Below are positions 1 to 64,000 of a stretch of 64,000 bases of DNA, piece after piece (the stretch's first letter is position 1; each line of letters starts with the position of its first letter). Location: the NCBI RefSeq assembly GCF_900187945.1, contig NZ_FYEH01000014.1:1-64000 (forward strand). The letters are read 5' to 3'. The position numbers and the translations under genes are program-made. The notes below the pieces were generated by a model. It saw nothing but the letters and a program-made list of their open reading frames with translations, was not told where the DNA came from and did not search any database. The stretch comes from Arboricoccus pini. GTDB lineage: Bacteria; Pseudomonadota; Alphaproteobacteria; Geminicoccales; Geminicoccaceae.

Positions 1-1
1 C

Positions 2-424
2 CGGAGCATGGCCGAGCGCTTCGTCGCCCGGGCCGAGGCCGCCGCGCGCGAGACGCAGCCCAGGCCCGAGCGTCGCGAGGCCGCACCGCCGGCCGAGCCG
101 CGCCAGCCGCCGGGCGACTGGAGCCATTGCGCGGCGATACCCGAGCGCCAGGAGGAGGCGGAAGCGCTGGCCCTGGCCGATCTGCGCCGGGTGGCGCGGG
201 ACGACCGGGCTGAGCTGAACCGGCTGGCGGACAAGCTGGCGTCGGAAGCGGAGCGGATGGGTACGGGTCTCGGGCCGAACGCGCTGCCCTCGCTGCGCCT
301 TGAGGCGGTGGCGCGAGGTGTGGCGCGGTACTGGCACGAACGGCCGGCGGAGAGCATGCAGGCGGCGATACGCTTGCAGGGTGCGAGGAAGATCGGCCGC
401 TATGGGACCGGCCCGCCCTCGTGA
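2..424 (+). CDS. 3' fragment of unknown protein
   Basis: The reading frame is open from the left edge of the window, so the real start probably lies outside; the ATG at 8 is only the first internal Met. About 140 residues are visible. The first 40 are rich in Pro, Ala and charged residues, followed by a mostly helical, Arg/Ala/Leu-rich stretch. The ending, in which a Trp-His segment precedes a short basic tail, faintly recalls the C-terminal tail of plasmid-type relaxases, but there is no diagnostic motif and I do not assign a function. A strong hairpin lies about 60 bp after the stop. GC-rich codon use agrees with the neighbours. Confidence 0.45.
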   Translation, partial: RSMAERFVARAEAAARETQPRPERREAAPPAEPRQPPGDWSHCAAIPERQEEAEALALADLRRVARDDRAELNRLADKLASEAERMGTGLGPNALPSLRLEAVARGVARYWHERPAESMQAAIRLQGARKIGRYGTGPPS

Positions 425-481
425 TGGTGGGAGGCCAGGACTGGAACCTCACCCGCATCAACAAACGCGACCGCCTGGGGT

Positions 482-503
482 CCAGGGGCCTTTCGGCCCC
501 TGG
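482..503. terminator. hairpin between convergent genes
   Basis: A perfect 9-bp GC-rich inverted repeat (CCAGGGGCC / GGCCCCTGG) with a TTTC loop lies between the 3' ends of the left-edge gene and the ccr gene. No clear T-run follows on either strand, so this may be a weak bidirectional terminator or an mRNA-stabilising hairpin. Confidence 0.4.
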
Positions 504-531
504 CCGCCGGAGGCTTCTTCCCCGCCTCCTC

Positions 532-2118
532 CTACCTCTCCATCGCTTCCCCGAGCGTTCGCAGGCCTGGGCGGCGGGCTTGGACGAGGACGGCGATGTT
601 GCCGGGTTTGTGTTGGTTCTTGAGCATTTTCATATGGGCGCGGGGGATGTCGCGCCAGGCGAGGACTTCGGCGAGGCAGGGGTCGATCTGGCGGTTGTGG
701 ACGAAGCGGTTGGCGGAGGCTGCCTGTTTGAGGTTGGCGAAGTGACTGCCCTGGATGCGTTTTTGTCGCATCCAGAGGTGGCGGGCGTCGAGGGTGAGTT
801 TGTAGCCGGTGGTTCCGGCGCAGAGTACGACCATGCCGCCTCGGCGGCAGACGAGGGTGGAGACGGGGAAGGTGGAGGCGCCCGGGTGTTCGAAGACGAT
901 GTCCGGATCGTTGCCTTCGCCGGTGATGGTCCAGATGGCGCCATGGAAGCGGCGGGCTTCCTCTTGCCAGTGGGCGAAGTTGGCGTCGGCGTGGTGGTCG
1001 GCGTCGCTGGGGGCGGGGAGTTCGCCCCAGCAATCGAAGTCGCGGCGATCGATAGTGCCTTTGGCGCCGAGGGACATGACGAAGTCGCGTTTGTCCTGGT
1101 CGGAGATGACGGCGATGGCGTTGGCGCCGGAGGCGGCGATGAGCTGGATGGCCATGGCGCCGAGGCCGCCGGCACCGCCCCAGACAAGGACATTGTCGCC
1201 GGGCTTCAAGGTGTGCGGGGGGTGGCCGAAGAGCATGCGGTAGGCGGTGGCCAGGGCCAGTACGTAGCAGCCGGATTCCTCCCAGGGGAGGTGGCGGGGG
1301 CGGCTCATGAGCTGGCGGGACTGGACCTTGCAAAATTGGGCGAACGATCCGTCGGGGGTTTCGTAGCCCCAGATGCGTTGGCTGGGCGAGTTCATGGGAT
1401 CGCCGCCGTTGCATTCCTCGTCGTCGCCGTCGTCCTGGCTGCAATGGACGACGACTTCGTCGCCGACGCGCCAGCGGGTGACGCGGGGGCCGGCGGCCCA
1501 GACGATGCCGGCGGCATCGGAACCGGCGATATGGTAGCTGCCCTTATGGATATCGAAGACGGAATGAGGGTAGCCCAGGGCTGCCCAGACGCCGTTCTGA
1601 TCGACGCCGGCCGCCATGACCATGACCAGTACCTCGTCGCCGTCGAGGGCGGGGGTCGGGACGATTTCCTGCTGCATGGCGACGATGGGCTCGCCGTGCC
1701 GTTCCTTGCGGATGACCCAGGCGTACATGTTGGCCGGGACGTGGCCGAGCGGCGGGATTTCGCCGACCTCGTAGAGATCCTTGCCGCCGTCGATGACGGG
1801 GCGCGGTGTGGGGGTCGGGGGGTAACGGAGGGGGATGACGTTGGTGTCGGGCCGTGGCGCAGCGAGGTGGAGGATGGCCCGGCCGTCGGTTCCGGTGGCG
1901 GCATCCTCGATGGCGTTGTCGAAGAAGTCGGCGGGGGTGAGGGCGATGCCTTCCCGTCTGGCGAGGGTCAAGATGGCGGCTTGCCGGCGGGTGGGGATGG
2001 CGCCTCGGCGGACCCAGCCGGAGACGGCGGTCTGCCAGATGCCGAGTTGCTCGGCCAGGCGCTGCTGCGATCCGAACTTGGCGATGATGCGCGCGACGCC
2101 ATCCCTGCCCATCGACAC
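532..2118 (-). CDS. ccr: crotonyl-CoA carboxylase/reductase with N-terminal helix-turn-helix domain
   Basis: This enzyme carries out NADPH-dependent reductive carboxylation of crotonyl-CoA to ethylmalonyl-CoA, the key step of the ethylmalonyl-CoA pathway. Residues from about 113 to 528 align from memory along the whole length of alphaproteobacterial Ccr: KDLYEVGE start, YHIAGSDA, VHCSQDDGDDEECNGGDP, IWGYETPDGSFAQF, an MDR nucleotide fold (WGGAGGLGAMAIQL) and the ending QHKPGNIAVLVQ. Ccr proteins are normally about 430 residues; here an extra 112 residues come first. Residues 9-68 look like a small XRE/YdaS-like helix-turn-helix (SQQRLAEQLG, turn, TAVSGWVRRG). I found no in-frame ATG, GTG or TTG between residues 51 and 130, so the enzyme cannot start on its own near its usual N-terminus. 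The fusion therefore appears real. The gene is divergent from a cation transporter. Confidence 0.93.
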   Translation of the reverse strand: MSMGRDGVARIIAKFGSQQRLAEQLGIWQTAVSGWVRRGAIPTRRQAAILTLARREGIALTPADFFDNAIEDAATGTDGRAILHLAAPRPDTNVIPLRYPPTPTPRPVIDGGKDLYEVGEIPPLGHVPANMYAWVIRKERHGEPIVAMQQEIVPTPALDGDEVLVMVMAAGVDQNGVWAALGYPHSVFDIHKGSYHIAGSDAAGIVWAAGPRVTRWRVGDEVVVHCSQDDGDDEECNGGDPMNSPSQRIWGYETPDGSFAQFCKVQSRQLMSRPRHLPWEESGCYVLALATAYRMLFGHPPHTLKPGDNVLVWGGAGGLGAMAIQLIAASGANAIAVISDQDKRDFVMSLGAKGTIDRRDFDCWGELPAPSDADHHADANFAHWQEEARRFHGAIWTITGEGNDPDIVFEHPGASTFPVSTLVCRRGGMVVLCAGTTGYKLTLDARHLWMRQKRIQGSHFANLKQAASANRFVHNRQIDPCLAEVLAWRDIPRAHMKMLKNQHKPGNIAVLVQARRPGLRTLGEAMER

Positions 2119-2187
2119 CTGCCTCTGATCTACTTGGTTGTTTTGTCGACCCAGGCGCTACGAGGAAAGCTGTTGCGCCATCGGGCA

Positions 2188-2215
2188 TCAGTACGACAGC
2201 CCGGTTTCTGGTCAA
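2188..2215 (-). promoter_or_regulatory. possible ccr promoter
   Basis: On the minus strand a TTGACC box (2215-2210) is followed after 16 nt by TACTGA (2193-2188), about 70 bp upstream of the ccr start. It fits a sigma70-like promoter loosely and was found by eye only. Confidence 0.25.
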
Positions 2216-2398
2216 GTGTTGAATTTGGCGGATCGAACATCTTTGGTGCTGGAAGCTTGTGTGACAGCCGATGTCTTAGTCGTCGCTAATCATGTTAGTA
2301 GATCCGGACTTGGCTTGTCTTATGAAACGCCAGGCGGCATGAGGTCGTCCGCCCGGTCCGGGCAGTCATTCGTTGGGCGGGCAAGGATTGGGCATGTC

Positions 2399-3289
2399 AT
2401 GAGCCGGACATTGAAAGTCGCGAGCGGCAGCATCGCTGTCGGTATTTTGGTTCTGGGCCTGAAATATCTGGCCTTTGTCTTGACCGGCAGCGTAGCACTT
2501 TATTCCGACGCTCTCGAGAGCATCATCAATGTCGCGACGGCGATCGGCGCGGTCATTGCCATCCATGTGGCGGAGAAGCCGGCGGATGCTGGTCATCCTT
2601 ATGGCCATTTTAAGGCGGAGTATGTCTCGGCGGTCGTCGAGGGTGTCCTTGTAGTCCTGGCCGCCCTCTCGATCCTGCGCGAGGCCTATCTGGGCTGGCT
2701 GCACCCGGCAGCGATCGCCACGCCGTTCACGGGCCTGCTCATCAATGGCCTGGCGACGGTGATAAACGCATGCTGGGGGATCTTCGTGATCCAGCGGGGG
2801 CGAGTCTGGCGCTCGCCGGCACTGGTGGCGGATGGCCGCCATCTCTTGACCGATCTCTATACCTCGATCGGTGTCATTGCTGGTATCTTCATGGTGGCGG
2901 CGACCGGCTGGCTCGTACTGGATTCGGTGATCGCCGGTCTCGTGGCCGTCAACATCATCTGGTCGGGTTTTAGCATGATCCGCGATTCGTTGGGTGGCCT
3001 CATGGACGAGGCGGTGCCCAAGGAGACCTTGCGGCGGATCGAGTCCGTGATTCGCGAACAGGCGGCAAGCACAGCATTGCAGGCGCACGATCTACGCACG
3101 CGGCAGGCGGGGCCGATGACCTATCTGGATTTCCACCTCGTTGTGCCGGCCTATATGACGGTCGCCAGGGCGCATGCCGTCTGCGACGCCATCGAACAAG
3201 CCTTGCACGAGGATCTTGAGAGCTGTGTCGTCTCGATTCACGTCGAGCCGGAAGAAAATGCTCACGAGCATGCTCGCCTGACATTTTAG
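2399..3289 (+). CDS. cation diffusion facilitator family transporter
   Basis: A divalent metal cation/proton antiporter of the inner membrane (CDF/FieF family, 296 aa). The ATG at 2399 is chosen because the family similarity begins there, and AGGA lies about 12 nt upstream; the open frame extends back to 2138 without family features. Transmembrane segments are visible, with the metal-site region YSDALES in TM2 and an HLLTD (HxxxD) motif in TM5. The C-terminal cytoplasmic domain carries LRTRQAGPMTYLDFHLVVP and SIHVEPEE, as in CDF ferredoxin-like tails, and the end is His-rich (ENAHEHARL). The metal (Fe, Zn, Co or Mn) cannot be decided. A second CDF gene lies at 7142. Confidence 0.9.
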   Translation: MSRTLKVASGSIAVGILVLGLKYLAFVLTGSVALYSDALESIINVATAIGAVIAIHVAEKPADAGHPYGHFKAEYVSAVVEGVLVVLAALSILREAYLGWLHPAAIATPFTGLLINGLATVINACWGIFVIQRGRVWRSPALVADGRHLLTDLYTSIGVIAGIFMVAATGWLVLDSVIAGLVAVNIIWSGFSMIRDSLGGLMDEAVPKETLRRIESVIREQAASTALQAHDLRTRQAGPMTYLDFHLVVPAYMTVARAHAVCDAIEQALHEDLESCVVSIHVEPEENAHEHARLTF

Positions 3290-3321
3290 GGGCTATGGCG
3301 CCCTGCGCCGATCGAGCGGGA

Positions 3322-4062
3322 TCAGGGGTCCAGCGTATGGCGGGTGAAGGCCTCGATATAATCGAGCAGGCGGCCGGTAGCCGCCATCGCGCGCTTAGGA
3401 TCGTTTTGCGCGATGGCTTCGGCCATGTCGGCGTGGAGGTGGGCGGCCAAGGGAAGGTCGCCGGCGTTTTTGTAGTATTTAAACCAGAACCGCCGGCAGA
3501 GCGGCGTTAGGAGGCCCATTGACCGAACGGCGAACTCGTTGCGGGCCGTGTCGGCCAGCAACTGGTTGAAGCGTCGGTCGAGGCGCATGAAACCCCGATC
3601 GTCGTTGGCGGCCGCGGCTTCGCGCATCCGCGTGGCGATCTCCGTGAACGCCCGGCGCTCCTCCGCATTGGCTCGCGACGCGGCCAGGCGGGCTATCAGT
3701 CCTTCGACCACGCGACGCGTCTCGAGAAGCTGGAGTTGAGTTTCGATCTTGATGTCGGAGACGAGGATGCCGCGCCTGGGAATGACCAACAGCAGCCCGT
3801 CCCGCACCAGGCGCTGCACCGCTTCACGGATCGGCGTCCGGCCGATCTCGAGGCGCCTGCCCAAAGCCTGCTCGGTCAGCGTGGTGCCGGGCGGCAGTTC
3901 CAGCGTGGTTATCAGTTCCTCGAGTATGCGGTAGGCACGATCGGTGAGCGTGACATCGCCTGCCTCCTCATGGGCCAGGAATTGCCGCTCCTCGGCGAGG
4001 CCGGGATCTCCAAAAGGGCTCCGGCAGGTGGCAATCCGTTTAAACGGGGCAGGGCTATTCAT
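3322..4062 (-). CDS. GntR-family regulator, FadR/FCD type
   Basis: A 246-residue transcription regulator. Residues about 40-105 form the GntR winged helix (TLTEQALGRRLEIGRTPIREA, then a wing with VIPRRGILV). Residues 110-240 form the helical FCD ligand-binding domain, with ETRRVVEGLIARLAA, MRLDRRFNQLLA and AHLHADMAEAI, which includes the conserved D and H metal/effector positions. The first 35 residues are not typical and a start further in is possible. It is convergent with the CDF gene. The effector is unknown; FCD regulators usually control transport or catabolism of organic acids. Confidence 0.88.
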   Translation of the reverse strand: MNSPAPFKRIATCRSPFGDPGLAEERQFLAHEEAGDVTLTDRAYRILEELITTLELPPGTTLTEQALGRRLEIGRTPIREAVQRLVRDGLLLVIPRRGILVSDIKIETQLQLLETRRVVEGLIARLAASRANAEERRAFTEIATRMREAAAANDDRGFMRLDRRFNQLLADTARNEFAVRSMGLLTPLCRRFWFKYYKNAGDLPLAAHLHADMAEAIAQNDPKRAMAATGRLLDYIEAFTRHTLDP

Positions 4063-4205
4063 GGGGCGCTGTATTCCCGCTCGAGTTGCGAAAGCGTGCT
4101 GGCTGTGTGAGGGCGATCGGACGCCAAGGGTAGGTCATACGCCACCGGGTTGGATAGCGAGCGAGGCTCGCCCTGCCGCTTGCGGGCGACAGGGCGCGTC
4201 CGGGC

Positions 4206-5072
4206 TCAGTAGCTGCGGTTCAGATAGAGGTCACGCGGCTGTGCGGCCGCCGCGCCGACACAGGCGGCGATGGCACCCACCAAGAGGGCGACAAAGCCAA
4301 AGAGTGATCCCTTGGCGGTGGCGGCGGCGGTGGCATCGGCGGCTGCCTTGGCCTTGGCCTCCGCCTGGTTCTTGGCGTCGGCCAGCTTGGCCTGGGCCTG
4401 ATCAAAGCGCTGGGTCGCCTCCTCGCGGCTGATCTTCATCTGGGCCGCCGCGATGTCGATGATGCGGTTCTTGGCATCGTCGGCCGGCTGGCCACCTTGC
4501 GCCAGCTGTGGCACGAGCTTGGCGACCTCCTTTTGCGCGTCCTCCGGGCTCATCGAGGCGGGATCGGGATTGGCGGGCTGCATATAGGCCTGCACCTGGT
4601 CCTGGATGGTGACCTGGTTGATGTTCGCCATGTCGGCAGCGGGGGGTGCCGCCGCTTTGACGCTCTGGCCCACGGCCGAGACGGTGCTACCCAGGGCCGA
4701 GAAGGTCCCGCCGATCAGCGAGCCCAGCGCTGTCGAGAGCAGATAGACGGTAACGATCAGGGTCAGCCCCCAGATGACCAGCCCGTGAAGCGCGCCATCG
4801 AAGCGCGTGGGCGCGCCGGCCGCCCGTGCTGCCACGTAGCTGCCGAAGGCAAAGGATATCAGTGTCGTTACGAACCACCAAATGCCGGCACCCGTGCCTA
4901 GGCTGGCGGCGTCCGGTGTCTGGCCGCCCTGAAGATCGACGAAGCCAAGGCCGATGCCGGTACCGAGCACGCTCAGGATCAACTGGACGGCGATGACGAC
5001 AACAATGCCCGCCAGGATCGCGCGCCAGGAAAGGCGCGGGCTCGCGCCATCAAACGAGGTGTCGGCTGTCAT
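4206..5072 (-). CDS. membrane protein with alanine-rich coiled region
   Basis: A 288-residue inner-membrane protein of unknown function. The ATG at 5072 has a GGAG ribosome site 9 nt upstream and is preferred to the upstream in-frame start at 5111. Hydrophobic segments lie at about residues 16-42, 62-85 and 97-125. They are followed by a hydrophilic stretch of about 110 residues rich in Ala, Gln and Lys, likely a coiled coil (AQAKLADAKNQAEAKAKAAA), and then a last membrane segment near the C-terminus. Similar TM-linker-TM proteins are common in alphaproteobacteria and have no assigned role. It stands alone upstream of the GntR gene. Confidence 0.75.
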   Translation of the reverse strand: MTADTSFDGASPRLSWRAILAGIVVVIAVQLILSVLGTGIGLGFVDLQGGQTPDAASLGTGAGIWWFVTTLISFAFGSYVAARAAGAPTRFDGALHGLVIWGLTLIVTVYLLSTALGSLIGGTFSALGSTVSAVGQSVKAAAPPAADMANINQVTIQDQVQAYMQPANPDPASMSPEDAQKEVAKLVPQLAQGGQPADDAKNRIIDIAAAQMKISREEATQRFDQAQAKLADAKNQAEAKAKAAADATAAATAKGSLFGFVALLVGAIAACVGAAAAQPRDLYLNRSY

Positions 5073-5264
5073 GATCGAATCTCCGTTCGTTAAGGCAGGG
5101 CGTGTCGCCATCAGCCCGTTGTTAAAATTGTGTAAAGATTGTTCCCCGGGGCGGGTTCCGAGGCTCGCAAGCGCGCGAGGCGGCCGGCGACCACATCAAT
5201 CGGCTAGGCCGTTTTCTGAGCGGCACTGTTGTTGTCGAAACGAATGCTAGGTCCCTGCTGTCGG

Positions 5265-6776
5265 TCAGGGATCATTGAGTCCGCGATCGCGGCTCCAGAT
5301 GATCGCGGCTGCGCGGTTGCGAACGCCAATCTTGCCGTAGATCGCCGCCAGGTGATTGCGCACGGTGTTGGGTGAGAGCTTGAGCGAGGTCGCTACCTCG
5401 TCATTGCTCTGCCCCCGGCAGACAAGTGCCAGGATCTCGCGCTCGCGCACGGTTAAGTCGGTCGTTGTCTGCACCGTGGCCGGCCGATTACCGGGCTTGA
5501 GGGCCGCCATCTTCTCGATCAGCGTCCGACTGAACCAGGACGTGTCCTGCATTACGGTCTGGATCGCCTGGATCAACTCATCCTCCGAGCGTTTGCGCGC
5601 CGTGATGTCCTGAAAGACCGCCAGTACATGCGGCACGCCCTCCAGTGTCACGAGGTCGGCGGAAAACAGGCAGTCATGGATCAGACCCTTGGCGCCCTTG
5701 ACCTGCAGCTCGACGTTGCGCAGCCGCATGCCTTCGGCTAACCGGTGCTCGAGCTGGCGAAGTGAGTCCCTAGGCTCCACCAGATCAAGATCGGCGGCAT
5801 AGGCGCCCTCGACGTCGCCGCGTTCTCGACCCAGCAGGCTGAGAAAGGCCTCGTTGGCGCGTACGCAACAAAAGCCCTCCAGGGTGAAGATGGCGAACGG
5901 CACCGGCGAGAGGTCGAAGGCAGTGGCAAAGCGTGCCTCGCTCTGGGCCAAGGCCGCCTGCGCCCGTCGACGTGGCTCCAGGTCCGCAAAGGTGAAGAGC
6001 ATCGCCGGCTCCTCGCCCATGAAGATCGCCTGACCGGCGACGATGACGAGCTTCTCCCAGCCATGGTCGAGACGCAGCGTCGCCTCAGCCTGCGGGATCG
6101 TCTGGTGGGCACAAAGCTTCTGGATCGCGTTTTCTTTGTCGTCACGACCTGAGAGGATGTCGAGCTCGTAGATCGAGCGTCCGATCACTGAGTCGGCGGT
6201 CATCGAGGTCATGTCGAGGAATCCACGATTGACCTTGAAAAAACGCAGGTCCTCGATCTTGCAGACCAAAGCGGGCGCCGGATTGGCGTTGAACGTCTTC
6301 TCGAAGCGCTCCTCGGCTTCCATCTCGCCGCTGACGTCCTTGATAACGAGCACCAGGCAGTCGGGCGCACCCTCGTCATCATTGAGCACAAGGCTGCGTA
6401 CCCGATGAACCCAGCTCGTTTCCGGCTGGCCCTTGGGCGTCACCTCGACAACGACATCCGCGAAGGCCTCACCCGCCAGTACGCGGTCCAGCGGGTAACG
6501 ACCTTGATCGAGAACGTGATTGTTTCGATAGCGCAGCTCAAATCGCCGACGGTAATCGGCGACATCCTCGCCAAGATCGGCCAGCGTCGCCACGCCATGC
6601 ATGGCAAGGGCCGCTTCGTTGGCCCAGGCAATGCTCTGGTCGGTTTCGACGAGGATCACCCCATCAGAAAGGCCTGCGACGATCTGCTGCAGCCTTTTAT
6701 AGCTGGCATTCTCGCGCAGGGCCGCCCTGCTGGGCGGCCGCGTCTCGACCACCCGGATTACCGGCTTGGGCGCCAT
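5265..6776 (-). CDS. LuxR-type regulator with three PAS domains
   Basis: A 503-residue cytosolic sensor-regulator with no membrane segment. Three PAS/PAC units are visible at about residues 24-150, 158-275 and 283-395, each ending in a PAC-like strand before a helix (LVIKDVSGEMEAEERF, FADLEPRRRAQAALAQSEARF, AVFQDITARKRSEDEL). The C-terminus (about 435-500) is a LuxR/GerE helix-turn-helix: LTVREREILALVCRGQSNDEVATSL, then SPNTVRNHLAAIYGKIGV. There is no receiver domain, so the PAS domains must supply the signal. The start lies 26 bp after the CsbD gene on the same strand, suggesting a two-gene operon. Ligands and targets are unknown. Confidence 0.88.
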   Translation of the reverse strand: MAPKPVIRVVETRPPSRAALRENASYKRLQQIVAGLSDGVILVETDQSIAWANEAALAMHGVATLADLGEDVADYRRRFELRYRNNHVLDQGRYPLDRVLAGEAFADVVVEVTPKGQPETSWVHRVRSLVLNDDEGAPDCLVLVIKDVSGEMEAEERFEKTFNANPAPALVCKIEDLRFFKVNRGFLDMTSMTADSVIGRSIYELDILSGRDDKENAIQKLCAHQTIPQAEATLRLDHGWEKLVIVAGQAIFMGEEPAMLFTFADLEPRRRAQAALAQSEARFATAFDLSPVPFAIFTLEGFCCVRANEAFLSLLGRERGDVEGAYAADLDLVEPRDSLRQLEHRLAEGMRLRNVELQVKGAKGLIHDCLFSADLVTLEGVPHVLAVFQDITARKRSEDELIQAIQTVMQDTSWFSRTLIEKMAALKPGNRPATVQTTTDLTVREREILALVCRGQSNDEVATSLKLSPNTVRNHLAAIYGKIGVRNRAAAIIWSRDRGLNDP

Positions 6777-6802
6777 GGCTCCGTTGTCCCCCGGCCCGAC
6801 GT

Positions 6803-6985
6803 CTATTTCTTGAGCGCGTCGCGCGCGGCGTCCTTGGCGCCGCCAACAGCGTTTTGCAGTTCGCCCTTGTTCTTTTGCACCTTTCCCTCGGCCTCGGTCT
6901 TGCTGTCGCCCGTCACCTTCCCGATGGCTTCCTTGATCGACCCCTTGGCCTGCTCGATCATGCCTTCCTTGCGATCCTTATCCAT
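6803..6985 (-). CDS. CsbD-family stress protein
   Basis: A 60-residue hydrophilic, Lys/Glu/Ala-rich protein matching the CsbD family: GMIEQAKGSIKEAIGKVTGD, then EAEGKVQKNKGELQNAVG. CsbD-like proteins are general-stress-induced in many bacteria, but their biochemical role is unknown. The start has an AAGGA-like ribosome site. It is first in a probable operon with the triple-PAS LuxR regulator and divergent from a CDF transporter, sharing a 156-bp intergenic region. I looked for the alphaproteobacterial EcfG promoter motif there and did not find a clear one. Confidence 0.9.
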   Translation of the reverse strand: MDKDRKEGMIEQAKGSIKEAIGKVTGDSKTEAEGKVQKNKGELQNAVGGAKDAARDALKK

Positions 6986-7141
6986 TATCCAAATTCCTTA
7001 TCAATCGTCTGACATTTTGCCCATATTCTTGTGGGCACGACCTGGAGATAGGATCGCTTGGTCATCGGCACATAGGACGTACCTACTGGGCGAGGTGGTA
7101 TTTTCGTACTGTCACGGCGACTTGAACGTAACGGAGGGTGG

Positions 7142-8071
7142 ATGACAGCGGCGGATGCGACTGCGACAACAAACGCCGCGCTGGAGCAGCGCCTCTTGCG
7201 AATTTCCGCTTTGGCGACGCTGGCAATCGGCTGCGTCGGCATCGCCACCGGTCTCCTCATCGGTTCGCGCGCCATCGTCTTCGATGGCTTTTATTCATTG
7301 ACCGATGTCCTGATGACCTGCGTCTCCATGCTGGTGGCAAGGCTCGTGGCTCTGGGCGCCAGCCGGCACTTCCAGTTCGGCTTTTGGCATCTCGAACCAA
7401 TGCTCGTGGCCTTCAACAGCTCGGTCCTTCTCCTGGCCTGTGGCTATGCCTTCCTGGACGGTCTCTCGACCTTCCTGGTCGGTGGCCGGACAGTGGCCTT
7501 TGGCGCCGGCGCCGCCTACGCGCTTGGCGTCGGTCTCGCGAGCCTCGGTATCGCTGCCTACGCCAAGCGGGCATCCCGCAACCTGCATTCCTCCCTGGTC
7601 GAGATCGATATCCGCGCCTACGTCCTGGGCGGCTTCCTCAGCCTCGGCCTCTTTGCGAGCTTCGTCCTGGGCGCCGTCCTCACAAGTCAGCGAGCGACGG
7701 ATCTGGCTCCCTATGTCGATCCCGTCATCCTCATGCTCTTGACCCTGGTCCTAGCACCCGTGCCGATCGCTTCCTTGATCCGCGCCCTGGCCGAGGTCTT
7801 CCAACTGGCACCTGCCGATCTCGATGCCGAGGTCGATGCCTTGATGCGGGCTCTCGTGGCCGAACTGGGCTTCAAGGCGTTCAAGGCGCATGTGGCGCAA
7901 GCCGGGCGCGCGGAGTTCATCGAGATCGACGTCATCGTCGATCCGGCTTTTCCGGTCAGTAGCGTGGCCGACCTCGACGCCTATCGCCAGCGGATCGCCG
8001 ACGGTCTGAAGCCCAGTGCCGCCACGCGCTGGCTGACGATCGCCTTTACGACCGATCCACGCTGGACCTGA
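7142..8071 (+). CDS. cation diffusion facilitator family transporter (second copy)
   Basis: A 309-residue CDF-type metal efflux protein of the inner membrane with about six transmembrane helices. The TM2 metal motif is VFDGFYSLTD, and TM5 carries LHSSLVEIDIRAYVLGG. The C-terminal soluble domain includes FKAHVAQAGRAEFIEIDVIVDP, typical of the cytoplasmic dimerisation fold. The ATG at 7142 follows a good GGAGGG ribosome site. It is only distantly similar to the CDF protein at 2399 and lacks its His-rich tail, so the metals may differ. It is divergent from the CsbD/LuxR pair. Confidence 0.88.
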   Translation: MTAADATATTNAALEQRLLRISALATLAIGCVGIATGLLIGSRAIVFDGFYSLTDVLMTCVSMLVARLVALGASRHFQFGFWHLEPMLVAFNSSVLLLACGYAFLDGLSTFLVGGRTVAFGAGAAYALGVGLASLGIAAYAKRASRNLHSSLVEIDIRAYVLGGFLSLGLFASFVLGAVLTSQRATDLAPYVDPVILMLLTLVLAPVPIASLIRALAEVFQLAPADLDAEVDALMRALVAELGFKAFKAHVAQAGRAEFIEIDVIVDPAFPVSSVADLDAYRQRIADGLKPSAATRWLTIAFTTDPRWT

Positions 8072-8231
8072 CTGCGGCAGGCAAGACTCCTCGCTAGGTA
8101 CCAGGCGGGATTGATGAGCAGCAGTCGGCTTGAATATGCTGCCCTGACGCCAGAGCGCACCGGCGGCAGGACCATGGAACCCCCGGTGCCGGGCCTCCCG
8201 CATCGCGGCAACGATGAAAGGCCGATCCAAA

Positions 8232-9257
8232 ATGACCGACCTCCCGGAACACGACGCGGAGCTGAAGGCCGCCGCCTCGCGCCTTCACGCCGACGCCCTG
8301 GTCTGGGACGCGCACGCCTGCCTGCCCTTGCATCCCGACGCGACGATCATGGCGCTGCGCCGCCACCAGGCCAGCGGCGCCAGCTTCGTCTCGGTCAATA
8401 TCGGCATGGACATGAATCCGCTCGAGCAGATCATGCCGGTCATCGCGGCGTTTCGAGCCCAGATCAAGGCGGCGCCGGAGCTCTTCATCCAGGTACGCGG
8501 CGTCGACGACATCGTGCGCGCCAAGGCCGAGGGCAAGCTCGCCGTGGCGTTCGATCTTGAGGGCGGCATCCCCCTTTGTGACCGGCCCGAGATGGTCCAG
8601 CTCTTCTACGATCTGGGCGTGCGGCAGATCCACCTTGCCTATAATCGCAACAATGCCCTGGGCGGGGGCTGTTACGACGAGGACGTCCCCCTCACGCCGC
8701 TCGGACGGCGCATCGTCGAGGCGGTGCATGCGGCCGGCATGCTCATGGACTGCTCCCACACCGGCTATCGAACCAGCCTCGACATCATGGGCCTGGGCCT
8801 GGGACCGGTCCTATTCACACATGCCAATCCAAGGGCCGTGCACGACGATGGCCGCAACATCAAGGACGAACAGATCCTGGCCGCTGTCGCCACGGGCGGC
8901 CTTGTCTGCGTCAACGGCGTCGGCCGTTTCCTCACCGATCCACAGGGCGGTACCGCCAGCCTCGTCGACTGCATCGACTATCTGAGCGAGCTCGTGGGCC
9001 CGACAAGCATCGGATTGGGCATCGATTACAGCTATCCCTTGAACGGCCTCGACGACGACCCCCCCGGTCTCGACAAGGCCTATTGGTGGCCGCCGGCGCA
9101 TGGCTATGGAGGGGGTGTTTCGGGCATCCGCATCGCCACGCCAGAGCAGTTGCCGCAGATCACCGAGACGCTTCTCCGGCGCGGCTACGGCGAGCCGGAC
9201 ATCCGCGCCATTCTCGGTGGCAACATGCTGGCCCTGGCTGCTCGCGTCTGGCGCTGA
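8232..9257 (+). CDS. membrane dipeptidase-like protein, peptidase family M19
   Basis: A 341-residue metallo-hydrolase of the M19 renal-dipeptidase family. Visible family features are FDLEGG with its bridging Glu, IHLAYNRNNALGGG, LMDCSHTGYRTSLD, FTHANPRAVHDDGRN and GLGIDYSYP. The usual first motif HxD near the N-terminus reads WDAHACLPLHPD here, so the second ligand position is Cys rather than Asp; variants at this place occur in M19 subfamilies, and activity is uncertain. The ATG at 8232 is chosen because the domain begins soon after; an upstream in-frame ATG at 8214 is possible. The stop codon lies inside a strong terminator hairpin. Confidence 0.87.
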   Translation: MTDLPEHDAELKAAASRLHADALVWDAHACLPLHPDATIMALRRHQASGASFVSVNIGMDMNPLEQIMPVIAAFRAQIKAAPELFIQVRGVDDIVRAKAEGKLAVAFDLEGGIPLCDRPEMVQLFYDLGVRQIHLAYNRNNALGGGCYDEDVPLTPLGRRIVEAVHAAGMLMDCSHTGYRTSLDIMGLGLGPVLFTHANPRAVHDDGRNIKDEQILAAVATGGLVCVNGVGRFLTDPQGGTASLVDCIDYLSELVGPTSIGLGIDYSYPLNGLDDDPPGLDKAYWWPPAHGYGGGVSGIRIATPEQLPQITETLLRRGYGEPDIRAILGGNMLALAARVWR

Positions 9258-9298
9258 CGGGGCATCGACGACGTCGATGCCCCGTCAGCTTGGTTTTC
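9254..9298 (+). terminator. strong intrinsic terminator after the M19 gene
   Basis: A perfect inverted repeat with 17-nt arms (CTGACGGGGCATCGACG at 9254-9270, complement at 9272-9288) includes the M19 stop codon and is followed by CTTGGTTTT. It also lies 3' of the convergent chorismatase gene. Confidence 0.85.
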
Positions 9299-9333
9299 GG
9301 GAGCTACCGCGCGTTGCGCTGCTTGAGCGGGTG

Positions 9334-10480
9334 TCATCTGGTGAGCGCGGCGTGGCCCTCGATCTCGACCAGGAGCTCCGGGCGACAGATGTCGGCGGCA
9401 AGGATGGGCGGCGGCTCGATCTCGGGCAGCAGGCGGGCCAGGCCCGCCTGGATTTCGGGCAAGTCCGCCTCGTGCTTGAGATAGACGCGCAGCCGCAGTT
9501 TCTCGGCGCGGACGCGATCGCCCTGCGCCGCTGCTGCCTCGATCAGCTTGCGGATATTGGCGATCGTGGTCTCGAGCTGCGCCGCGACATCGCCCGGATG
9601 CAGGGATTCATGCCCAAGAATGGCGGCCGTGCCCGAGAGAAAGAAGAGCCTGGCCGCAGCGCCGCCACCATGCGTCGCGCGGGCGAAGATCGGCGGGGCA
9701 CTGCCATAGCGCGGCGGATAACGATAGGCGCTGACCTGATCCGGATTTTCGATCGGCCGCCCGGGCTCGGCGGTGGCCAGACCGTAGACCAGAAGGGGAC
9801 TCGTGGCTGGCGCCCCCAGCCCGCAGGCGGCCGGGGCCGCCTCCACCGGATGGAGGGCCGCGGCGAATGCCGCCTGCCTGCCGGCATTGAAGAGGCGGTA
9901 GCGCTCGTTGCCATCCTCGGCGCCGAGAATGGCCGGAATATAATTATGCAGACGCTGCCAATGGAGCGATCCCTTGGCACGGAAAAGCGCTCCGTAGACA
10001 TCCTCCGTCCGCGCCAGGATCGCCTGATTGGCCGGAATCATCGCCATGGCCAGCAGGATGCCGTCGGCCCGGGCGGTCAGGACGTCGCCCTCCCTGGCGT
10101 AGCGGACCCTTTTCGAGGTCCGCCAGACCTCGAGTCGAGGGCTGCCGGCCAAAACGGGTTGCGGCAAGCGGGCGAAGGGGCAGCCCGCCGCCAGGCCGGC
10201 CGGGCGATCCGTGCCGATGCCGATGACCGCGAGGATGCCCGGACCCTCAAGCGGCGCCTCGGCAGCATAAGTCTCGATGGCGAGCAGGGCGTCGATCTCC
10301 TTGGCCCGAGGATCTTGTCCCGGGGGCGGTAGAGAAGGGGAGCCTCCCTGTCCAGCCCGTTCGCCGCCGGCAGTCGGCCTCGGCTCTCGTGCCTCAGGGC
10401 GCGCTGCTGGCCAGGATCGTCTGGGGCAGCCGCTCGCGGGGCTCCCCCAGATGATCGAAGCCGCTCGCGAAGAAGCCCAC
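9334..10480 (-). pseudogene. chorismatase-like gene (FkbO/Hyg5/XanB2 family), apparently frameshifted twice
   Basis: The long C-terminal frame matches FkbO/Hyg5/XanB2 chorismatases, which convert chorismate to 3-hydroxybenzoate or a dihydrodiol. Matching segments include LEVWRTSKRVRYAREGD, LHWQRLHNYIPAI, ENPDQVSAYRYPPRYG, RLFFLSGTAAILGHESLHPGD and ADICRPELLVEIEG. The N-terminus is split. Codons with high third-position GC run in one frame to a stop at 10394 (LRVGFFASGFDHLGEPRE), then in a second frame from about 10400 to 10315 (LPAANGLDREAPLLYRPRDK), then in the main frame. One missing base near 10397-10399 and one near 10303-10326 would restore a single protein. The start is unresolved; a GTG at 10480 is in the first frame, and coding may extend slightly further upstream. 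This is either a recent pseudogene or two indel errors at G/C runs. Confidence 0.7.
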
Positions 10481-10657
10481 GCGAAGCCCCGGCCGATCGG
10501 TCTCGGTATCTCCCTTCCGGCCTGGTCTCGCGCCCCATGGAAACGACAGGAGGAGACCGCATGGTTTCGCAACGGACGAAAGCGCACTAGATAAGTCGCA
10601 AGGCCTGCATGTTCCTTGCCCGCCTTTGCCCAATTCCCCTGGCCTTGACGGATCTCC

Positions 10658-12469
10658 ATGGCGCCGCCGCTCTTCATTCTCAAGGACGTCCACCTGACCT
10701 TCGGTGGGACGCCTCTCCTGGAGGGAGCCGAGCTCACCGTCAGTGCCGGGCAGAAGCTGGCGCTGGTCGGCCGCAATGGCTCCGGCAAGTCGACCTTTCT
10801 CAAGATCGCGGCCGCGATCATCGAGCCCGACCGGGGCGACCGGGCGCTGCAGCAGGGCGTCACGTTGCGCTACCTGCCGCAGGAGCCCGACCTCAGAGGG
10901 TTTGCGACGACGGGCGACTATGTCGTAGCCGGGTTGACGTCGGGCGACGATCCGCATCGGGCCAGCTATCTTTTGCAGCAGCTGGGCCTGACCGGGCTGG
11001 AAGAGCCGGCACGCCTCTCGGGCGGCGAGGCCCGGCGGGCGGCACTGGCCCGCGCCATGGCGCCCGAGCCCGACATTCTCCTCTTGGACGAGCCCACCAA
11101 TCACCTCGACCTGCCCGCCATTGAATGGTTGGAGGGCGAGCTAAAGCGCTCCCGTTCGGCACTGGTGCTGATCAGCCATGATCGACGCTTTTTGGAGACT
11201 CTCTCCGACAGCGTGCTCTGGCTGGATCGGGGCCGGACGCGCCTGCTTGCCAAGGGTTTCGCCGCCTTCGAGGCCTGGCGCGACGACATCCTGGAGTTGG
11301 AGGAGAAGGAGCGCCACCGGCTGGATCGCAAGATCGCGCAGGAGCAGGACTGGCTGCGCTATGGGGTCACCGCCAGGCGCAAGCGCAACATGGGCCGGCT
11401 GCGCGCCCTGCAGGGTCTGCGCAAGGAGCGTCGCGAGCAGCGCCGGGTGCTGGGCCAGGTCGAGATGACGGCCGCCGAGGGTCCCTCCTCGGGCAAGCTC
11501 GTCATCGAGGCCAAGGGCGTTGCCAAGAGCTACGACGATCGTCCGATCGTCCAGCCTCTCTCGCTGCGCCTGAAGAAGGGCGACCGGCTGGGCGTCGTCG
11601 GCCCGAACGGCGCCGGCAAGACCACGCTCCTCAATCTCCTGACCGGCGCGCTGGCCCCCGATGCGGGCACCGTGCGCCTGGGCGCCAACGTCGTCATGGT
11701 GACGCTCGACCAAAAGCGCGAGGCATTGGACCCGGAGACCAGCCTGCAGGACACGCTGACCGGCGGTCGCGGCGATCACGTCTTCGTCGGCGGCCAGCCA
11801 CGCCACGTCATGGGCTACATGAAGGATTTCCTCTTCAGCGCGGAGCAGGCGCGAACGCCGGTCCGCGTGCTCTCGGGCGGCGAGCGTGGCCGCCTGATGC
11901 TGGCTCGCGCCCTGGCCGCTCCCTCCAATCTCCTGGTCCTGGACGAGCCAACCAACGATCTCGACCTTGAGACGCTCGACCTTCTCGAGGAGCTTTTGGC
12001 CGATTACGAGGGTACGGTGCTGGTCGTCAGCCATGATCGCGATTTCCTGGACCGGGTAGCGACCTCCGTCCTGGCTTTCGAGGGGGCTGGCAACTGGACC
12101 GAGTATGCCGGTGGCTATAGCGACATGATCACCCAGCGCGGCCATGGCGTGCTGGCGCGAGAACCCCTCGAGGCGCGTCGCCCGGACAAGGGGCAGGCAG
12201 CGGCTCGGGAGGCAGCCGCCCCGCGTCGCCGCCTGGGGTTCAAGGAGCAGCATGCGCTGAAGACATTGCCCGAGGAGATCGAGCGGCGTCGGCGGGAAAT
12301 CGCGGCTCTGGAGGCGAAACTGGCCGATCCCGCGCTCTTTGCCGCCGATCCCGCACTCTTTGCCCGTACCACCGAGGCGCTCACGGCCACCCACGATGCG
12401 CTGGCGGAGGCCGAGGATCGCTGGCTCGAGCTCGAAATGCTGCGTGAGGAGCTCGAAGGTCAGGCCTGA
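10658..12469 (+). CDS. ABC-F family ATPase, Uup-like
   Basis: A 603-residue soluble protein with two fused ATP-binding cassettes and no membrane domain. Cassette 1 has Walker A GRNGSGKST, signature LSGGEARRAALARAMA and Walker B ILLLDEPTNHLD. Cassette 2 has GPNGAGKTT, LSGGERGRLMLARALA and LLVLDEPTNDLD. The linker is basic and helical, and the last 80 residues form a charged coiled coil (LPEEIERRRREIAALEAKLAD), as in Uup. ABC-F proteins act on ribosomes or, for Uup, also on branched DNA; which applies here is inference. It is divergent from the broken chorismatase gene. Confidence 0.93.
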   Translation: MAPPLFILKDVHLTFGGTPLLEGAELTVSAGQKLALVGRNGSGKSTFLKIAAAIIEPDRGDRALQQGVTLRYLPQEPDLRGFATTGDYVVAGLTSGDDPHRASYLLQQLGLTGLEEPARLSGGEARRAALARAMAPEPDILLLDEPTNHLDLPAIEWLEGELKRSRSALVLISHDRRFLETLSDSVLWLDRGRTRLLAKGFAAFEAWRDDILELEEKERHRLDRKIAQEQDWLRYGVTARRKRNMGRLRALQGLRKERREQRRVLGQVEMTAAEGPSSGKLVIEAKGVAKSYDDRPIVQPLSLRLKKGDRLGVVGPNGAGKTTLLNLLTGALAPDAGTVRLGANVVMVTLDQKREALDPETSLQDTLTGGRGDHVFVGGQPRHVMGYMKDFLFSAEQARTPVRVLSGGERGRLMLARALAAPSNLLVLDEPTNDLDLETLDLLEELLADYEGTVLVVSHDRDFLDRVATSVLAFEGAGNWTEYAGGYSDMITQRGHGVLAREPLEARRPDKGQAAAREAAAPRRRLGFKEQHALKTLPEEIERRRREIAALEAKLADPALFAADPALFARTTEALTATHDALAEAEDRWLELEMLREELEGQA

Positions 12470-12632
12470 GCGATGCCAAAGGTCGCAAGGGGCCGTTCCT
12501 TATGCGCGCGATCCGCTCTAGAGAGAGAGGCCGTCCGGTACCGACCGGCGGCCGGCGGCCAAGACTGGAGATAAAGCCATCTCTCGCAGAGCCATTTCCT
12601 GCCGGGCTACCTCGGCCTGTGTTTGGGCGCTC

Positions 12633-13625
12633 TTGAGCGCCGCCCTGCTTATGCTCCTCCCGCCTTTGGCGATGGGGCAGGATAGCCCTTCCGCGAGCGA
12701 ACCAGCACCCCAGTCGCCGCCAGGCGGTGCCGAGAGCGCGCCACAGTCGCCGTCGGCAGATGGCCCGGCTGAGGCTCCGGCAGCCAGTCCGCCCGCCGGC
12801 GATGCGGCGCCTGCCGCCCCACCAGCTGCGGCCTCACCCGAGACCCCACCAGCTGCAGCCTCACCTGAGACGCAGCCTGCCGCTCCGGCCGATCCGACGA
12901 TCGGGAGCCCGCCGCAGGGCGAGGCCAAGCCGGAGGAGAATGGCCATAGCGTCGAGGAAATGAAGCCCACCCAGTCCGAGGACATATTGGGCAAGGAGAT
13001 TGTCAGCCCCAAGGGCGAGGACATGGGCCGCATCGTCAACGTCCTGGTCGATCAGTCGGGGCAGCCGCGGGCGGCGGTCATCGATTTCGGCGGATTTCTC
13101 GGCGTCGGCAGCCGCAAGCTGGCGGTCGACTGGCGGGCTTTGCAATTCTCTCCCGAGCAGGGCAATCAGCCCGTCATCCTCAGACTCAATCGCGACCAGT
13201 TGACCGCCGCGCCCGAATATAAGGGGCCGGACCACCCGGTTTCGATCATCAGCCAGCCGCGCCCCAAGCCGCCGGCCGGTGCGCCTACTGCCGGGGACAC
13301 CCCGCCTGGCCAGTCACCGCCTGGCCAGCCGCAACCCGGCCAGCCGCCGATGGCGGCACCACCGACGCCCGCTGGTGAGACACCGGCCCCGGTCGCGCCG
13401 TCAGTCCCAGTCCCGGCGGGGGAGACGCCTGCGCCGCCCGCCGCGCCGGCCGAGACTCCCGCGACGCCTATGCCGCCGGCCGGTGATACACCCGCCTCAC
13501 CGGGCGCGCCGGCAGCACCGACGGACCAAGTGCCCGCAACGCCACCGGCCACGACAGGCCAGCCGACGCTGCCGGCGCCACCCGCCGACAACCAGCAGCC
13601 GGCCCCGGCGGCCCCGCCGTCGTGA
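12633..13625 (+). CDS. secreted PRC-barrel protein with proline/alanine-rich flanks
   Basis: An exported protein with one PRC-barrel-like domain (about residues 112-200: DILGKEIVSPKGEDMGRIVN, then AVIDFGGFLGVGSRKLAVDW). It is flanked by long Pro/Ala/Gln low-complexity segments with repeated GQPPPGQ- and GETPAP-type units. The conservative start is the TTG at 12633, giving a short signal peptide. The same frame continues upstream to an ATC at 12579 that sits 8 nt after GGAG and would give a full basic n-region plus hydrophobic core, so the true start may be ATC or a mutated ATG. The role is unknown, probably periplasmic or envelope-associated. Confidence 0.75.
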   Translation: MSAALLMLLPPLAMGQDSPSASEPAPQSPPGGAESAPQSPSADGPAEAPAASPPAGDAAPAAPPAAASPETPPAAASPETQPAAPADPTIGSPPQGEAKPEENGHSVEEMKPTQSEDILGKEIVSPKGEDMGRIVNVLVDQSGQPRAAVIDFGGFLGVGSRKLAVDWRALQFSPEQGNQPVILRLNRDQLTAAPEYKGPDHPVSIISQPRPKPPAGAPTAGDTPPGQSPPGQPQPGQPPMAAPPTPAGETPAPVAPSVPVPAGETPAPPAAPAETPATPMPPAGDTPASPGAPAAPTDQVPATPPATTGQPTLPAPPADNQQPAPAAPPS

Positions 13626-13661
13626 CCAGAAGCTGACCGGGAGATAAGGCCCATCGCCGTC

Positions 13662-14897
13662 GTGACGAAGGAGACGCCCAATCCGCCGGCCGCGAGCCTG
13701 CGCGGCCTGGACGGCGTCAATCTCTTCTTGGCCAACGTGCAGACCGGTTTCGGTCCGTTCGTCGCCGTCTATCTCACCTCGCAGAGCTGGACCCAGACCG
13801 AGATCGGGCTGATCTTGTCGATCGGCACGATCACCATGATCCTAAGCCAGTTGCCCGCAGGCGCGCTGGTCGACGCCGTCACCGGCAAGAAGCGGCTGGT
13901 GGCGGGCGCCATCTGTGGCGTGGCGACCGCGGCTCTGTTGATCGCCCTCAAGCCCGTCTTTCTCCTGATCGCCATCGCCAAGGTCATCCACGCGGTCTCG
14001 AGCTGTATTCTCACGCCCGGCATCACCGCGATCAGCGTCGGCCTCGTGGGCCACCAGCAGATCGGCGCCAGGCTCGGACGAAATGCCCGCTTCGCCTCTA
14101 TCGGTAGCGGTATTGCCGCTGCCATCATGGGGCTGTGCGGCGCCTATTTTTCGACCCGGGCGGTGTTCTTCCTAACAGCCTTCCTCACCATTCCAGCGAT
14201 CATCTCCCTGGCGGCTATCCACAAGAGCAAGCCTAGCCAATCGCGCTTCTACGAGGTCTCGAATGTCGACCGGGCCGCCACGCCGGACCGCATGGGCAAT
14301 CCGATCAGCCTCTTTAAGGATCTGCGCGTCCTGAGCTTTGCCGTCTGCTGCGTTCTTTTCCACCTGGCGAATACGGCTATGCTGCCTTTGGCCGGCGGAC
14401 GCATCACTGAGACAGCGGCCAGCACCGCCAGCCTGCTGATTGCCGCCTGTATCGTCGTTCCGCAGGTCATCGTGGCGCTCCTCTCGCCGACCGTCGGCCG
14501 AAAGGCCGATCAATGGGGACGGCGGCCGGTCCTGCTCCTGGGCTTTCTGGCACTGCCCATTCGCGGCGCTCTCTTCGCTGTCGCCCCCGATCCCTACCTG
14601 ATCGTCGCCATCCAGGCCTTCGACGGACTGAGTGCCGCTGTCTTCGGTGTCATGCTGCCGCTGGTCTCGGCCGATCTCACGCGGGGTACCGGCCGTCTCA
14701 ATCTCTGTATCGGCTTGATGGGCCTAGCCGTAGGTCTAGGGGCGACTTTAAGCACGACTCTGGCTGGCTACGCCGCCGACCATCTGGGCACGAACGTGGC
14801 TTTCCTGGGCCTTGGCCTCGCCGGTGCCGTGGCGTTCCTCGCGGTTTTCTTCCTGATGCCCGAAACGCGGCCCGACGAGGACCGGCCGGCCGGCTGA
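13662..14897 (+). CDS. MFS transporter
   Basis: A 411-residue protein with about 12 hydrophobic segments and a major-facilitator layout. There is a loop-2/3-like GALVDAVTGKKRLV and, in the second half, the repeated signature SPTVGRKADQWGRRPVLLLG. The start is GTG at 13662. The substrate cannot be inferred; drug or small-molecule efflux is most common for this type. It is preceded at 36 bp by the PRC-barrel gene on the same strand and is convergent with the YqjE-like gene. Confidence 0.88.
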   Translation: MTKETPNPPAASLRGLDGVNLFLANVQTGFGPFVAVYLTSQSWTQTEIGLILSIGTITMILSQLPAGALVDAVTGKKRLVAGAICGVATAALLIALKPVFLLIAIAKVIHAVSSCILTPGITAISVGLVGHQQIGARLGRNARFASIGSGIAAAIMGLCGAYFSTRAVFFLTAFLTIPAIISLAAIHKSKPSQSRFYEVSNVDRAATPDRMGNPISLFKDLRVLSFAVCCVLFHLANTAMLPLAGGRITETAASTASLLIAACIVVPQVIVALLSPTVGRKADQWGRRPVLLLGFLALPIRGALFAVAPDPYLIVAIQAFDGLSAAVFGVMLPLVSADLTRGTGRLNLCIGLMGLAVGLGATLSTTLAGYAADHLGTNVAFLGLGLAGAVAFLAVFFLMPETRPDEDRPAG

Positions 14898-14926
14898 CCC
14901 GTCGCTGTCTCTCCCGACGGAGCGGC

Positions 14927-15391
14927 CTAGTCGCGCTCGGTGCGCGAGGAGACGATCTCGGTCAGGGCGCCGACAACGACGGCCCCGATGAGGAAGCGCG
15001 CGGGGTTGCGCCTGAAGGCACCGAAGATGCCGGCCGGCAACGCCAGAGCTGGCCTGGCGACGCGGGCGATCATGGGTGCCGCCGTGGCCACGGTGCCGAG
15101 CGACACCCCGGAGGAGGCTGGCGCGCTTGATGCGGGTGCGGCCTTCAGCGAGGCGGGCGTGTAAGCCCGGATGCCCACCAAAATAAGGGCCAGAAGGATG
15201 AGCACCCCGCCTATGATAAGGTTCGCGATGACGGGCGAGGTCAGCGTCACCAGCCAGGCGTGCAGGGCGATGATGAGGAAGACGACGCCCGCCACGGCAA
15301 AGCCTGCCGCGATCAACGCCAGGACGAGGTTTCGGATCCCGAGCTTGATGCCCTTACTCATGATGATGCCGGCAAGCCAGGTTCCGAGCAT
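14927..15391 (-). CDS. YqjE/holin-X-like small membrane protein
   Basis: A 154-residue protein with two strong membrane helices at about residues 17-45 and 53-75, a Pro/Ala/Ser-rich linker and a short hydrophobic C-terminal segment before a basic end. Layout and hydrophobic pattern resemble the YqjE/phage-holin-like family found beside YqjD/DUF883 proteins. An AAGGTAAGGA ribosome region precedes ATG 15391. It lies 189 bp downstream of the DUF883-like gene in the same orientation, recalling the yqjD-yqjE order of enterobacteria. The function is unknown; YqjD-type proteins have been linked to ribosome or membrane association in stationary phase. Confidence 0.72.
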   Translation of the reverse strand: MLGTWLAGIIMSKGIKLGIRNLVLALIAAGFAVAGVVFLIIALHAWLVTLTSPVIANLIIGGVLILLALILVGIRAYTPASLKAAPASSAPASSGVSLGTVATAAPMIARVARPALALPAGIFGAFRRNPARFLIGAVVVGALTEIVSSRTERD

Positions 15392-15580
15392 TGCGTCCTT
15401 ACCTTCCTAGGTAGCTTCCAGCACCGGCCTTGCCGGCGCTCCTGAGGTCTTTTCGGGGCAGGGGCCTATGATGCCCACACCCATATTCCACGATGATCCG
15501 GCCGTTCGAGGCCGCCGGAACTGCCGGCCGACTGGCGCCCCATCTGCTACGCCAGCCGACCCCGTCTCGATGCTGATGCT

Positions 15581-15892
15581 CTAGCGCAGGAGCTTGGCCG
15601 CAATGAAGCCCACGCCGAAGGCGATCGCCAAACTGGTCAGCGGACGTTCGTGAACATTGCGCTCTAGCTTCGCGCGTGCTTCCTCGCCCTGTTTCTTGAT
15701 CTCGGCCGTCACCCGGTCGATTTCCTTCTGCAACTGATGCACCTTCTCCTCGAGAAGACCGCGCGCCTCGCCGGCCTTGGCAGCGCCGAATTCCTTGCCG
15801 TGATCCTTCAGGCTCGCAAGGTCGGCTTTGAGTTGCTCGATATCGGCCTTGAGCGTGTCGGCGTCGGCCGGGCCAAAAACGGGTTCGGACAT
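15581..15892 (-). CDS. DUF883 (ElaB/YqjD-like) protein
   Basis: A 103-residue protein. A long charged coiled-coil region (LKADIEQLKADLASLKDHG, then LLEEKVHQLQKEIDRVTAEIKKQ) is followed by the family-typical HERPLTSLAIAFGVGFIAAKLL C-terminal membrane anchor. Members of this family are small inner-membrane proteins, and YqjD binds ribosomes in E. coli. It pairs with the downstream YqjE-like gene. Start ATG 15892 has a weak ribosome site. Confidence 0.85.
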   Translation of the reverse strand: MSEPVFGPADADTLKADIEQLKADLASLKDHGKEFGAAKAGEARGLLEEKVHQLQKEIDRVTAEIKKQGEEARAKLERNVHERPLTSLAIAFGVGFIAAKLLR

Positions 15893-16150
15893 CTGGGTTC
15901 TCCAAAAAAATCTAATTGACGGTCGGCCTGCCAGCGAGCCTGGCCCTTTAAACGGCTGGTCATCAACAGCGTCTTGCGACGCCTATGGTTGCAGCCGGGA
16001 TCAACGTATCGCTGCTCGGGCGGCGATCGACGAGGGATCGCTCGTCCTGCCGCCAACTGGCAAGGTGAAAGGGAAGTTCCCAAAGCGCGACTTGCGCAAG
16101 GGTCGGGTGTCGTGAGAGGTCCCTTCGCAAGGCCCATCGGAGATAAGCGG

Positions 16151-16366
16151 ATGCCCATCCTCATCGTCCTCGTCCTGGCCCTCCTGATCGCCCAGGTGGG
16201 GTTCTGGAAGGCGTTGGCGGCCGTGCTCGGCGGCATCCTGATGCTTTTGCTCCTTTTACTGTTGGCCATGGCACTCCTCGTCTTGATCGTGCTCACGGCA
16301 CTCCGACGCCGACGGCGCCTGACCTATGTGAACCCGGACCGGCTACCGCCCGATCCGCGTATTTAG
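16151..16366 (+). CDS. small hydrophobic membrane protein
   Basis: A 71-residue protein with GGAG 7 nt before ATG 16151. Two adjacent hydrophobic helices dominated by Leu, Ile and Val (about residues 2-48) are followed by a run of Arg (TALRRRRRL) and a short Pro-rich tail. The positive-inside rule places the tail in the cytoplasm. No family is recognised. It is divergent from the DUF883-like gene across a 258-bp gap in which I see no other feature. Codon use is normal for the window. Confidence 0.6.
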   Translation: MPILIVLVLALLIAQVGFWKALAAVLGGILMLLLLLLLAMALLVLIVLTALRRRRRLTYVNPDRLPPDPRI

Positions 16367-16443
16367 AAACGGGGTTCGCCGAGACGGCGTCGGCCTGCTG
16401 GAGCATCGGTATAAGCGCGTACTGCCCGGGCCGGGCGATGATC

Positions 16444-16989
16444 CTAGGCTACCCGGCGGACCAGCCAGGCGCAGGCGGCAAAGACGACAAAGCCCGATAA
16501 GCTCCATTCCTTGAGCAGCAGATAGGCCAACGCCAGGAGGCCCGTTGTCACCATGGGCAGCGAGTCCAGGGCCGGTCGTTGCATGAGGTGATAGGCGATT
16601 AGGAGGGCCGCCAGGACGTTGAGGCCAAGAAAGGCCATGGACCAGAGGCCGAGGCCGCCGGTGAGAGGCAGGTAGATCAGGGCGCTGCCACGCCAGGAGA
16701 CGGGAAACATGTCGGCAGAGAGGTGGATGGCCGTCGCCGCCAGGATGCCGGCCGCCAGCCTGGGCTGCCCGATGAAGAGGAGAATCAGTCCCGGCAGGAT
16801 GCTGTGGGTCAATCCAGAGCGGTGCGGCAGATAGGGGATGGCCAGATCGATATCGGGTAGCCAGATGCCGATCAGGAGTCCCAAGAGGAACAGAGGCGGG
16901 CTCTGCCCGGCGGTCGTCCAGGTCAAGGGTGAGGATCCATGGGCTTGAGGTGAGGGCATCCCCTGCACCTCGAGCCCCGTGCCGGTCAA
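16444..16989 (-). CDS. DUF457/YdjM-like membrane metal-dependent hydrolase
   Basis: A 181-residue inner-membrane protein with four to five hydrophobic segments. It carries the motif pattern of the YbcI/YdjM (DUF457) family: WLPDIDLAIPYLPHRSGLTHSI, then IHLSADMF, giving D, H, H and D residues suited to metal binding. The frame opens with a TTG that overlaps the TGA of the upstream alcohol dehydrogenase gene (TTGA), suggesting translational coupling; an ATG at 16959 is an alternative start. Enzymatic activity for this family is assumed rather than shown. Confidence 0.75.
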   Translation of the reverse strand: MTGTGLEVQGMPSPQAHGSSPLTWTTAGQSPPLFLLGLLIGIWLPDIDLAIPYLPHRSGLTHSILPGLILLFIGQPRLAAGILAATAIHLSADMFPVSWRGSALIYLPLTGGLGLWSMAFLGLNVLAALLIAYHLMQRPALDSLPMVTTGLLALAYLLLKEWSLSGFVVFAACAWLVRRVA

Positions 16990-18026
16990 GCGGCGCTGAG
17001 GATGACCTTGAGCGCCTTCTCCCTGGCAGCGTTGCTAAAGACTTCATAGGCGGTCTCGATCTCGCTCAGCGGGAAACGGTGGGTGACGAGCTGGCGCGGC
17101 GCGATGCGACCTGATTGCATGGTTTTGAGCAGCATGGGCGTCGTGTTGGTATTCACAAGGCCGGCCGTCAGAGTGATGTTCTGGATCCAGAGCTTCTCGA
17201 GCCGCAATTCGACGCTCTTGCCATGCACGCCCGCATTGGCGATTCGGCCGCCCGGCGCAACCGCCCCCTGGCAGATGTCGAACGTGGCGGGAGTGCCGGC
17301 GGCTTCGATCGCAACATCGACGCCGATGCCACCGGTCATGGCTATCAAGGTTCTGACAGCATCGCCTTCGGCCACGTTGATCGTATCGGTGGCGCCAAAC
17401 CGCTTGGCGATCTCCAGGCGGTTGGGATCGGTATCCAGCATGATAAGCTGGGCGGGAGCATAGAATTGCGCCGTTAGAAGGGCCGCCAGCCCGACGGGGC
17501 CAGCACCGACGATGGCAACCGTATCGCCCGGCTGCACTTGGCCCGCGACCACGCCGATCTCAAAGCCGGTCGGCAGGATGTCGCTCAGCATGACGAGGGC
17601 TTCCTCGTCGGCGTCGGCCGGGATCGGGTAAAGGCTGGTGTCGGCATGCGGAATGCGGACGAACTCGGCCTGCGTGCCATCGATAAGGTGGCCCAGGATC
17701 CAGCCGCCATCCATACAGTGAGAATAGAGCTGGCGTTTGCAGTTGGGGCAGGCGCCGCAGGAGGTGATGCAGGAAATCAGCACGGAGTCGCCCGCCTTGA
17801 AATTTCTCATCGCCGAGCCTGCTTCCTCGACGATGCCGATTCCCTCGTGGCCGAGCGTGCGCCCCGGCGTCACGGCCGGGACGTCGCCCTTCAAGATGTG
17901 CAGATCCGTACCGCAGATTGTCGTCTTGGTTATGCGGACAATGGCATCGGAAGGCTGGAGGATCGCTGGGCGATCCTTTTCCATCCATGCCTTTTTGCCC
18001 GCACCTTGATAGACCAACGCCTTCAT
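16986..18026 (-). CDS. zinc-dependent alcohol dehydrogenase (MDR family)
   Basis: A 346-residue NAD(P)-dependent dehydrogenase. ATG 18026 follows a very strong AGGAGGG ribosome site and is preferred to the in-frame start at 18077. The catalytic zinc region is ICGTDLHI then GHEGIGIVEEAG, the structural zinc cysteines lie in CGACPNCKRQLYSHC, and the Rossmann motif is VGAGPVGLAAL. The sequence is closest in style to the group of zinc alcohol dehydrogenases in which TICGTDLHILKGDVP and NTTPMLL occur (isopropanol/secondary alcohol or acetoin-type). The substrate is uncertain. The next gene overlaps its stop codon. Confidence 0.9.
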   Translation of the reverse strand: MKALVYQGAGKKAWMEKDRPAILQPSDAIVRITKTTICGTDLHILKGDVPAVTPGRTLGHEGIGIVEEAGSAMRNFKAGDSVLISCITSCGACPNCKRQLYSHCMDGGWILGHLIDGTQAEFVRIPHADTSLYPIPADADEEALVMLSDILPTGFEIGVVAGQVQPGDTVAIVGAGPVGLAALLTAQFYAPAQLIMLDTDPNRLEIAKRFGATDTINVAEGDAVRTLIAMTGGIGVDVAIEAAGTPATFDICQGAVAPGGRIANAGVHGKSVELRLEKLWIQNITLTAGLVNTNTTPMLLKTMQSGRIAPRQLVTHRFPLSEIETAYEVFSNAAREKALKVILSAA

Positions 18027-18126
18027 AATCCCTCCTGACCTTTTCCCGCATGGTAAGGAGAAGGCTAGGCCGACCACGGCGACTGTTCGAGGATAATCGC
18101 CATCGCCGGCCTGAAGGCGGCTTGGT

Positions 18127-20118
18127 TCAGGCGGCTAGACCGCGCGCCAGGTAGGTGCTCATGCGGCGAGAGAATGCGCCGACGTCGGGGATGGGCTCGC
18201 CCTCGATGATGCGCGCCTGGTCGAGAAGGAGTTTGCCCAGTTCGTCGAGCTCCGCCTGGCGGGCCTCGTCCTTGGCCAGCTCGGCCATGCGGCGGACGAG
18301 ATCATGGCGGGGATTGATCTCGAGGATGCGGCCGCCGAGCGCGCCAAGCTCGCGATGCTGCTTCAAGAGGCGCTCGAGGCGCATGTCCAGCCCGTGTTCC
18401 TCGGCCACGAGGCAGACGGCGCTGTCGCGCAGGCGCTTGGAGATACGGACATCCTTGACGGCCTCGCCCAGTCCAAGCTTGAGCCGAGCTACCAGGCGGT
18501 CCAAATCCTCGCCGGGGGTGGCCTCCTCCTCTTTTTTCTCAGGTTCGGACTCGGCCACCTTGGAAAGGTCGGCTTCACCCTTGGTCAGCGACTTGAAGCT
18601 CTTGCCTTCATACTCGTTAACCTCGCCCAGCCAGAACTCGTCAACCGGATCGTCCATGAGCAGGACCTCGACGCCCTTGGCGTTGGCCTCTTCCAGTTGC
18701 GGATGCGTGCGCAGCGCCTCGGCGCTCTCGCCACTGATATAGAAGATGCTCTCTTGGCCCTCCTTCATCCTCTGCACGTATTGCTCGAGGGTCGTCAGGC
18801 CGCTTCCATGCGTGCTCTTGAAGCGCGCCAGTTCCAAAAGCTTCTTGCGGTTCTCCTGGTCCTCGTAGAGGCCTTCTTTGAGAATGGCGCCGAAATCGGT
18901 CCACCAGCTCTCGTAGCTGACGGTTTCAGTCTGCTCCGCCTTCTCCTCGCCCTCGGTCGGCGTCGCCGCGTTCTCACTCGCCGTCAGCGCGGCTTTCTTG
19001 CCTAACTCGTCGATGACGCGCTTGGTCAGCACTTTCCGCATGCGGGTGACGACCGGGCCATGCTGGAGGGTCTCGCGGCTGACATTCAGCTGCAGATCCT
19101 CGCTGTCGACGATGCCGGAGACGAAGCGCAGATAGCGGGGCAGCAGCTCTGCTAGGTCGTCAGTGATGAAGACGCGCTTGACATAGAGCTTCACGCCATG
19201 CCGGCGCTTGGGATCGTAGAGGTCGAACGGTTTCTGGCTCGGCACGAAGAGCAGGCCGGTATAGGCGAGCGTGCCCTCGGCGGTGAAATGGACGCGGGCG
19301 AACGGCTCGTCGAAGCTGTGCGCCACATGATGGTAGAACTCGCGATACTGCTCCTCGCTGATCTCCGAGCGCGGCCGGGTCCAAAGTGCGGAGCCCTCGT
19401 TGATCTGCTCGGGGCCTTTTTCCGTCTCGCTCGGCTCTTCCTTGCTCTCCTTCTGCTCCTCGAGCAGGATGGGCACGGCGATGTGATCGGAATAGGTGCG
19501 GATGATGCCGCGGATCTTCCAGCTGTCGAGGAATTCCTTGGCATCCTCCTTCAGGTGAAGGACGATCCGCGTGCCGCGCGGCACCTCGGTCTCGAGCGGG
19601 CTGATCGTGTAGCCGGTCTTGCCGTCCGACTCCCAAAGATGGCCCGTCGTCGTGCCCGCCTTGCGGGTCGTGACGCTGACCTTGTCGGCCACCATGAAGG
19701 CCGCGTAGAAGCCGACGCCGAACTGACCGATCAGCCGGAGATCCGCCTTGCCGGCCTGGCCCGCCGCTTCGAGGAAGCGCGCCGTGCCGGAGCGGGCGAT
19801 CGTGCCCAGATTGTCGATCAGGTCCTGCCGGTCCATGCCGATGCCGGTATCGGTGATCGCGATCGTGCCGGCCTTGGCATCGGGTGCGATCGTGATCTTG
19901 AGCTCGGCGTCGCCCGCCAACAGCGAGGGCTCGGCGATCGCCTCGTAGCGCAGCTTGTCGCATGCGTCCGAGGCGTTCGAGATCAGCTCTCGCAGGAAGA
20001 TCTCCCGCTCCTTGTAGAGCGAGTTGATGACGATCTCGAGTACCCTGCCGACCTCGGCTGTGAAGGGCTGGGTCGAGGCTGCCGGGGCCTCGTTCACATT
20101 CTCCATCGTCTCGCCCAT
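18127..20118 (-). CDS. htpG: chaperone HtpG (Hsp90 family)
   Basis: A cytosolic ATP-dependent chaperone. The N-terminal GHKL ATPase domain shows REIFLRELISNASDACDKLR, DTGIGMDRQDLIDNLGTIARSGT and QFGVGFYAAFMV. The middle domain shows LYVKRVFITDD, and the C-terminal dimerisation domain includes GLDMRLERLLKQH. The length of about 663 aa is slightly above the usual 620-640 because of two Glu/Lys-rich inserts (about residues 250-270 and 560-580). ATG 20118 lies 13 nt after GGAG; an upstream ATG at 20151 gives an 11-residue longer form. It is divergent from the Suv3-like helicase. Confidence 0.96.
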   Translation of the reverse strand: MGETMENVNEAPAASTQPFTAEVGRVLEIVINSLYKEREIFLRELISNASDACDKLRYEAIAEPSLLAGDAELKITIAPDAKAGTIAITDTGIGMDRQDLIDNLGTIARSGTARFLEAAGQAGKADLRLIGQFGVGFYAAFMVADKVSVTTRKAGTTTGHLWESDGKTGYTISPLETEVPRGTRIVLHLKEDAKEFLDSWKIRGIIRTYSDHIAVPILLEEQKESKEEPSETEKGPEQINEGSALWTRPRSEISEEQYREFYHHVAHSFDEPFARVHFTAEGTLAYTGLLFVPSQKPFDLYDPKRRHGVKLYVKRVFITDDLAELLPRYLRFVSGIVDSEDLQLNVSRETLQHGPVVTRMRKVLTKRVIDELGKKAALTASENAATPTEGEEKAEQTETVSYESWWTDFGAILKEGLYEDQENRKKLLELARFKSTHGSGLTTLEQYVQRMKEGQESIFYISGESAEALRTHPQLEEANAKGVEVLLMDDPVDEFWLGEVNEYEGKSFKSLTKGEADLSKVAESEPEKKEEEATPGEDLDRLVARLKLGLGEAVKDVRISKRLRDSAVCLVAEEHGLDMRLERLLKQHRELGALGGRILEINPRHDLVRRMAELAKDEARQAELDELGKLLLDQARIIEGEPIPDVGAFSRRMSTYLARGLAA

Positions 20119-20346
20119 CGTCTGCCCGCTGCTCCTTCTTGAATCTGACATCGTGTTCTTGGATGCACCGCAGATGGGTATCGGCGGCCAAAGCTGCAAC
20201 CAAGGATGCAATTCGCGTGGTTTTTGACAGAACACTGACTAAAGCTGGTGTGATCTTTCCTCCCACCTGCCATATTTTGTGTGGATCGTCCGGCAAGGCG
20301 GCATTTGTGGCTTGCTTTCGGGCGCGAATGCGCCAAGATCGATGAC

Positions 20347-22884
20347 ATGAAAAAAGAGGTCGCGACTGCCGGTCGTATCCTCGCGGTGTTGGGGCCCACC
20401 AACACCGGCAAGACCCACTTCGCCGTCGAACGCATGCTCGCTCACGAGAGCGGGATGATCGGCTTCCCCCTCCGGCTTCTGGCCCGCGAGGTCTATGACC
20501 GCGTGGTGGCCCTCAAAGGTGCGGCGGCCGTCGCGCTGCGCACCGGCGAGGAAAAGCTCGGCAGCGACCAGGCCGCCTACACGATCGCCACGGTCGAGGC
20601 AATGCCGATGCAACGGCAGGTTGCATTCCTCGGGGTCGACGAGATCCAGCTCTGTGCCGATTTCGAGCGCGGCCACGTCTTCACCGATCGCCTTCTGCAC
20701 GCGCGGGGCTATCATGAGACGATGTTCCTGGGCTCGGACACGATCCGCCAGGCGCTCAAACGCCTCATCCCTTCAGCCGAGATCATCACCCGGCCGCGTT
20801 TCTCGACCCTCTCCTATGCGGGCCATGCCAAGCTCAATCGTCTGCCGCGCCGGAGTGCCGTCGTCGCCTTCTCGACGGCCGACGTCTACACGCTTGGCGA
20901 GATCGTCCGGCGGCAGAAGGGCGGGGCCGCCGTCGTCCTGGGTGCGCTCAGCCCGCGCACGCGCAACGCGCAGGTTGCCCTCTTTCAATCGGGCGAGGTC
21001 GACCATCTCATCGCCACCGATGCGATCGGTATGGGTCTCAACATGGACCTCGCCCACGTAGCCCTCGCAGGCGTGCACAAATTCGATGGGCGCCACCAGC
21101 GCAAGCTGACGCCGCCCGAGGTCGCGCAGATCGCCGGCCGTGCCGGGCGACACATGGCCGATGGCACGTTCGGCACAACGAATGGCTGCGAGCCTCTGGA
21201 CGAACATCTCGTCGAGGCGGTCGAGACGCACCAGTTCACGTCCTTGAAGGCGCTACGCTGGCGCAATAGCTTCCTTGACTTCAACAGCATCGAGAAACTG
21301 CGTCATAGCCTTGATGCGCCGCCTCGCCACCCAGGCCTGATCAAGGTCCGCGACGCGCTGGACGATCGATCCTTGGCCCTCCTGGCTCAGCGGCCCGAGA
21401 TCCGCAGCTTGGCGCAGGGCCGCGAACGGGTGCAGCTTCTCTGGCAGGTCTGCCAGATCCCCGATTTCCGCAAGATGCTGACGGACGCTCATCTGCACCT
21501 CCTGAGCACCGTCTATCGGCATCTGGCCGGCTCGCGCGGCACACTGCCCAATGAATGGGTCGGCAAGATGATCGCCAGGCTGGATCAGGTCGCGGGCGAC
21601 ATCGACACGCTGGTGCAGCGTCTGGCCCATATTCGTACCTGGACCTATCTGGCACACCGCGCCGACTGGCTGATCGACGCGCCGCACTGGCAAGGCATCG
21701 CCCATGCCGTCGAGGACCGGCTCTCGGACGCTCTGCATGAGCGTCTGACGCAGCGTTTCGTCGATCGGCGCGCGGCAGCCCTCATGAAGGGCATGCGCGA
21801 GCAGGGGCTGGTGGCCAGCGCCATCGAGGACGAAGGCCAGGTGACGGTGGACGGCCATACGGTCGGCCGGCTGGAGGGCCTGCGTTTCACGCTGGCCGCC
21901 AGCGAGACCGATCTCGGTCGCAAGGTCCTCTCGGCGGCGGCGCGGAAGGCGATCGAGCCCGAGCTGATCCGTCGTGCCGAAGCCATCCGCGATGCCGCCG
22001 ATGCGGCGCTGACGCTTGACGAAGCGGATCGCATTGTCTGGCAGGGCAGCCCCATCGCCAGGCTTTGCCATGGCAGCCATCCGCGCCGCCCGCAAATCCG
22101 GCTCATCGCCGGCGAGGAATTTTCGCCCCGCTCCGTCGCCATCGTCGAGAAGCGGCTCGGCCGCTGGCTGGATGACTGGCTGACCGCCCGTCTCGAGCCG
22201 CTGGACGCGCTGGACGCCGCGGCCCGGAGCGAGACCATCAGCGGCTCGGCACGCGGTGTGGCCTTTTCCCTGGTGGAAGGCCTTGGCAGCGTCGAGCGGT
22301 CGATAGTGGCAGCTTTGGTCCGCCAGTTCGACAGCGAGGACCATCGAATACTCAAGCGCCTGGGTGTGCGCTTCGGCCTGTCCAATCTTTATGTGCCGGC
22401 CCTTTTGAAACCCGCTGCCATCGAGGCCCGAACGCGATTGCTGCGCATCGCCGAGAAGCGGCCGTTGGCCATCCCACCGGCCGGCCGCACTTCCGTGCGC
22501 GAGGCGGTAGCACCGGACCTGGCGCAAAAGCTGGGTTTCATGAGCTTCGGCGGTTTCATGGTGCGTCAAGACGTGATCGAGCGCCTGTCGGCCGGCCTTC
22601 GACGCCTTGCCCGCCAGCATCGCGTCTTCGCCCTGCCGCTCGATCTTGCCGGAGAGGCCGGCGTTACACGGGCGGAGCTCGCGGCGATCATCGAACAACT
22701 GGGTTACCGGCGTGTCGCCTCGCAGGACGCGCAGCGCCCGGATCAATCCACTGAACACGCGCTGCCGGCCTATTGCGCCAGCCCGCGTCAGAAGGAGCGC
22801 TCGGCCCGGCCCCAGGACAAGGGGCAAACGGTGAGCGTCCATTCACCTTTCGCACTCCTCGCCACATTGAAGGGGGCTTCATGA
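20347..22884 (+). CDS. Suv3-like superfamily 2 RNA helicase
   Basis: An 845-residue DExH-type helicase related to mitochondrial Suv3, widespread in alphaproteobacteria. Domain 1 contains LGPTNTGKTHFAVERML (Walker A), GFPLRLLAREVYDR, VDEIQLCADFERGHVFTDR (motif II as DEIQ) and MFLGSDTIR. Domain 2 contains ATDAIGMGLNMDLAHVA and QIAGRAGRH (motif VI). The long helical C-terminal half is typical of this family. ATG 20347 is chosen; the open frame extends to 20281 without family features. Its ATGA overlap with the S4 gene suggests coupled expression and a shared RNA-related role, probably in RNA unwinding or decay; this is inferred from the family. Confidence 0.93.
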   Translation: MKKEVATAGRILAVLGPTNTGKTHFAVERMLAHESGMIGFPLRLLAREVYDRVVALKGAAAVALRTGEEKLGSDQAAYTIATVEAMPMQRQVAFLGVDEIQLCADFERGHVFTDRLLHARGYHETMFLGSDTIRQALKRLIPSAEIITRPRFSTLSYAGHAKLNRLPRRSAVVAFSTADVYTLGEIVRRQKGGAAVVLGALSPRTRNAQVALFQSGEVDHLIATDAIGMGLNMDLAHVALAGVHKFDGRHQRKLTPPEVAQIAGRAGRHMADGTFGTTNGCEPLDEHLVEAVETHQFTSLKALRWRNSFLDFNSIEKLRHSLDAPPRHPGLIKVRDALDDRSLALLAQRPEIRSLAQGRERVQLLWQVCQIPDFRKMLTDAHLHLLSTVYRHLAGSRGTLPNEWVGKMIARLDQVAGDIDTLVQRLAHIRTWTYLAHRADWLIDAPHWQGIAHAVEDRLSDALHERLTQRFVDRRAAALMKGMREQGLVASAIEDEGQVTVDGHTVGRLEGLRFTLAASETDLGRKVLSAAARKAIEPELIRRAEAIRDAADAALTLDEADRIVWQGSPIARLCHGSHPRRPQIRLIAGEEFSPRSVAIVEKRLGRWLDDWLTARLEPLDALDAAARSETISGSARGVAFSLVEGLGSVERSIVAALVRQFDSEDHRILKRLGVRFGLSNLYVPALLKPAAIEARTRLLRIAEKRPLAIPPAGRTSVREAVAPDLAQKLGFMSFGGFMVRQDVIERLSAGLRRLARQHRVFALPLDLAGEAGVTRAELAAIIEQLGYRRVASQDAQRPDQSTEHALPAYCASPRQKERSARPQDKGQTVSVHSPFALLATLKGAS

Positions 22885-23156
22885 ACGCATCCGAGCTGCG
22901 GCTGGACAAATGGCTATGGCATGCCCGATTCGCGCGCTCGCGCGACAAGGCAGCAGCGCTGATCCAGGAGCGGAAGGTTCGGATCAACGGACAATTGGCA
23001 ACGAAACTTCATCACCGGCTGCGTCTGGGCGACGTCGTCGTCCTGAACGATCCCTCCGCCATCCGGGTGATGCGGGTGCGTGGCCTGGGTCTCAGGCGCG
23101 GCAGCGCTACCGACGCCGTCGAACTCTACGAGACACTGGCCGTCGAAACGGCCTGA
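22881..23156 (+). CDS. S4-domain RNA-binding protein, Hsp15-like
   Basis: A 91-residue protein starting at ATG 22881, which overlaps the stop of the helicase gene by four bases. The S4 domain is plain: LRLDKWLWHARFARSRDKAA, then ERKVRINGQLATKLHHRLRLGDVV. Hsp15 of E. coli binds free 50S subunits carrying nascent chains; the alphaproteobacterial versions are shorter, as here. The helicase-S4 pair is common in this class. A hairpin follows directly after the stop. Confidence 0.92.
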   Translation: MNASELRLDKWLWHARFARSRDKAAALIQERKVRINGQLATKLHHRLRLGDVVVLNDPSAIRVMRVRGLGLRRGSATDAVELYETLAVETA

Positions 23157-23204
23157 CGGGCGGCCTCGCCGCAGACGACACGATAGGCCGCCCGGCCGTC
23201 CTTT
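23157..23204 (+). terminator. hairpin after the helicase-S4 operon
   Basis: A perfect 10-bp stem (CGGGCGGCCT / AGGCCGCCCG, 23157-23166 and 23185-23194) with an 18-nt loop begins at the base after the stop codon and is followed by GCCGTCCTTT. It is probably a terminator, though the T-run is weak. Confidence 0.5.
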
Positions 23205-23540
23205 CGGAGGCAACCGATGACCTGGGCTCGATGCTTCGTTGCATCCCATTGCCGACGGGCATCTGCCGCGGATAGTGAGAGCGGCGATCGGGAGCGGGAT
23301 GAGGGGAAAGGGTCGGGGACGAGCGTTTCCCTCGTCGCTACGGCTCTTTTGCGCCGCAACGGCGTGCAGTCCTCCGTCGGTCGAGGCGGGCTGCATGTTC
23401 TAAAGCCTATCTGACGAACGCTTCGACGTCACATCCAAGAAGACAAACCGGAGGCGTCGAGCAGGGTGGCTGGCTCCCGTCGTTCGCGTGCTGGCAAGCC
23501 CTAGGCCGATGCCGAGCCTTCGCCATGGGCCTTGGAAATG
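23205..23540. other. intergenic region, no gene seen
   Basis: About 340 bp between the S4 operon and the cytochrome c terminator. The open frames here are short, have no ribosome sites or family features, and overlap each other on both strands. I see no RNA gene or repeat. Confidence 0.5.
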
Positions 23541-23568
23541 GCAAGGCCGGCAACGAGGCCGGCCTTGC
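23541..23568 (-). terminator. terminator of the cytochrome c gene
   Basis: An 11-bp inverted repeat (GCAAGGCCGGC / GCCGGCCTTGC) with an AACGAG loop lies just 3' of the cytochrome c gene. On the minus strand it is followed by CATTTCC, so the T-tract is short. Confidence 0.6.
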
Positions 23569-23591
23569 GCAAAGGAAAAACCGTCAGGCGG

Positions 23592-23960
23592 TCAGGACTT
23601 CGTCTTCAGGTAGGCGATGACGTTGGCGATCTCGTCGTCCTTCTTCAGGCCGGTGAACGCCATCTTGTTGTTGGGAACGACCCCCTTGGGGTCCTTGAGG
23701 TACTTGGTGAGCGTAGCCTCGTCCCAGGTCAGACCGGAATTCTTCATCGCGTCCGAATAGTCGAAATCAGCCACGCTGCCGGCCTTCCGGCCGACCACGC
23801 CCGAAAGATGCGGGCCAATCTTGTTCTGGTCGCTGTCGGCGTTATGGCAAGCCTTGCAGCGAGCGAAGACTTTTTCGCCCTTTGCGGGATCGCCATCGGC
23901 GTGGGCAATGCCGACGAGACCCACTGTCAGCGATGCAGCCAGGAATATCGACCTTATCAT
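23592..23960 (-). CDS. class I soluble cytochrome c (c2-like)
   Basis: A 122-residue periplasmic electron carrier. A Sec signal peptide (SIFLAASLTVGLVGIAHA) is followed by about 100 mature residues. The heme-binding motif is CKACH, and the axial Met lies in PNNKMAFTGLKKDDEIANVIAYL, the usual C-terminal motif of c2/mitochondrial-type cytochromes. GGAGG precedes ATG 23960. It is a single gene with its own terminator. It likely carries electrons between the bc1 complex and a terminal oxidase. Confidence 0.93.
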   Translation of the reverse strand: MIRSIFLAASLTVGLVGIAHADGDPAKGEKVFARCKACHNADSDQNKIGPHLSGVVGRKAGSVADFDYSDAMKNSGLTWDEATLTKYLKDPKGVVPNNKMAFTGLKKDDEIANVIAYLKTKS

Positions 23961-24471
23961 TACACCTCCAATTTGCGTTTCAGTGCCCGCATCCGAGGCA
24001 CCGATTTCCGCTGCCTGCCCTCGCTCACGAGCTGGCCTTAGATACTCTCGTTCTAATCCAGTTCAAAGATAAGCACCTGCGACGAAAGGCCCGGTGCTCG
24101 ATATTGTCGCCCCGGCTTGTCACCAAGGCATCCAAGAATGCGCTCTTCGCCCACGTGGCCTGGTTGGCCGGCTGGCTTCGGTGTTTCCCTATCGCGCAGG
24201 CGACGCGCTCGTCGCCATCCTTGCCGGTCGCAAGATTGTGAAGACGAGCCGGCACCTACGCCCGTGTCCTCGGCGCCATCGCCCATGGTCGGCCTCGATC
24301 TCGCAGGCAAAGGACCGCCAGGCAGCAGCGGACGAAGCTGCACGGAAATGACATCGCTTCGGCAACACCAGGCCGATTGCCGCGTGGCAAGGCAAGGTGG
24401 TTTCAGGCGGGCTTGCTCTGGCGTGCTGAAGCTGTTCTTCGCGCCGGCGGCTACCGCGACGGGGCTTTCTT
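23961..24471. other. intergenic region, no gene seen
   Basis: About 510 bp between the cytochrome c promoter side and the end of the YggS-like gene. Several short frames are open on both strands, but none has a ribosome site, family motif or consistent codon bias. The first 100 bp are less GC-rich and probably hold the cytochrome promoter. Confidence 0.45.
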
Positions 24472-25176
24472 CTAGGCTTCGGCCTTGCGCGGCTGGCGCT
24501 CGCCGAACAGGGCGCTGCCAATGCGCACATGGGTGGCGCCAAAGCGGATCGCCGTCTCGAAATCGGCGCTCATGCCGATGCTGAGACGGCCAAGGCCGTT
24601 GCGCGCCGCGAGCCGGCCGAGCAACGCCGTATGCGGGGCGACGTCGTCGTCGGATGGCGGGATGGCCATGAGGCCCTCGATCGGCAGGCCGAGATCGCGG
24701 CGGCAATGGGCGATGAAGGGATCCAGCTCTTCCGGGCGGATGCCGGCTTTTTGCGCCTCGCCGCCGGTATTGACCTCGACATAGAGGGGACGGGTGAGGC
24801 CGAGCCGCTCGAAGGCCCGGGCCAGGGCAGCCGCCAGCTTGGGCCGGTCCAGTGTCTGGATCACATCAAACAGCTTGACCGCATCCAGCGCCTTGTTGGA
24901 CTGGAGCGCGCCGATCAGGTGAATCTCGAGATCCGGATAGATCTCGCGGTAGGCCGGCCAGCGACCGGCTGCCTCCTGCACGTAATTCTCGCCAAAGACA
25001 CGCTGGCCATCCGCCAGTACCGCCTCGATCCGATGGGCCGGCTGCACTTTCGAGACCGCGATCAGCGTAATGTCGGCGGGCGACCGGCCGGCGCGTGCGG
25101 CGGCGGCGGCGATGCGCGCCTGGATGGCGGCCAGATGGCTTTGCCCTGCCCCTGCTTGTTCGGTGCCGGCGTGCAT
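24472..25176 (-). CDS. YggS/PROSC-family PLP homeostasis protein
   Basis: A 234-residue fold-type III pyridoxal-phosphate protein. Typical elements are LIAVSKVQPAHRIEAVLADGQ (with the PLP lysine), FGENYVQEA, HLIGALQSNK, LYVEVNTGGEAQKAGI, GLMAIPP and LSIGMSADFETAIRFGATHVRIGSALFG. Members bind PLP and maintain its balance but have no known catalytic reaction. ATG 25176 is used because the family begins there; the open frame continues upstream. It is divergent from the JmjC-like gene at 25235 with a gap of only 58 bp. Confidence 0.95.
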   Translation of the reverse strand: MHAGTEQAGAGQSHLAAIQARIAAAAARAGRSPADITLIAVSKVQPAHRIEAVLADGQRVFGENYVQEAAGRWPAYREIYPDLEIHLIGALQSNKALDAVKLFDVIQTLDRPKLAAALARAFERLGLTRPLYVEVNTGGEAQKAGIRPEELDPFIAHCRRDLGLPIEGLMAIPPSDDDVAPHTALLGRLAARNGLGRLSIGMSADFETAIRFGATHVRIGSALFGERQPRKAEA

Positions 25177-25234
25177 GCGAAAAACCCTTGATCGGTGATG
25201 GAGCCGAACGCATCCCGGCCCTTGGGGAAGAACG

Positions 25235-26422
25235 ATGGACTTCGAGACACTCCTCAGCCCCATCGGGGCGGACGCATTCAAGCGCGACTATCTGGGCAAG
25301 AAGCCGCTACATCTGCAAGGTGCGGCGGACAAATTCGCCAAGATCATGAACTGGGAAGTCTTAAATCGCCTGCTGGGCATGACGACGATCTGGTCGGCGG
25401 CTTCCCTGCCCATGGTCCTGGACAAAGAAGCCATTCCGCCCACCCAGACCTCGAGCATGGCGGTCGGACGTGACGGCGGCCAAGTACTGAGGCCGGACCC
25501 GGCCAAGGTAAAAAAATTTCTCAAGGCCGGTGCCACCCTGGTCGCCAACGACATTGACCAGCTGACTCCCGAACTGTCGGCCCTGTCGCGCGCCATGGAG
25601 GAGACGCTCGGGGGCAAGGTCCAGGGTAATCTTTATCTCTCCTCCAAGCGCAAGCAGGCCTTTCGCGTGCATTACGACACGCATGATGTGTTTGCCGTTC
25701 ATGTTATGGGCGAGAAGACCTGGATGGTCTTCGAGGGCAAGGCGGAGAACCCGATTGCCCACCAAGTCTTCAAGTCGCAGACGGCGGAGCACCACGAAAA
25801 GGCGAAGGGAGCGCTCTGGAAGGAGGTGCGACTGAAACCTGGCGACCTTCTCTATCTCCCGCGCGGCCAATATCACTATGCGCTGGCAGATGACGGCGCC
25901 TGTGCGCATGTTGCCATGGGTGTGACCTATCCGATCGGCATCGACGTCTTCAGCTATCTTTTCGAGCGGGTGGTTCTCGAACCGATGGGCCGCATGAACT
26001 TGCCGCAAGGTGACAAAGCAGCTCTGGGCGCTTGGCTCACCGAGTTCGGCCAGCGGCTGCAGGCGCTGGCCACCGACGAGCAGACGCGGGCCGATATTGA
26101 GCGCTTCATGGCAAGCTATCGATACCCGCGCGACACCTACGACCTGCCCGCCCTGATCGAGGGCTCGGTCGAGACGTTCGTCGTCCAAAGTGAAGGGATG
26201 CGGTTGATCGAGCAACAAGGCCGCTTCGGTCTCGTGCGCGCGGGCACGCGCGAAGCCGTCGAGGTGCCCGCCGGCATCGTCAAACCGCTCCGCTGGACTC
26301 TCGAGCGTCAGCGCTTCACGCGGCCGGAGATCGAGACCGCGTTTCCCGACGACCACGTGGCGCTCGGCCGGTTTCTTTCTGACATGATGGCCATGAAGCT
26401 GATCCGACCACTCGATAGCTGA
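25235..26422 (+). CDS. JmjC/cupin-fold oxygenase-like protein
   Basis: A 395-residue protein resembling bacterial JmjC-type 2-oxoglutarate/Fe(II) oxygenases of the ribosomal-oxygenase group. The first 60 residues have the family opening (FKRDYLGKKPLHLQG). The metal-site region is FRVHYDTHDVFAVHVMGEKTW (HxD near residue 148), and the second His lies in GDLLYLPRGQYHYA. A C-terminal 120-residue helical/winged part follows (RYPRDTYDLPALIEGSV). The substrate is unknown; hydroxylation of a ribosomal protein is the best family-based guess. It is followed by a strong terminator. Confidence 0.82.
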   Translation: MDFETLLSPIGADAFKRDYLGKKPLHLQGAADKFAKIMNWEVLNRLLGMTTIWSAASLPMVLDKEAIPPTQTSSMAVGRDGGQVLRPDPAKVKKFLKAGATLVANDIDQLTPELSALSRAMEETLGGKVQGNLYLSSKRKQAFRVHYDTHDVFAVHVMGEKTWMVFEGKAENPIAHQVFKSQTAEHHEKAKGALWKEVRLKPGDLLYLPRGQYHYALADDGACAHVAMGVTYPIGIDVFSYLFERVVLEPMGRMNLPQGDKAALGAWLTEFGQRLQALATDEQTRADIERFMASYRYPRDTYDLPALIEGSVETFVVQSEGMRLIEQQGRFGLVRAGTREAVEVPAGIVKPLRWTLERQRFTRPEIETAFPDDHVALGRFLSDMMAMKLIRPLDS

Positions 26423-26469
26423 TCCTGGCCGCCATTTTGGCGGTCTTGCTTTTCGCATAGGTCGACAGG

Positions 26470-26503
26470 CGCCCCGCTTCCGTGCCCGGAAGCGGGGCGT
26501 TTT
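26470..26503 (+). terminator. intrinsic terminator after the JmjC-like gene
   Basis: A perfect 13-bp stem (CGCCCCGCTTCCG / CGGAAGCGGGGCG) with a TGCC loop is followed by TTTT. It lies about 50 bp after the stop. Confidence 0.92.
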
Positions 26504-26603
26504 GCGTTGATGCAGGTACCTCGTCAGCTAAAGTTAACAAAACTTCATTGCCAATATATTATGATCATTAATTGAGTTGCCTAAAGGGCGCATATATGTG
26601 TTC

Positions 26604-26609
26604 TATAAT
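26604..26609 (+). promoter_or_regulatory. perfect -10 box (TATAAT) of a possible small RNA
   Basis: TATAAT lies in an AT-rich tract that stands out from the GC-rich surroundings. No good TTGACA-like -35 box lies 17 nt upstream, so an activator or a leader function is possible. Predicted transcription would begin near 26616. Confidence 0.4.
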
Positions 26610-26615
26610 AACGAT

Positions 26616-26711
26616 GCCTGGCATTTTGGGGTCCCTTGGTTCGTAATGTATGAAAATCAAGATGCGTCTCTCAAAAAAATGCAGGCCTAGCGTTCGCGTT
26701 GCTTTTTTTTT
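26616..26711 (+). ncRNA. possible small RNA or attenuated leader upstream of the porins
   Basis: A stretch of about 95 nt lies between a perfect TATAAT and an A7-hairpin-T9 element. The final part has a small GC stem with a TTCG loop (around 26690-26700) flanked by a run of seven A and nine T, a form typical of intrinsic terminators. No open frame of coding character is present. It lies 187 bp upstream of a porin start, so it could be an independent small RNA or a terminated 5' leader of the porin mRNA. No known RNA family is recognised. Confidence 0.4.
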
Positions 26712-26897
26712 GGAAGGTGCGGCCAAATCCTGTGGCCGTTAAGTAACGCCTAATTCGATTTGCCACGATCGTGACTGTTGCCGATTGCGTCGTGGACGCG
26801 TTCGTCATTGAAATCCCTCCAGACGCGAGGTTCCTGCGGTGCCGCGATTTGCGGTCGCGCCTCTCCCTCGGCGGAAGTCTGATTGGAGGAATCGAAC

Positions 26898-28091
26898 ATG
26901 ACCCTGAAGAAGGTGCTTCTACGCACGTCGACCCTGGCTTTCGCGGGTGCTGCCGCCTATGGCGGGGCCTTTCTCGACGCTCCGGCGGCGCGTGCCGCCG
27001 AGGTCAAGCCGCTTGGCGCGCTCGACATCAATATCGGCGGTTTCTCGCGCTGGTATTCGTTTTTCGGCAATCTGAAGGATAAGTCCGGCGGTGATCAGCA
27101 TGCTGGTACCTATGACTTCCGGACCGACAACGAGATCTACGTCTACGTCCGCGGCAAGGACGAGGCGACCGGCCTCGAGTATGGCGGTAATGTCGAGCTC
27201 GAGTCCGACACCAATACCACGAGCAACTCGGACGAGGCCTTTGTCTTCGTTCGCGGCAAGTTCGGTGAGTTCCGCTTCGGCGACCAGAACGGCGTCAATG
27301 AGCAGATGATCACCGGTGCCGTGCCGTTGGCGACGCTCTCGGGCGGTATCGACGGCGTGGGCCCGATCGACGCTGGCGCGTTGGCCTATGGCTTCACGAC
27401 TGACGACGCTACTAAGGTCGTTTATTACTCGCCGGTCATGGGTGGCTTCCAGTTGGGCCTCAGCTTGACGCCGTCCACCGACAGCGGCGGCCAGAACATC
27501 AAGGTCACCAATGGCGGCACCACGGATGTCTCCGACGTCATCGAGCCTGGCATCAGCTACACAAATCAGTGGGGCGATTTCGGCATTCTGGGCGCGGTTA
27601 CGGGGGCTGTCGGCCGTTTCTCCAATAGCGCTGATCTAGACGGCCAGCATCGCAGCCGAGACCTCGAACACGTCTATGGCGGTCTCGACCTGACCTACGC
27701 CAACTTCAAGTTTGGTGGCGGCGTCGGGCATACCAAGGGTGCCAGGCCGTTTTCGACGGCAGCAGGCGACGACGGCAGCGACAATTATCCTTATATCGGC
27801 GCCTACATCCCTGATCCCGGCTCGAAGCAGACCTTCTACAATTTGGGCGCGGCGGCAACGTTCGGGCCGGCCACGATTTCGGTCAACTATGGTCAGACCG
27901 TTTCGTCGCACGTGTCCGAAGGAACGCCCGATGGGTCGGACCCCGAACCCAAATACGTCAATGTCGGGCTTGAGGTCGGTGTGGCTCCGGGCCTCTCGGT
28001 CGGTGGCGAAGTCATTTACTTCAACAATAGCGACAACACCGACAATAACGACGGCGTTGTCGGTCTGGCTGGCGTGAAACTCGCCTTCTAA
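26898..28091 (+). CDS. outer-membrane porin, copy 1
   Basis: A 397-residue trimeric-porin-like beta-barrel protein. ATG 26898 has GGAGGA 7 nt upstream. A signal peptide of about 35 residues ends at AARAAEV. The mature N-terminus (AEVKPLGALDINIGGF) starts the first strand, and repeated aromatic/Gly beta-strand patterns run through to a C-terminal VGLAGVKLAF with the terminal Phe expected of outer-membrane proteins. The segment GKDEATGLEYGGNVELESDTN followed by EFRFGDQNG is the usual Gram-negative porin (gram_neg_porin/Porin_4) pattern. It is closely related to the next gene. Both give general diffusion pores; specificity is unknown. Confidence 0.92.
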   Translation: MTLKKVLLRTSTLAFAGAAAYGGAFLDAPAARAAEVKPLGALDINIGGFSRWYSFFGNLKDKSGGDQHAGTYDFRTDNEIYVYVRGKDEATGLEYGGNVELESDTNTTSNSDEAFVFVRGKFGEFRFGDQNGVNEQMITGAVPLATLSGGIDGVGPIDAGALAYGFTTDDATKVVYYSPVMGGFQLGLSLTPSTDSGGQNIKVTNGGTTDVSDVIEPGISYTNQWGDFGILGAVTGAVGRFSNSADLDGQHRSRDLEHVYGGLDLTYANFKFGGGVGHTKGARPFSTAAGDDGSDNYPYIGAYIPDPGSKQTFYNLGAAATFGPATISVNYGQTVSSHVSEGTPDGSDPEPKYVNVGLEVGVAPGLSVGGEVIYFNNSDNTDNNDGVVGLAGVKLAF

Positions 28092-28121
28092 ACCTTCGCT
28101 CTCCTCATTCCGACGCCGACG

Positions 28122-28150
28122 AACGGCGGGCCATCTGGCCCGCCGTTTTT
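28122..28150 (+). terminator. intrinsic terminator after porin 1
   Basis: A 10-bp stem (ACGGCGGGCC / GGCCCGCCGT) with an ATCT loop, followed by TTTTT. The second porin therefore probably has its own promoter. Confidence 0.92.
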
Positions 28151-28225
28151 CGTTTGTCCGCCGTCCAGGGGCTATTCGTTACGCTTTCGCAGACAACATA
28201 AACATCATGTAATCATTGGCGCTGA

Positions 28226-28254
28226 TGTGGCATTTAAGCGATGTAAATGTCACA
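28226..28254 (+). promoter_or_regulatory. 29-bp palindrome upstream of porin 2, candidate operator
   Basis: Two 11-nt arms, TGTGGCATTTA and TAAATGTCACA, are reverse complements except at one base and are separated by the 7-nt AGCGATG. The outer TGTG/CACA ends recall CRP/FNR-type half sites, but the spacing does not match the 16-bp CRP consensus. It lies about 150 bp upstream of the second porin, in the stretch that must hold its promoter. The binding protein is unknown. Confidence 0.5.
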
Positions 28255-28400
28255 CGATCTGGCCGATATGCGTCCTCCGTCCGTGGCAATGATGATTATA
28301 GCTTCATGATACGCGCGTAATTGCTAGGGATTCGACCGCGTTGATGATCGAACCTGGGCGATGTCGCTCGCCCGGGGTGGCTCTTGAGGAGGGAATCATT

Positions 28401-29552
28401 GTGGTCATGAAGAAAGGCCTGCTGGCGACGACGATGCTCGTCAGCGTTGCTGCCATGGGTGTTGCGAACGAGACGCGTGCCGCCGAGGTCAAGCCGCTTG
28501 GGGCGCTCGACATCAATATCGGCGGTTTCGCGCGCTGGTATTCGTTCTTCGGGAGTCTGGACAACAAGTATGGCGGGGAGCGCCACGCGGGCACCTACGA
28601 CTTCCGTGATGACACTGAGGTCTATGTCTATGTGCGCGGCAAGGATGAGGCGACCGGCCTTGAATATGGCGCCAATATCGAACTCGAAGGCGACACCAAC
28701 ACAACGAGCAACGCCGACGAGGCCTTTGTCTTCATCCGTGGCAAATTCGGCGAGTTCCGCCTCGGCGACCAGAATGGCCCCGTCGAGCAGATGATCACCG
28801 GCGTCTCGCCCCTGGGGGCCTTCTCCGGCAGCCTCGACGGCGTCGGCCCGATCGATGCCGGTGCGGTCGTCTATGGCTCCTACTCCGACGACGCCACTAA
28901 GATCGTCTATTACTCGCCGGTCATGAGTGGCTTTCAGTTGGGCGTTGGACTGACACCGTCCACAGACAGCAACGGCTCGAACATCAAAACCACGCGTGGT
29001 GATGCCAACGTCGAGGACCTGGTCGAGTCCGGTATCACCTATAACGGAGATCTAGGCGGCGTCGGGGTTCTTGCTGCCGTGACCGGTGCCATCGGCAAGT
29101 TCGCCGATTCCGACGGTGAGAGCCGGGACCTCCAGCAGATCTATGGCGGTCTCGACCTAACCTTCGGGCCGCTGACGCTCGGTGGCGGCTATGGCATCAC
29201 CAAAGGGGCTCGCCCCGTATCGGCCGCCGCCGGCGACGATCTGAGCGACAACTATATAGGCAACTTCGTCTATTCGCCCGGCTCCAAGCAGCAGTTCTTC
29301 AACGTCGGTGCCGCCTATGCGGTCGGACCGGCCACGATGTCGCTTGCCTACGGCCAGACAGTGTCGTCGCATGTCGGCGGCGGCACACCTTATGGCAGCG
29401 ACCCGGCGCTGAAGGAGTTGATCTACAGCTTGGCCTTCGCGGTTGCGCCCGGCCTCACGTTGGGAACCGAAGTCGCGGCATTCAGCAACAGCGACAATAC
29501 CGATGACAACCAAGGCATTCTGGGTCTAGCCGGCGTACGCTTGGCATTCTGA
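28401..29552 (+). CDS. outer-membrane porin, copy 2
   Basis: A paralogue of the porin at 26898 with nearly the same mature N-terminus (AEVKPLGALDINIGGF), the same loop segments (GKDEATGLEYGANIELEGDTN, EQMITG, DGVGPIDAGA) and the same ending (LAGVRLAF). The AGGAGG ribosome site favours GTG 28401 over ATG 28407. The signal peptide runs from MKKGLLATTMLVSV to ETRA. Differences cluster in presumed surface loops, for example a shorter loop around residues 195-215 and another near 285, suggesting altered pore or antigenic properties. The separate terminators and promoter regions imply independent control of the two copies. Confidence 0.92.
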   Translation: MVMKKGLLATTMLVSVAAMGVANETRAAEVKPLGALDINIGGFARWYSFFGSLDNKYGGERHAGTYDFRDDTEVYVYVRGKDEATGLEYGANIELEGDTNTTSNADEAFVFIRGKFGEFRLGDQNGPVEQMITGVSPLGAFSGSLDGVGPIDAGAVVYGSYSDDATKIVYYSPVMSGFQLGVGLTPSTDSNGSNIKTTRGDANVEDLVESGITYNGDLGGVGVLAAVTGAIGKFADSDGESRDLQQIYGGLDLTFGPLTLGGGYGITKGARPVSAAAGDDLSDNYIGNFVYSPGSKQQFFNVGAAYAVGPATMSLAYGQTVSSHVGGGTPYGSDPALKELIYSLAFAVAPGLTLGTEVAAFSNSDNTDDNQGILGLAGVRLAF

Positions 29553-29576
29553 TCCGTCGTCTTTTGTCGGTTGGTG

Positions 29577-29608
29577 AAGGGGCGGGTGCGCATTGGCCGC
29601 CCCTTTGC
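29577..29608 (+). terminator. intrinsic terminator after porin 2
   Basis: A 9-bp stem (AAGGGGCGG / CCGCCCCTT) around an 11-nt loop, followed by TGCTTTG. The T-run is interrupted. Confidence 0.7.
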
Positions 29609-29762
29609 TTTGTCGGGCGCAGGGCGCATCCGGCTACCACTTCAAGGCGCCCACGCAAATTTCATCACCGCTGTAACCGCTCTGCACTCGGGGTTGGCGC
29701 CACTGCGTGCTATATAATGCGCCATCCGACCCTAATCGTTTTGGTCGGCGTGTGGTTCGACG

Positions 29763-30464
29763 ATGACTGCTCACATTCGTTTCAAAATCTTGGCCAACAT
29801 GGCGCTGACAGCAGCCCTTCTCCTGGAGGCAGCCCCGTCGGCGCACGCCCTCTCGCTCGTCGAGGGTCGCTACATTGAACAGAATTCGGGTGGCGACGCG
29901 CCGGTCGCGAACGATGACGCCAAACTGTCGGATGGCAATCGTTTCAATAGCGACCGTTTCGTCCTGCGCTTTACGCCACGTGATCCGATGTCGGCGAGCT
30001 TGCGCCAACAAGGCGCCGACGACACGGACCTGCCCAATCTGCGTATCAGTATGGAGGCGGGGGGGGCCGAAGCGGGGCGGCTCGATCTGATGAATATCGG
30101 TCCGATGCCAGGCTTGGGAATTAGTCCGGCCAATCCCACCCCGGGGACCCAGACCCTGGCGATCGGCGGCGCTGTCGAGTTGAACGACTGGGCCGTCGGC
30201 GCCACGTTCCTGCAGTCGTCCGGCCTGGGCCTGCAGGCAGAAATGGCGGGAGCGTCACTTGGCTATGGCCGGCTGACCTCAAGGCTGGCCATCGGCGAGC
30301 AGTCGTCCGTCTATGAGGGCGGCAGCAAAGAGTTCTACCTCTTCAGCACCGATCTTGCCGCGCGCCCTTGGCTCAGCCTGGAAGGCGACCTCGGCTTCAC
30401 GCCGGCGCAGCAGAACACCGATCAGTCCGCTGTCGGGCGTGTGGGCGTGCGCTTGAAATTCTAA
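29763..30464 (+). CDS. exported, possibly outer-membrane, protein of unknown function
   Basis: A 233-residue protein with a signal peptide (NMALTAALLLEAAPSAHA). The first part of the mature protein (residues 35-105) is polar and Asp-rich. From about residue 115 on there are alternating hydrophobic strands (LAIGGAVELNDWAVGATFL, LEGDLGFTPAQQ), and the protein ends in VGRVGVRLKF, a C-terminal pattern like the beta signal of outer-membrane barrels. At this size it would form a small barrel of perhaps eight strands, or a plug-and-barrel fragment. No family is recognised. It follows the two porins in the same direction across a 210-bp gap. Confidence 0.65.
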   Translation: MTAHIRFKILANMALTAALLLEAAPSAHALSLVEGRYIEQNSGGDAPVANDDAKLSDGNRFNSDRFVLRFTPRDPMSASLRQQGADDTDLPNLRISMEAGGAEAGRLDLMNIGPMPGLGISPANPTPGTQTLAIGGAVELNDWAVGATFLQSSGLGLQAEMAGASLGYGRLTSRLAIGEQSSVYEGGSKEFYLFSTDLAARPWLSLEGDLGFTPAQQNTDQSAVGRVGVRLKF

Positions 30465-30645
30465 TGGTCGGGCTCAGCTTGCGGAGGCGCGTCGGCGGGT
30501 ATTCCATGATGGATGAAGGTCGGCGGTTTGCCGCATCTGAGACCGATGGCAAAAAAGACAAGCCGAACATCAGGTTCACGGCAACCCTTCGCGTCGCTAT
30601 AGTTCGCGCTCGCTAGTTCGGCAGTTCTTAGAGTTTAGAGAAACG

Positions 30646-31242
30646 ATGCGAAAATTCGGGCGTTCGGCGGGCGGAGCGCACCTCATCTCCTCGCGCCGCA
30701 ATCGATTGCGGTACGGTCTTTCTGCTCTGGCTTTGGCCGGTGTTCTGGCAGTTTCTGCCTGCACGCCCGATCCGGACCAGCCGGAATTCACCCCTTACAG
30801 TCCGCGTGATCAGGCTGATCGTGATAAATATGGCACGATCACCGGGGCGAATGGCATTTCGCTGCTCGCCAGCCGTCACGGCAACGCGGACTCGCAACAA
30901 GGCGGCGGCGGTGGTGGCATCGGCGTCAATGCCTATCTGTGGCGCGGGGCCCTGGAGACGGTCGACTTCCTGCCGCTTCTCTCGGCCGACCCGTTCGGCG
31001 GCTTGATCATCACCGACTGGTACCAGCCGGCGCAGAGCCCCGACGAGCGGCTGCGTTTGCAGATCCTCATCCGTGACACCGTGCTGCGCGCGGACGGGGT
31101 CAAGGTAACGGTGCTGCGGCAGCAGCGGACGGGACGCGGCGACTGGCTGGACGCACCCTCGGACCCCGCTACGGCCACGCAGATCGAGGACAAGATCTTG
31201 ACCCGGGCACGCGAACTGCGGATTTCCGGGCTGCCATCCTAG
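30646..31242 (+). CDS. DUF3576 lipoprotein
   Basis: A 198-residue predicted lipoprotein: the basic n-region RRNRLRYG, then a hydrophobic core ending in the lipobox VSAC. The mature part has the family hallmark GIGVNAYLWRGALETVDFLPL, then DPFGGLIITDWY and VTVLRQ, which identify the DUF3576 family. In alphaproteobacteria this gene usually precedes leuS, lptE and holA, as here, which hints at an envelope or LPS-assembly link. The biochemical role is unknown. Confidence 0.93.
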   Translation: MRKFGRSAGGAHLISSRRNRLRYGLSALALAGVLAVSACTPDPDQPEFTPYSPRDQADRDKYGTITGANGISLLASRHGNADSQQGGGGGGIGVNAYLWRGALETVDFLPLLSADPFGGLIITDWYQPAQSPDERLRLQILIRDTVLRADGVKVTVLRQQRTGRGDWLDAPSDPATATQIEDKILTRARELRISGLPS

Positions 31243-31392
31243 GCTTGGACGCTGGCTGGCGCGGCGATCGTCCTCACCGGTGCGCCAGCGACGCGTCATC
31301 GTCGACCTTGCGGCGGCGTCGCGTCGGCCGAAGGTCGCTTATTTCGTGGCGCGCGAGCGCCGCGTCGCTGTCAATGAAGCCGGATCCAAGCG

Positions 31393-33990
31393 ATGTCGTC
31401 CTCTTCCGCCGCCGCTCCTTCGCCTGCCCCAGGGCGCTACCCCTTCAGCGAGACCGAGGCACGCTGGCAGCGTCTTTGGGAAGAACGGGAGACCTTCAAG
31501 GCCAGGCTCGATCCCGAACGGCCCAAATATTTCGTGCTCGAGATGTTTCCCTATCCGTCCGGGCGCATCCACATGGGGCACGTGCGCAACTATACGCTGG
31601 GTGATGTGGTCGCGCGGACCAAGCGCGCGCAGGGCTATAACGTGCTTCACCCCATGGGTTGGGACGCGTTCGGGTTGCCGGCCGAGGGGGCGGCGGTCAA
31701 GCGTGGCATCCACCCCAAGACCTGGACCTACGCCAACATCGCCGAGATGCGCGAGCAGATTAAGACGATGGGCCTTGCCATCGACTGGTCACGCGAAATC
31801 GCGACGTGCGATCCCGCCTATTATCGTCATGAACAGGCCATGTTCATCGACATGTGGGAAAAGGGACTCGTCTACCGCAAGGAAAGCTGGGTCAATTGGG
31901 ATCCCGTCGATCACACCGTGCTCGCCAACGAGCAGGTGATCGATGGCCGTGGCTGGCGTTCCGGGGCGCTGGTGGAGCGACGCAAGCTCGCTCAATGGTT
32001 TTTCAAGATCACGGCCTTTGCCGAGGAGCTTCTCAGCGCCATCGACGGCTTGGAGCGCTGGCCCGACAAAGTGCGCCTCATGCAGCGTAACTGGATCGGG
32101 CGCTCGGAGGGAGCCCGGGTCTTTTTCCCCGTCGAGGGCCGTAACGAGCGCCTCGAGATCTTCACCACGCGGCCCGATACGCTCTTCGGTGCCTCGTTCA
32201 TCGCGCTCGCCCCCGACCATCCGCTCAGTGTCGAACTCGCCAAGGGAGAGCCGGCGCTGGCGGCCTTTATCGCCGAGTGTCTGAAGGGCGGCACGAGTGC
32301 CGTCGACCTGGAGGCCGGCGAGAAGCTGGGCTTCGCCACGGGACTGGTCTGCCGCCATCCCCTCGATCCAGCTCGCACGGTCCCGGTCTACGTCGCGAAT
32401 TTCGTCCTCTCCGATTATGGCACCGGGGCAGTCTTCGGCTGCCCGGCGCATGATCAACGCGATCTCGATTTCGCTCGTAAGTATGACTTGCCGGTTATCC
32501 CGGTCGTCCTGCCGCCAGATGCCGATCCGGCCGGTTTCAGCATTGGTAAAGAAGCCTATACCGGCGACGGCACGCTTTTCCACTCGGCGTTTCTCGACGG
32601 GCTCGACGTGACGACCGGCAAGACTCGGGCCATCGCCGCCCTCACAGAGCGGGAGGCGGGGAGTAGCGAGATCACATGGCGCCTGCGTGACTGGGGTGTT
32701 TCAAGGCAGCGTTATTGGGGCTGCCCGGTGCCGATGATCCATTGCGCCTCCTGTGGCGTAGTGCCCGTGCCAAAGGACCAGTTGCCAGTTACGCTGCCGG
32801 ACGATGTCGAGATCACGGGCGTGGGCAACCCGCTCGCCCGTCATCCGACCTGGAAGCATGTGACATGTCCCACCTGCGGGGGGCCAGCGGAGCGTGAGAC
32901 CGATACGTTCGACACCTTCGTCGAGAGTTCCTGGTATTTCGCCCGCTTTTGTTCGCCGGAAGCCGAGACCGAGCCGTTCACGCGCGAGGCTGCCGCCTAT
33001 TGGCTGCCGGTCGACCAGTATATTGGCGGCGTCGAGCATGCCGTCCTGCATCTGCTTTATTCGCGCTTTTTCACCCGGGCGATGAGCGCTTGCGGCTATC
33101 TCGATCTTGATGAGCCCTTCGCCGGTCTCTTTACCCAGGGCATGATCAATCACCAGACCTTCAAGGACGAGGCTGGCGACTGGCTCGAACCCAGGCAGGT
33201 GATGAAGGACGACACGGGTGCCTGGGTCACGCTAGATGGCCACCGGCCGGTTGAGGTCGGTCGGGTTGAGAAAATGAGCAAGTCCAAGCTCAATACCGTC
33301 GATCCAACCGAGATCATCGGCGGCTATGGTGCCGATACGGCACGGCTTTTCATGCTCTCCGATAGCCCGCCCGAACGCGATCTCGAATGGACCGAGGCCG
33401 GTATCGATGGCGCCTGGCGCTATATCAATCGGCTGTGGCGACTGGTCACCGAGCGTGTCCCGGCTTTGGCGCCTGTGGGCGCGGGGGTACCCCAGGAGTT
33501 GAGTGATGGCGCCGATCTGGAATTAAAGCGCCTATTGCACCGGTCGATCGCTAATGTGACGGTCGAGCTCGACCGTTTCCACTTCAACAAGGCGGTGGCC
33601 CTGCTTCGCGAGTTTTCCAACGGCATCGAGGCCTATGCCGGGACCAACGGTGCCCTGCAGCGCGAGGTGCTGGAGCGGCTCGTCCGCATGCTTGAGCCGC
33701 TGATCCCGCATCTCGCCCACGAATTGTGGCGGCATCTCGGCCACGAGACGCTTCTGGCCGACGAGCCATGGCCGAAGGCCGACCCGCGCTTTACTGTCGA
33801 AGACGAAGTCGTCATCGCCATCCAGGTCAACGGCAAGCGGCGGGCCGAGATCAGGGTGCCCAAGGGAAGCAGCAACGCCGTGCTCGAAGGTCAGGCACTG
33901 GCCGAAGCCAACGTCCAGCGCGCCATGGAAGGCAAGGCGCCAAGAAAGGTGATCATCGTGCCGGACAAGATCGTCAATGTCGTCGTCTGA
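31393..33990 (+). CDS. leuS: leucyl-tRNA synthetase
   Basis: An 865-residue class Ia synthetase that charges tRNA-Leu. The HIGH-type motif is [15 protein letters not shown] (near residue 55) and the KMSKS motif is [10 protein letters not shown] (near residue 635). The CP1 editing domain (about 225-415) includes [13 protein letters not shown] and the [17 protein letters not shown] region. Zinc-type cysteines are visible in [23 protein letters not shown]. Length is normal. The stop overlaps the lptE start by 14 bp. Confidence 0.97.
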
Positions 33991-34519
33991 GCCGGGCGAC
34001 ACGCGGCGTCGGCTTCTCTCGCGCGGCGGGACAGCCCTGGGTCTGGCCGCGCTGGGCCTGGCGGGCTGCAACCTGCGGCCGATGTATGCGCCGGGCGGCG
34101 AGGGCGCCTTCAGCGGGACCTTGCCGACAGTCGATGTCAAGATCGAGCAGACGCGCATGGGGCAGGCCCTGCGTAACCAGCTCTTGACGATGCTCAATCC
34201 GAATGGACAAGCTCAGGGGCCGCCGGAATACGCGTTGTATTTTGAGACCCAGCGCTACGAGAATCCCCTGGCGATCCAGCTCAACGCGACGATCACCCGC
34301 TATGATCTGATCCTGCTGGCAAGCTTTCAGCTCCGCCGGATGAGCGATCAGGCGATCGTCTACCAATCGGCTGTGCGCGAAGTGGCCTCCTACAACGTGG
34401 TGCGCGCGCCCTACGCGACGGCGGTCGCCGCCGAGGATGCGGAGCGAAGGGCGATCAAGGAGATCGCTCTCGACATTCGTAACCGGCTGGCCCTTTATTT
34501 CAGCGGCCTGCGCTCCTAG
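33977..34519 (+). CDS. lptE: LPS-assembly lipoprotein LptE
   Basis: A 180-residue lipoprotein: a twin-Arg-rich n-region ([11 protein letters not shown]), a hydrophobic core and the lipobox LAGC at about residue 31. The mature start [11 protein letters not shown] is the usual opening of alphaproteobacterial LptE. LptE plugs the LptD barrel and helps deliver lipopolysaccharide to the outer leaflet. It overlaps the 3' end of leuS by 14 bp and is followed by holA, the conserved order of this class. Confidence 0.92.
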
Positions 34520-34617
34520 AGGCCGTTGCCGGGCGGCCACGACGTTCCCCGGTGCCGGCTGGGCCGACCCATCGGGTCAGGCGGCACACGATCTCGCATG
34601 CCAAGGCGGTCCGCATC

Positions 34618-35652
34618 TTGAAGATCGACTACAAGACCGCTCCTGCCTTCCTGAAGTCGCCCTCTCGCGACATCGTGCTGCTTTATGGGCCCGATCAGGG
34701 CCTGGTGAGCGAGCGCGGACGGGTGCTGGGCCAGACTGTGTGCCCGGATCTGAGCGATCCTTTCAGGGTCAGCGATCTCGACGCGGAACCGCTGCGGGTG
34801 ACGCCGGAACGTCTGGCGGAGGAGGCGCAGGCGCTTTGCCTGATGGGCGGCCGCCGTCTCGTGCGGGTCCGTCAGGCGACGGATGTGGTCCGCAAGGCGC
34901 TGGACATACTCTTGGAACTGCCGAGCGTTGAGGCCTTCGTGATCATCGAGGCGGGCGACCTCGGGCCCGGCTCGAGCCTGCGCAAGCTGGCTGAGGCCAA
35001 TGGGCGCATGGCGGTCTTGCCCTGTTACCGTGACAGCGAGCGTGAGGCCGGCCAGACGCTGCGCGCGCTTCTGGCAGAGAATGATTTGCGGGCCGCGCCG
35101 GACGCCCTTGCCTATCTGCAGCAGCGACTGGGGGCCGATCGTGGCGTTACGCGGCAGGAAGTCGAGAAGCTGGCCTTGATGAAGGCCGGCGATCCTAGCC
35201 CGCTCAGCCTGCGTGAGGCGCAGGACGCGACGGGCGATAATGCCGCGATCGGCATGGACGACGTCACTTACGCGGCCTTTCTCGGCGACGGGCGGCGTAT
35301 GACCCAGGCTCTCGATCGTCTGCTGGGCGAAGGCGAGGCGCCCGTTGCCATCCTGCGCGCGGTGCTGCGCTTCCTCTTGGATCTCGTCCGGCAGCGCGGC
35401 CAGCATGAGGCGGGCGTCCCGCTGGACAAGCTGGTGGCGGCAAGGCGGCCCCCTTTGCATTTCTCCGTCCGGGACCGCTATCGCGCCATCCTGGCACGTC
35501 ACGCACAAGCACGACTGCTCGTCTGGCTTGGTGCGCTCCAGGCCGCCGAGATCAACTGCAAGAGCACGGGCCTGCCGGATCTTCTGGTCTGCCGCCAGGC
35601 CTTGGGCCAGATTGCCTCGGAAGCGGCGCTTTCGCCTCAGCGTCGGACCTGA
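34618..35652 (+). CDS. holA: DNA polymerase III delta subunit
   Basis: A 344-residue clamp-loader subunit that opens the beta clamp. The family N-terminus is recognised in ILLKID-like ILKIDYKTAPAFL, then IVLLYGPDQGLVSERG. Domain II has EAFVIIEAGDLGPGSSLRKL, and the C-terminal collar contains LLVWLGALQAAEINCKSTGLP. I prefer the TTG at 34618, preceded by AAGGCGG, because it matches the family start and length; the open frame extends back to a GTG at 34552. It is the last gene of the leuS-lptE-holA run. Confidence 0.9.
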   Translation: MKIDYKTAPAFLKSPSRDIVLLYGPDQGLVSERGRVLGQTVCPDLSDPFRVSDLDAEPLRVTPERLAEEAQALCLMGGRRLVRVRQATDVVRKALDILLELPSVEAFVIIEAGDLGPGSSLRKLAEANGRMAVLPCYRDSEREAGQTLRALLAENDLRAAPDALAYLQQRLGADRGVTRQEVEKLALMKAGDPSPLSLREAQDATGDNAAIGMDDVTYAAFLGDGRRMTQALDRLLGEGEAPVAILRAVLRFLLDLVRQRGQHEAGVPLDKLVAARRPPLHFSVRDRYRAILARHAQARLLVWLGALQAAEINCKSTGLPDLLVCRQALGQIASEAALSPQRRT

Positions 35653-35691
35653 TGCGTCTCTTCGCGCGGCTGGCCCGCGCCTGAATCGGCG

Positions 35692-37359
35692 TTAAAAAAG
35701 GCCATCGATCAACCCATCGGCATTGATGCGGATGCGCTCGGCCGCCGGATGGCGGGGGAGGCCCGGCATGGTCATGACATCGCCGCAGATCGCGACGACG
35801 AATTCCGCACCTGCGGCCAGGCGAATGTCGCGCACGGGGACCACATGGTCTTTGGGTGCGCCTCTCAGGCTGGGATCGGCGGCGAAGCTGTATTGCGTCT
35901 TGGCCATGCAGATCGGCAGATGGCCAAAGCCTTCGCTCGTCAGCTCATGCAGGCGCTTGGCCGCCTTGCCGTCGAAGGCGACGTCGCTCGCTCCATAGAT
36001 GGAACGGGCGATGGTGCGGATCTTTTCCTCAAGCGGCATCTCGTCCGGATAGAGGAGTTCGAACTTGGCCTCGCCCACATCGACCAGGCGCTTGACGGCG
36101 CGGGCCAGGTCGACGGCACCGGCGCCGCCCAGCGCCCAGTGCCGGCAAAGGACGGCTTCCACGTCCAGTTGTTCCTGGCAGTAACGCTGCACAAAAGCGA
36201 TCTCGGCCTCCGTGTCGGCGGCGAAGTGATTGATTGCCACGATGGGCGGCACGCCGAAGCGGCGGACATTCTCGATGTGACGCCTGAGATTGGCCATGCC
36301 TGCCTCAAGGGCGGCGAGGTTCTCGGTATTGAGCGCTTCCTTGGCGACACCCCCATGGCTCTTGAGAGCCCGGATCGTCGCCACGATGACGCAGGCCTTG
36401 GGAGCAAGGCCGCTTTTGCGACACTTGATGTCGAAGAATTTCTCAGCGCCGAGATCGGCGCCGAAGCCGGCCTCGGTGACGACGAAGCGGCTAAGCTTCA
36501 AAGCCGCTTGCGTCGCCACGACCGAGTTGCAGCCATGCGCGATATTGGCGAACGGGCCGCCATGCACGAAGGCTGGGTTGCCCTCCAGGGTCTGGACGAG
36601 GTTGGGCATCAGGGCGTCCTTCAAGAGAACGGCCATGGCCCCCTCCGCCTGAAGATCCTTGGCGGTGATCGCCTGCCGGTCGCGATCATAGGCGACGATG
36701 ATCCGCCCGAGCCTGGCTTCAAGGTCGGCCAGATTGCGGGCGAGGCAGAAGGCGGCCATGACCTCCGAAGCGACGGTGATGTCGAACCCGTCCTCCCGAG
36801 GAAAGCCGTTGGCAGCACCACCCAGACCGCCGACGATCCAGCGGAGCGATCGGTCGTTCATGTCGATGACCCGGCGCCAGGTGATCCGGCGGGTATCAAT
36901 GTCCTTTTCGTTGCCCCAGTAGACGTGATTATCGATCATCGCCGCCAGGAGGTTATGCGCGCTCGTGATCGCGTGAAAATCTCCGGTGAAATGGAGATTG
37001 ATCTGCTCCATCGGCACAACCTGGGCATAGCCGCCGCCGGCGGCACCGCCCTTCAGGCCGAAGCAGGGCCCGAGCGAGGGTTCGCGCAGGCACATGACCG
37101 TCGGCTCGCCAATCAGGTTGAGCGCGTCACCCAGCCCTACCGTCGTCGTCGTCTTGCCTTCACCCGCCGGCGTGGGATTGATCGCCGTCACGAGGACGAG
37201 ATTGCCGTCCGCTCGATCCTCCCGGGCCAAAAAGCCCGTGTCGACCTTGGCCACGAAGCGCCCATATGGGAAAAGGAGATCGGCCGGGATCGCCAGTTGC
37301 CGGGCAATGTCCTCGATGGGCCGCAACTTAGCGGCGCGGGCGATCTCGATATCGCTCAT
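35692..37359 (-). CDS. fhs: formate-tetrahydrofolate ligase
   Basis: A 555-residue enzyme that makes 10-formyl-tetrahydrofolate from formate, THF and ATP. Visible features are [19 protein letters not shown] (P-loop), [82 protein letters not shown] and the ending [19 protein letters not shown] 37359 has GGAAGA upstream. It provides one-carbon units and is common in organisms that use C1 or glycine/serine metabolism. It is convergent with holA and divergent from the RegB-like gene. Confidence 0.97.
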
Positions 37360-37494
37360 TATATACCGTTCTTCCAAGATTTCTGCCGTGGTCCCCCGCC
37401 GCTAGCCACATGTCGCCGGCGGCTTCACAGCCGGGCTGCCTGGGTGCACCTTGGTGCTGCGGACGGGGCCCGTCGGCCCTATCCATTGCAGGAC

Positions 37495-38865
37495 ATGTGT
37501 CCCTTGTCATCCATGCTGGACTTCTCCGACGAGCCCGACCCTGCGTCACGTCAGCGCCAGCTGGCGGGTCTGCTCGGCGGTGCCGCCGGGCCTGGGCGCA
37601 TCCGACTGCAAACCGTCTCCTTGATGCGCTGGATCGCCACGGGCGGTCAGCTCTTCGCCATCCTCTTCGTCCACTACTCCTTGGACATCCGCCTGCCGCT
37701 CCTGGCCATGTTGCCTGCGGTGGCCCTGGTGGCGCTCGCGAACGGCGCCCTTCTCATCGCCTACGGATCGAAGGCGCGCATCAGCGAGCGCGTCTCGGCT
37801 ATGTTGCTGGGTGGTGACATCGTTCAACTCTGTTATCTTCTCCTCCTTTCCGGCGGCCTGCAAAATCCCTTCGCCATCCTCCTTCTCCTGCCGGTCACGC
37901 TGGCGGCTGCGACCTTGGGTCGCGTCGAAATCGTCGTATTGACCGGCCTTTCGCTTCTGGGTGCCGCCTGCCTCGCCCTGTTCCCGGGCCAGCTGCCCTG
38001 GCGCGACGGCAGTCTGACCCTGCCGCCTCTCTATCTCCTCGCCAGTTGGACGGCGCTTAGCATGGCGCTGATCCTGATTGCCGTCTTCGCCTGGAACAGT
38101 GCCGAGGAGGTGCGTCGCCATGCCCAGGCGCTGGCCGCTACCCAGCTGGCGCTGGCGCGTGAGCAGAAGCTTTCGGCCCTGGGTGGCCAAGCCGCGGCTG
38201 CGGCCCATCTTCTGGGCAGCCCGCTCGGCACCATCAATGTCATCGCCAAGGAGCTGGTGCGCGAGCTGCCGGCCGACAGCCCCTTGATGGTCGAGGCCGG
38301 CGAATTGCTCGAGCAGGCGCACCGGTGCCGCGAAATCCTGGCGACCTTTGGCCGGCAGCGAGACGACAGCGAACACCAAGCTTTCACAACCGCCCCCCTA
38401 TCGACCTTGCTCGAGGGGATCGCCGAGGATTGTGCCCGACCGGGCGTCGAATTCGAGGTGAGGCTCGATTTCGTCGACGACAGGGACGAGCCCGATCTAG
38501 TCCTGTCGCCCGAACTGCGCCACGCCCTCACAAACGTGATCAACAACGCGCTGCAGTTCGCCGCCGCCGAGGTGTTGATCACGGTGAGGCCTTCGCGCCA
38601 GGGCCTCACCCTCGTGATCGAGGATGACGGTCCGGGCTTCTCGCCGCAGATCCTTGATTGGCTGGGTGAGCCTTATGTATCCTCAAGGCGTGACAATGGC
38701 GGCATGGGCCTTGGCGTCTTCATTGCAAAGACGCTTCTGGCCCGTACCGGCGCCAAAATCGAGTTCAGTAATCGCATCAAGGGTGCGCGGGTGACGATCA
38801 CTTGGCCAGCCGCCGCCGTTCAGGGGCTCAACGAGGAGACGGCCTATGGTGGACCCAATGTCTGA
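37495..38865 (+). CDS. regB: RegB/PrrB-type redox sensor histidine kinase
   Basis: A 456-residue membrane kinase. Five to six transmembrane helices occupy residues about 40-200, with the quinone-site motif GGLQNPF at 120-126. The dimerisation/phospho-acceptor region reads ALGGQAAAAAHLLGSPLGTI with His238. The redox cysteine of RegB is conserved as Cys278 in HRCREIL. The ATPase domain has ALTNVINNALQFA (N box), EDDGPGF and GGMGLGVFIAKTLL. Oddly, the acidic residue that normally follows the phospho-His is Leu (HLLGSP instead of HELGTP). It overlaps the response-regulator gene by 20 bp. ATG 37513 is an alternative start. Confidence 0.92.
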   Translation: MCPLSSMLDFSDEPDPASRQRQLAGLLGGAAGPGRIRLQTVSLMRWIATGGQLFAILFVHYSLDIRLPLLAMLPAVALVALANGALLIAYGSKARISERVSAMLLGGDIVQLCYLLLLSGGLQNPFAILLLLPVTLAAATLGRVEIVVLTGLSLLGAACLALFPGQLPWRDGSLTLPPLYLLASWTALSMALILIAVFAWNSAEEVRRHAQALAATQLALAREQKLSALGGQAAAAAHLLGSPLGTINVIAKELVRELPADSPLMVEAGELLEQAHRCREILATFGRQRDDSEHQAFTTAPLSTLLEGIAEDCARPGVEFEVRLDFVDDRDEPDLVLSPELRHALTNVINNALQFAAAEVLITVRPSRQGLTLVIEDDGPGFSPQILDWLGEPYVSSRRDNGGMGLGVFIAKTLLARTGAKIEFSNRIKGARVTITWPAAAVQGLNEETAYGGPNV

Positions 38866-39442
38866 GCTGGCTGGGCCGGCCGACGCGGCAACGACGCAGG
38901 GGGCCGCCGACGTGGATGGTGCCCTCCTTCTTCTCGTCGATGACGACGCGCCTTTGCGGCGCAGCCTGCAGCGCGCGCTTGAGCGCCGGGGTTTTGCCGT
39001 CACTGCGGCCGAGAGCTTGAAGGAGGGACTGGGCCAGGCTTTCGCGATAAAGCCCGACTACGCGGTCGTCGACCTTAGGCTCGAGGACGGCAGCGGCATC
39101 GATCTCGTCAAGCGACTGCTCGAGCTCCACCCGTCCATCCGTATCGTTATGTTGACGGGCTACGGCAATATCGCGACGGCCGTGGCCGCCGTGAAAGCCG
39201 GCGCCGTCGACTATCTGGCCAAACCCGCCGACGCCGACGATGTGATCAAGGCGCTGTTGAGCAACGGCCCCAGCCTGCCACCGCCGCCAGAAAACCCCAT
39301 GTCGGCCGATCGCGTGCGCTGGGAGCATATCCAGCGGGTCTTCGAACAGTGTAATCGGAATGTTTCCGAGACGGCGCGCCGCCTAAACATGCATCGCCGC
39401 ACCTTGCAGCGGATCCTTAATAAACGGGCGCCACGCGAGTAG
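38846..39442 (+). CDS. regA: RegA/PrrA-type response regulator
   Basis: A 198-residue regulator paired with the kinase just upstream. The receiver domain (about residues 28-140) shows LLVDDDAPLRRSL (acidic pocket), YAVVDLRLEDGSG (phospho-Asp), VMLTGYGNIATAV and DYLAKPADADDV. A short proline linker (SLPPPPENP) leads to a Fis-type helix-turn-helix: VFEQCNRNVSETARRLNMHRRTLQRILNKRAP, almost the canonical RegA/ActR end. RegA homologues control respiration, carbon and nitrogen genes according to redox state. ATG 38858 could also be the start. Confidence 0.94.
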   Translation: MVDPMSELAGPADAATTQGAADVDGALLLLVDDDAPLRRSLQRALERRGFAVTAAESLKEGLGQAFAIKPDYAVVDLRLEDGSGIDLVKRLLELHPSIRIVMLTGYGNIATAVAAVKAGAVDYLAKPADADDVIKALLSNGPSLPPPPENPMSADRVRWEHIQRVFEQCNRNVSETARRLNMHRRTLQRILNKRAPRE

Positions 39443-39493
39443 CCATTGGCGGCTGCCCGGACGGAGACGCCGACTTGCGGGTGAGGTAACCGG

Positions 39494-40108
39494 CTAAAGC
39501 CGCGTGTTTGCTGTCGTCTCGAACATGACGGCATAGCCGCCGCCATGCTTGCCGTGCCGATCCCCGATGCCGAGCCCGATGGCCACGGCTTGGGCGGTGC
39601 GCACCTTACCTGGTGAGACATAAGTGCCGTTGAAGCTGGCCCGCGTCAGGCGGCCGTCCATGAGGCAGGCCCACATCTCGCGCACCGTGGAGCCGCGCAG
39701 GATCATGATGTTGTCAAGCCGCTTGCCGATGGTGGCACTAGCGTCGAGGTTGAGCCAGCTCGTGAACGCCTTGTTCATCTGCCGTACCACCCGATCACGA
39801 TCGAGGAGGAGGCAAGGCATGGGCGACATGTCGATGATCCGCAAAAGATCGTCGCTGCCGCCTGAAAGCGAAAGCTCCTGAACGCTTTTTTGCAGATCCT
39901 GGATCTGGGCGCGCGCGAGGTTGAGGCTGTACTGGCGGAGCGTGGAGGCGAGATTCGTACGCTCGGGGTCCGCTTGCGCGATGTGGTTGATGAGCGCGGA
40001 GAGACGCAATTTGCGCGAATCCGCGATCTCCTTCAGGTGGTCCCAAAATCCAGCTTCGAGCTTGATAGACGTCCTAAGCTCGCCAATACGCATCGTTTTT
40101 CTAATCAT
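39494..40108 (-). CDS. ribbon-helix-helix protein with PAS-like domain
   Basis: A 204-residue protein. Residues about 5-70 fit the ribbon-helix-helix domain found in many alphaproteobacteria (RTSIKLEAGFWDHLKEIADSRKLRLSALINHI). Residues about 92-160 look like a PAS fold (LRIIDMSPMPCLLLDRDRVVRQMNKAFTSWL). The C-terminal strand region ends in GGGYAVMFETTA. It is probably a DNA-binding sensor; ligand and target are unknown. ATG 40108 is chosen because the frame upstream is unlike protein; ATG 40093 is possible. It faces the regBA genes tail to tail with a 51-bp gap. Confidence 0.78.
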   Translation of the reverse strand: MIRKTMRIGELRTSIKLEAGFWDHLKEIADSRKLRLSALINHIAQADPERTNLASTLRQYSLNLARAQIQDLQKSVQELSLSGGSDDLLRIIDMSPMPCLLLDRDRVVRQMNKAFTSWLNLDASATIGKRLDNIMILRGSTVREMWACLMDGRLTRASFNGTYVSPGKVRTAQAVAIGLGIGDRHGKHGGGYAVMFETTANTRL

Positions 40109-40162
40109 CGCTGCGAGCCTTGTATCCCCATTGCCCGGCGCCGCAGCCGGCGTCCTCGCCAA

Positions 40163-41563
<1,401 letters not shown>

Positions 41564-41579
41564 GAGCCGGGACCGCCAG

Positions 41580-42752
41580 ATGAATATTCATGAATATCAG
41601 GCCAAGGCGCTCTTGAGCGGCTACGGCGTGCCGATCCTTAAGGGGAAGGTCGCCTGGACGGCCGAGGAGGCTCTCGAGGCCGCTCAGGGACTGGGCGGCC
41701 CGGTCTGGGTCGTCAAGGCGCAGATCCATGCTGGTGGGCGCGGCAAGGGCGGCGGCGTCAAGCTCGCCCGCTCGCTGGACGAAGTGAAGGACCTGGCGGC
41801 CAAGATGCTGGGGATGACACTCGTCACGCACCAGACGGGTCCGCAAGGGAGGCTCGTCAAGCGCGTCTACATCGAGGATGGCTGCGACATCGCGCGCGAA
41901 CTCTATCTGGGTGCGGTGCTCGACCGCACCAGCTCGCGCGTCACGTTCATGGCCTCCAAGGAGGGCGGCGTCGAGATCGAGGAGGTGGCCGCCCGCGATC
42001 CGGATGCGATCACCAAAGTATCGATCGACCCGGCGGCTGGCTTCCAGCCGCATCATGGCCGCACCCTTGCGTTCGCGCTGGGTCTCAAGGGCAAGGAAGT
42101 CGGCAAGCTCGTTGCCTTCGTGAAGGGCCTTTATGCGTGCTTTGTCGAGCGTGACGCCTCGTTGGTCGAGATCAATCCCCTGGTCCTCACCGGCGGCGGC
42201 GACCTCGTGGCCCTCGATGCCAAGATGAATTTCGATTCCAACGCGCTCTATCGCCAGCCCAAGATCGTTGAATTGCGCGACCTCGACGAGGAAGATGCGC
42301 ACGAGATCGAGGCCAGCAAGCACGAGCTCAACTATATCAAGCTCGATGGCAACATCGCCTGCATGGTCAATGGCGCCGGCCTCGCCATGGCGACGATGGA
42401 CATCATCAAGCTCTATGGCGGCGAGCCCGCCAACTTCCTCGATGTCGGCGGTGGTGCCACCAAGGAACGGGTGACGGCGGCTTTCAAGCTTCTGCTCTCC
42501 GACCCCAATGTCGAGGGCGTTCTCGTCAACATTTTTGGCGGCATCATGCGCTGCGATGTCATCGCCGAGGGCGTCGTCGCGGCGGCGCGTGAGGTCAACC
42601 TTACCGTGCCGCTCGTCGTCCGCCTCGAAGGTACGAATGTCGAGCTCGGCAAGGACATATTGAAGAAATCCGGCTTGACCATCACGCCCGCGGACGATCT
42701 GGCCGACGCCGCGCAAAAGATCGTCGCTGCCGTCCAAGGAGCCAGGGCATGA
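41580..42752 (+). CDS. sucC: succinyl-CoA synthetase (ADP-forming), beta subunit
   Basis: A 390-residue beta subunit with an ATP-grasp domain. The family opening is [18 protein letters not shown]; then [45 protein letters not shown], and the CoA-ligase region with [30 protein letters not shown] and [13 protein letters not shown]. It forms the succinyl-CoA/succinate step with SucD. Its stop codon overlaps the start of sucD (ATGA). Confidence 0.97.
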
Positions 42753-43624
42753 GCATTCTCGTCAGCGCCGAGACCAAGGTGATCTGCCAGGGTTTCACCG
42801 GCGCCCAGGGCACGTTTCATTCCGAGCAGGCGATCGCCTATGGCACGCGCATGGTGGGTGGCGTAACGCCGGGCAAAGGTGGTGATTCGCATCTGGGCCT
42901 GCCTGTCTTCGACACGGTGGCGCAGGCACGCGCGGCCACCGGCTGCGATGCATCCGTGATCTACGTTCCAGCTGCCTTCGCCGCCGACGCGATCCTCGAG
43001 GCGATCGATGCCGAGGTGCCGCTCATCGTCTGCATCACCGAGGGCATTCCCGTCCTGGACATGGTGAAGGTGAAGCGCGCGCTCGATGGGTCGGCATCAC
43101 GTCTGATCGGGCCGAACTGTCCCGGCGTCATCACACCCGGTCAGTGCAAGATCGGCATCATGCCGGGTCATATTCACAATCCCGGCAAGATCGGCATCGT
43201 TTCCCGTTCCGGCACGTTGACCTACGAGGCGGTGGCGCAGACGACGAAGGCGGGCCTTGGTCAGTCCTCCTGCGTCGGTATTGGCGGCGATCCGGTCAAG
43301 GGCACGGAATTCATCGAGGTCCTCGAGATGTTCCTGGCCGATCCGGGAACGGAGGGCATCATCATGATCGGCGAGATCGGCGGTTCCGCCGAGGAAGACG
43401 CCGCCGCCTTCATGAAGTCCGCCAAGGCCAGGAAGCCGATCGCCGGCTTTATCGCCGGCCGGACGGCACCCCCTGGCCGCCGCATGGGCCATGCGGGCGC
43501 CATCATCGCCGGCGGCAAAGGCGGTGCCGAGGACAAGATCGAGGCCATGAAGAGCGCCGGCTTCGTCATCGCCCAGTCACCAGCCCATCTGGGCCAGGCA
43601 ATGAGCGAGGCACTCGGCGGATAG
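42749..43624 (+). CDS. sucD: succinyl-CoA synthetase, alpha subunit
   Basis: A 291-residue CoA-binding alpha subunit. It has [83 protein letters not shown] and the phospho-His loop [19 protein letters not shown]. It is translationally coupled to sucC by a 4-bp overlap. A 138-bp gap without a clear terminator separates it from sucA. Confidence 0.97.
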
Positions 43625-43762
43625 TCGGTATTCGGGCCCGGTCATGGCATTGGCCCTGAACGGGTTGCTAGGGCTCCAGTCGACCTTGGGCAGGATGAAG
43701 CGGCGCCGCTCACTGGAGAGCTTCTCGGGCGTGGCGCCCAATCGCCAGGTGGGGATGATGTA

Positions 43763-46633
43763 ATGGCAACGCGCCGCGATCTCGAGCAGACAAGCTTCCT
43801 CTATGGCGGCAACAGCGCCTTCATCGAGGATCTCTACGCTCGCTACGTTCAGGATCCCGCCAGCGTGGATGCCACCTGGCGGGCTTATTTCGACGAACTA
43901 GGGCCCGAGAACCAGAGTCTGTTCGAGCGGGCGCGGGAGGCTGTGCAGCCCAAGCCGCGCGGCGATCTCTTCGCCCAGGCCGCCAATCTCAATCTGGGGC
44001 CGGCCGGCGGTCTCGACGACCCGATGACCAAGTCCTTGATCCGCGACCATCTGCGCGTGATCATGCTGATCAGGGCCTATCGGGTACGCGGCCATTTGAT
44101 CGCCAAGCTCGATCCCTTGGGCTTAACGGGCGACAAATATCATCCTGAGCTCGATTATAAGAGCTACGGCTTCAGTGAGGCCGACCTCGATCGCGAATTC
44201 TATCTCGACTATGTGCTGGGCATGGAGAAGGCAACGCTGCGCCGGATCATCGATGTCCTCCAGCGCACTTATAGCGGGACAGTCGGCATCGAGTTCATGC
44301 ACATCCAAGATCCCGACCAGAAGGCCTGGATCCAGGCCAAGTTCGAGGGCATGGCCGGGCAGTTCGACGTCGGCGCCGAGGCCAAGCGGGAGATCTTGGA
44401 GCAACTGACCGCGACCGAGGGGTTCGAGGGCTTCCTGCATATCAAGTTTCCGGGCACCAAGCGCTTTGGCCTCGACGGCGGCGAGAGCGCCATCCCCTCG
44501 CTGGAGGCGATCATCCGCACGGGCGCCGAACTTGGCGTCGACGAGATCGTGCTCGGTATGCCGCATCGCGGCCGGCTGAACGTCCTGGCCAACGTCATGG
44601 GCAAGCCCTATGCGGCTATCCTCTCCGAATTCCAGGGGGCCGCGGTCTATGACAGCGTCCTGGGCTCGGGCGACGTGAAATACCATCTCGGCACCTCGCG
44701 TGACCGCGAACTGCCGGACGGACGCGCGATTCATCTCTCGCTGACGGCCAACCCGTCCCATCTGGAGGCCGTCAATCCGGTTGTGATGGGCAAGGTCCGC
44801 GCCAAGCAGCAGCAAAAGAAGGATCTTGATCGGACGCGCGTCATGGGCGTCCTCATGCACGGCGACGCCTCCTTCATCGGCCAGGGCGTGGTGCATGAGT
44901 GCCTGGAGATGTCGCAGCTGCGCGGCTATCGCGTGGGCGGCACGCTGCACATCATCGTTAACAACCAGATAGGCTTCACGACGAGCCCCTCTTACGCGCG
45001 CTCGTCTCCCTATCCCTCTGACGTCGCTCGCGGCGTGCAGTGCCCGATCTTCCACGTCAATGGCGACGATCCCGTCGCCGTCGTCCATGTCTCCAGGCTG
45101 GCGACCGAGTTCCGCCAGCGCTTCAAGAGCGATGTCGTCATCGACCTCTGGTGCTATCGCCGCCACGGTCACAACGAGGGTGATGAGCCCAGCTTCACCC
45201 AGCCTTTGATGTACAAGGCGATCGCGGGGCAGCCGACGACCCGCCAGCGCTACGCCAAGGCGCTGGAGGAAAGCGGCATCGTGACGGCCGATGACGCGCA
45301 GGGCATGCTGGACAATGTCTACCAGGCGCTGGAGCGGGCGCACGAGGCCTCGCGTAGCTACAAGCCCAACAAGGCGGATTGGCTGGAAGGGGTCTGGAAG
45401 GGACTGCGGCGGGCACCCGAGGAGTATGATCGGGGAACCACGCCGGTCGACCTCGACACGCTGAAGTCCCTGGGGCTGCGCATGACCGAGCTGCCGAGCG
45501 AGGTCGACGTCCATCCACGCTTGAAGCGCGTCATTGGCGGGCGACGTACGACAATCGAGACGGGCAAGGGCATCGACTGGGCGACAGCCGAGCACTTGGC
45601 GTTCGCGACTCTGCTCGACGAGGGTTATTCCGTCCGTCTGTCGGGCGAGGATGTCGGGCGCGGCACGTTCAGCCAGCGCCATGCGGTCATCTACGACCAG
45701 AGTAACGAGGAACGCTACGTCCCGCTAGCCAATCTCTCGGATAGCCAAGGCAGCTTCGATGTCTTCGACAGCCTCCTGTCCGAGGAAGGAGTCCTGGGCT
45801 TCGAGTATGGCTATAGCCTGGCCGATCCGAACTGCCTCACGCTCTGGGAGGCCCAGTTCGGCGATTTCGCCAACGGCGCGCAGGTCTATTTCGACCAGTT
45901 CATCGCCTCGGGCGAGAGCAAGTGGCTGCGCATGTGCGGCCTCGTCTGTCTCCTGCCGCACGGCTATGAGGGGCAGGGACCGGAGCACAGCTCCGCCAGG
46001 CTCGAGCGCTTTTTGCAGCTCTATGCCGAGGACAATATTCAGGTCGTGTATCCCTCGACTCCAGCCAGCTATTTCCATGTGCTCCGGCGTCAGCTTCATC
46101 GCGACTTCAGGAAACCGCTCATCGTCATGACGCCGAAATCTCTGCTGCGTCACAAACGCTGCGTCTCGACGATCGAGGATTTCGGCCCGGGATCGAGCTT
46201 CCACCGTGTGATCTATGACCGCGAGCCCGGACCGGCGGATGCCAATGTCGAGCGCGTCATCATGTGCTCGGGCAAGGTCTATTATGATCTCCTGGAGGCG
46301 CGCGAGGAGCGAGGCCTGGACGACAAGGTGGCGCTGCTGCGTCTAGAGCAGCTGGCTCCCTTTCCCGAGCGGTCGATGACGGAACAGCTGGCACGTTTCC
46401 CCGCCGATGCGCGCTATGTCTGGTGCCAGGAGGAGCCGCGCAACATGGGCGCCTGGTTCTTCGCAGCCCCCCGGATCGAGAACCTCATGGAAAGCCAGGA
46501 CAAGGTGCGCACCAAGGGTCAACCTTATCTTCGCTATGCCGGCCGCAAGCCCACCGCCTCGACGGCGACAGGGTCGAACGGTCAGCACCAGCAAGAGCAG
46601 CGCGGCCTTATCGAACAGGCTTTCACGGTCTAA
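43763..46633 (+). CDS. sucA: 2-oxoglutarate dehydrogenase E1 component
   Basis: A 956-residue thiamine-diphosphate enzyme that decarboxylates 2-oxoglutarate. The N-terminal E2-binding segment is [21 protein letters not shown]. Core motifs are [68 protein letters not shown], the ThDP region [11 protein letters not shown]-like [11 protein letters not shown] and [18 protein letters not shown]. The C-terminal transketolase half has [18 protein letters not shown] and [21 protein letters not shown]. Length is slightly below the usual 985. Next gene is sucB. Confidence 0.97.
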
Positions 46634-46704
46634 AGCGGGGCGGCTGGCGTCCCCAGGGCAAGAGTGGTGCTGCGGCTGGCACCCGAACTCGAAAGAGGAA
46701 GAGT

Positions 46705-47973
46705 ATGAGCGTCGAGATCCGAGTTCCGACCCTTGGCGAGTCCGTCACCGAGGCCACGGTGGCACGCTGGCTGAAGAAGGCCGGCGACAACGTGGCGGCG
46801 GATGAGCCCCTGGTCGAACTCGAGACCGACAAGGTCAGCCTCGAGGTGCCGGCACCTTCCGCCGGCGTGTTGGCCGAGATTACGGTCGAGGAAGGCAGCG
46901 ACGTCGAGGTGGGTGCCATCATCGGCCTGATCGAGGCCTCGGGCGCCGGCACCGCGCCCAAGGCTGCGCCGGAAAAGCCGGCCTCGAAGTCGGCCGAGGC
47001 TACCGACCACACGCCACCCAAGAGTGCCGAGGTCGCGGCCTCGGGCAATGGCGCGGCCCAGGCCGGCCCGGCCGCCCGTAAGATCGCCGAGGAGAAGGGT
47101 ATCGATCTCGCCAGCGTAGCGGCGAGCGGCCCCAAGGGGAACGTCACCAAGGGCGACGTCATGGCCGCCGAGGCCAAGCCTGCCGCCAGCGGTACCGCCG
47201 TGAAGGCGCCACAGCCAGTGGCACCGCCGGCCAGCGTGCCGGCGAATGACCAGGGCCAGCCTGCCGCTGGCGGGCGTGAGGAGCGGGTCCGTATGACCCG
47301 GCTCCGTAAGCGCATTGCCGAGCGCCTCAAGGAGGCGCAGAACACCGCCGCGATGCTGACCACCTTCAACGAGGTGGACATGAGCGCGGTCATGGCGCTG
47401 CGTAAGCAATATCAGGACAGTTTCCAAAAGAAGCACGGCATCAAGCTCGGCTTCATGAGCTTCTTCGTGAAGGCCTCGATCGAGGCGCTTCGCGCCTATC
47501 CGGCTGTCAATGCCGAGATCGACGGCGACGACATTGTCTTTAAGCACTATCACGATATCGGGGTTGCCGTGTCGACCGACCAGGGCCTGGTTGTGCCGGT
47601 GATTCGCGGTGCCGAGGCCATGGGCCTGGCCCATATCGAAAAGTCGATCGCCGACCTTGGCAAGCGTGCCCGCGACGGCAAGCTTTCCATGGATGCCATG
47701 GCGGGCGGTACCTTCACGATCACCAATGGCGGCACCTTCGGCTCGCTGCTGAGCACGCCGATCTTGAACCCGCCACAGGTGGGCATCCTTGGGATGCACA
47801 AGATCCAGGAGCGGCCGATGGTCCTGCCTGGCGGCAGGATCGAGGCGCGGCCGATGATGTATCTTGCGCTGTCCTACGATCACCGGATCGTTGACGGCAA
47901 GGAGGCGGTCTCCTTCCTCGTTCGGGTCAAGGAGTGCATCGAGGATCCGCAGCGCATGCTGATCGACGCCTGA
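46705..47973 (+). CDS. sucB: dihydrolipoyl succinyltransferase (E2 of 2-oxoglutarate dehydrogenase)
   Basis: A 422-residue E2 core protein. One lipoyl domain (residues 1-78) carries the lipoylated Lys in [13 protein letters not shown]. An Ala/Pro-rich linker leads to a peripheral subunit-binding domain (about 128-165: [19 protein letters not shown], then GNVTKGDV). The catalytic domain (about 190-422) ends with the active-site motif [25 protein letters not shown] 46705 follows GAGGAAGAG and matches the family N-terminus; the frame is open further upstream inside sucA, which is a shadow. Confidence 0.97.
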
Positions 47974-48022
47974 CTGCAAGGCCTTTCTGCCACCACCTCG
48001 TTTTTCTGCTGGAGCCTCCACC

Positions 48023-49432
48023 ATGAGCAACGAAACCTACGATCTCGTCGTCATTGGCGGCGGGCCCGGTGGCTATGTGGCGGCCATCAAAGCGGCCCAG
48101 TTGGGACTGAGGGTCGCCTGCGTGGAAAAGCGTGGCCGTCTCGGGGGTACCTGCCTGAATATCGGCTGCATTCCGTCCAAATCGCTTCTCCACGCCTCGC
48201 ATCTCTACGAGGACGCTACCTCGCACGTGGCGGAGTGGGGGGTCCTGGTCGAGGGGGTCAAGCTCGACCTTGCCAGGATGCAGTCCGCCAAGAGCAAGGT
48301 GGTGATCGGCCTGACCGACGGCATCGAGTTCCTGTTTAAGAAGAACAAGGTCGACTATGTGCGCGGCGCTGGGAAGCTGCGCTCTCCGACGGAGGTCGAG
48401 GTGGCCCTGGCCGACGGTGGCCAGTCGGTGCTCTCGACCCGCAATATCCTGATCGCAACCGGCTCCGAGAGCGCCCCGTTGCCAGGGGTCGAGATCGATG
48501 AGAAGCGCGTCGTCAGTTCGACCGGCGCCCTGGAACTCGAGAGTGTGCCAAAGCGCCTGATCGTCATCGGCGGCGGCTATATCGGCCTTGAAATGGGCAC
48601 CGTCTGGCGTCGTCTGGGGGCCGAGGTCACGGTGATCGAGTTCCTCGATCGCATCACGCCCGGCATGGATGGCGAAGTCAGCAAGCAGTTCCAGCGCATC
48701 CTCGCCAAGCAGGGCATGTCCTTCAGGCTCGGCACCAAGGTCATGGGTGTCGACAGTTCGGGACCCACGCTCAAGGTCGCGGTCGAGGCCGCCAAGGGTG
48801 GCGAGGCCGAAACACTCGAAGCCGACGTCGTCCTGGTCTCGATCGGCCGGCGACCGTATACAGAGGCCCTCGGGCTCGAGGCCCTGGGCGTCAAGTTAGA
48901 TGAGCGGGGCCGGATCGAGGTAGGCGAAGATTTCAAGTCTTCTGTGCCCGGCATCTTTGCGATCGGCGATGTCATCAAGGGGCCGATGCTGGCGCACAAG
49001 GCCGAGGAAGAGGGGTCCTGCGTCGCGGAATTCCTGGCTGGCCAGAAGCCTCATATCGACTACGACATTATTCCGGGCGTGGTCTACACGGTCCCGGAAG
49101 TGGCATCGATCGGCAAGACCGAGGAGCAGCTCAAGGAAGCCGGCATCGCCTACAAGACTGGTAAGTTTCCTTTCCTCGCCAATAGCCGGGCGCGTGCCAC
49201 CGGCAACACCGAGGGCTTCGTCAAGATCCTGGCCGATGCGACGACCGATCGCGTCCTGGGCGCCCATATCATCGGCGCCGATGCCGGCACGCTGATCGCC
49301 GAGATCGCGATGGCGATGGAGTTCGGCGCCTCCTCGGAGGACATCGCCCGCACCTGCCACGCTCATCCGACTTTGGAAGAGGCCGTGAAGGAGGCTGCTC
49401 TGGCCACCTTCTTCAAACCGATCCATAGTTAA
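48023..49432 (+). CDS. lpd: dihydrolipoamide dehydrogenase (E3)
   Basis: A 469-residue flavoprotein disulfide reductase that reoxidises lipoamide. The FAD motif is VIGGGPGGYVAAIKAAQLG, the redox cysteines lie in GGTCLNIGCIPSK, the NAD motif is VIGGGYIGLEMGTVWRRLG, the second FAD motif is IFAIGDVIKGPMLAHKAEEEG and the C-terminal His-Glu pair is in HAHPTLEEAVKEAAL. It is the last gene of the oxoglutarate dehydrogenase set, 49 bp after sucB. Confidence 0.97.
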   Translation: MSNETYDLVVIGGGPGGYVAAIKAAQLGLRVACVEKRGRLGGTCLNIGCIPSKSLLHASHLYEDATSHVAEWGVLVEGVKLDLARMQSAKSKVVIGLTDGIEFLFKKNKVDYVRGAGKLRSPTEVEVALADGGQSVLSTRNILIATGSESAPLPGVEIDEKRVVSSTGALELESVPKRLIVIGGGYIGLEMGTVWRRLGAEVTVIEFLDRITPGMDGEVSKQFQRILAKQGMSFRLGTKVMGVDSSGPTLKVAVEAAKGGEAETLEADVVLVSIGRRPYTEALGLEALGVKLDERGRIEVGEDFKSSVPGIFAIGDVIKGPMLAHKAEEEGSCVAEFLAGQKPHIDYDIIPGVVYTVPEVASIGKTEEQLKEAGIAYKTGKFPFLANSRARATGNTEGFVKILADATTDRVLGAHIIGADAGTLIAEIAMAMEFGASSEDIARTCHAHPTLEEAVKEAALATFFKPIHS

Positions 49433-49478
49433 GACTTCCCGGCCTATCGCCGGGATGTTCGGCGGATGAGGTCCTTTC

Positions 49479-49970
49479 ATGAAATCCATCAAACAGGGAG
49501 CAGTGTTGCTGCTTGTCCTGCTCGGGTGTGCGAGCCCGGCCTTTGCCGGCCCGCCCGCCGGCCGCTGGCGAATCGATGCCGATATCTGGGAGAACTCCTT
49601 TAACGCCATGGCGGAGGAGATGTTCAAGACCTTGCCGGAAGACCAGCGCGACGAGACCAGGATGGCCATGGAAAGCCAGCTCGAGCAGCTGAAGGACCCC
49701 GAGGCCGGCGGGCTGGCCAGGATCATCGCCTTCGAGCCGGATGGGACCGTCAGCGTCGAGGGAGGTGACGATCAGGTGATCGCGGAAGGCAGCCATTGGG
49801 AGGAGACGGGCAAGACCATCAAGATCGCGACCGACGATCCGACCGATCTGGCCTTCGCGGGGGCCGTTGAGGGTGACACGATCGACATGCACCCCGTCTT
49901 GGATGCCGACGCAGCAGCCGAGGCCCCTTGGTCGCGCGACCTCCATCTCGTCCTCAGGCGGATCCGATAA
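49479..49970 (+). CDS. secreted protein of unknown function, paralogue A
   Basis: A 163-residue exported protein with a clear signal peptide (GAVLLLVLLGCASPAFA; the Cys could also suggest a lipoprotein but the +2/+3 context favours normal cleavage). The mature start is GPPAGRWRID. A helical Met/Glu-rich segment follows (NSFNAMAEEMFKTLPEDQRDETRMAM), then a beta-rich part with ARIIAFEPDGTVSVEGG and the GSHWEETGKTIKIA segment. The arrangement matches the next gene, so the two look like a diverged duplication. No family is recognised. It lies 46 bp after lpd and might be co-transcribed. Confidence 0.7.
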   Translation: MKSIKQGAVLLLVLLGCASPAFAGPPAGRWRIDADIWENSFNAMAEEMFKTLPEDQRDETRMAMESQLEQLKDPEAGGLARIIAFEPDGTVSVEGGDDQVIAEGSHWEETGKTIKIATDDPTDLAFAGAVEGDTIDMHPVLDADAAAEAPWSRDLHLVLRRIR

Positions 49971-50102
49971 AGGCCTCCTTGCGCCATTTTAATTGCCGGG
50001 CGATGCATGAGGCATGTGAAGCCCGACAGCCCGGTCTAATTTCTCCAGATAAGGGGACCCCGGAGGACGGGGAGGCCAGCCAAATGACGGAGGAGATCAT
50101 CG

Positions 50103-50594
50103 ATGGTGCGCGTTGCACGTCTTGGCGGCGTTGGTGCCATAGCATTGTCGCTACTGTCCTGGAGTCTGGCAGCTAGTGCTGCCTCCCCCGTCGGCAGTTG
50201 GGTGATTGACCGGCCGGCCTGGGAGGCTGAATCACAAAAGGCCGTGGAGCGACTGACGCCCGTGGTTCCGCCGGCGCAATTGGCGCTCCTGAAGCAGGCG
50301 GGAATGGATCCGGCGCAACTCGTCCGACAGGGCATCGGCGACATGAGCCAGGCTGAACTGGAACTAGGTGCCGACGGCAGCGCGGTCGCCCACAATTTTC
50401 GCAATCACACCTATAAGGGTACCTGGACCGAGACCGACGACAAGATCGTCCTCGAGTTTCGCCAGGACAAAGCCCGCATGTTCGGCCACATGGAGGGCGA
50501 TCGGCTGATCCTCAAGGCCGATCCGTCGACCTTGAAGCCGCAGGCGGCGGCCATGGTGGCCGATCTCGAGTTTCCGCTCCTGCGCAAGCCCTGA
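50103..50594 (+). CDS. secreted protein of unknown function, paralogue B
   Basis: A 163-residue exported protein, the same length as its neighbour. The signal peptide is GAIALSLLSWSLAASA. The mature start SPVGSWVIDRPAWEAES parallels GRWRIDADIWENS of paralogue A. A helical segment with PPAQLALLKQAGMDP follows, then LELGADGSAVAHNF and KGTWTETDDKIVLEF, parallel to the GSHWEETGKTIKIA region. A GGAGGA ribosome site precedes ATG 50103. The fold may be a small beta-barrel of lipocalin-like type, but this is a guess. It is convergent with htpX. Confidence 0.7.
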   Translation: MVRVARLGGVGAIALSLLSWSLAASAASPVGSWVIDRPAWEAESQKAVERLTPVVPPAQLALLKQAGMDPAQLVRQGIGDMSQAELELGADGSAVAHNFRNHTYKGTWTETDDKIVLEFRQDKARMFGHMEGDRLILKADPSTLKPQAAAMVADLEFPLLRKP

Positions 50595-50637
50595 GCCTAC
50601 TTGACCAGGCAGCCTGGAGCGGCGGCGAACCCTTGCG

Positions 50638-51606
50638 CTAGCGCCCCCCGCCTGCCTCCGGGACGCTGCCGCGTTTGCGACGCGGCGCTGCCCCGCCGCT
50701 GCCCCAGGGTGACAGGCGCGATGATCCGCTTCGCGGCGGAAGGTTGTCGGTGGGGGCAGGGGCCGGAACATGCATGGCGAGCAACCGGTTGACGCGCTCC
50801 GCTGTCGAGGGATGAGTGCGAAAGAGGCCGTCGATGCCGTCCATCCGCAGAGGGTTGATGATGAACATGTGTGCCGAGGCCGGGTTATGCTCGGCACTCG
50901 GCATGACTTGCCTCGCACCATCGCGCTCGATCTGCTGGAGGGCCGTGGCCAGCCAGTCGGGGCGACCGCAGATCCGGGCACCTTCGGCATCGGCCGCGTA
51001 TTCCCGGGAGCGGGAGATCGCCATCTGCACCAGCATGGCGGCCAAGGGAGCCAGCACCATGACGAGGATGGTGCCGATGACGCCCAGGGGATTGTTGCGG
51101 TTATCCGAACTGCCACCCATGAAGAAAGCGAAATTGGCAAGAAAGCCGATGGCACCGGCGATCGTTGCCGCCATCGCCATGGTAAGCGTGTCGCGGTGTC
51201 GGATATGGGCCAGCTCATGCGCGATCACCCCGGCCAGTTCCTGCCTGTCGAGGCTGGCAAGCAGGCCGCGCGTGATGGCGACAGCCGCTCGCTCGGGGCT
51301 GCGACCGGTCGCGAAAGCGTTAGGTTGGTCGCTCTCGATGAGATAGATGGCCGGCATGGGCAAGTCGGCGCGCCGCACCAGCTCGGCCACGAGACGGTAG
51401 AGCTCGGGCGCCGATTCCGATGAGACCGGCTGGGCACCATGCATCGAGAGGACCATCCGGTCCGAGTTCCAATAGGCGAAGAAATTCATCGCCAGTGCGA
51501 GGAGAATAGCCAGCAAGGCTCCGCCGCGACCGCCGATCAAAAAGCCGACGATCAGGAACAGGGCGGTAAGCGCCGCGAGTAGCAGGCCGGTGCGCGCGAT
51601 GTTCAT
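50638..51606 (-). CDS. htpX: membrane zinc metalloprotease HtpX
   Basis: A 322-residue inner-membrane M48 peptidase involved in quality control of membrane proteins. Two N-terminal helices ([35 protein letters not shown]) precede the zinc motif [10 protein letters not shown] (HExxH), two further membrane segments and the third-ligand region [11 protein letters not shown]. The tail beyond about residue 285 is Pro/Gly/Arg-rich, as in many alphaproteobacterial HtpX. ATG 51606 has GGAGGAAGG just upstream. Its 3' end faces the secreted paralogues. Confidence 0.96.
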
Positions 51607-51690
51607 CCTTCCTCCGCGATGTCGACGCTTTGAAAATGGCAAGCCGGTTGCTACCTGCCAAGTTCATTGCGCCAAGGGGAGGTCAACGCC

Positions 51691-52479
51691 ATGGGACAAT
51701 TGAGCGGCAAGGTTGCGGTCGTTACGGGCTCGACCAGCGGCATCGGCCAGGGAATTGCCCAGGCTCTCGCCTCCGCTGGTGCCGACGTCATGCTGAACGG
51801 GTTCGGCGACAAGAGCGAGATCGAGGCGATGCTCGAGCATCTGCGCGAGGCCTATGGGACGAGGGTCGGCTATTCGGCGGCCGACATGACGAAGCCCGCT
51901 GAAATCACTGCCATGATCGAGGCAGCGACGCATGAGTTGGGGCGGGTGGACATTCTCGTCAACAATGCAGGCATCCAGCATACGAGCCCCCTGGAGACCT
52001 TCCCGCCCGAGCAGTGGGACGCCATCATCGCCATCAACCTGTCTTCGGCCTTCCACACGACGCGGGCGGCATTGCCGCAAATGCGCGAGCGCAATTGGGG
52101 GCGGATCATCAACATCGCCTCTGCGCACGGCCTCGTTGGCAGCGCGCAGAAAAGCGCCTATGTGGCCGCCAAGCACGGCATTGTAGGCCTGACCAAGGTG
52201 ACCGGGCTGGAGACGGCGGAGAGCGGGGTTACCTGCAACGCCATCTGTCCGGGCTGGGTCCTCACGCCCCTGGTCAAAAAGCAGATCGAGGCCCGGGCCC
52301 AGCGCGAGGGGAAATCGATCGAGGATGCCGAACGGGACCTGCTTCGCGAAAAGCAGCCCTCGCTACAGTTCGTGACGCCGGAGCAATTGGGCGGCTTGGC
52401 CGTCTTCCTCTGTTCTCCCGCGGCCGACCAGATGCGCGGCCAGATCCTCTCAATGGATGGCGGCTGGACCGCGGGCTAG
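51691..52479 (+). CDS. bdhA: 3-hydroxybutyrate dehydrogenase (SDR)
   Basis: A 262-residue short-chain dehydrogenase that oxidises D-3-hydroxybutyrate to acetoacetate. The features are typical of BdhA: TGSTSGIGQGIAQALA, LNGFGD, ILVNNAGIQHTSPLETFPPEQWD, the active-site SAHGLVGSAQKSAYVAAKHG (Ser, Tyr, Lys) and the lid VTCNAICPGWVLTPLVKKQIEARA. ATG 51691 follows AAGGGGAGG. It points to polyhydroxybutyrate use and is divergent from htpX. Confidence 0.94.
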   Translation: MGQLSGKVAVVTGSTSGIGQGIAQALASAGADVMLNGFGDKSEIEAMLEHLREAYGTRVGYSAADMTKPAEITAMIEAATHELGRVDILVNNAGIQHTSPLETFPPEQWDAIIAINLSSAFHTTRAALPQMRERNWGRIINIASAHGLVGSAQKSAYVAAKHGIVGLTKVTGLETAESGVTCNAICPGWVLTPLVKKQIEARAQREGKSIEDAERDLLREKQPSLQFVTPEQLGGLAVFLCSPAADQMRGQILSMDGGWTAG

Positions 52480-52506
52480 GGCCGGTCAAGGCCCAGTCAG
52501 ATTAAA

Positions 52507-52544
52507 GGAGGACCTGCCGCGTCGGACGGCGCGGCGGGTCCTCC
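52507..52544. terminator. bidirectional terminator between bdhA and the secreted repeat protein
   Basis: A 15-bp stem (GGAGGACCTGCCGCG / CGCGGCGGGTCCTCC, one G-T pair) with an 8-nt loop. On the minus strand it is followed by TTTAAT, so it mainly terminates the minus-strand gene, but it also lies 27 bp past the bdhA stop. Confidence 0.8.
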
Positions 52545-52569
52545 GGTCAAGCTGATCATCTATGGGCGA

Positions 52570-53064
52570 TCAGGAGACGCGCGGTGGTACTAGCATCGCC
52601 GACGGCATCTTGACGCCCGGGCCGGGCGCCCCCTCGCCAATCACGCTGGCAGTCGGAGCGAAGGACTGTTTGCTGGCCGTGCTGCCCGCCGGCAGTGGCT
52701 GGCCGACGGCAGCTTCACTGGTGGTAGCGCGATCTTGGTCGGTGAAGCCCAGGCTCGTGGCTGGAGTCACCGGATTGCCAAATGTTCCTGGGACACTCTC
52801 CGAGGAGGAGTTGGACTGAGCTGAGGCCGTGCCGCTGGCGGTCATTGGCTGGCCGACGGCGGCAGTGCTGGCGCTTGCCCTATCCTGATCGCTCATCCCC
52901 AGGTGTGATCTGGCCATGCCGCTGTCGTCAATGGCACTGCTGCGATCGACCGTGGTCGACTGCACGGAGCTACCCATGCCATTGGCGTTCTGCGCCATCA
53001 CCGCCGGTGCCGTCGCCATGACGAGGGCAAAGGCTGCCGACGTCGTGAAAAGTTTCATCTGCAT
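52570..53064 (-). CDS. secreted protein with two imperfect repeats
   Basis: A 164-residue exported protein of unknown function. The signal peptide is KLFTTSAAFALVMATAPAVMA. The Ser/Ala/Thr-rich mature part holds two copies of a unit of about 27 residues, starting SDQDRASASTAAVGQP and TDQDRATTSEAAVGQP, each followed by an Ala/Ser/Thr-Gln tail. It has no Cys and is predicted to be unstructured. ATG 53064 (or 53058) follows AAGGGG. It lies 90 bp downstream of the uxaA-like gene on the same strand, and a strong terminator follows. Confidence 0.68.
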   Translation of the reverse strand: MQMKLFTTSAAFALVMATAPAVMAQNANGMGSSVQSTTVDRSSAIDDSGMARSHLGMSDQDRASASTAAVGQPMTASGTASAQSNSSSESVPGTFGNPVTPATSLGFTDQDRATTSEAAVGQPLPAGSTASKQSFAPTASVIGEGAPGPGVKMPSAMLVPPRVS

Positions 53065-53154
53065 CGATCTGGACCCCTTTTGTTGTCCTGCCGAAGAGAA
53101 CGGGGGGCCAGCCGGATGGCTGCCGGGCCTAACGCGGATGTGAGATGGCGGCAC

Positions 53155-54681
53155 TCACATCACGGCACCGATTTGCCAGGGGACGAACTCGTTATCGCCA
53201 ATGCCGAGAAGCTCGGACTTGCTGGGCTTTCCAGAAGCCATGTCCAAGAGATAGTCGAAGATCCGCCGGCCGGCCGCCTCGATGCTCTCCTCGCCATCGA
53301 TGATCGTCCCGCAATTAATGTCCATGTCCTCCTCCATGCGGCGGAACATGGTCGTATTGGTCGCGATCTTCATCGAAGGCGCCGGCTTGAAGCCGAAGCA
53401 AGAGCCCCGACCGGTCGTAAAGGCGATGAGTTGACAGCCGGAGGCGACCTGACCGGTAGCCGAGGCGGGATCGTAGCCGGGGCTGTCCATGAAGACGAAG
53501 CCGTGGGTCCTGAGCGGCTCGGCATAGCGCAGCACGTCGACTAGGTTCGTGGTCCCGCCCTTGGCGGCAGCTCCCAGGGATTTCTCGAGAATCGTGGTGA
53601 GGCCGCCCGCTTTGTTGCCAGGCGATGGGTTGTTGTTCATCTCGCCGCCGTTCCGGGCGGTATAGTCCTCCCACCATTTGATGCGGTCGATGAGCTTGGT
53701 GGCGACGGCCTCGCTGACGGCGCGGCGCGTCAAGAGATGCTCCGCCCCATAGATCTCTGGCGTTTCCGCCAGCACGGGGGTGCCGCCATGCGCCACCAGG
53801 AGGTCGGCGCAGGCCCCAAGTGCCGGGTTGGCGCCGATGCCCGAATAGCCGTCGGAGCCGCCACACTGCAGGCCGACGGCGAGCTCGCTGGCCGAGATGG
53901 CCTGGCGGGTCGCCTGGTTGGCCGCTGGCAGCATGTCGGTCAGCATGGCCGTGGCGCGTTCGATCGTCTTTCGCGTGCCGCCGGTGTCCTGCATCGTCAT
54001 GACCTGGAAATGCGGTCCGGGCTGGATGCCGTAGGCTTCGAGGAGAAAGTCGATCTGGTTCACCTCGCAGCCGAGGCCGATCATGAGGATGCCGGCGAAA
54101 TTGGGATGGCCGGCAAAGCCCCAGAGCGTCCGCTGCAAGGTGGCAAAGCCGTCGCCGCGATCGGCCATGCCGCAGCCCGTGCCGTGCGTGATGGCGACGA
54201 TGCCGTCGACATTGGGAAAGCGCGCCAGGACCTCTTTGGGGAATTTGTCGGCGATGAACTTGCAGACCGAGGCCGAGCAATTGACCGTCGAGAGCACGCC
54301 CAAGAAATTGCGCGTGCCAGCCTTGCCGTTATGCCTGAGAAAGCCCTGAAAGCTCGCGCGTTCATTCACCGGCAGCATCGGGGTCGGATGGGCGTCGGCG
54401 CCGATCGCATAGTCGCGGGCGAAGTCGCCCATGGCACAGTTTTGCACATGGACGTGCTGTCCAGCCTCGATATCGGTGGTCGCAAAGCCGATAATCTGAT
54501 TGAATTTCCGGATCGGCTCCCCTTTGGCGACCGGCCGCGTTGCGACCTTGTGTCCGGCTGGGATCTTCGTGCTGGCGATGATGTTCTCGGCCGCGAGCAC
54601 GGTGCCCGGCTGAATGTCGATTCGCGCAACGACCACGTTGTCGTTGCGGTTCAAGCGTAGTGTTGTCGCCGGTGCGCTCAT
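53155..54681 (-). CDS. uxaA: UxaA/GarD-family sugar-acid dehydratase (altronate dehydratase-like)
   Basis: A 508-residue dehydratase. The N-terminal SAF domain (about 1-90: VVARIDIQPGTVL, then FATTDIEAGQHVHVQNCAM) is followed by the catalytic domain with GFLRHNGKAGTRNFLGVLSTVNCSASVC, THGTGCGM, LGLQCGGSDGYSG-type VGLQCGGSDGYSGI, EVNQIDFLLE and FTTGRGSCFGFKPAPSMKIATNT. The family includes altronate, galactarate and related sugar-acid dehydratases; specificity cannot be settled because no other uronate genes are nearby. Length is typical for the fused SAF + UxaA form. Confidence 0.9.
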   Translation of the reverse strand: MSAPATTLRLNRNDNVVVARIDIQPGTVLAAENIIASTKIPAGHKVATRPVAKGEPIRKFNQIIGFATTDIEAGQHVHVQNCAMGDFARDYAIGADAHPTPMLPVNERASFQGFLRHNGKAGTRNFLGVLSTVNCSASVCKFIADKFPKEVLARFPNVDGIVAITHGTGCGMADRGDGFATLQRTLWGFAGHPNFAGILMIGLGCEVNQIDFLLEAYGIQPGPHFQVMTMQDTGGTRKTIERATAMLTDMLPAANQATRQAISASELAVGLQCGGSDGYSGIGANPALGACADLLVAHGGTPVLAETPEIYGAEHLLTRRAVSEAVATKLIDRIKWWEDYTARNGGEMNNNPSPGNKAGGLTTILEKSLGAAAKGGTTNLVDVLRYAEPLRTHGFVFMDSPGYDPASATGQVASGCQLIAFTTGRGSCFGFKPAPSMKIATNTTMFRRMEEDMDINCGTIIDGEESIEAAGRRIFDYLLDMASGKPSKSELLGIGDNEFVPWQIGAVM

Positions 54682-55089
54682 TAGCCTTAGCCCTTAACTG
54701 CTGGCGCGATCATAAACCGTTGATCAAATCGTTCCAGATATAAGCTGGCTCGGAACTACGGCGTAACATCGGCTTTTTCGCCCTGCGACGGCGTTCAAGG
54801 GCATTCGTGGCATGTCTCCCATGCTTCGCATTCGCGAATGCCTGCCCTCTTCTGGAAGGTACGGTCGTCGAATCTGCAAGGTTGCTCCACCCATTTGGGC
54901 GGTCCGTGCCGTTACCTGGGCCTTTCTCGAGGTTTATTCTCCTCAACGAGCGTTTGACCACAGGGCAGCCGCGATAGCGGTCGCCACGGGGTGGATGGCG
55001 AGTCCATCGCTCCGTCGCCGGAACGTTTCGAGCGGCCGAGCGCTATGTTGAAAGCGAGATATTGAAAATGGATGATTTGATGGTGACCC
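54682..55089. other. divergent promoter region, no gene seen
   Basis: About 400 bp between the uxaA-like gene and the glucose dehydrogenase gene. Frames here lack ribosome sites and coding bias. It should hold both promoters; no clear operator palindrome was found by eye. Confidence 0.45.
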
Positions 55090-57489
55090 ATGGCGGATAA
55101 CCGAATCCAGAGGGTACCACAGCGCGGCGGAGTCCTGGCCAGGATCTCCGCTGTGGTCGTCAGTATCCTCGGGCTTGTCCTGCTGGCTGGGGGTGTCTGG
55201 CTGATCGCTCTGGGCGGCAGCCTCTATTATGGGCTGGCGGGTCTTGCGCTCCTGATCGACGGCGTCTTGATGTTCCGCCACTCTAAGGCGGCCTATCCCT
55301 TCTTCGCCTTGATCCTAGCGGCGACGCTGGTCTGGAGCCTCTACGAGGTCGGCTTCGATTTCTGGCAACTCGTACCACGCGGCGACATCCTCGTGCCGAT
55401 CGCGATCTGGCTGCTGCTGCCGCCGATCTCAGGTTCGTTTAGGAATATTACGGGCTTTGGTCGTGGTACGCTGGCGGTGGCCCTGGTGCTCTGCCTGATC
55501 GTGCTGGGTTATTCGTTGACGCGCTCGGGAGACGATCTCGTCGGCTCGCTGCCGTCGGCATCGAGCGATGGGCCGGCGCAAGCCGATCTCGCGTCGCTGC
55601 CGGACAGCGATTGGCAGGCCTATGGGCGCACCGGCTATGGCGACCATTTCTCGCCGCTCAGCCAGATCACGCCCGAGAATGTCCAAAAGCTGAAAGTCGC
55701 CTGGACGTTCCACACCGGCGATCTGCCCGATGTGGGCCGCGCGGATCCCCAGGAGTCGACCTTCGAGGTCACGCCTTTGAAGGTTGATGACAGGGTCTAT
55801 CTCTGCTCGCCGCACCAGTGGGTCTTTGCCTTGGATGCGACGACCGGCAAGGAGATTTGGAAGTTCGATCCCAAGGTCAAGGACGACGCGACCTTTCAGC
55901 ATCTGACCTGTCGCGGTGTGTCCTACCATAAGACACCCACCGGCGCGCTCACCAGCGACGGCAAGCCCGCACCCGAGGAATGTCCGGAGCGGCTGATCCT
56001 GCCGACCAATGACGGCCGCATGATCGCGATCGATGCCAAGACCGGCAAGACGTGCGGGGCCTTTGGTGTCAATGGCGAGATCGACATGAAGGACGGGATG
56101 ACGGTAACCCGCCCGGGCTTCTGGGAGGGTACCTCGCCACCGGTAGTCACGCAAAAATACATCATCATGGCCGGCGGCGTGACGGACAATTACTCCACTG
56201 AGGAGCCGTCTGGTGTCGTGCGCGCCTTCGATGTTTATACCGGCAAGCTGATCTGGGCCTGGGACAGCGGTGCCGAAGACGAAAACGCACTTCCCTCCGC
56301 CGATCATCACTATACAGCAAACTCGCCCAATTCCTGGACGATCTCCTCGGTCGATGAGAAACTGGGTCTGGTCTACATTCCGGTCGGCAACCCGACGCCT
56401 GACATCTGGGCTGGCAATCGCACGCCTCTGATGGAGCGCTATTCAAGCTCCATCGTCGCGCTCAATATCGACACGGGCAAGAAGGTCTGGTCCTACCAGA
56501 CCGTCCATCACGATCTTTGGGACATGGATCCGCCCTCGCAGCCCAGCCTCGTCGATCTGAAGACAAAAGACGGGATCGTTCCGGCCATTTACGTGCCGGC
56601 CAAGACGGGCAATATCTTTGTCCTCGACCGCCGCAACGGCCAGTTGATCGTGCCCGCCCCGGAGACCCCTGTGCCGCAAGGTGCGGCCCCCGGCGACCGG
56701 ACTTCGCCGACGCAGCCTTACTCGCAACTGACGTTCCAGCCGAAGGCTGCCCTGACTGACGCGGACATGTGGGGTGCTACCATGTTCGACCAGTTGGCCT
56801 GCCGGATCATGTTCAAGGGCATGAAGTACGAGGGCCCGTTCACGCCGCCTTCGACTTCGGGCACCGTTGTGTTCCCTGGCGATGTCGGCATGTTCGAGTG
56901 GGGTGGGATCGCGGTCGACCCCAAGCGACAGATCGCCATCGCTAATCCGATGGCGTTTCCATTCGTCTCCAAGCTGATACCGCGTGGTCCGGACAATCCG
57001 GCCGCACCCAATGCGGAGCACCCGCCGGGCTCCGAGATCGGCGTCCAGCCGATGTACGGGACACCTTATGGCGTCGATCTGCATCCCTTCCTCTCGCCGA
57101 TCGGGCTGCCCTGTCCGCATCCGCCCTGGGGCTACATGGCTGGCATCGACCTCCGCACGCATCAGGTCGTCTGGAAGCATAAAGTCGGCACGACCCGCGA
57201 TGCGACGCCCCTGCCAATCGGCATAAAGATCGGCATGCCGATGCTTGGTGGTCCGCTGACGACGGCGGGCGGGGTCGCCTTCCTGACCTCGACCATGGAT
57301 AATTACATTCGTGCCTTCGACGTCACCACCGGCCAGGAGCTCTGGTCGGATCGCCTGCCGGCCGGCGGCCAGTCAACGCCGATGAGCTACGAGGCGGGTG
57401 GCAAGCAATATGTCGTGACGGCAGCTGGCGGCCACGGTTCGTTCGGCACCAAGCTGGGCGACTCGGTCATTGCCTATACGCTGAACTAG
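55090..57489 (+). CDS. gcd: membrane-bound PQQ-dependent glucose/quinate dehydrogenase
   Basis: A 799-residue quinoprotein dehydrogenase. The N-terminal 150 residues form about five membrane helices, as in Gcd. The periplasmic eight-bladed propeller follows: DWQAYGRTGYGDHFSPLSQITPENV, WTFHTGDLP, FEVTPLKVDDRVYLCSP, GVTDNYSTEEPSGVVRAFD, YTANSPNSWTISS, VHHDLWDMDPPSQPSLVDL, HPPWGYMAGIDL and GGPLTTAGGVAFLTSTMDNYIRAFD. It oxidises an aldose (or quinate/shikimate) and passes electrons to ubiquinone. No PQQ biosynthesis genes are in this window. A terminator follows. Confidence 0.95.
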   Translation: MADNRIQRVPQRGGVLARISAVVVSILGLVLLAGGVWLIALGGSLYYGLAGLALLIDGVLMFRHSKAAYPFFALILAATLVWSLYEVGFDFWQLVPRGDILVPIAIWLLLPPISGSFRNITGFGRGTLAVALVLCLIVLGYSLTRSGDDLVGSLPSASSDGPAQADLASLPDSDWQAYGRTGYGDHFSPLSQITPENVQKLKVAWTFHTGDLPDVGRADPQESTFEVTPLKVDDRVYLCSPHQWVFALDATTGKEIWKFDPKVKDDATFQHLTCRGVSYHKTPTGALTSDGKPAPEECPERLILPTNDGRMIAIDAKTGKTCGAFGVNGEIDMKDGMTVTRPGFWEGTSPPVVTQKYIIMAGGVTDNYSTEEPSGVVRAFDVYTGKLIWAWDSGAEDENALPSADHHYTANSPNSWTISSVDEKLGLVYIPVGNPTPDIWAGNRTPLMERYSSSIVALNIDTGKKVWSYQTVHHDLWDMDPPSQPSLVDLKTKDGIVPAIYVPAKTGNIFVLDRRNGQLIVPAPETPVPQGAAPGDRTSPTQPYSQLTFQPKAALTDADMWGATMFDQLACRIMFKGMKYEGPFTPPSTSGTVVFPGDVGMFEWGGIAVDPKRQIAIANPMAFPFVSKLIPRGPDNPAAPNAEHPPGSEIGVQPMYGTPYGVDLHPFLSPIGLPCPHPPWGYMAGIDLRTHQVVWKHKVGTTRDATPLPIGIKIGMPMLGGPLTTAGGVAFLTSTMDNYIRAFDVTTGQELWSDRLPAGGQSTPMSYEAGGKQYVVTAAGGHGSFGTKLGDSVIAYTLN

Positions 57490-57524
57490 AGGGGATCGCC
57501 GCCGCCCGTACGGGCGGCGGCCGA

Positions 57525-57569
57525 TAGGGCCATGGGGAAGGGGAAACCTTCGCCATGGCCCTTCTTTTT
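57525..57569 (+). terminator. intrinsic terminator after gcd
   Basis: A long hairpin, AGGGCCATGG...CCATGGCCCT, with an inner GGAAGG/CCTTC stem, is followed by TCTTTTTG. Another hairpin (57498-57521, GCCGCCGCCCG with its complement) precedes it without a T-run. Confidence 0.85.
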
Positions 57570-57706
57570 GTCGAGCCCGTCGGCGGATGCGCGCGCTGTG
57601 TCGCGCCCCGTGGATCGCGCTTCAGGGGAACGCCCGTGGGCCCACCATGGCAGCAATGCCGGCTGCCACAGGGGAACGACGGTCGCTCGGAAAGATGGCT
57701 GGCCCG

Positions 57707-59656
57707 TCAGTCTTGGCGGCGGCGCCGGCGAACGCGGCGTTCATCGTCATCGTCGAAGAGTGCCGAGAGCTGGTTCAGCATGGCGCCCCCCAATTGCTCC
57801 GGATCGGAGATCGTGACGGCGCGGCGGTAGTAGCGGGTGACGTCGTGGCCGATGCCGATCGCCAGCAGTTCGACCCCCGAGCGGGTCTCGACCCAGTCGA
57901 TGACCTCGCGCAAATGCCGCTCCAGATAGTTGCCAGGGTTGGCGGAGAGCGTGCTGTCGTCGACCGGCGCGCCGTCGGATATCACCATCAGGATGCGGCG
58001 CTGCTCGGCGCGCTGTGAAAGGCGGTTCATCGCCCAGAGGATCGCCTCGCCGTCGATATTCTCCTTGAGCAGCCCCTCGCGCAGCATGAGGCCGAGATTG
58101 GCGCGCGCACGCCGCCAGGGCTGGTCGGCGGGCTTGTAGACGATATGGCGCAGATCGTTCAGGCGGCCGGGATTGCCGGGCTTGCTGGCGCGCAGCCAGG
58201 CCTCGCGCGATTGCCCACCCTTCCAGGCGCGCGTGGTGAAGCCCATGATCTCAACCTTGACCGAGCAGCGCTCCAGCGTGCGCGCCAGGATGTCGGCGCT
58301 CATAGCCGCGACGGCGATGGGGCGGCCGCGCATCGAGCCCGAATTGTCGATCAGGAGGCCGACGACGGTATCGCGGAACTGGGTATCCTTCTCCTGCTTG
58401 AAAGAGAGGGGCAAGGAGGGATTGGCGACGACCCGGGCGAGACGGGCGCTATCTAGAATGCCCTCGTCCTGATCGAAGTTCCAAGAGCGCATTTGCTGTG
58501 CCAGGAGCTTGCGCTGCAGGCGGTTGGCCATGCGGCCGATCATGTTTTCGAATCGGGCCAGCGACTGGTCGAGCTGCGCACGCAGGCGGGTCAGTTCCGA
58601 TTGGCCGCAAAGATCGCCAACCGTGACGACCTCGTCGTAGCCGGTCGTGAAGACGTGATAGGCCGTCGCGTCGCCACCGGGTGGTATATAGGCGGGACGC
58701 TGCTCATCGGCATTCTCGCCGCCCTCGTCCTCGCCGCCGAGCTCGCCCTCGCTGTCGGCACTGTCCTCGCCGCTGTCCTGCTCCTGGTCGCCCTCGTCGC
58801 TGGCGCTCTCGCTCGTTTGCTGGCTCTCGCCATCCGTCTCGCCAGGATCGACCTGCTGCTGGCCGTTGCTGTCGTCGTCGCTGCCGTCGCTGCCTTCCTG
58901 CTCCTGGTTCTCCTGACCTTCCTCGCGCGAGTCATTGGGACTTTGCGCCATGTCCTGCGTCAGGCCCAGATGGACCAGCATCTCACGCACTCGCCGCGCG
59001 AAGGCGGCTTGGTCGTCTATCTCGCCGCTGAGCGCCGGTAATTCCTCGGCCACACGGCCATCGAGCCAGCTGCGCCAGCCTTGCAGGAGCTGGCTCTGCG
59101 CGGCACTGGGCTCGTAGCCCAGCAGTTTCTCGCGCGCATAGAGGTCGACGATGTCGGCAAGCGAGGTATCGTGGGCACCATCCTCAGCAGCCTCGGACGT
59201 CCGGGCATCCGGCTTTCGCGCCTCGTTGTCTGGCTGCGCGGCCATGGGCGTGCGCAGGCGGTGCGTGGCATCGATATTGGCTTGGACACCGGCCATGTGG
59301 CGGCCGCCGATCGCCTCGACGCGCAACTGTTCCATGCGGTCGAACAGCATCGAGGCGACGTCGCCCTCCGGCACCCAGCGGCGGTGCAAGGAGGCATCGT
59401 GATGACGGCGGCGCAGGGCGGCACTGTCAGCCTCGCCGCGCAGCCGTGCCAGATCGTCGGGATGAATTTCCTGCGGCCGAGGTACGTTGAGGCGTACGCC
59501 GGCGGCGGCTGCCGAGTTCGAGCCCGGGCCACGGCGGCGCTCGGTGGCAGCACCCTTGAACGTCACCTCGAGATCGGGCGTCGCGGCGATCGCGCGGACG
59601 GTCGCCGCCAGCGCGCGCTGCAGCTCGTCCATGCCCTGACGGTCCTTGTCGGCCAC
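57707..59656 (-). CDS. cobT: cobaltochelatase subunit CobT
   Basis: A 649-residue subunit of the aerobic (CobNST) cobaltochelatase, which inserts cobalt into hydrogenobyrinic acid a,c-diamide. The central part (about 235-335) is an extremely acidic Asp/Glu/Gln/Ser tract, a hallmark of CobT. The C-terminal third is a von Willebrand A domain with the MIDAS motif [14 protein letters not shown] and [14 protein letters not shown]. The start is GTG 59656, with AGGAG 9 nt upstream. It follows cobS at 102 bp, the common order. Confidence 0.96.
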
Positions 59657-59758
59657 GCTATGCCGCTCCTGGAAGGGACAGAAAGTTCATGCCAGCCACG
59701 ATCCGAAGTGTGGCGGCGGCCGGGCCTGCCGGGTCTGGCCGCGCATGCACGGGGATGC

Positions 59759-60769
59759 TCAGGCGAAGACCAGGGAAGCCGCCGATTCCGGCAGTTCCTT
59801 GCCGAAGCAGCGCTGGTAATACTCGGCCACGATATGCCGCTCCGCCTCGTCGCATTTGTTGAGGAAGGTGACGCGGAAGGCGAAGGCCACGTCGCCGAAG
59901 ATCGTGGCGTTCTCGGCCCAGGTGATCACGGTCCGAGGCGACATGACGGTTGAAAGATCGCCGGCCGTGAAGCCCTGCCGGGTGAGGCCGGCCAGGCTCA
60001 CCATCGCGTTCAGCACCTTACGGCCCTCGGGCGTGTCGTAGGAAGTAGCCTTGGCCAGAACGATGCGGCATTCGTCATCGTGCGGCAGATAGTTCAGTTG
60101 GGTGACCACGCTCCAGCGGTCCATCTGGCCCTGATTGATCTGCTGGGTGCCGTGATAGAGACCGGAGGTATCCCCTAGGCCTACCGTGTTGGCCGTCGCG
60201 AAGAGGCGGAACGAGGGATGCGGGCGAATGACCTTGTTCTGGTCCAGGAGCGTCATCTTGCCCTGCGCCTCGAGGACGCGCTGGATGACGAACATGACGT
60301 CCGGCCGCCCGGCATCATATTCGTCGAAGACGAGGGCCACGGGACGCTGCAGCGCCCAGGGGAGGATGCCCTCCCGGTATTCGGTGATCTGCTTGCCGTC
60401 GCGCAGGACGATGGCGTCCTTGCCGATCAGGTCGATCCGGCTGATATGGCTGTCCAGATTGACGCGCACGCAGGGCCAATTGAGGCGCGCGGCGATTTGC
60501 TCGACATGGGTCGACTTGCCCGTGCCGTGATAGCCCTGGATCATGACGCGGCGGTTATGGGCAAAGCCCGCCAGGACCGCCAGCGTGGTGTCGTGGTCGA
60601 ATTGGTAGGTGGGATCGATGTCGGGGACATAGACCGATCGCTCGCTAAAGCCGCTGACTTCGAGCTTCAGGTCGAGCCCGAAGGTTTCCTTGACGTCGAA
60701 GCGGCGATCGGGTCGCTCCGGCAGCATCAGCAGTTCGTCACCCTGGGCTTCGACGACCTCGGAACGCAA
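59759..60769 (-). CDS. cobS: cobaltochelatase subunit CobS
   Basis: A 336-residue AAA+ ATPase that powers the CobN chelatase together with CobT. Walker A is [18 protein letters not shown], Walker B is [15 protein letters not shown], and sensor 1 lies in [12 protein letters not shown]. The typical CobS N-terminus ends in [25 protein letters not shown]. The frame opens with TTG 60769, which has GGAGATC upstream at good spacing. CobS here supports the B12 needed by ethylmalonyl-CoA and methylmalonyl-CoA mutases. Confidence 0.96.
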
Positions 60770-60913
60770 CGGCGGATCTCCTAATCAACTCGTGCACGGG
60801 CAGGACACGAACACAGCGTTCGCATCAAAGGCCCACGCTTGCGGACCCCGCGGCGAAGCGATGTTCGCGCCGGTCCGCCAGGACATTAAGCGCTCTACCA
60901 CCGAAGCAAAAGG

Positions 60914-61504
60914 TCAGGCGCCCAGATAGAGCTCATTGTCCTTGAGGTACCTATAGGCCTCGATCACCAACTTCAAGCGTTCCTCGAACGCCTTGTCGCC
61001 GGCATGCAGGTCCGGATGATAGCGTTTCACCATCGCTTTGTAGGCGGTCTTCAACTCGGTCAGCGTGAAACCGACCTCGAGTTCGAGAAGCCGACGCATT
61101 TCTCCGGGTTTGTCCTCCGGCGGCGGGGGCTTGGATCGCGCGGCCTGCGGCTCCTCCTCGCCCATGAAGCCAAACGGGTCGTACCACCGCGGTCCCTGCT
61201 GGTTGCCGGCCGAGCCAAAGCGCCAGGTCGGTCGATGCCAGGTCACATCGCTCCGCCGATAGGCGTCGATCTCTTCCTGCGACATGCCCAGGAAATAATT
61301 CCAGGCCTTGTTGTACTCGCGAACGTGATCGAGGCAGAACCAAACGAAGGCGCGCAGCTCGGTGCGGGATTTGGGCGCGCGGAACGACGCCTCGCGGTGG
61401 CAGTCCGGCCAGGCGCAGCAACGCCTTCCATCCGCCAGACGCTGCTCGCGCCAGGGGAAGCGGAGATGGTCGTCCACCGACGAAGTCTGCCGTTCCTGCG
61501 TCAT
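60914..61504 (-). CDS. J-domain protein with C-terminal DnaJ domain
   Basis: A 196-residue protein. The N-terminal 90 residues contain a Cys/His pattern (CCAWPDCHREASFRAP, then WFCLDHVREYNKAWNYFLGMS) that could bind a metal. The J domain lies at the C-terminus (about 138-196): LELEVGFTLTELKTAYKAMVKRYHPDLH with the HPD tripeptide. Such proteins are a conserved neighbour of cobS in alphaproteobacteria and would recruit DnaK; the client is unknown. It lies 144 bp upstream of cobS on the same strand. Confidence 0.9.
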   Translation of the reverse strand: MTQERQTSSVDDHLRFPWREQRLADGRRCCAWPDCHREASFRAPKSRTELRAFVWFCLDHVREYNKAWNYFLGMSQEEIDAYRRSDVTWHRPTWRFGSAGNQQGPRWYDPFGFMGEEEPQAARSKPPPPEDKPGEMRRLLELEVGFTLTELKTAYKAMVKRYHPDLHAGDKAFEERLKLVIEAYRYLKDNELYLGA

Positions 61505-61652
61505 GCGTCAAACTATGGCTACCGGCCATGGCCCGGACAAGTCTCGCGTATACAAGGCGGCCATCGCGTCTTTTCCCTTTAAAGGGCTTGATCGGGCCAC
61601 CTGGCGGCGCGAAAATGCCCGGTCAGGTTTGGCCAAGTGGTTCGACGACCGT

Positions 61653-62108
61653 TCAGGTATCCTCCTCGGCCTCTTCCTCGATGCCCTCGGGCAGGTCGGC
61701 ATCGATTGAAGCGCCGGGATCTGCCAATGCGCGCGCCAAGGCGCAAAGTGCCTCCTGATGCCTGCGGTCGGGCACCGAGGTGAAGAGCCGGGCGAGTTCG
61801 AGGAGCATGCGCTGCTGCTGGGTTGGCTGTACCGGTGTTTCCTCTTCGATTCCCTCGAAGAAAAAAGCGACCGGCACGCCTAGAACCTGAGCGACTTGAT
61901 AGAGACGGCCGGCGGCCACGCGATTGACGCCGCGTTCGTATTTGTGCGCCTGCTGGTAGGTGACACCAATCAGGTTCGCCATATCCTGCTGCGACAAGCC
62001 TAGAAGTGTACGCCGTTCGCGGATGCGGTTGCCCACATGCCGATCGACATCCTGGGTACGGCGGCCCTCCTGGCCGTAACCGGGGGTCTTGGTATCGTCG
62101 GCAGACAT
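61653..62108 (-). CDS. XRE-family helix-turn-helix regulator
   Basis: A 151-residue regulator. The Cro/C1-type domain (about 24-85) reads VGNRIRERRTLLGLSQQDMANLIGVTYQQAHKYERGVNRVAAGRLYQVAQVLGV, close to a subfamily present in nearly all alphaproteobacteria, followed by the linker VAFFFEGIEEE and a helical, acidic tail ending EGIEEEAEEDT. ATG 62108 has AAGGA upstream. It is divergent from bolA. The targets are unknown. Confidence 0.92.
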   Translation of the reverse strand: MSADDTKTPGYGQEGRRTQDVDRHVGNRIRERRTLLGLSQQDMANLIGVTYQQAHKYERGVNRVAAGRLYQVAQVLGVPVAFFFEGIEEETPVQPTQQQRMLLELARLFTSVPDRRHQEALCALARALADPGASIDADLPEGIEEEAEEDT

Positions 62109-62326
62109 CAATTATCCTTAAGGACTAGAGTCCGAGGGGTGCGGGCTTATGTTGCGTTGCAACGCGGGCCTTGGGGTTGAGGCGTAGAAAGCGTTCGCGG
62201 TTGCGAAAAGATGGCAAGCGATCAGTTGGACGTACGAATGTATGATTCTAGGTGAAATTCACGGTTAATTCAACGGTAAATTGAAACTTAAACTTACGAC
62301 ATCGCGTATTTGGGAAGTAAAACGTT

Positions 62327-62614
62327 ATGGGATTGGTCGGCACGGCAATCGAGGCGCAGTTGCGCGCCAGCCTCGCGCCAGCGCAGCTACAGGTCATCGA
62401 CCAGTCGGCGCAGCATGCTGGTCATGCAGGCGCACGCGACGACGGCGAAACCCATTTCCTGGTTGAAATCGTCACGCCGTTATTTGAGGGCAAGCGTCGC
62501 CTTGAGCGTCATCGCCTCGTCAACGAGGCCCTGGCGGAACTTTTGCGCAATCGGGTCCACGCACTCTCGATCCGTGCGTTGACGCCAGCTGAGGCATCCT
62601 CCCAGGCGCGGTAG
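62327..62614 (+). CDS. BolA-family protein
   Basis: A 95-residue protein matching BolA: an N-terminal helix IEAQLRASLAPAQLQVID, the loop AGARDDGETHFLVEIVTPLFEGKRRLERHRLVNEAL, and AELLRNRVHALSIRALTP. The invariant His and the ERHRLVNEAL motif are present. BolA proteins work with monothiol glutaredoxins in Fe-S cluster trafficking and some act in transcription. It stands alone but sits in the usual alphaproteobacterial neighbourhood of cobS and the J-domain gene. Confidence 0.93.
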   Translation: MGLVGTAIEAQLRASLAPAQLQVIDQSAQHAGHAGARDDGETHFLVEIVTPLFEGKRRLERHRLVNEALAELLRNRVHALSIRALTPAEASSQAR

Positions 62615-62729
62615 CGGCGCGGCGCATGTTGTGCTCCGTCGCCGCGCCACGATCGGTGACCGTCGTTGACGGCCGCACGTACCCGCCTGCATCAGGCTTG
62701 TTCTTTGCTCGGGCCCGGCGGCGATCGTC

Positions 62730-63194
62730 TCAATTAGGCGCCGGGGAGGCCATCCCGTACTGGTCGCCGTAGATGAGGGATTCGGCGCTCTTGAGTTCGA
62801 GCTCAAGCGTCTGGCGGGTGCATTCGTAGAGATCGCGGATCGACACCATGCCGACGATTCGTCCTGCGTCGACGATCGGAAGATGTCGGTAATGACCAAG
62901 GCGCATCTTCTCGAGCGCCACGGACGCCAGATCGTCCGGTGCCAGCGTCTCGGGGGCCGGCGTCATAATCTCACGCAGAGACGTTTGCTGGGCGGACAGC
63001 CCCGCCGCCTGCAGGCGATAGACGAGGTCGCGTTCGGTCACAATGCCGAGCAGCGGCCCGTCGACGGTGACCATGACCGCGCCGACGCGCCGCTCGCGCA
63101 TAAGGAGAGCCGCCGCGTAGGCGGTAGCGTTGGGGGGCAGCAAGCAGAGGCTTTGCTGTCCGTCGATCACATCGGGAATGATCCTGCGTTGCAT
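62730..63194 (-). CDS. CBS-domain pair protein
   Basis: A 154-residue cytosolic protein made of two CBS domains (about 10-65 and 75-130): AALLMRERRVGAVMVTVDGPLLGIVTERDLVYRL and VALEKMRLGHYRHLPIVDAGRIVGMVSIRDLYECTR. CBS pairs bind adenosyl ligands such as AMP, ATP or SAM and act as energy sensors for partners not visible here. ATG 63194 follows AGGTGAGG and matches the family start; the frame is open up to 63230. The gene lies 80 bp after the pyrophosphatase gene on the same strand. Confidence 0.92.
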   Translation of the reverse strand: MQRRIIPDVIDGQQSLCLLPPNATAYAAALLMRERRVGAVMVTVDGPLLGIVTERDLVYRLQAAGLSAQQTSLREIMTPAPETLAPDDLASVALEKMRLGHYRHLPIVDAGRIVGMVSIRDLYECTRQTLELELKSAESLIYGDQYGMASPAPN

Positions 63195-63274
63195 GTCAAC
63201 CTCACCTGACGACTTTCTCATTGTCGACATTCTGGGTTGAATTCAACGCGGGATCAACCGCGCAGTTAGTGTCG

Positions 63275-63805
63275 TCAGCGGCGCGCCGCGCGCTCCAGCG
63301 AGGCCAGGATGACTGCGTGCGTCTCGTCGAGATCTGCCCAGCCGTCGACCTTCACCCATTTGTCGGGCTCGAGATCCTTATAATGCTCGAAGAAATGGGC
63401 GATGCGAGCAAGGTCGAGTTCCGGCACGTCACGGTAGGACCTCACGTTCTTGTGCACAGGCGTAATCTTGTCGATCGGCACGGCCAGGATCTTCTCGTCC
63501 TCGCCGCCCTCATCGGTCATCTTGAGCATGCCGATTGGGCGGGCACGGAGGACCGCACCTGACATGACCGGCATGCGGCCGATCACCATGACGTCAACAG
63601 GATCGCCGTCATCGGCCAGGGTCTGCGGGATGAAACCGTAGTTACAAGGGTAGAACATCGTCGTGTAGAGGTAGCGATCGACGAAGATTGCGCCGGTTTC
63701 CTTGTCAAACTCGTACTTAATCGGATCCGAGCGCAGCGGCACTTCGATGACGACGTTGATTTCGTTCGGGACGTCGCGTCCGGCGGGGATCTTCGTAATA
63801 TCCAT
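63275..63805 (-). CDS. ppa: inorganic pyrophosphatase (family I)
   Basis: A 176-residue soluble enzyme hydrolysing pyrophosphate. Typical motifs are EINVVIEVPLRSDPIKYEFDKETGAIFVDR, YPCNYGFIPQTLADDGDPVDVMVI (the D-x-D-x-x-D-x metal signature region) and VHKNVRSYRDVPEL. Length is normal for bacterial Ppa. AAGGA precedes ATG 63805. It likely forms a short operon with the CBS gene. Confidence 0.97.
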   Translation of the reverse strand: MDITKIPAGRDVPNEINVVIEVPLRSDPIKYEFDKETGAIFVDRYLYTTMFYPCNYGFIPQTLADDGDPVDVMVIGRMPVMSGAVLRARPIGMLKMTDEGGEDEKILAVPIDKITPVHKNVRSYRDVPELDLARIAHFFEHYKDLEPDKWVKVDGWADLDETHAVILASLERAARR

Positions 63806-63887
63806 CTCTATCTATCCTTGAACGACCATGGCCAACGGCAGCGAGCCCTGGATAAGGTCGCTTCCGTCGGCGAAGAATGGTGGCGTT

Positions 63888-64000
<113 letters not shown>

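Follow-up and report, generated by a model that had tools for sequence, protein, structure and literature searches.

A Cro-like helix-turn-helix domain fused to crotonyl-CoA carboxylase/reductase: a candidate trigger enzyme

Some enzymes, PutA, BirA and NadR among them, can also bind DNA through a part of their own chain and so double as regulators; they are known as trigger enzymes. The key reaction of the ethylmalonyl-CoA pathway is that of crotonyl-CoA carboxylase/reductase (Ccr), which fixes CO2 in growth on acetate; the enzyme is a fast carboxylase that has been used in synthetic CO2 fixation. The pathway has dedicated regulators, among them RamB/ScfR (PMC10370305) and, to judge from a title in the reference list of the same paper, CcrR; these act on the same pathway, but are separate proteins and not part of Ccr. 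Here we draw attention to a Ccr (HTH-Ccr) that is fused to a helix-turn-helix (HTH) domain. As in PutA, BirA and NadR, an enzyme and a DNA-binding domain are found in one chain, by sequence and predicted fold, although both the enzyme and the HTH differ from theirs and regulation by HTH-Ccr is only proposed. In the open-access literature (subscription papers and database annotations lay outside the search), we found no report of an HTH-Ccr fusion, no mention of the carph-isopro domain to which the HTH belongs, and no account of Ccr as a moonlighting or bifunctional transcriptional regulator. If the proposal is right, the amount or state of an enzyme would be tied directly to transcription, with no need for a separate sensor, and HTH-Ccr would be a testable example of a trigger enzyme built by gene fusion.

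The gene lies in a 64 000-nucleotide stretch of DNA (the window, at its full length), on the minus strand of which a 528-codon open reading frame spans positions 532..2118 without interruption. This open frame, together with profile matches to both parts, bears out the in-frame joining of HTH and Ccr described in an initial annotation of the sequence. The start codon proposed there, a GTG at 2116..2118 (minus strand), probably makes the protein two codons too long: the start in relatives aligns with residue 3 of the window frame, so the ATG at 2112-2110 is the better choice (the corresponding position in one relative, L016, is occupied by GTG rather than ATG). We thus place the coding sequence at 532..2112 (minus strand; 526 amino acids and stop), and a possible ribosome-binding site, GAGG, can be discerned by eye 9 nt before the ATG (2122..2125, minus strand). 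HTH-Ccr is the sole Ccr found in the window genome (G000, 99.3% complete), the next-best match being 32% identical and covering residues 111-365 only.

The Ccr domain (residues 113-527; 538..1782, minus strand) scores 564 bits against the crotonyl-CoA carboxylase/reductase equivalog TIGR01751 (cut-off 378.55) over residues 126-521, in agreement with the earlier view that a full-length Ccr stands behind the HTH. The whole catalytic part is shared with the Ccr structures 4gi2, 6na3 and 6owe (4gi2 aligns over residues 112-527, with 69% identity in the structural alignment), from which HTH-Ccr differs in having 110 extra residues that include the HTH. In KsCcr, the CO2 pocket consists of Asn81, Phe170, Glu171 and His365 (PMC10966969); counted on the alignment, these correspond to N175, Y252, E253 and H459 of the window protein. 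The Asn, Glu and His are therefore kept, and Phe170 is replaced by Tyr252, a Tyr being found in 4gi2 also. The possibility that the CO2-orienting Asn81 had been lost was entertained and rejected: the raw chain index of 6na3 would put D173 on position 81, but F170, E171 and H365 show that this index runs two ahead, so that Asn81 is equivalent to N175 and not to D173. Close to the pocket, two changes (N173D and Y174Q) occur in no other row among those listed from a 102-row alignment.

The N-terminal domain (residues 8-66 in the 528 numbering; 1921..2097, minus strand) is recognized as a Cro-like HTH by its match to the carph-isopro profile NF046037 (56.9 bits, cut-off 38, residues 8-61), which also matches all eight fused members of alignment A1, and by a fold model. 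The HTH claimed for the N-terminus thus holds on the strength of NF046037, while the scores against two Pfam families straddle the cut-offs: 29.7 for YdaS_toxin (PF15943; cut-off 30) and 29.5 for P22_Cro (PF14549; cut-off 30.2) with the whole protein, and 32.6 and 32.5, respectively, with residues 1-113 alone. Structure prediction, which had been recommended as a check, yielded a Cro-like fold, with pLDDT 91-97 over residues 1-60 for the isolated HTH (a full-chain model had a mean pLDDT of 63.7, its Ccr part being weak). When this HTH model was compared with the PDB using Foldseek, the top eight matches all involved Cro, as such or in a hybrid; N15 Cro bound to operator DNA was one of them, and P22 Cro was match number 10; E-values were 0.04-0.5, with none at or below 0.001, and probabilities 0.75-1.00. 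Since these E-values are weak, the kinship with Cro rests on sequence and fold together, the Cro 3bd1 having a sequence match to the HTH at E 0.00027. The HTH therefore resembles the Cro proteins of prophage Xfaso 1 (3bd1), N15 (2hin/6on0) and P22 (1rzs) in sequence and predicted fold, but those are stand-alone phage proteins whereas HTH-Ccr is a fusion.

Other fusions of the domain exist. In three other alphaproteobacterial genomes a carph-isopro HTH fronts proteins that match Mitofilin in Pfam (L148, L151, L166), and in L156 and L167 it lies ahead of an NAD(P)H-hydrate epimerase/dehydratase (YjeF). These resemble HTH-Ccr in that the same domain fronts an unrelated protein, but they differ from it in the partner protein and in the sequence of the recognition helix. 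The YjeF-type protein is a second enzyme fused to a carph-isopro domain; in all five loci the HTH lies near locus position 1500, and many further carph-isopro matches resemble the mitofilin-like fusions.

How widespread is the fusion? Relatives had been named as the place to look for homologues, and 23 of the 31 genomes searched of the window's family have it. With the HTH part alone as query, strong matches (E <=3.8e-25) were obtained in 23 of the 31; the match in G008 was weak (E 7.9e-6) and lay in a frame of its own, 126 aa long. The in-frame join was read directly in 22 genomes, the window included (that of G006 via locus L044), and G020 is fused by match coordinates. Of the others, G018 and G024 are without a Ccr match, no match at E 1e-60 was obtained in G029, G011 or G017, and G008, G009 and G025 have partial Ccrs only, the last two at a contig start. 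Among the 31, no genome was seen with a demonstrably unfused Ccr (in three it is partial). Ccr matches outside the family, in a set of 60 relatives, start at residue 96 or later. A collection scan found seven fused genes among 80 relatives retained out of at least 574, namely L038 (labelled Alphaproteobacteria), L039 (Bacterium HR40) and L040-L044 (Geminicoccaceae), and those relatives that have names are mostly Geminicoccaceae. A quick tree was made of 101 Ccr domains, of which 21 were fused (L044 was left out, its row having been shortened by masked letters). In it a branch with SH-aLRT 99 separates the fused rows from all others, and the fused Ccrs form one clade. The comparisons that follow use 22 fused genes, a count that excludes L038-L043, which duplicate genes of other loci in the set, and L027 and L037, which are truncated at contig ends. 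The fusion is old and family-wide rather than local. A neighbouring HTH gene from which the domain might have come was sought beside unfused ccr in loci L045-L117 and L030-L036, and no match was better than E 0.11.

The initial annotation suggested that the protein might be a trigger enzyme, and we would give about even chances to the idea that HTH-Ccr works in such a way, regulating its own promoter region. In its favour are a nearly invariant recognition helix, the predicted Cro-like fold and the presence of repeated half-sites at fused ccr genes; it is weakened by the occurrence of the same HTH on proteins that are not known as regulators.

The half-sites provide a candidate DNA target, which co-occurs with the fusion in comparisons between genomes. 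Two versions of the motif, YAACAC and the longer YAACACYT, were picked after inspecting the fused upstream regions and were counted in 400 bp upstream. YAACAC occurs at 54 sites in 22 of 22 fused loci (13 sites in 13 of 80 unfused loci), and YAACACYT at 31 sites in 18 of 22 (none in the 80); shuffled fused upstream sequences gave 4.8 and 0.5 sites, respectively. This choice after the fact, and the membership of the 22 genomes in a single family, mean that Fisher values for fused versus unfused loci overstate the contrast; unfused leaders are poorer in GC (0.52 versus 0.59 over 150 bp). In G020, which was not used for motif finding (its genus was represented in the motif set by G012), the intergenic stretch has five YAACAC, four of them YAACACYT. 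A divergent frame with an RxYAGxS motif lies upstream in 21 of 22 fused loci, the exception being the window. With the methylmalonyl-CoA mutase equivalog (cut-off 876) the product in L038 reaches 553 bits, and we take it, by motif and context, to be ethylmalonyl-CoA mutase (Ecm); the gene after ccr in L038 is presumed, on similar grounds, to encode methylsuccinyl-CoA dehydrogenase (Mcd), no NCBIfam model having matched it at E 1e-20.

An unlikely but credible alternative is that the HTH does bind DNA, but that YAACAC is the site of some other regulator of acetate metabolism, specific to the family, with HTH-Ccr acting elsewhere or having little regulatory effect. This would accord with the separateness of the known pathway regulators RamB (ScfR family) and CcrR, as they appear in PMC10370305 and its reference list, and since the half-sites follow clade and fusion alike, the effects of the two are inseparable here. 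On the other hand, RxYAGxS is found upstream in 32 unfused loci and is divergent in 31, and these 31 relatives, with the same divergent order of an Ecm-like gene and ccr, have YAACACYT in no case (YAACAC in seven). Counting against self-regulation by HTH-Ccr, strict dyads (GTGTTGN{2,7}CAACAC) were found at 19 places in 12 of the 31 family genomes (a reversed control gave 10 places), only three of the 19 being at ecm-ccr (in G001, G015 and G006). The dyads do not support a conserved wider regulon, as the 12 loci inspected away from ecm-ccr (excluding four in G004) were scattered and not evidently orthologous.

In the window, a single candidate half-site, CAACACTT, is recognized at ccr by comparison with relatives, 109 nt upstream of the ATG (2214..2221, minus strand), and is overlapped by TTGACC (2210..2215, minus strand), which by eye could be a -35 element. 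There are two copies in the 64 kb, 1.5 being expected by chance, and genome-wide the 8-mer occurs 122 times in G000, compared with 140 for a reversed control. No pathway gene was found as a second target in eight site-bearing stretches of G000 (100 of the 122 sites were listed). At L264 (G000:C22:44500-48800), two copies lie 144 bp apart (positions 1985 and 2129), downstream of a ParB-like gene.

How might a trigger enzyme of this kind operate? KsCcr is a dimer of dimers (PMC10966969). If HTH-Ccr is a similar tetramer, the four HTHs on their linkers could take hold of several half-sites whose number and spacing vary, and such a tetramer probably binds the ecm-ccr promoter region, to judge from the comparison of upstream sequences. 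Binding would modulate, and probably repress, ccr and the divergent ecm together, and its strength might be set by the amount of enzyme, or by an open or closed state reached via NADPH and acyl-CoA. In the window genome, where the partner genes were not found, HTH-Ccr would be left as an orphan whose own promoter has one half-site. The initial proposal that Ccr controls its own promoter or another gene of the pathway is therefore strengthened by the candidate half-sites upstream of ecm-ccr in relatives, but loses ground in G000, where neither Ecm nor Mcd was detected and much of the pathway supposedly under control is thus missing.

Conservation within the fused proteins bears on whether the domain binds DNA at all. 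The recognition helix (QTAVSGWVRR, residues 29-38; 2005..2034, minus strand) was placed from the model (helix 27-36 in the 526 numbering) and from its conservation, and is almost unchanged throughout the 22 fused genes, 12 of the 15 positions from residue 25 to 39 being invariant and three varying conservatively. The HTH has a median pairwise pN/pS of 0.32, Ccr one of 0.24 and the linker (residues 71-110) one of 0.97, with median amino-acid identities of 76, 82 and 21%, so the Cro-type domain is under purifying selection and the linker evolves freely. The latter (variable residues 70-110; 1789..1911, minus strand) is probably disordered, having a predicted pLDDT below 50. It is a little less credible than the preceding alternative that the HTH has lost DNA binding and serves in assembly or protein interaction. 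The Mitofilin and YjeF proteins fronted by carph-isopro domains are in keeping with this, and weaken the inference of a regulator from the domain alone, none of them being a known regulator. But it is the recognition helix that is best conserved, which in Cro-type domains packs little against the protein core, and half-sites co-occur with the fusion.

The window has no in-frame ATG, GTG or TTG in residues 51-130 (the nearest are a TTG at 50 and an ATG at 131), and the earlier claim that no separate Ccr can be made from near the usual N-terminus holds for this gene. It does not extend to 13 of the 22 fused genes (the window not among them), which have an in-frame ATG 21-28 codons before a conserved K-D-L-Y-E, close to the start of unfused Ccrs; since this is where Ccr ancestrally began, a separate short Ccr may be made in those 13 genomes. 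By eye, SD-like stretches precede the internal ATG in L019 and L044. The remaining nine, including the window, have no ATG in the internal start region, and among these a GTG lies 21-22 codons before K-D-L-Y-E in L013, L024 and L029, and an ATG seven codons before it in L013, L017, L021 and L028. The sequenced relatives present apparent evolutionary stages, with the internal start kept or lost and the pathway kept or lost.

The window copy is itself unusual. Its Ccr has 12 departures at columns at least 95% conserved in 102 rows, the most of any row (the next has nine), and the longest branch in the quick tree (0.58; median 0.12); in identity to the fused consensus its HTH core is the lowest of 22. 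Although a true methylmalonyl-CoA mutase (1131 bits) was found in G000, Ecm was not detected (26 of 31 family genomes have a match of at least 69% identity), nor was Mcd at E 1e-10 (matches in 25 of 31; G002 also lacks one, its contig ending soon after ccr), nor isocitrate lyase, for which 16 of 31 pass the Pfam cut-off; these absences are each based on one query and a 28-contig assembly. Divergence and missing partners would suit a reading confined to the window lineage, in which the gene is a declining relic or has changed its reaction, its regulatory role being gone. This is very improbable, given that the frame is open, that the protein retains the recognition helix as well as Asn, Glu and His in the CO2 pocket, and that the Ccr is third lowest of 22 in consensus identity and not the lowest. 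A fuller scenario, improbable as a whole though less so than the relic, would have a CO2-fixing enzyme regulate its own operon and, in many genera, a single gene give rise to HTH-bearing Ccr and, by way of an internal start, to HTH-less Ccr, the subunit mix tuning DNA binding; in the window lineage, with the start lost and the partners gone, the Ccr fold might serve mainly as an acyl-CoA/NADPH sensor, en route to a transcription factor. That the join arose by chance or through an assembly or sequencing error may be dismissed, as 22 other family genomes share the same in-frame join and nothing was found in favour of an artefact.

Several neighbouring observations may be added. In the position taken by the Ecm-like gene in relatives, the window has a gene for a cation efflux protein (PF01545; 2399-3289), divergent from HTH-ccr and followed by one for a GntR/FCD regulator (3322-4062). 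In G029, which has no Ccr or Mcd match, an Ecm-like mutase that shares 74% identity with the L038 protein lies beside a second mutase-like frame (L226). Isocitrate lyase is near full-length only in G018 (L242) and G024 (L241), the other passing genomes covering about 85-105 of 526 profile positions; these two have no Ccr match, as if the glyoxylate cycle had replaced the ethylmalonyl-CoA pathway.
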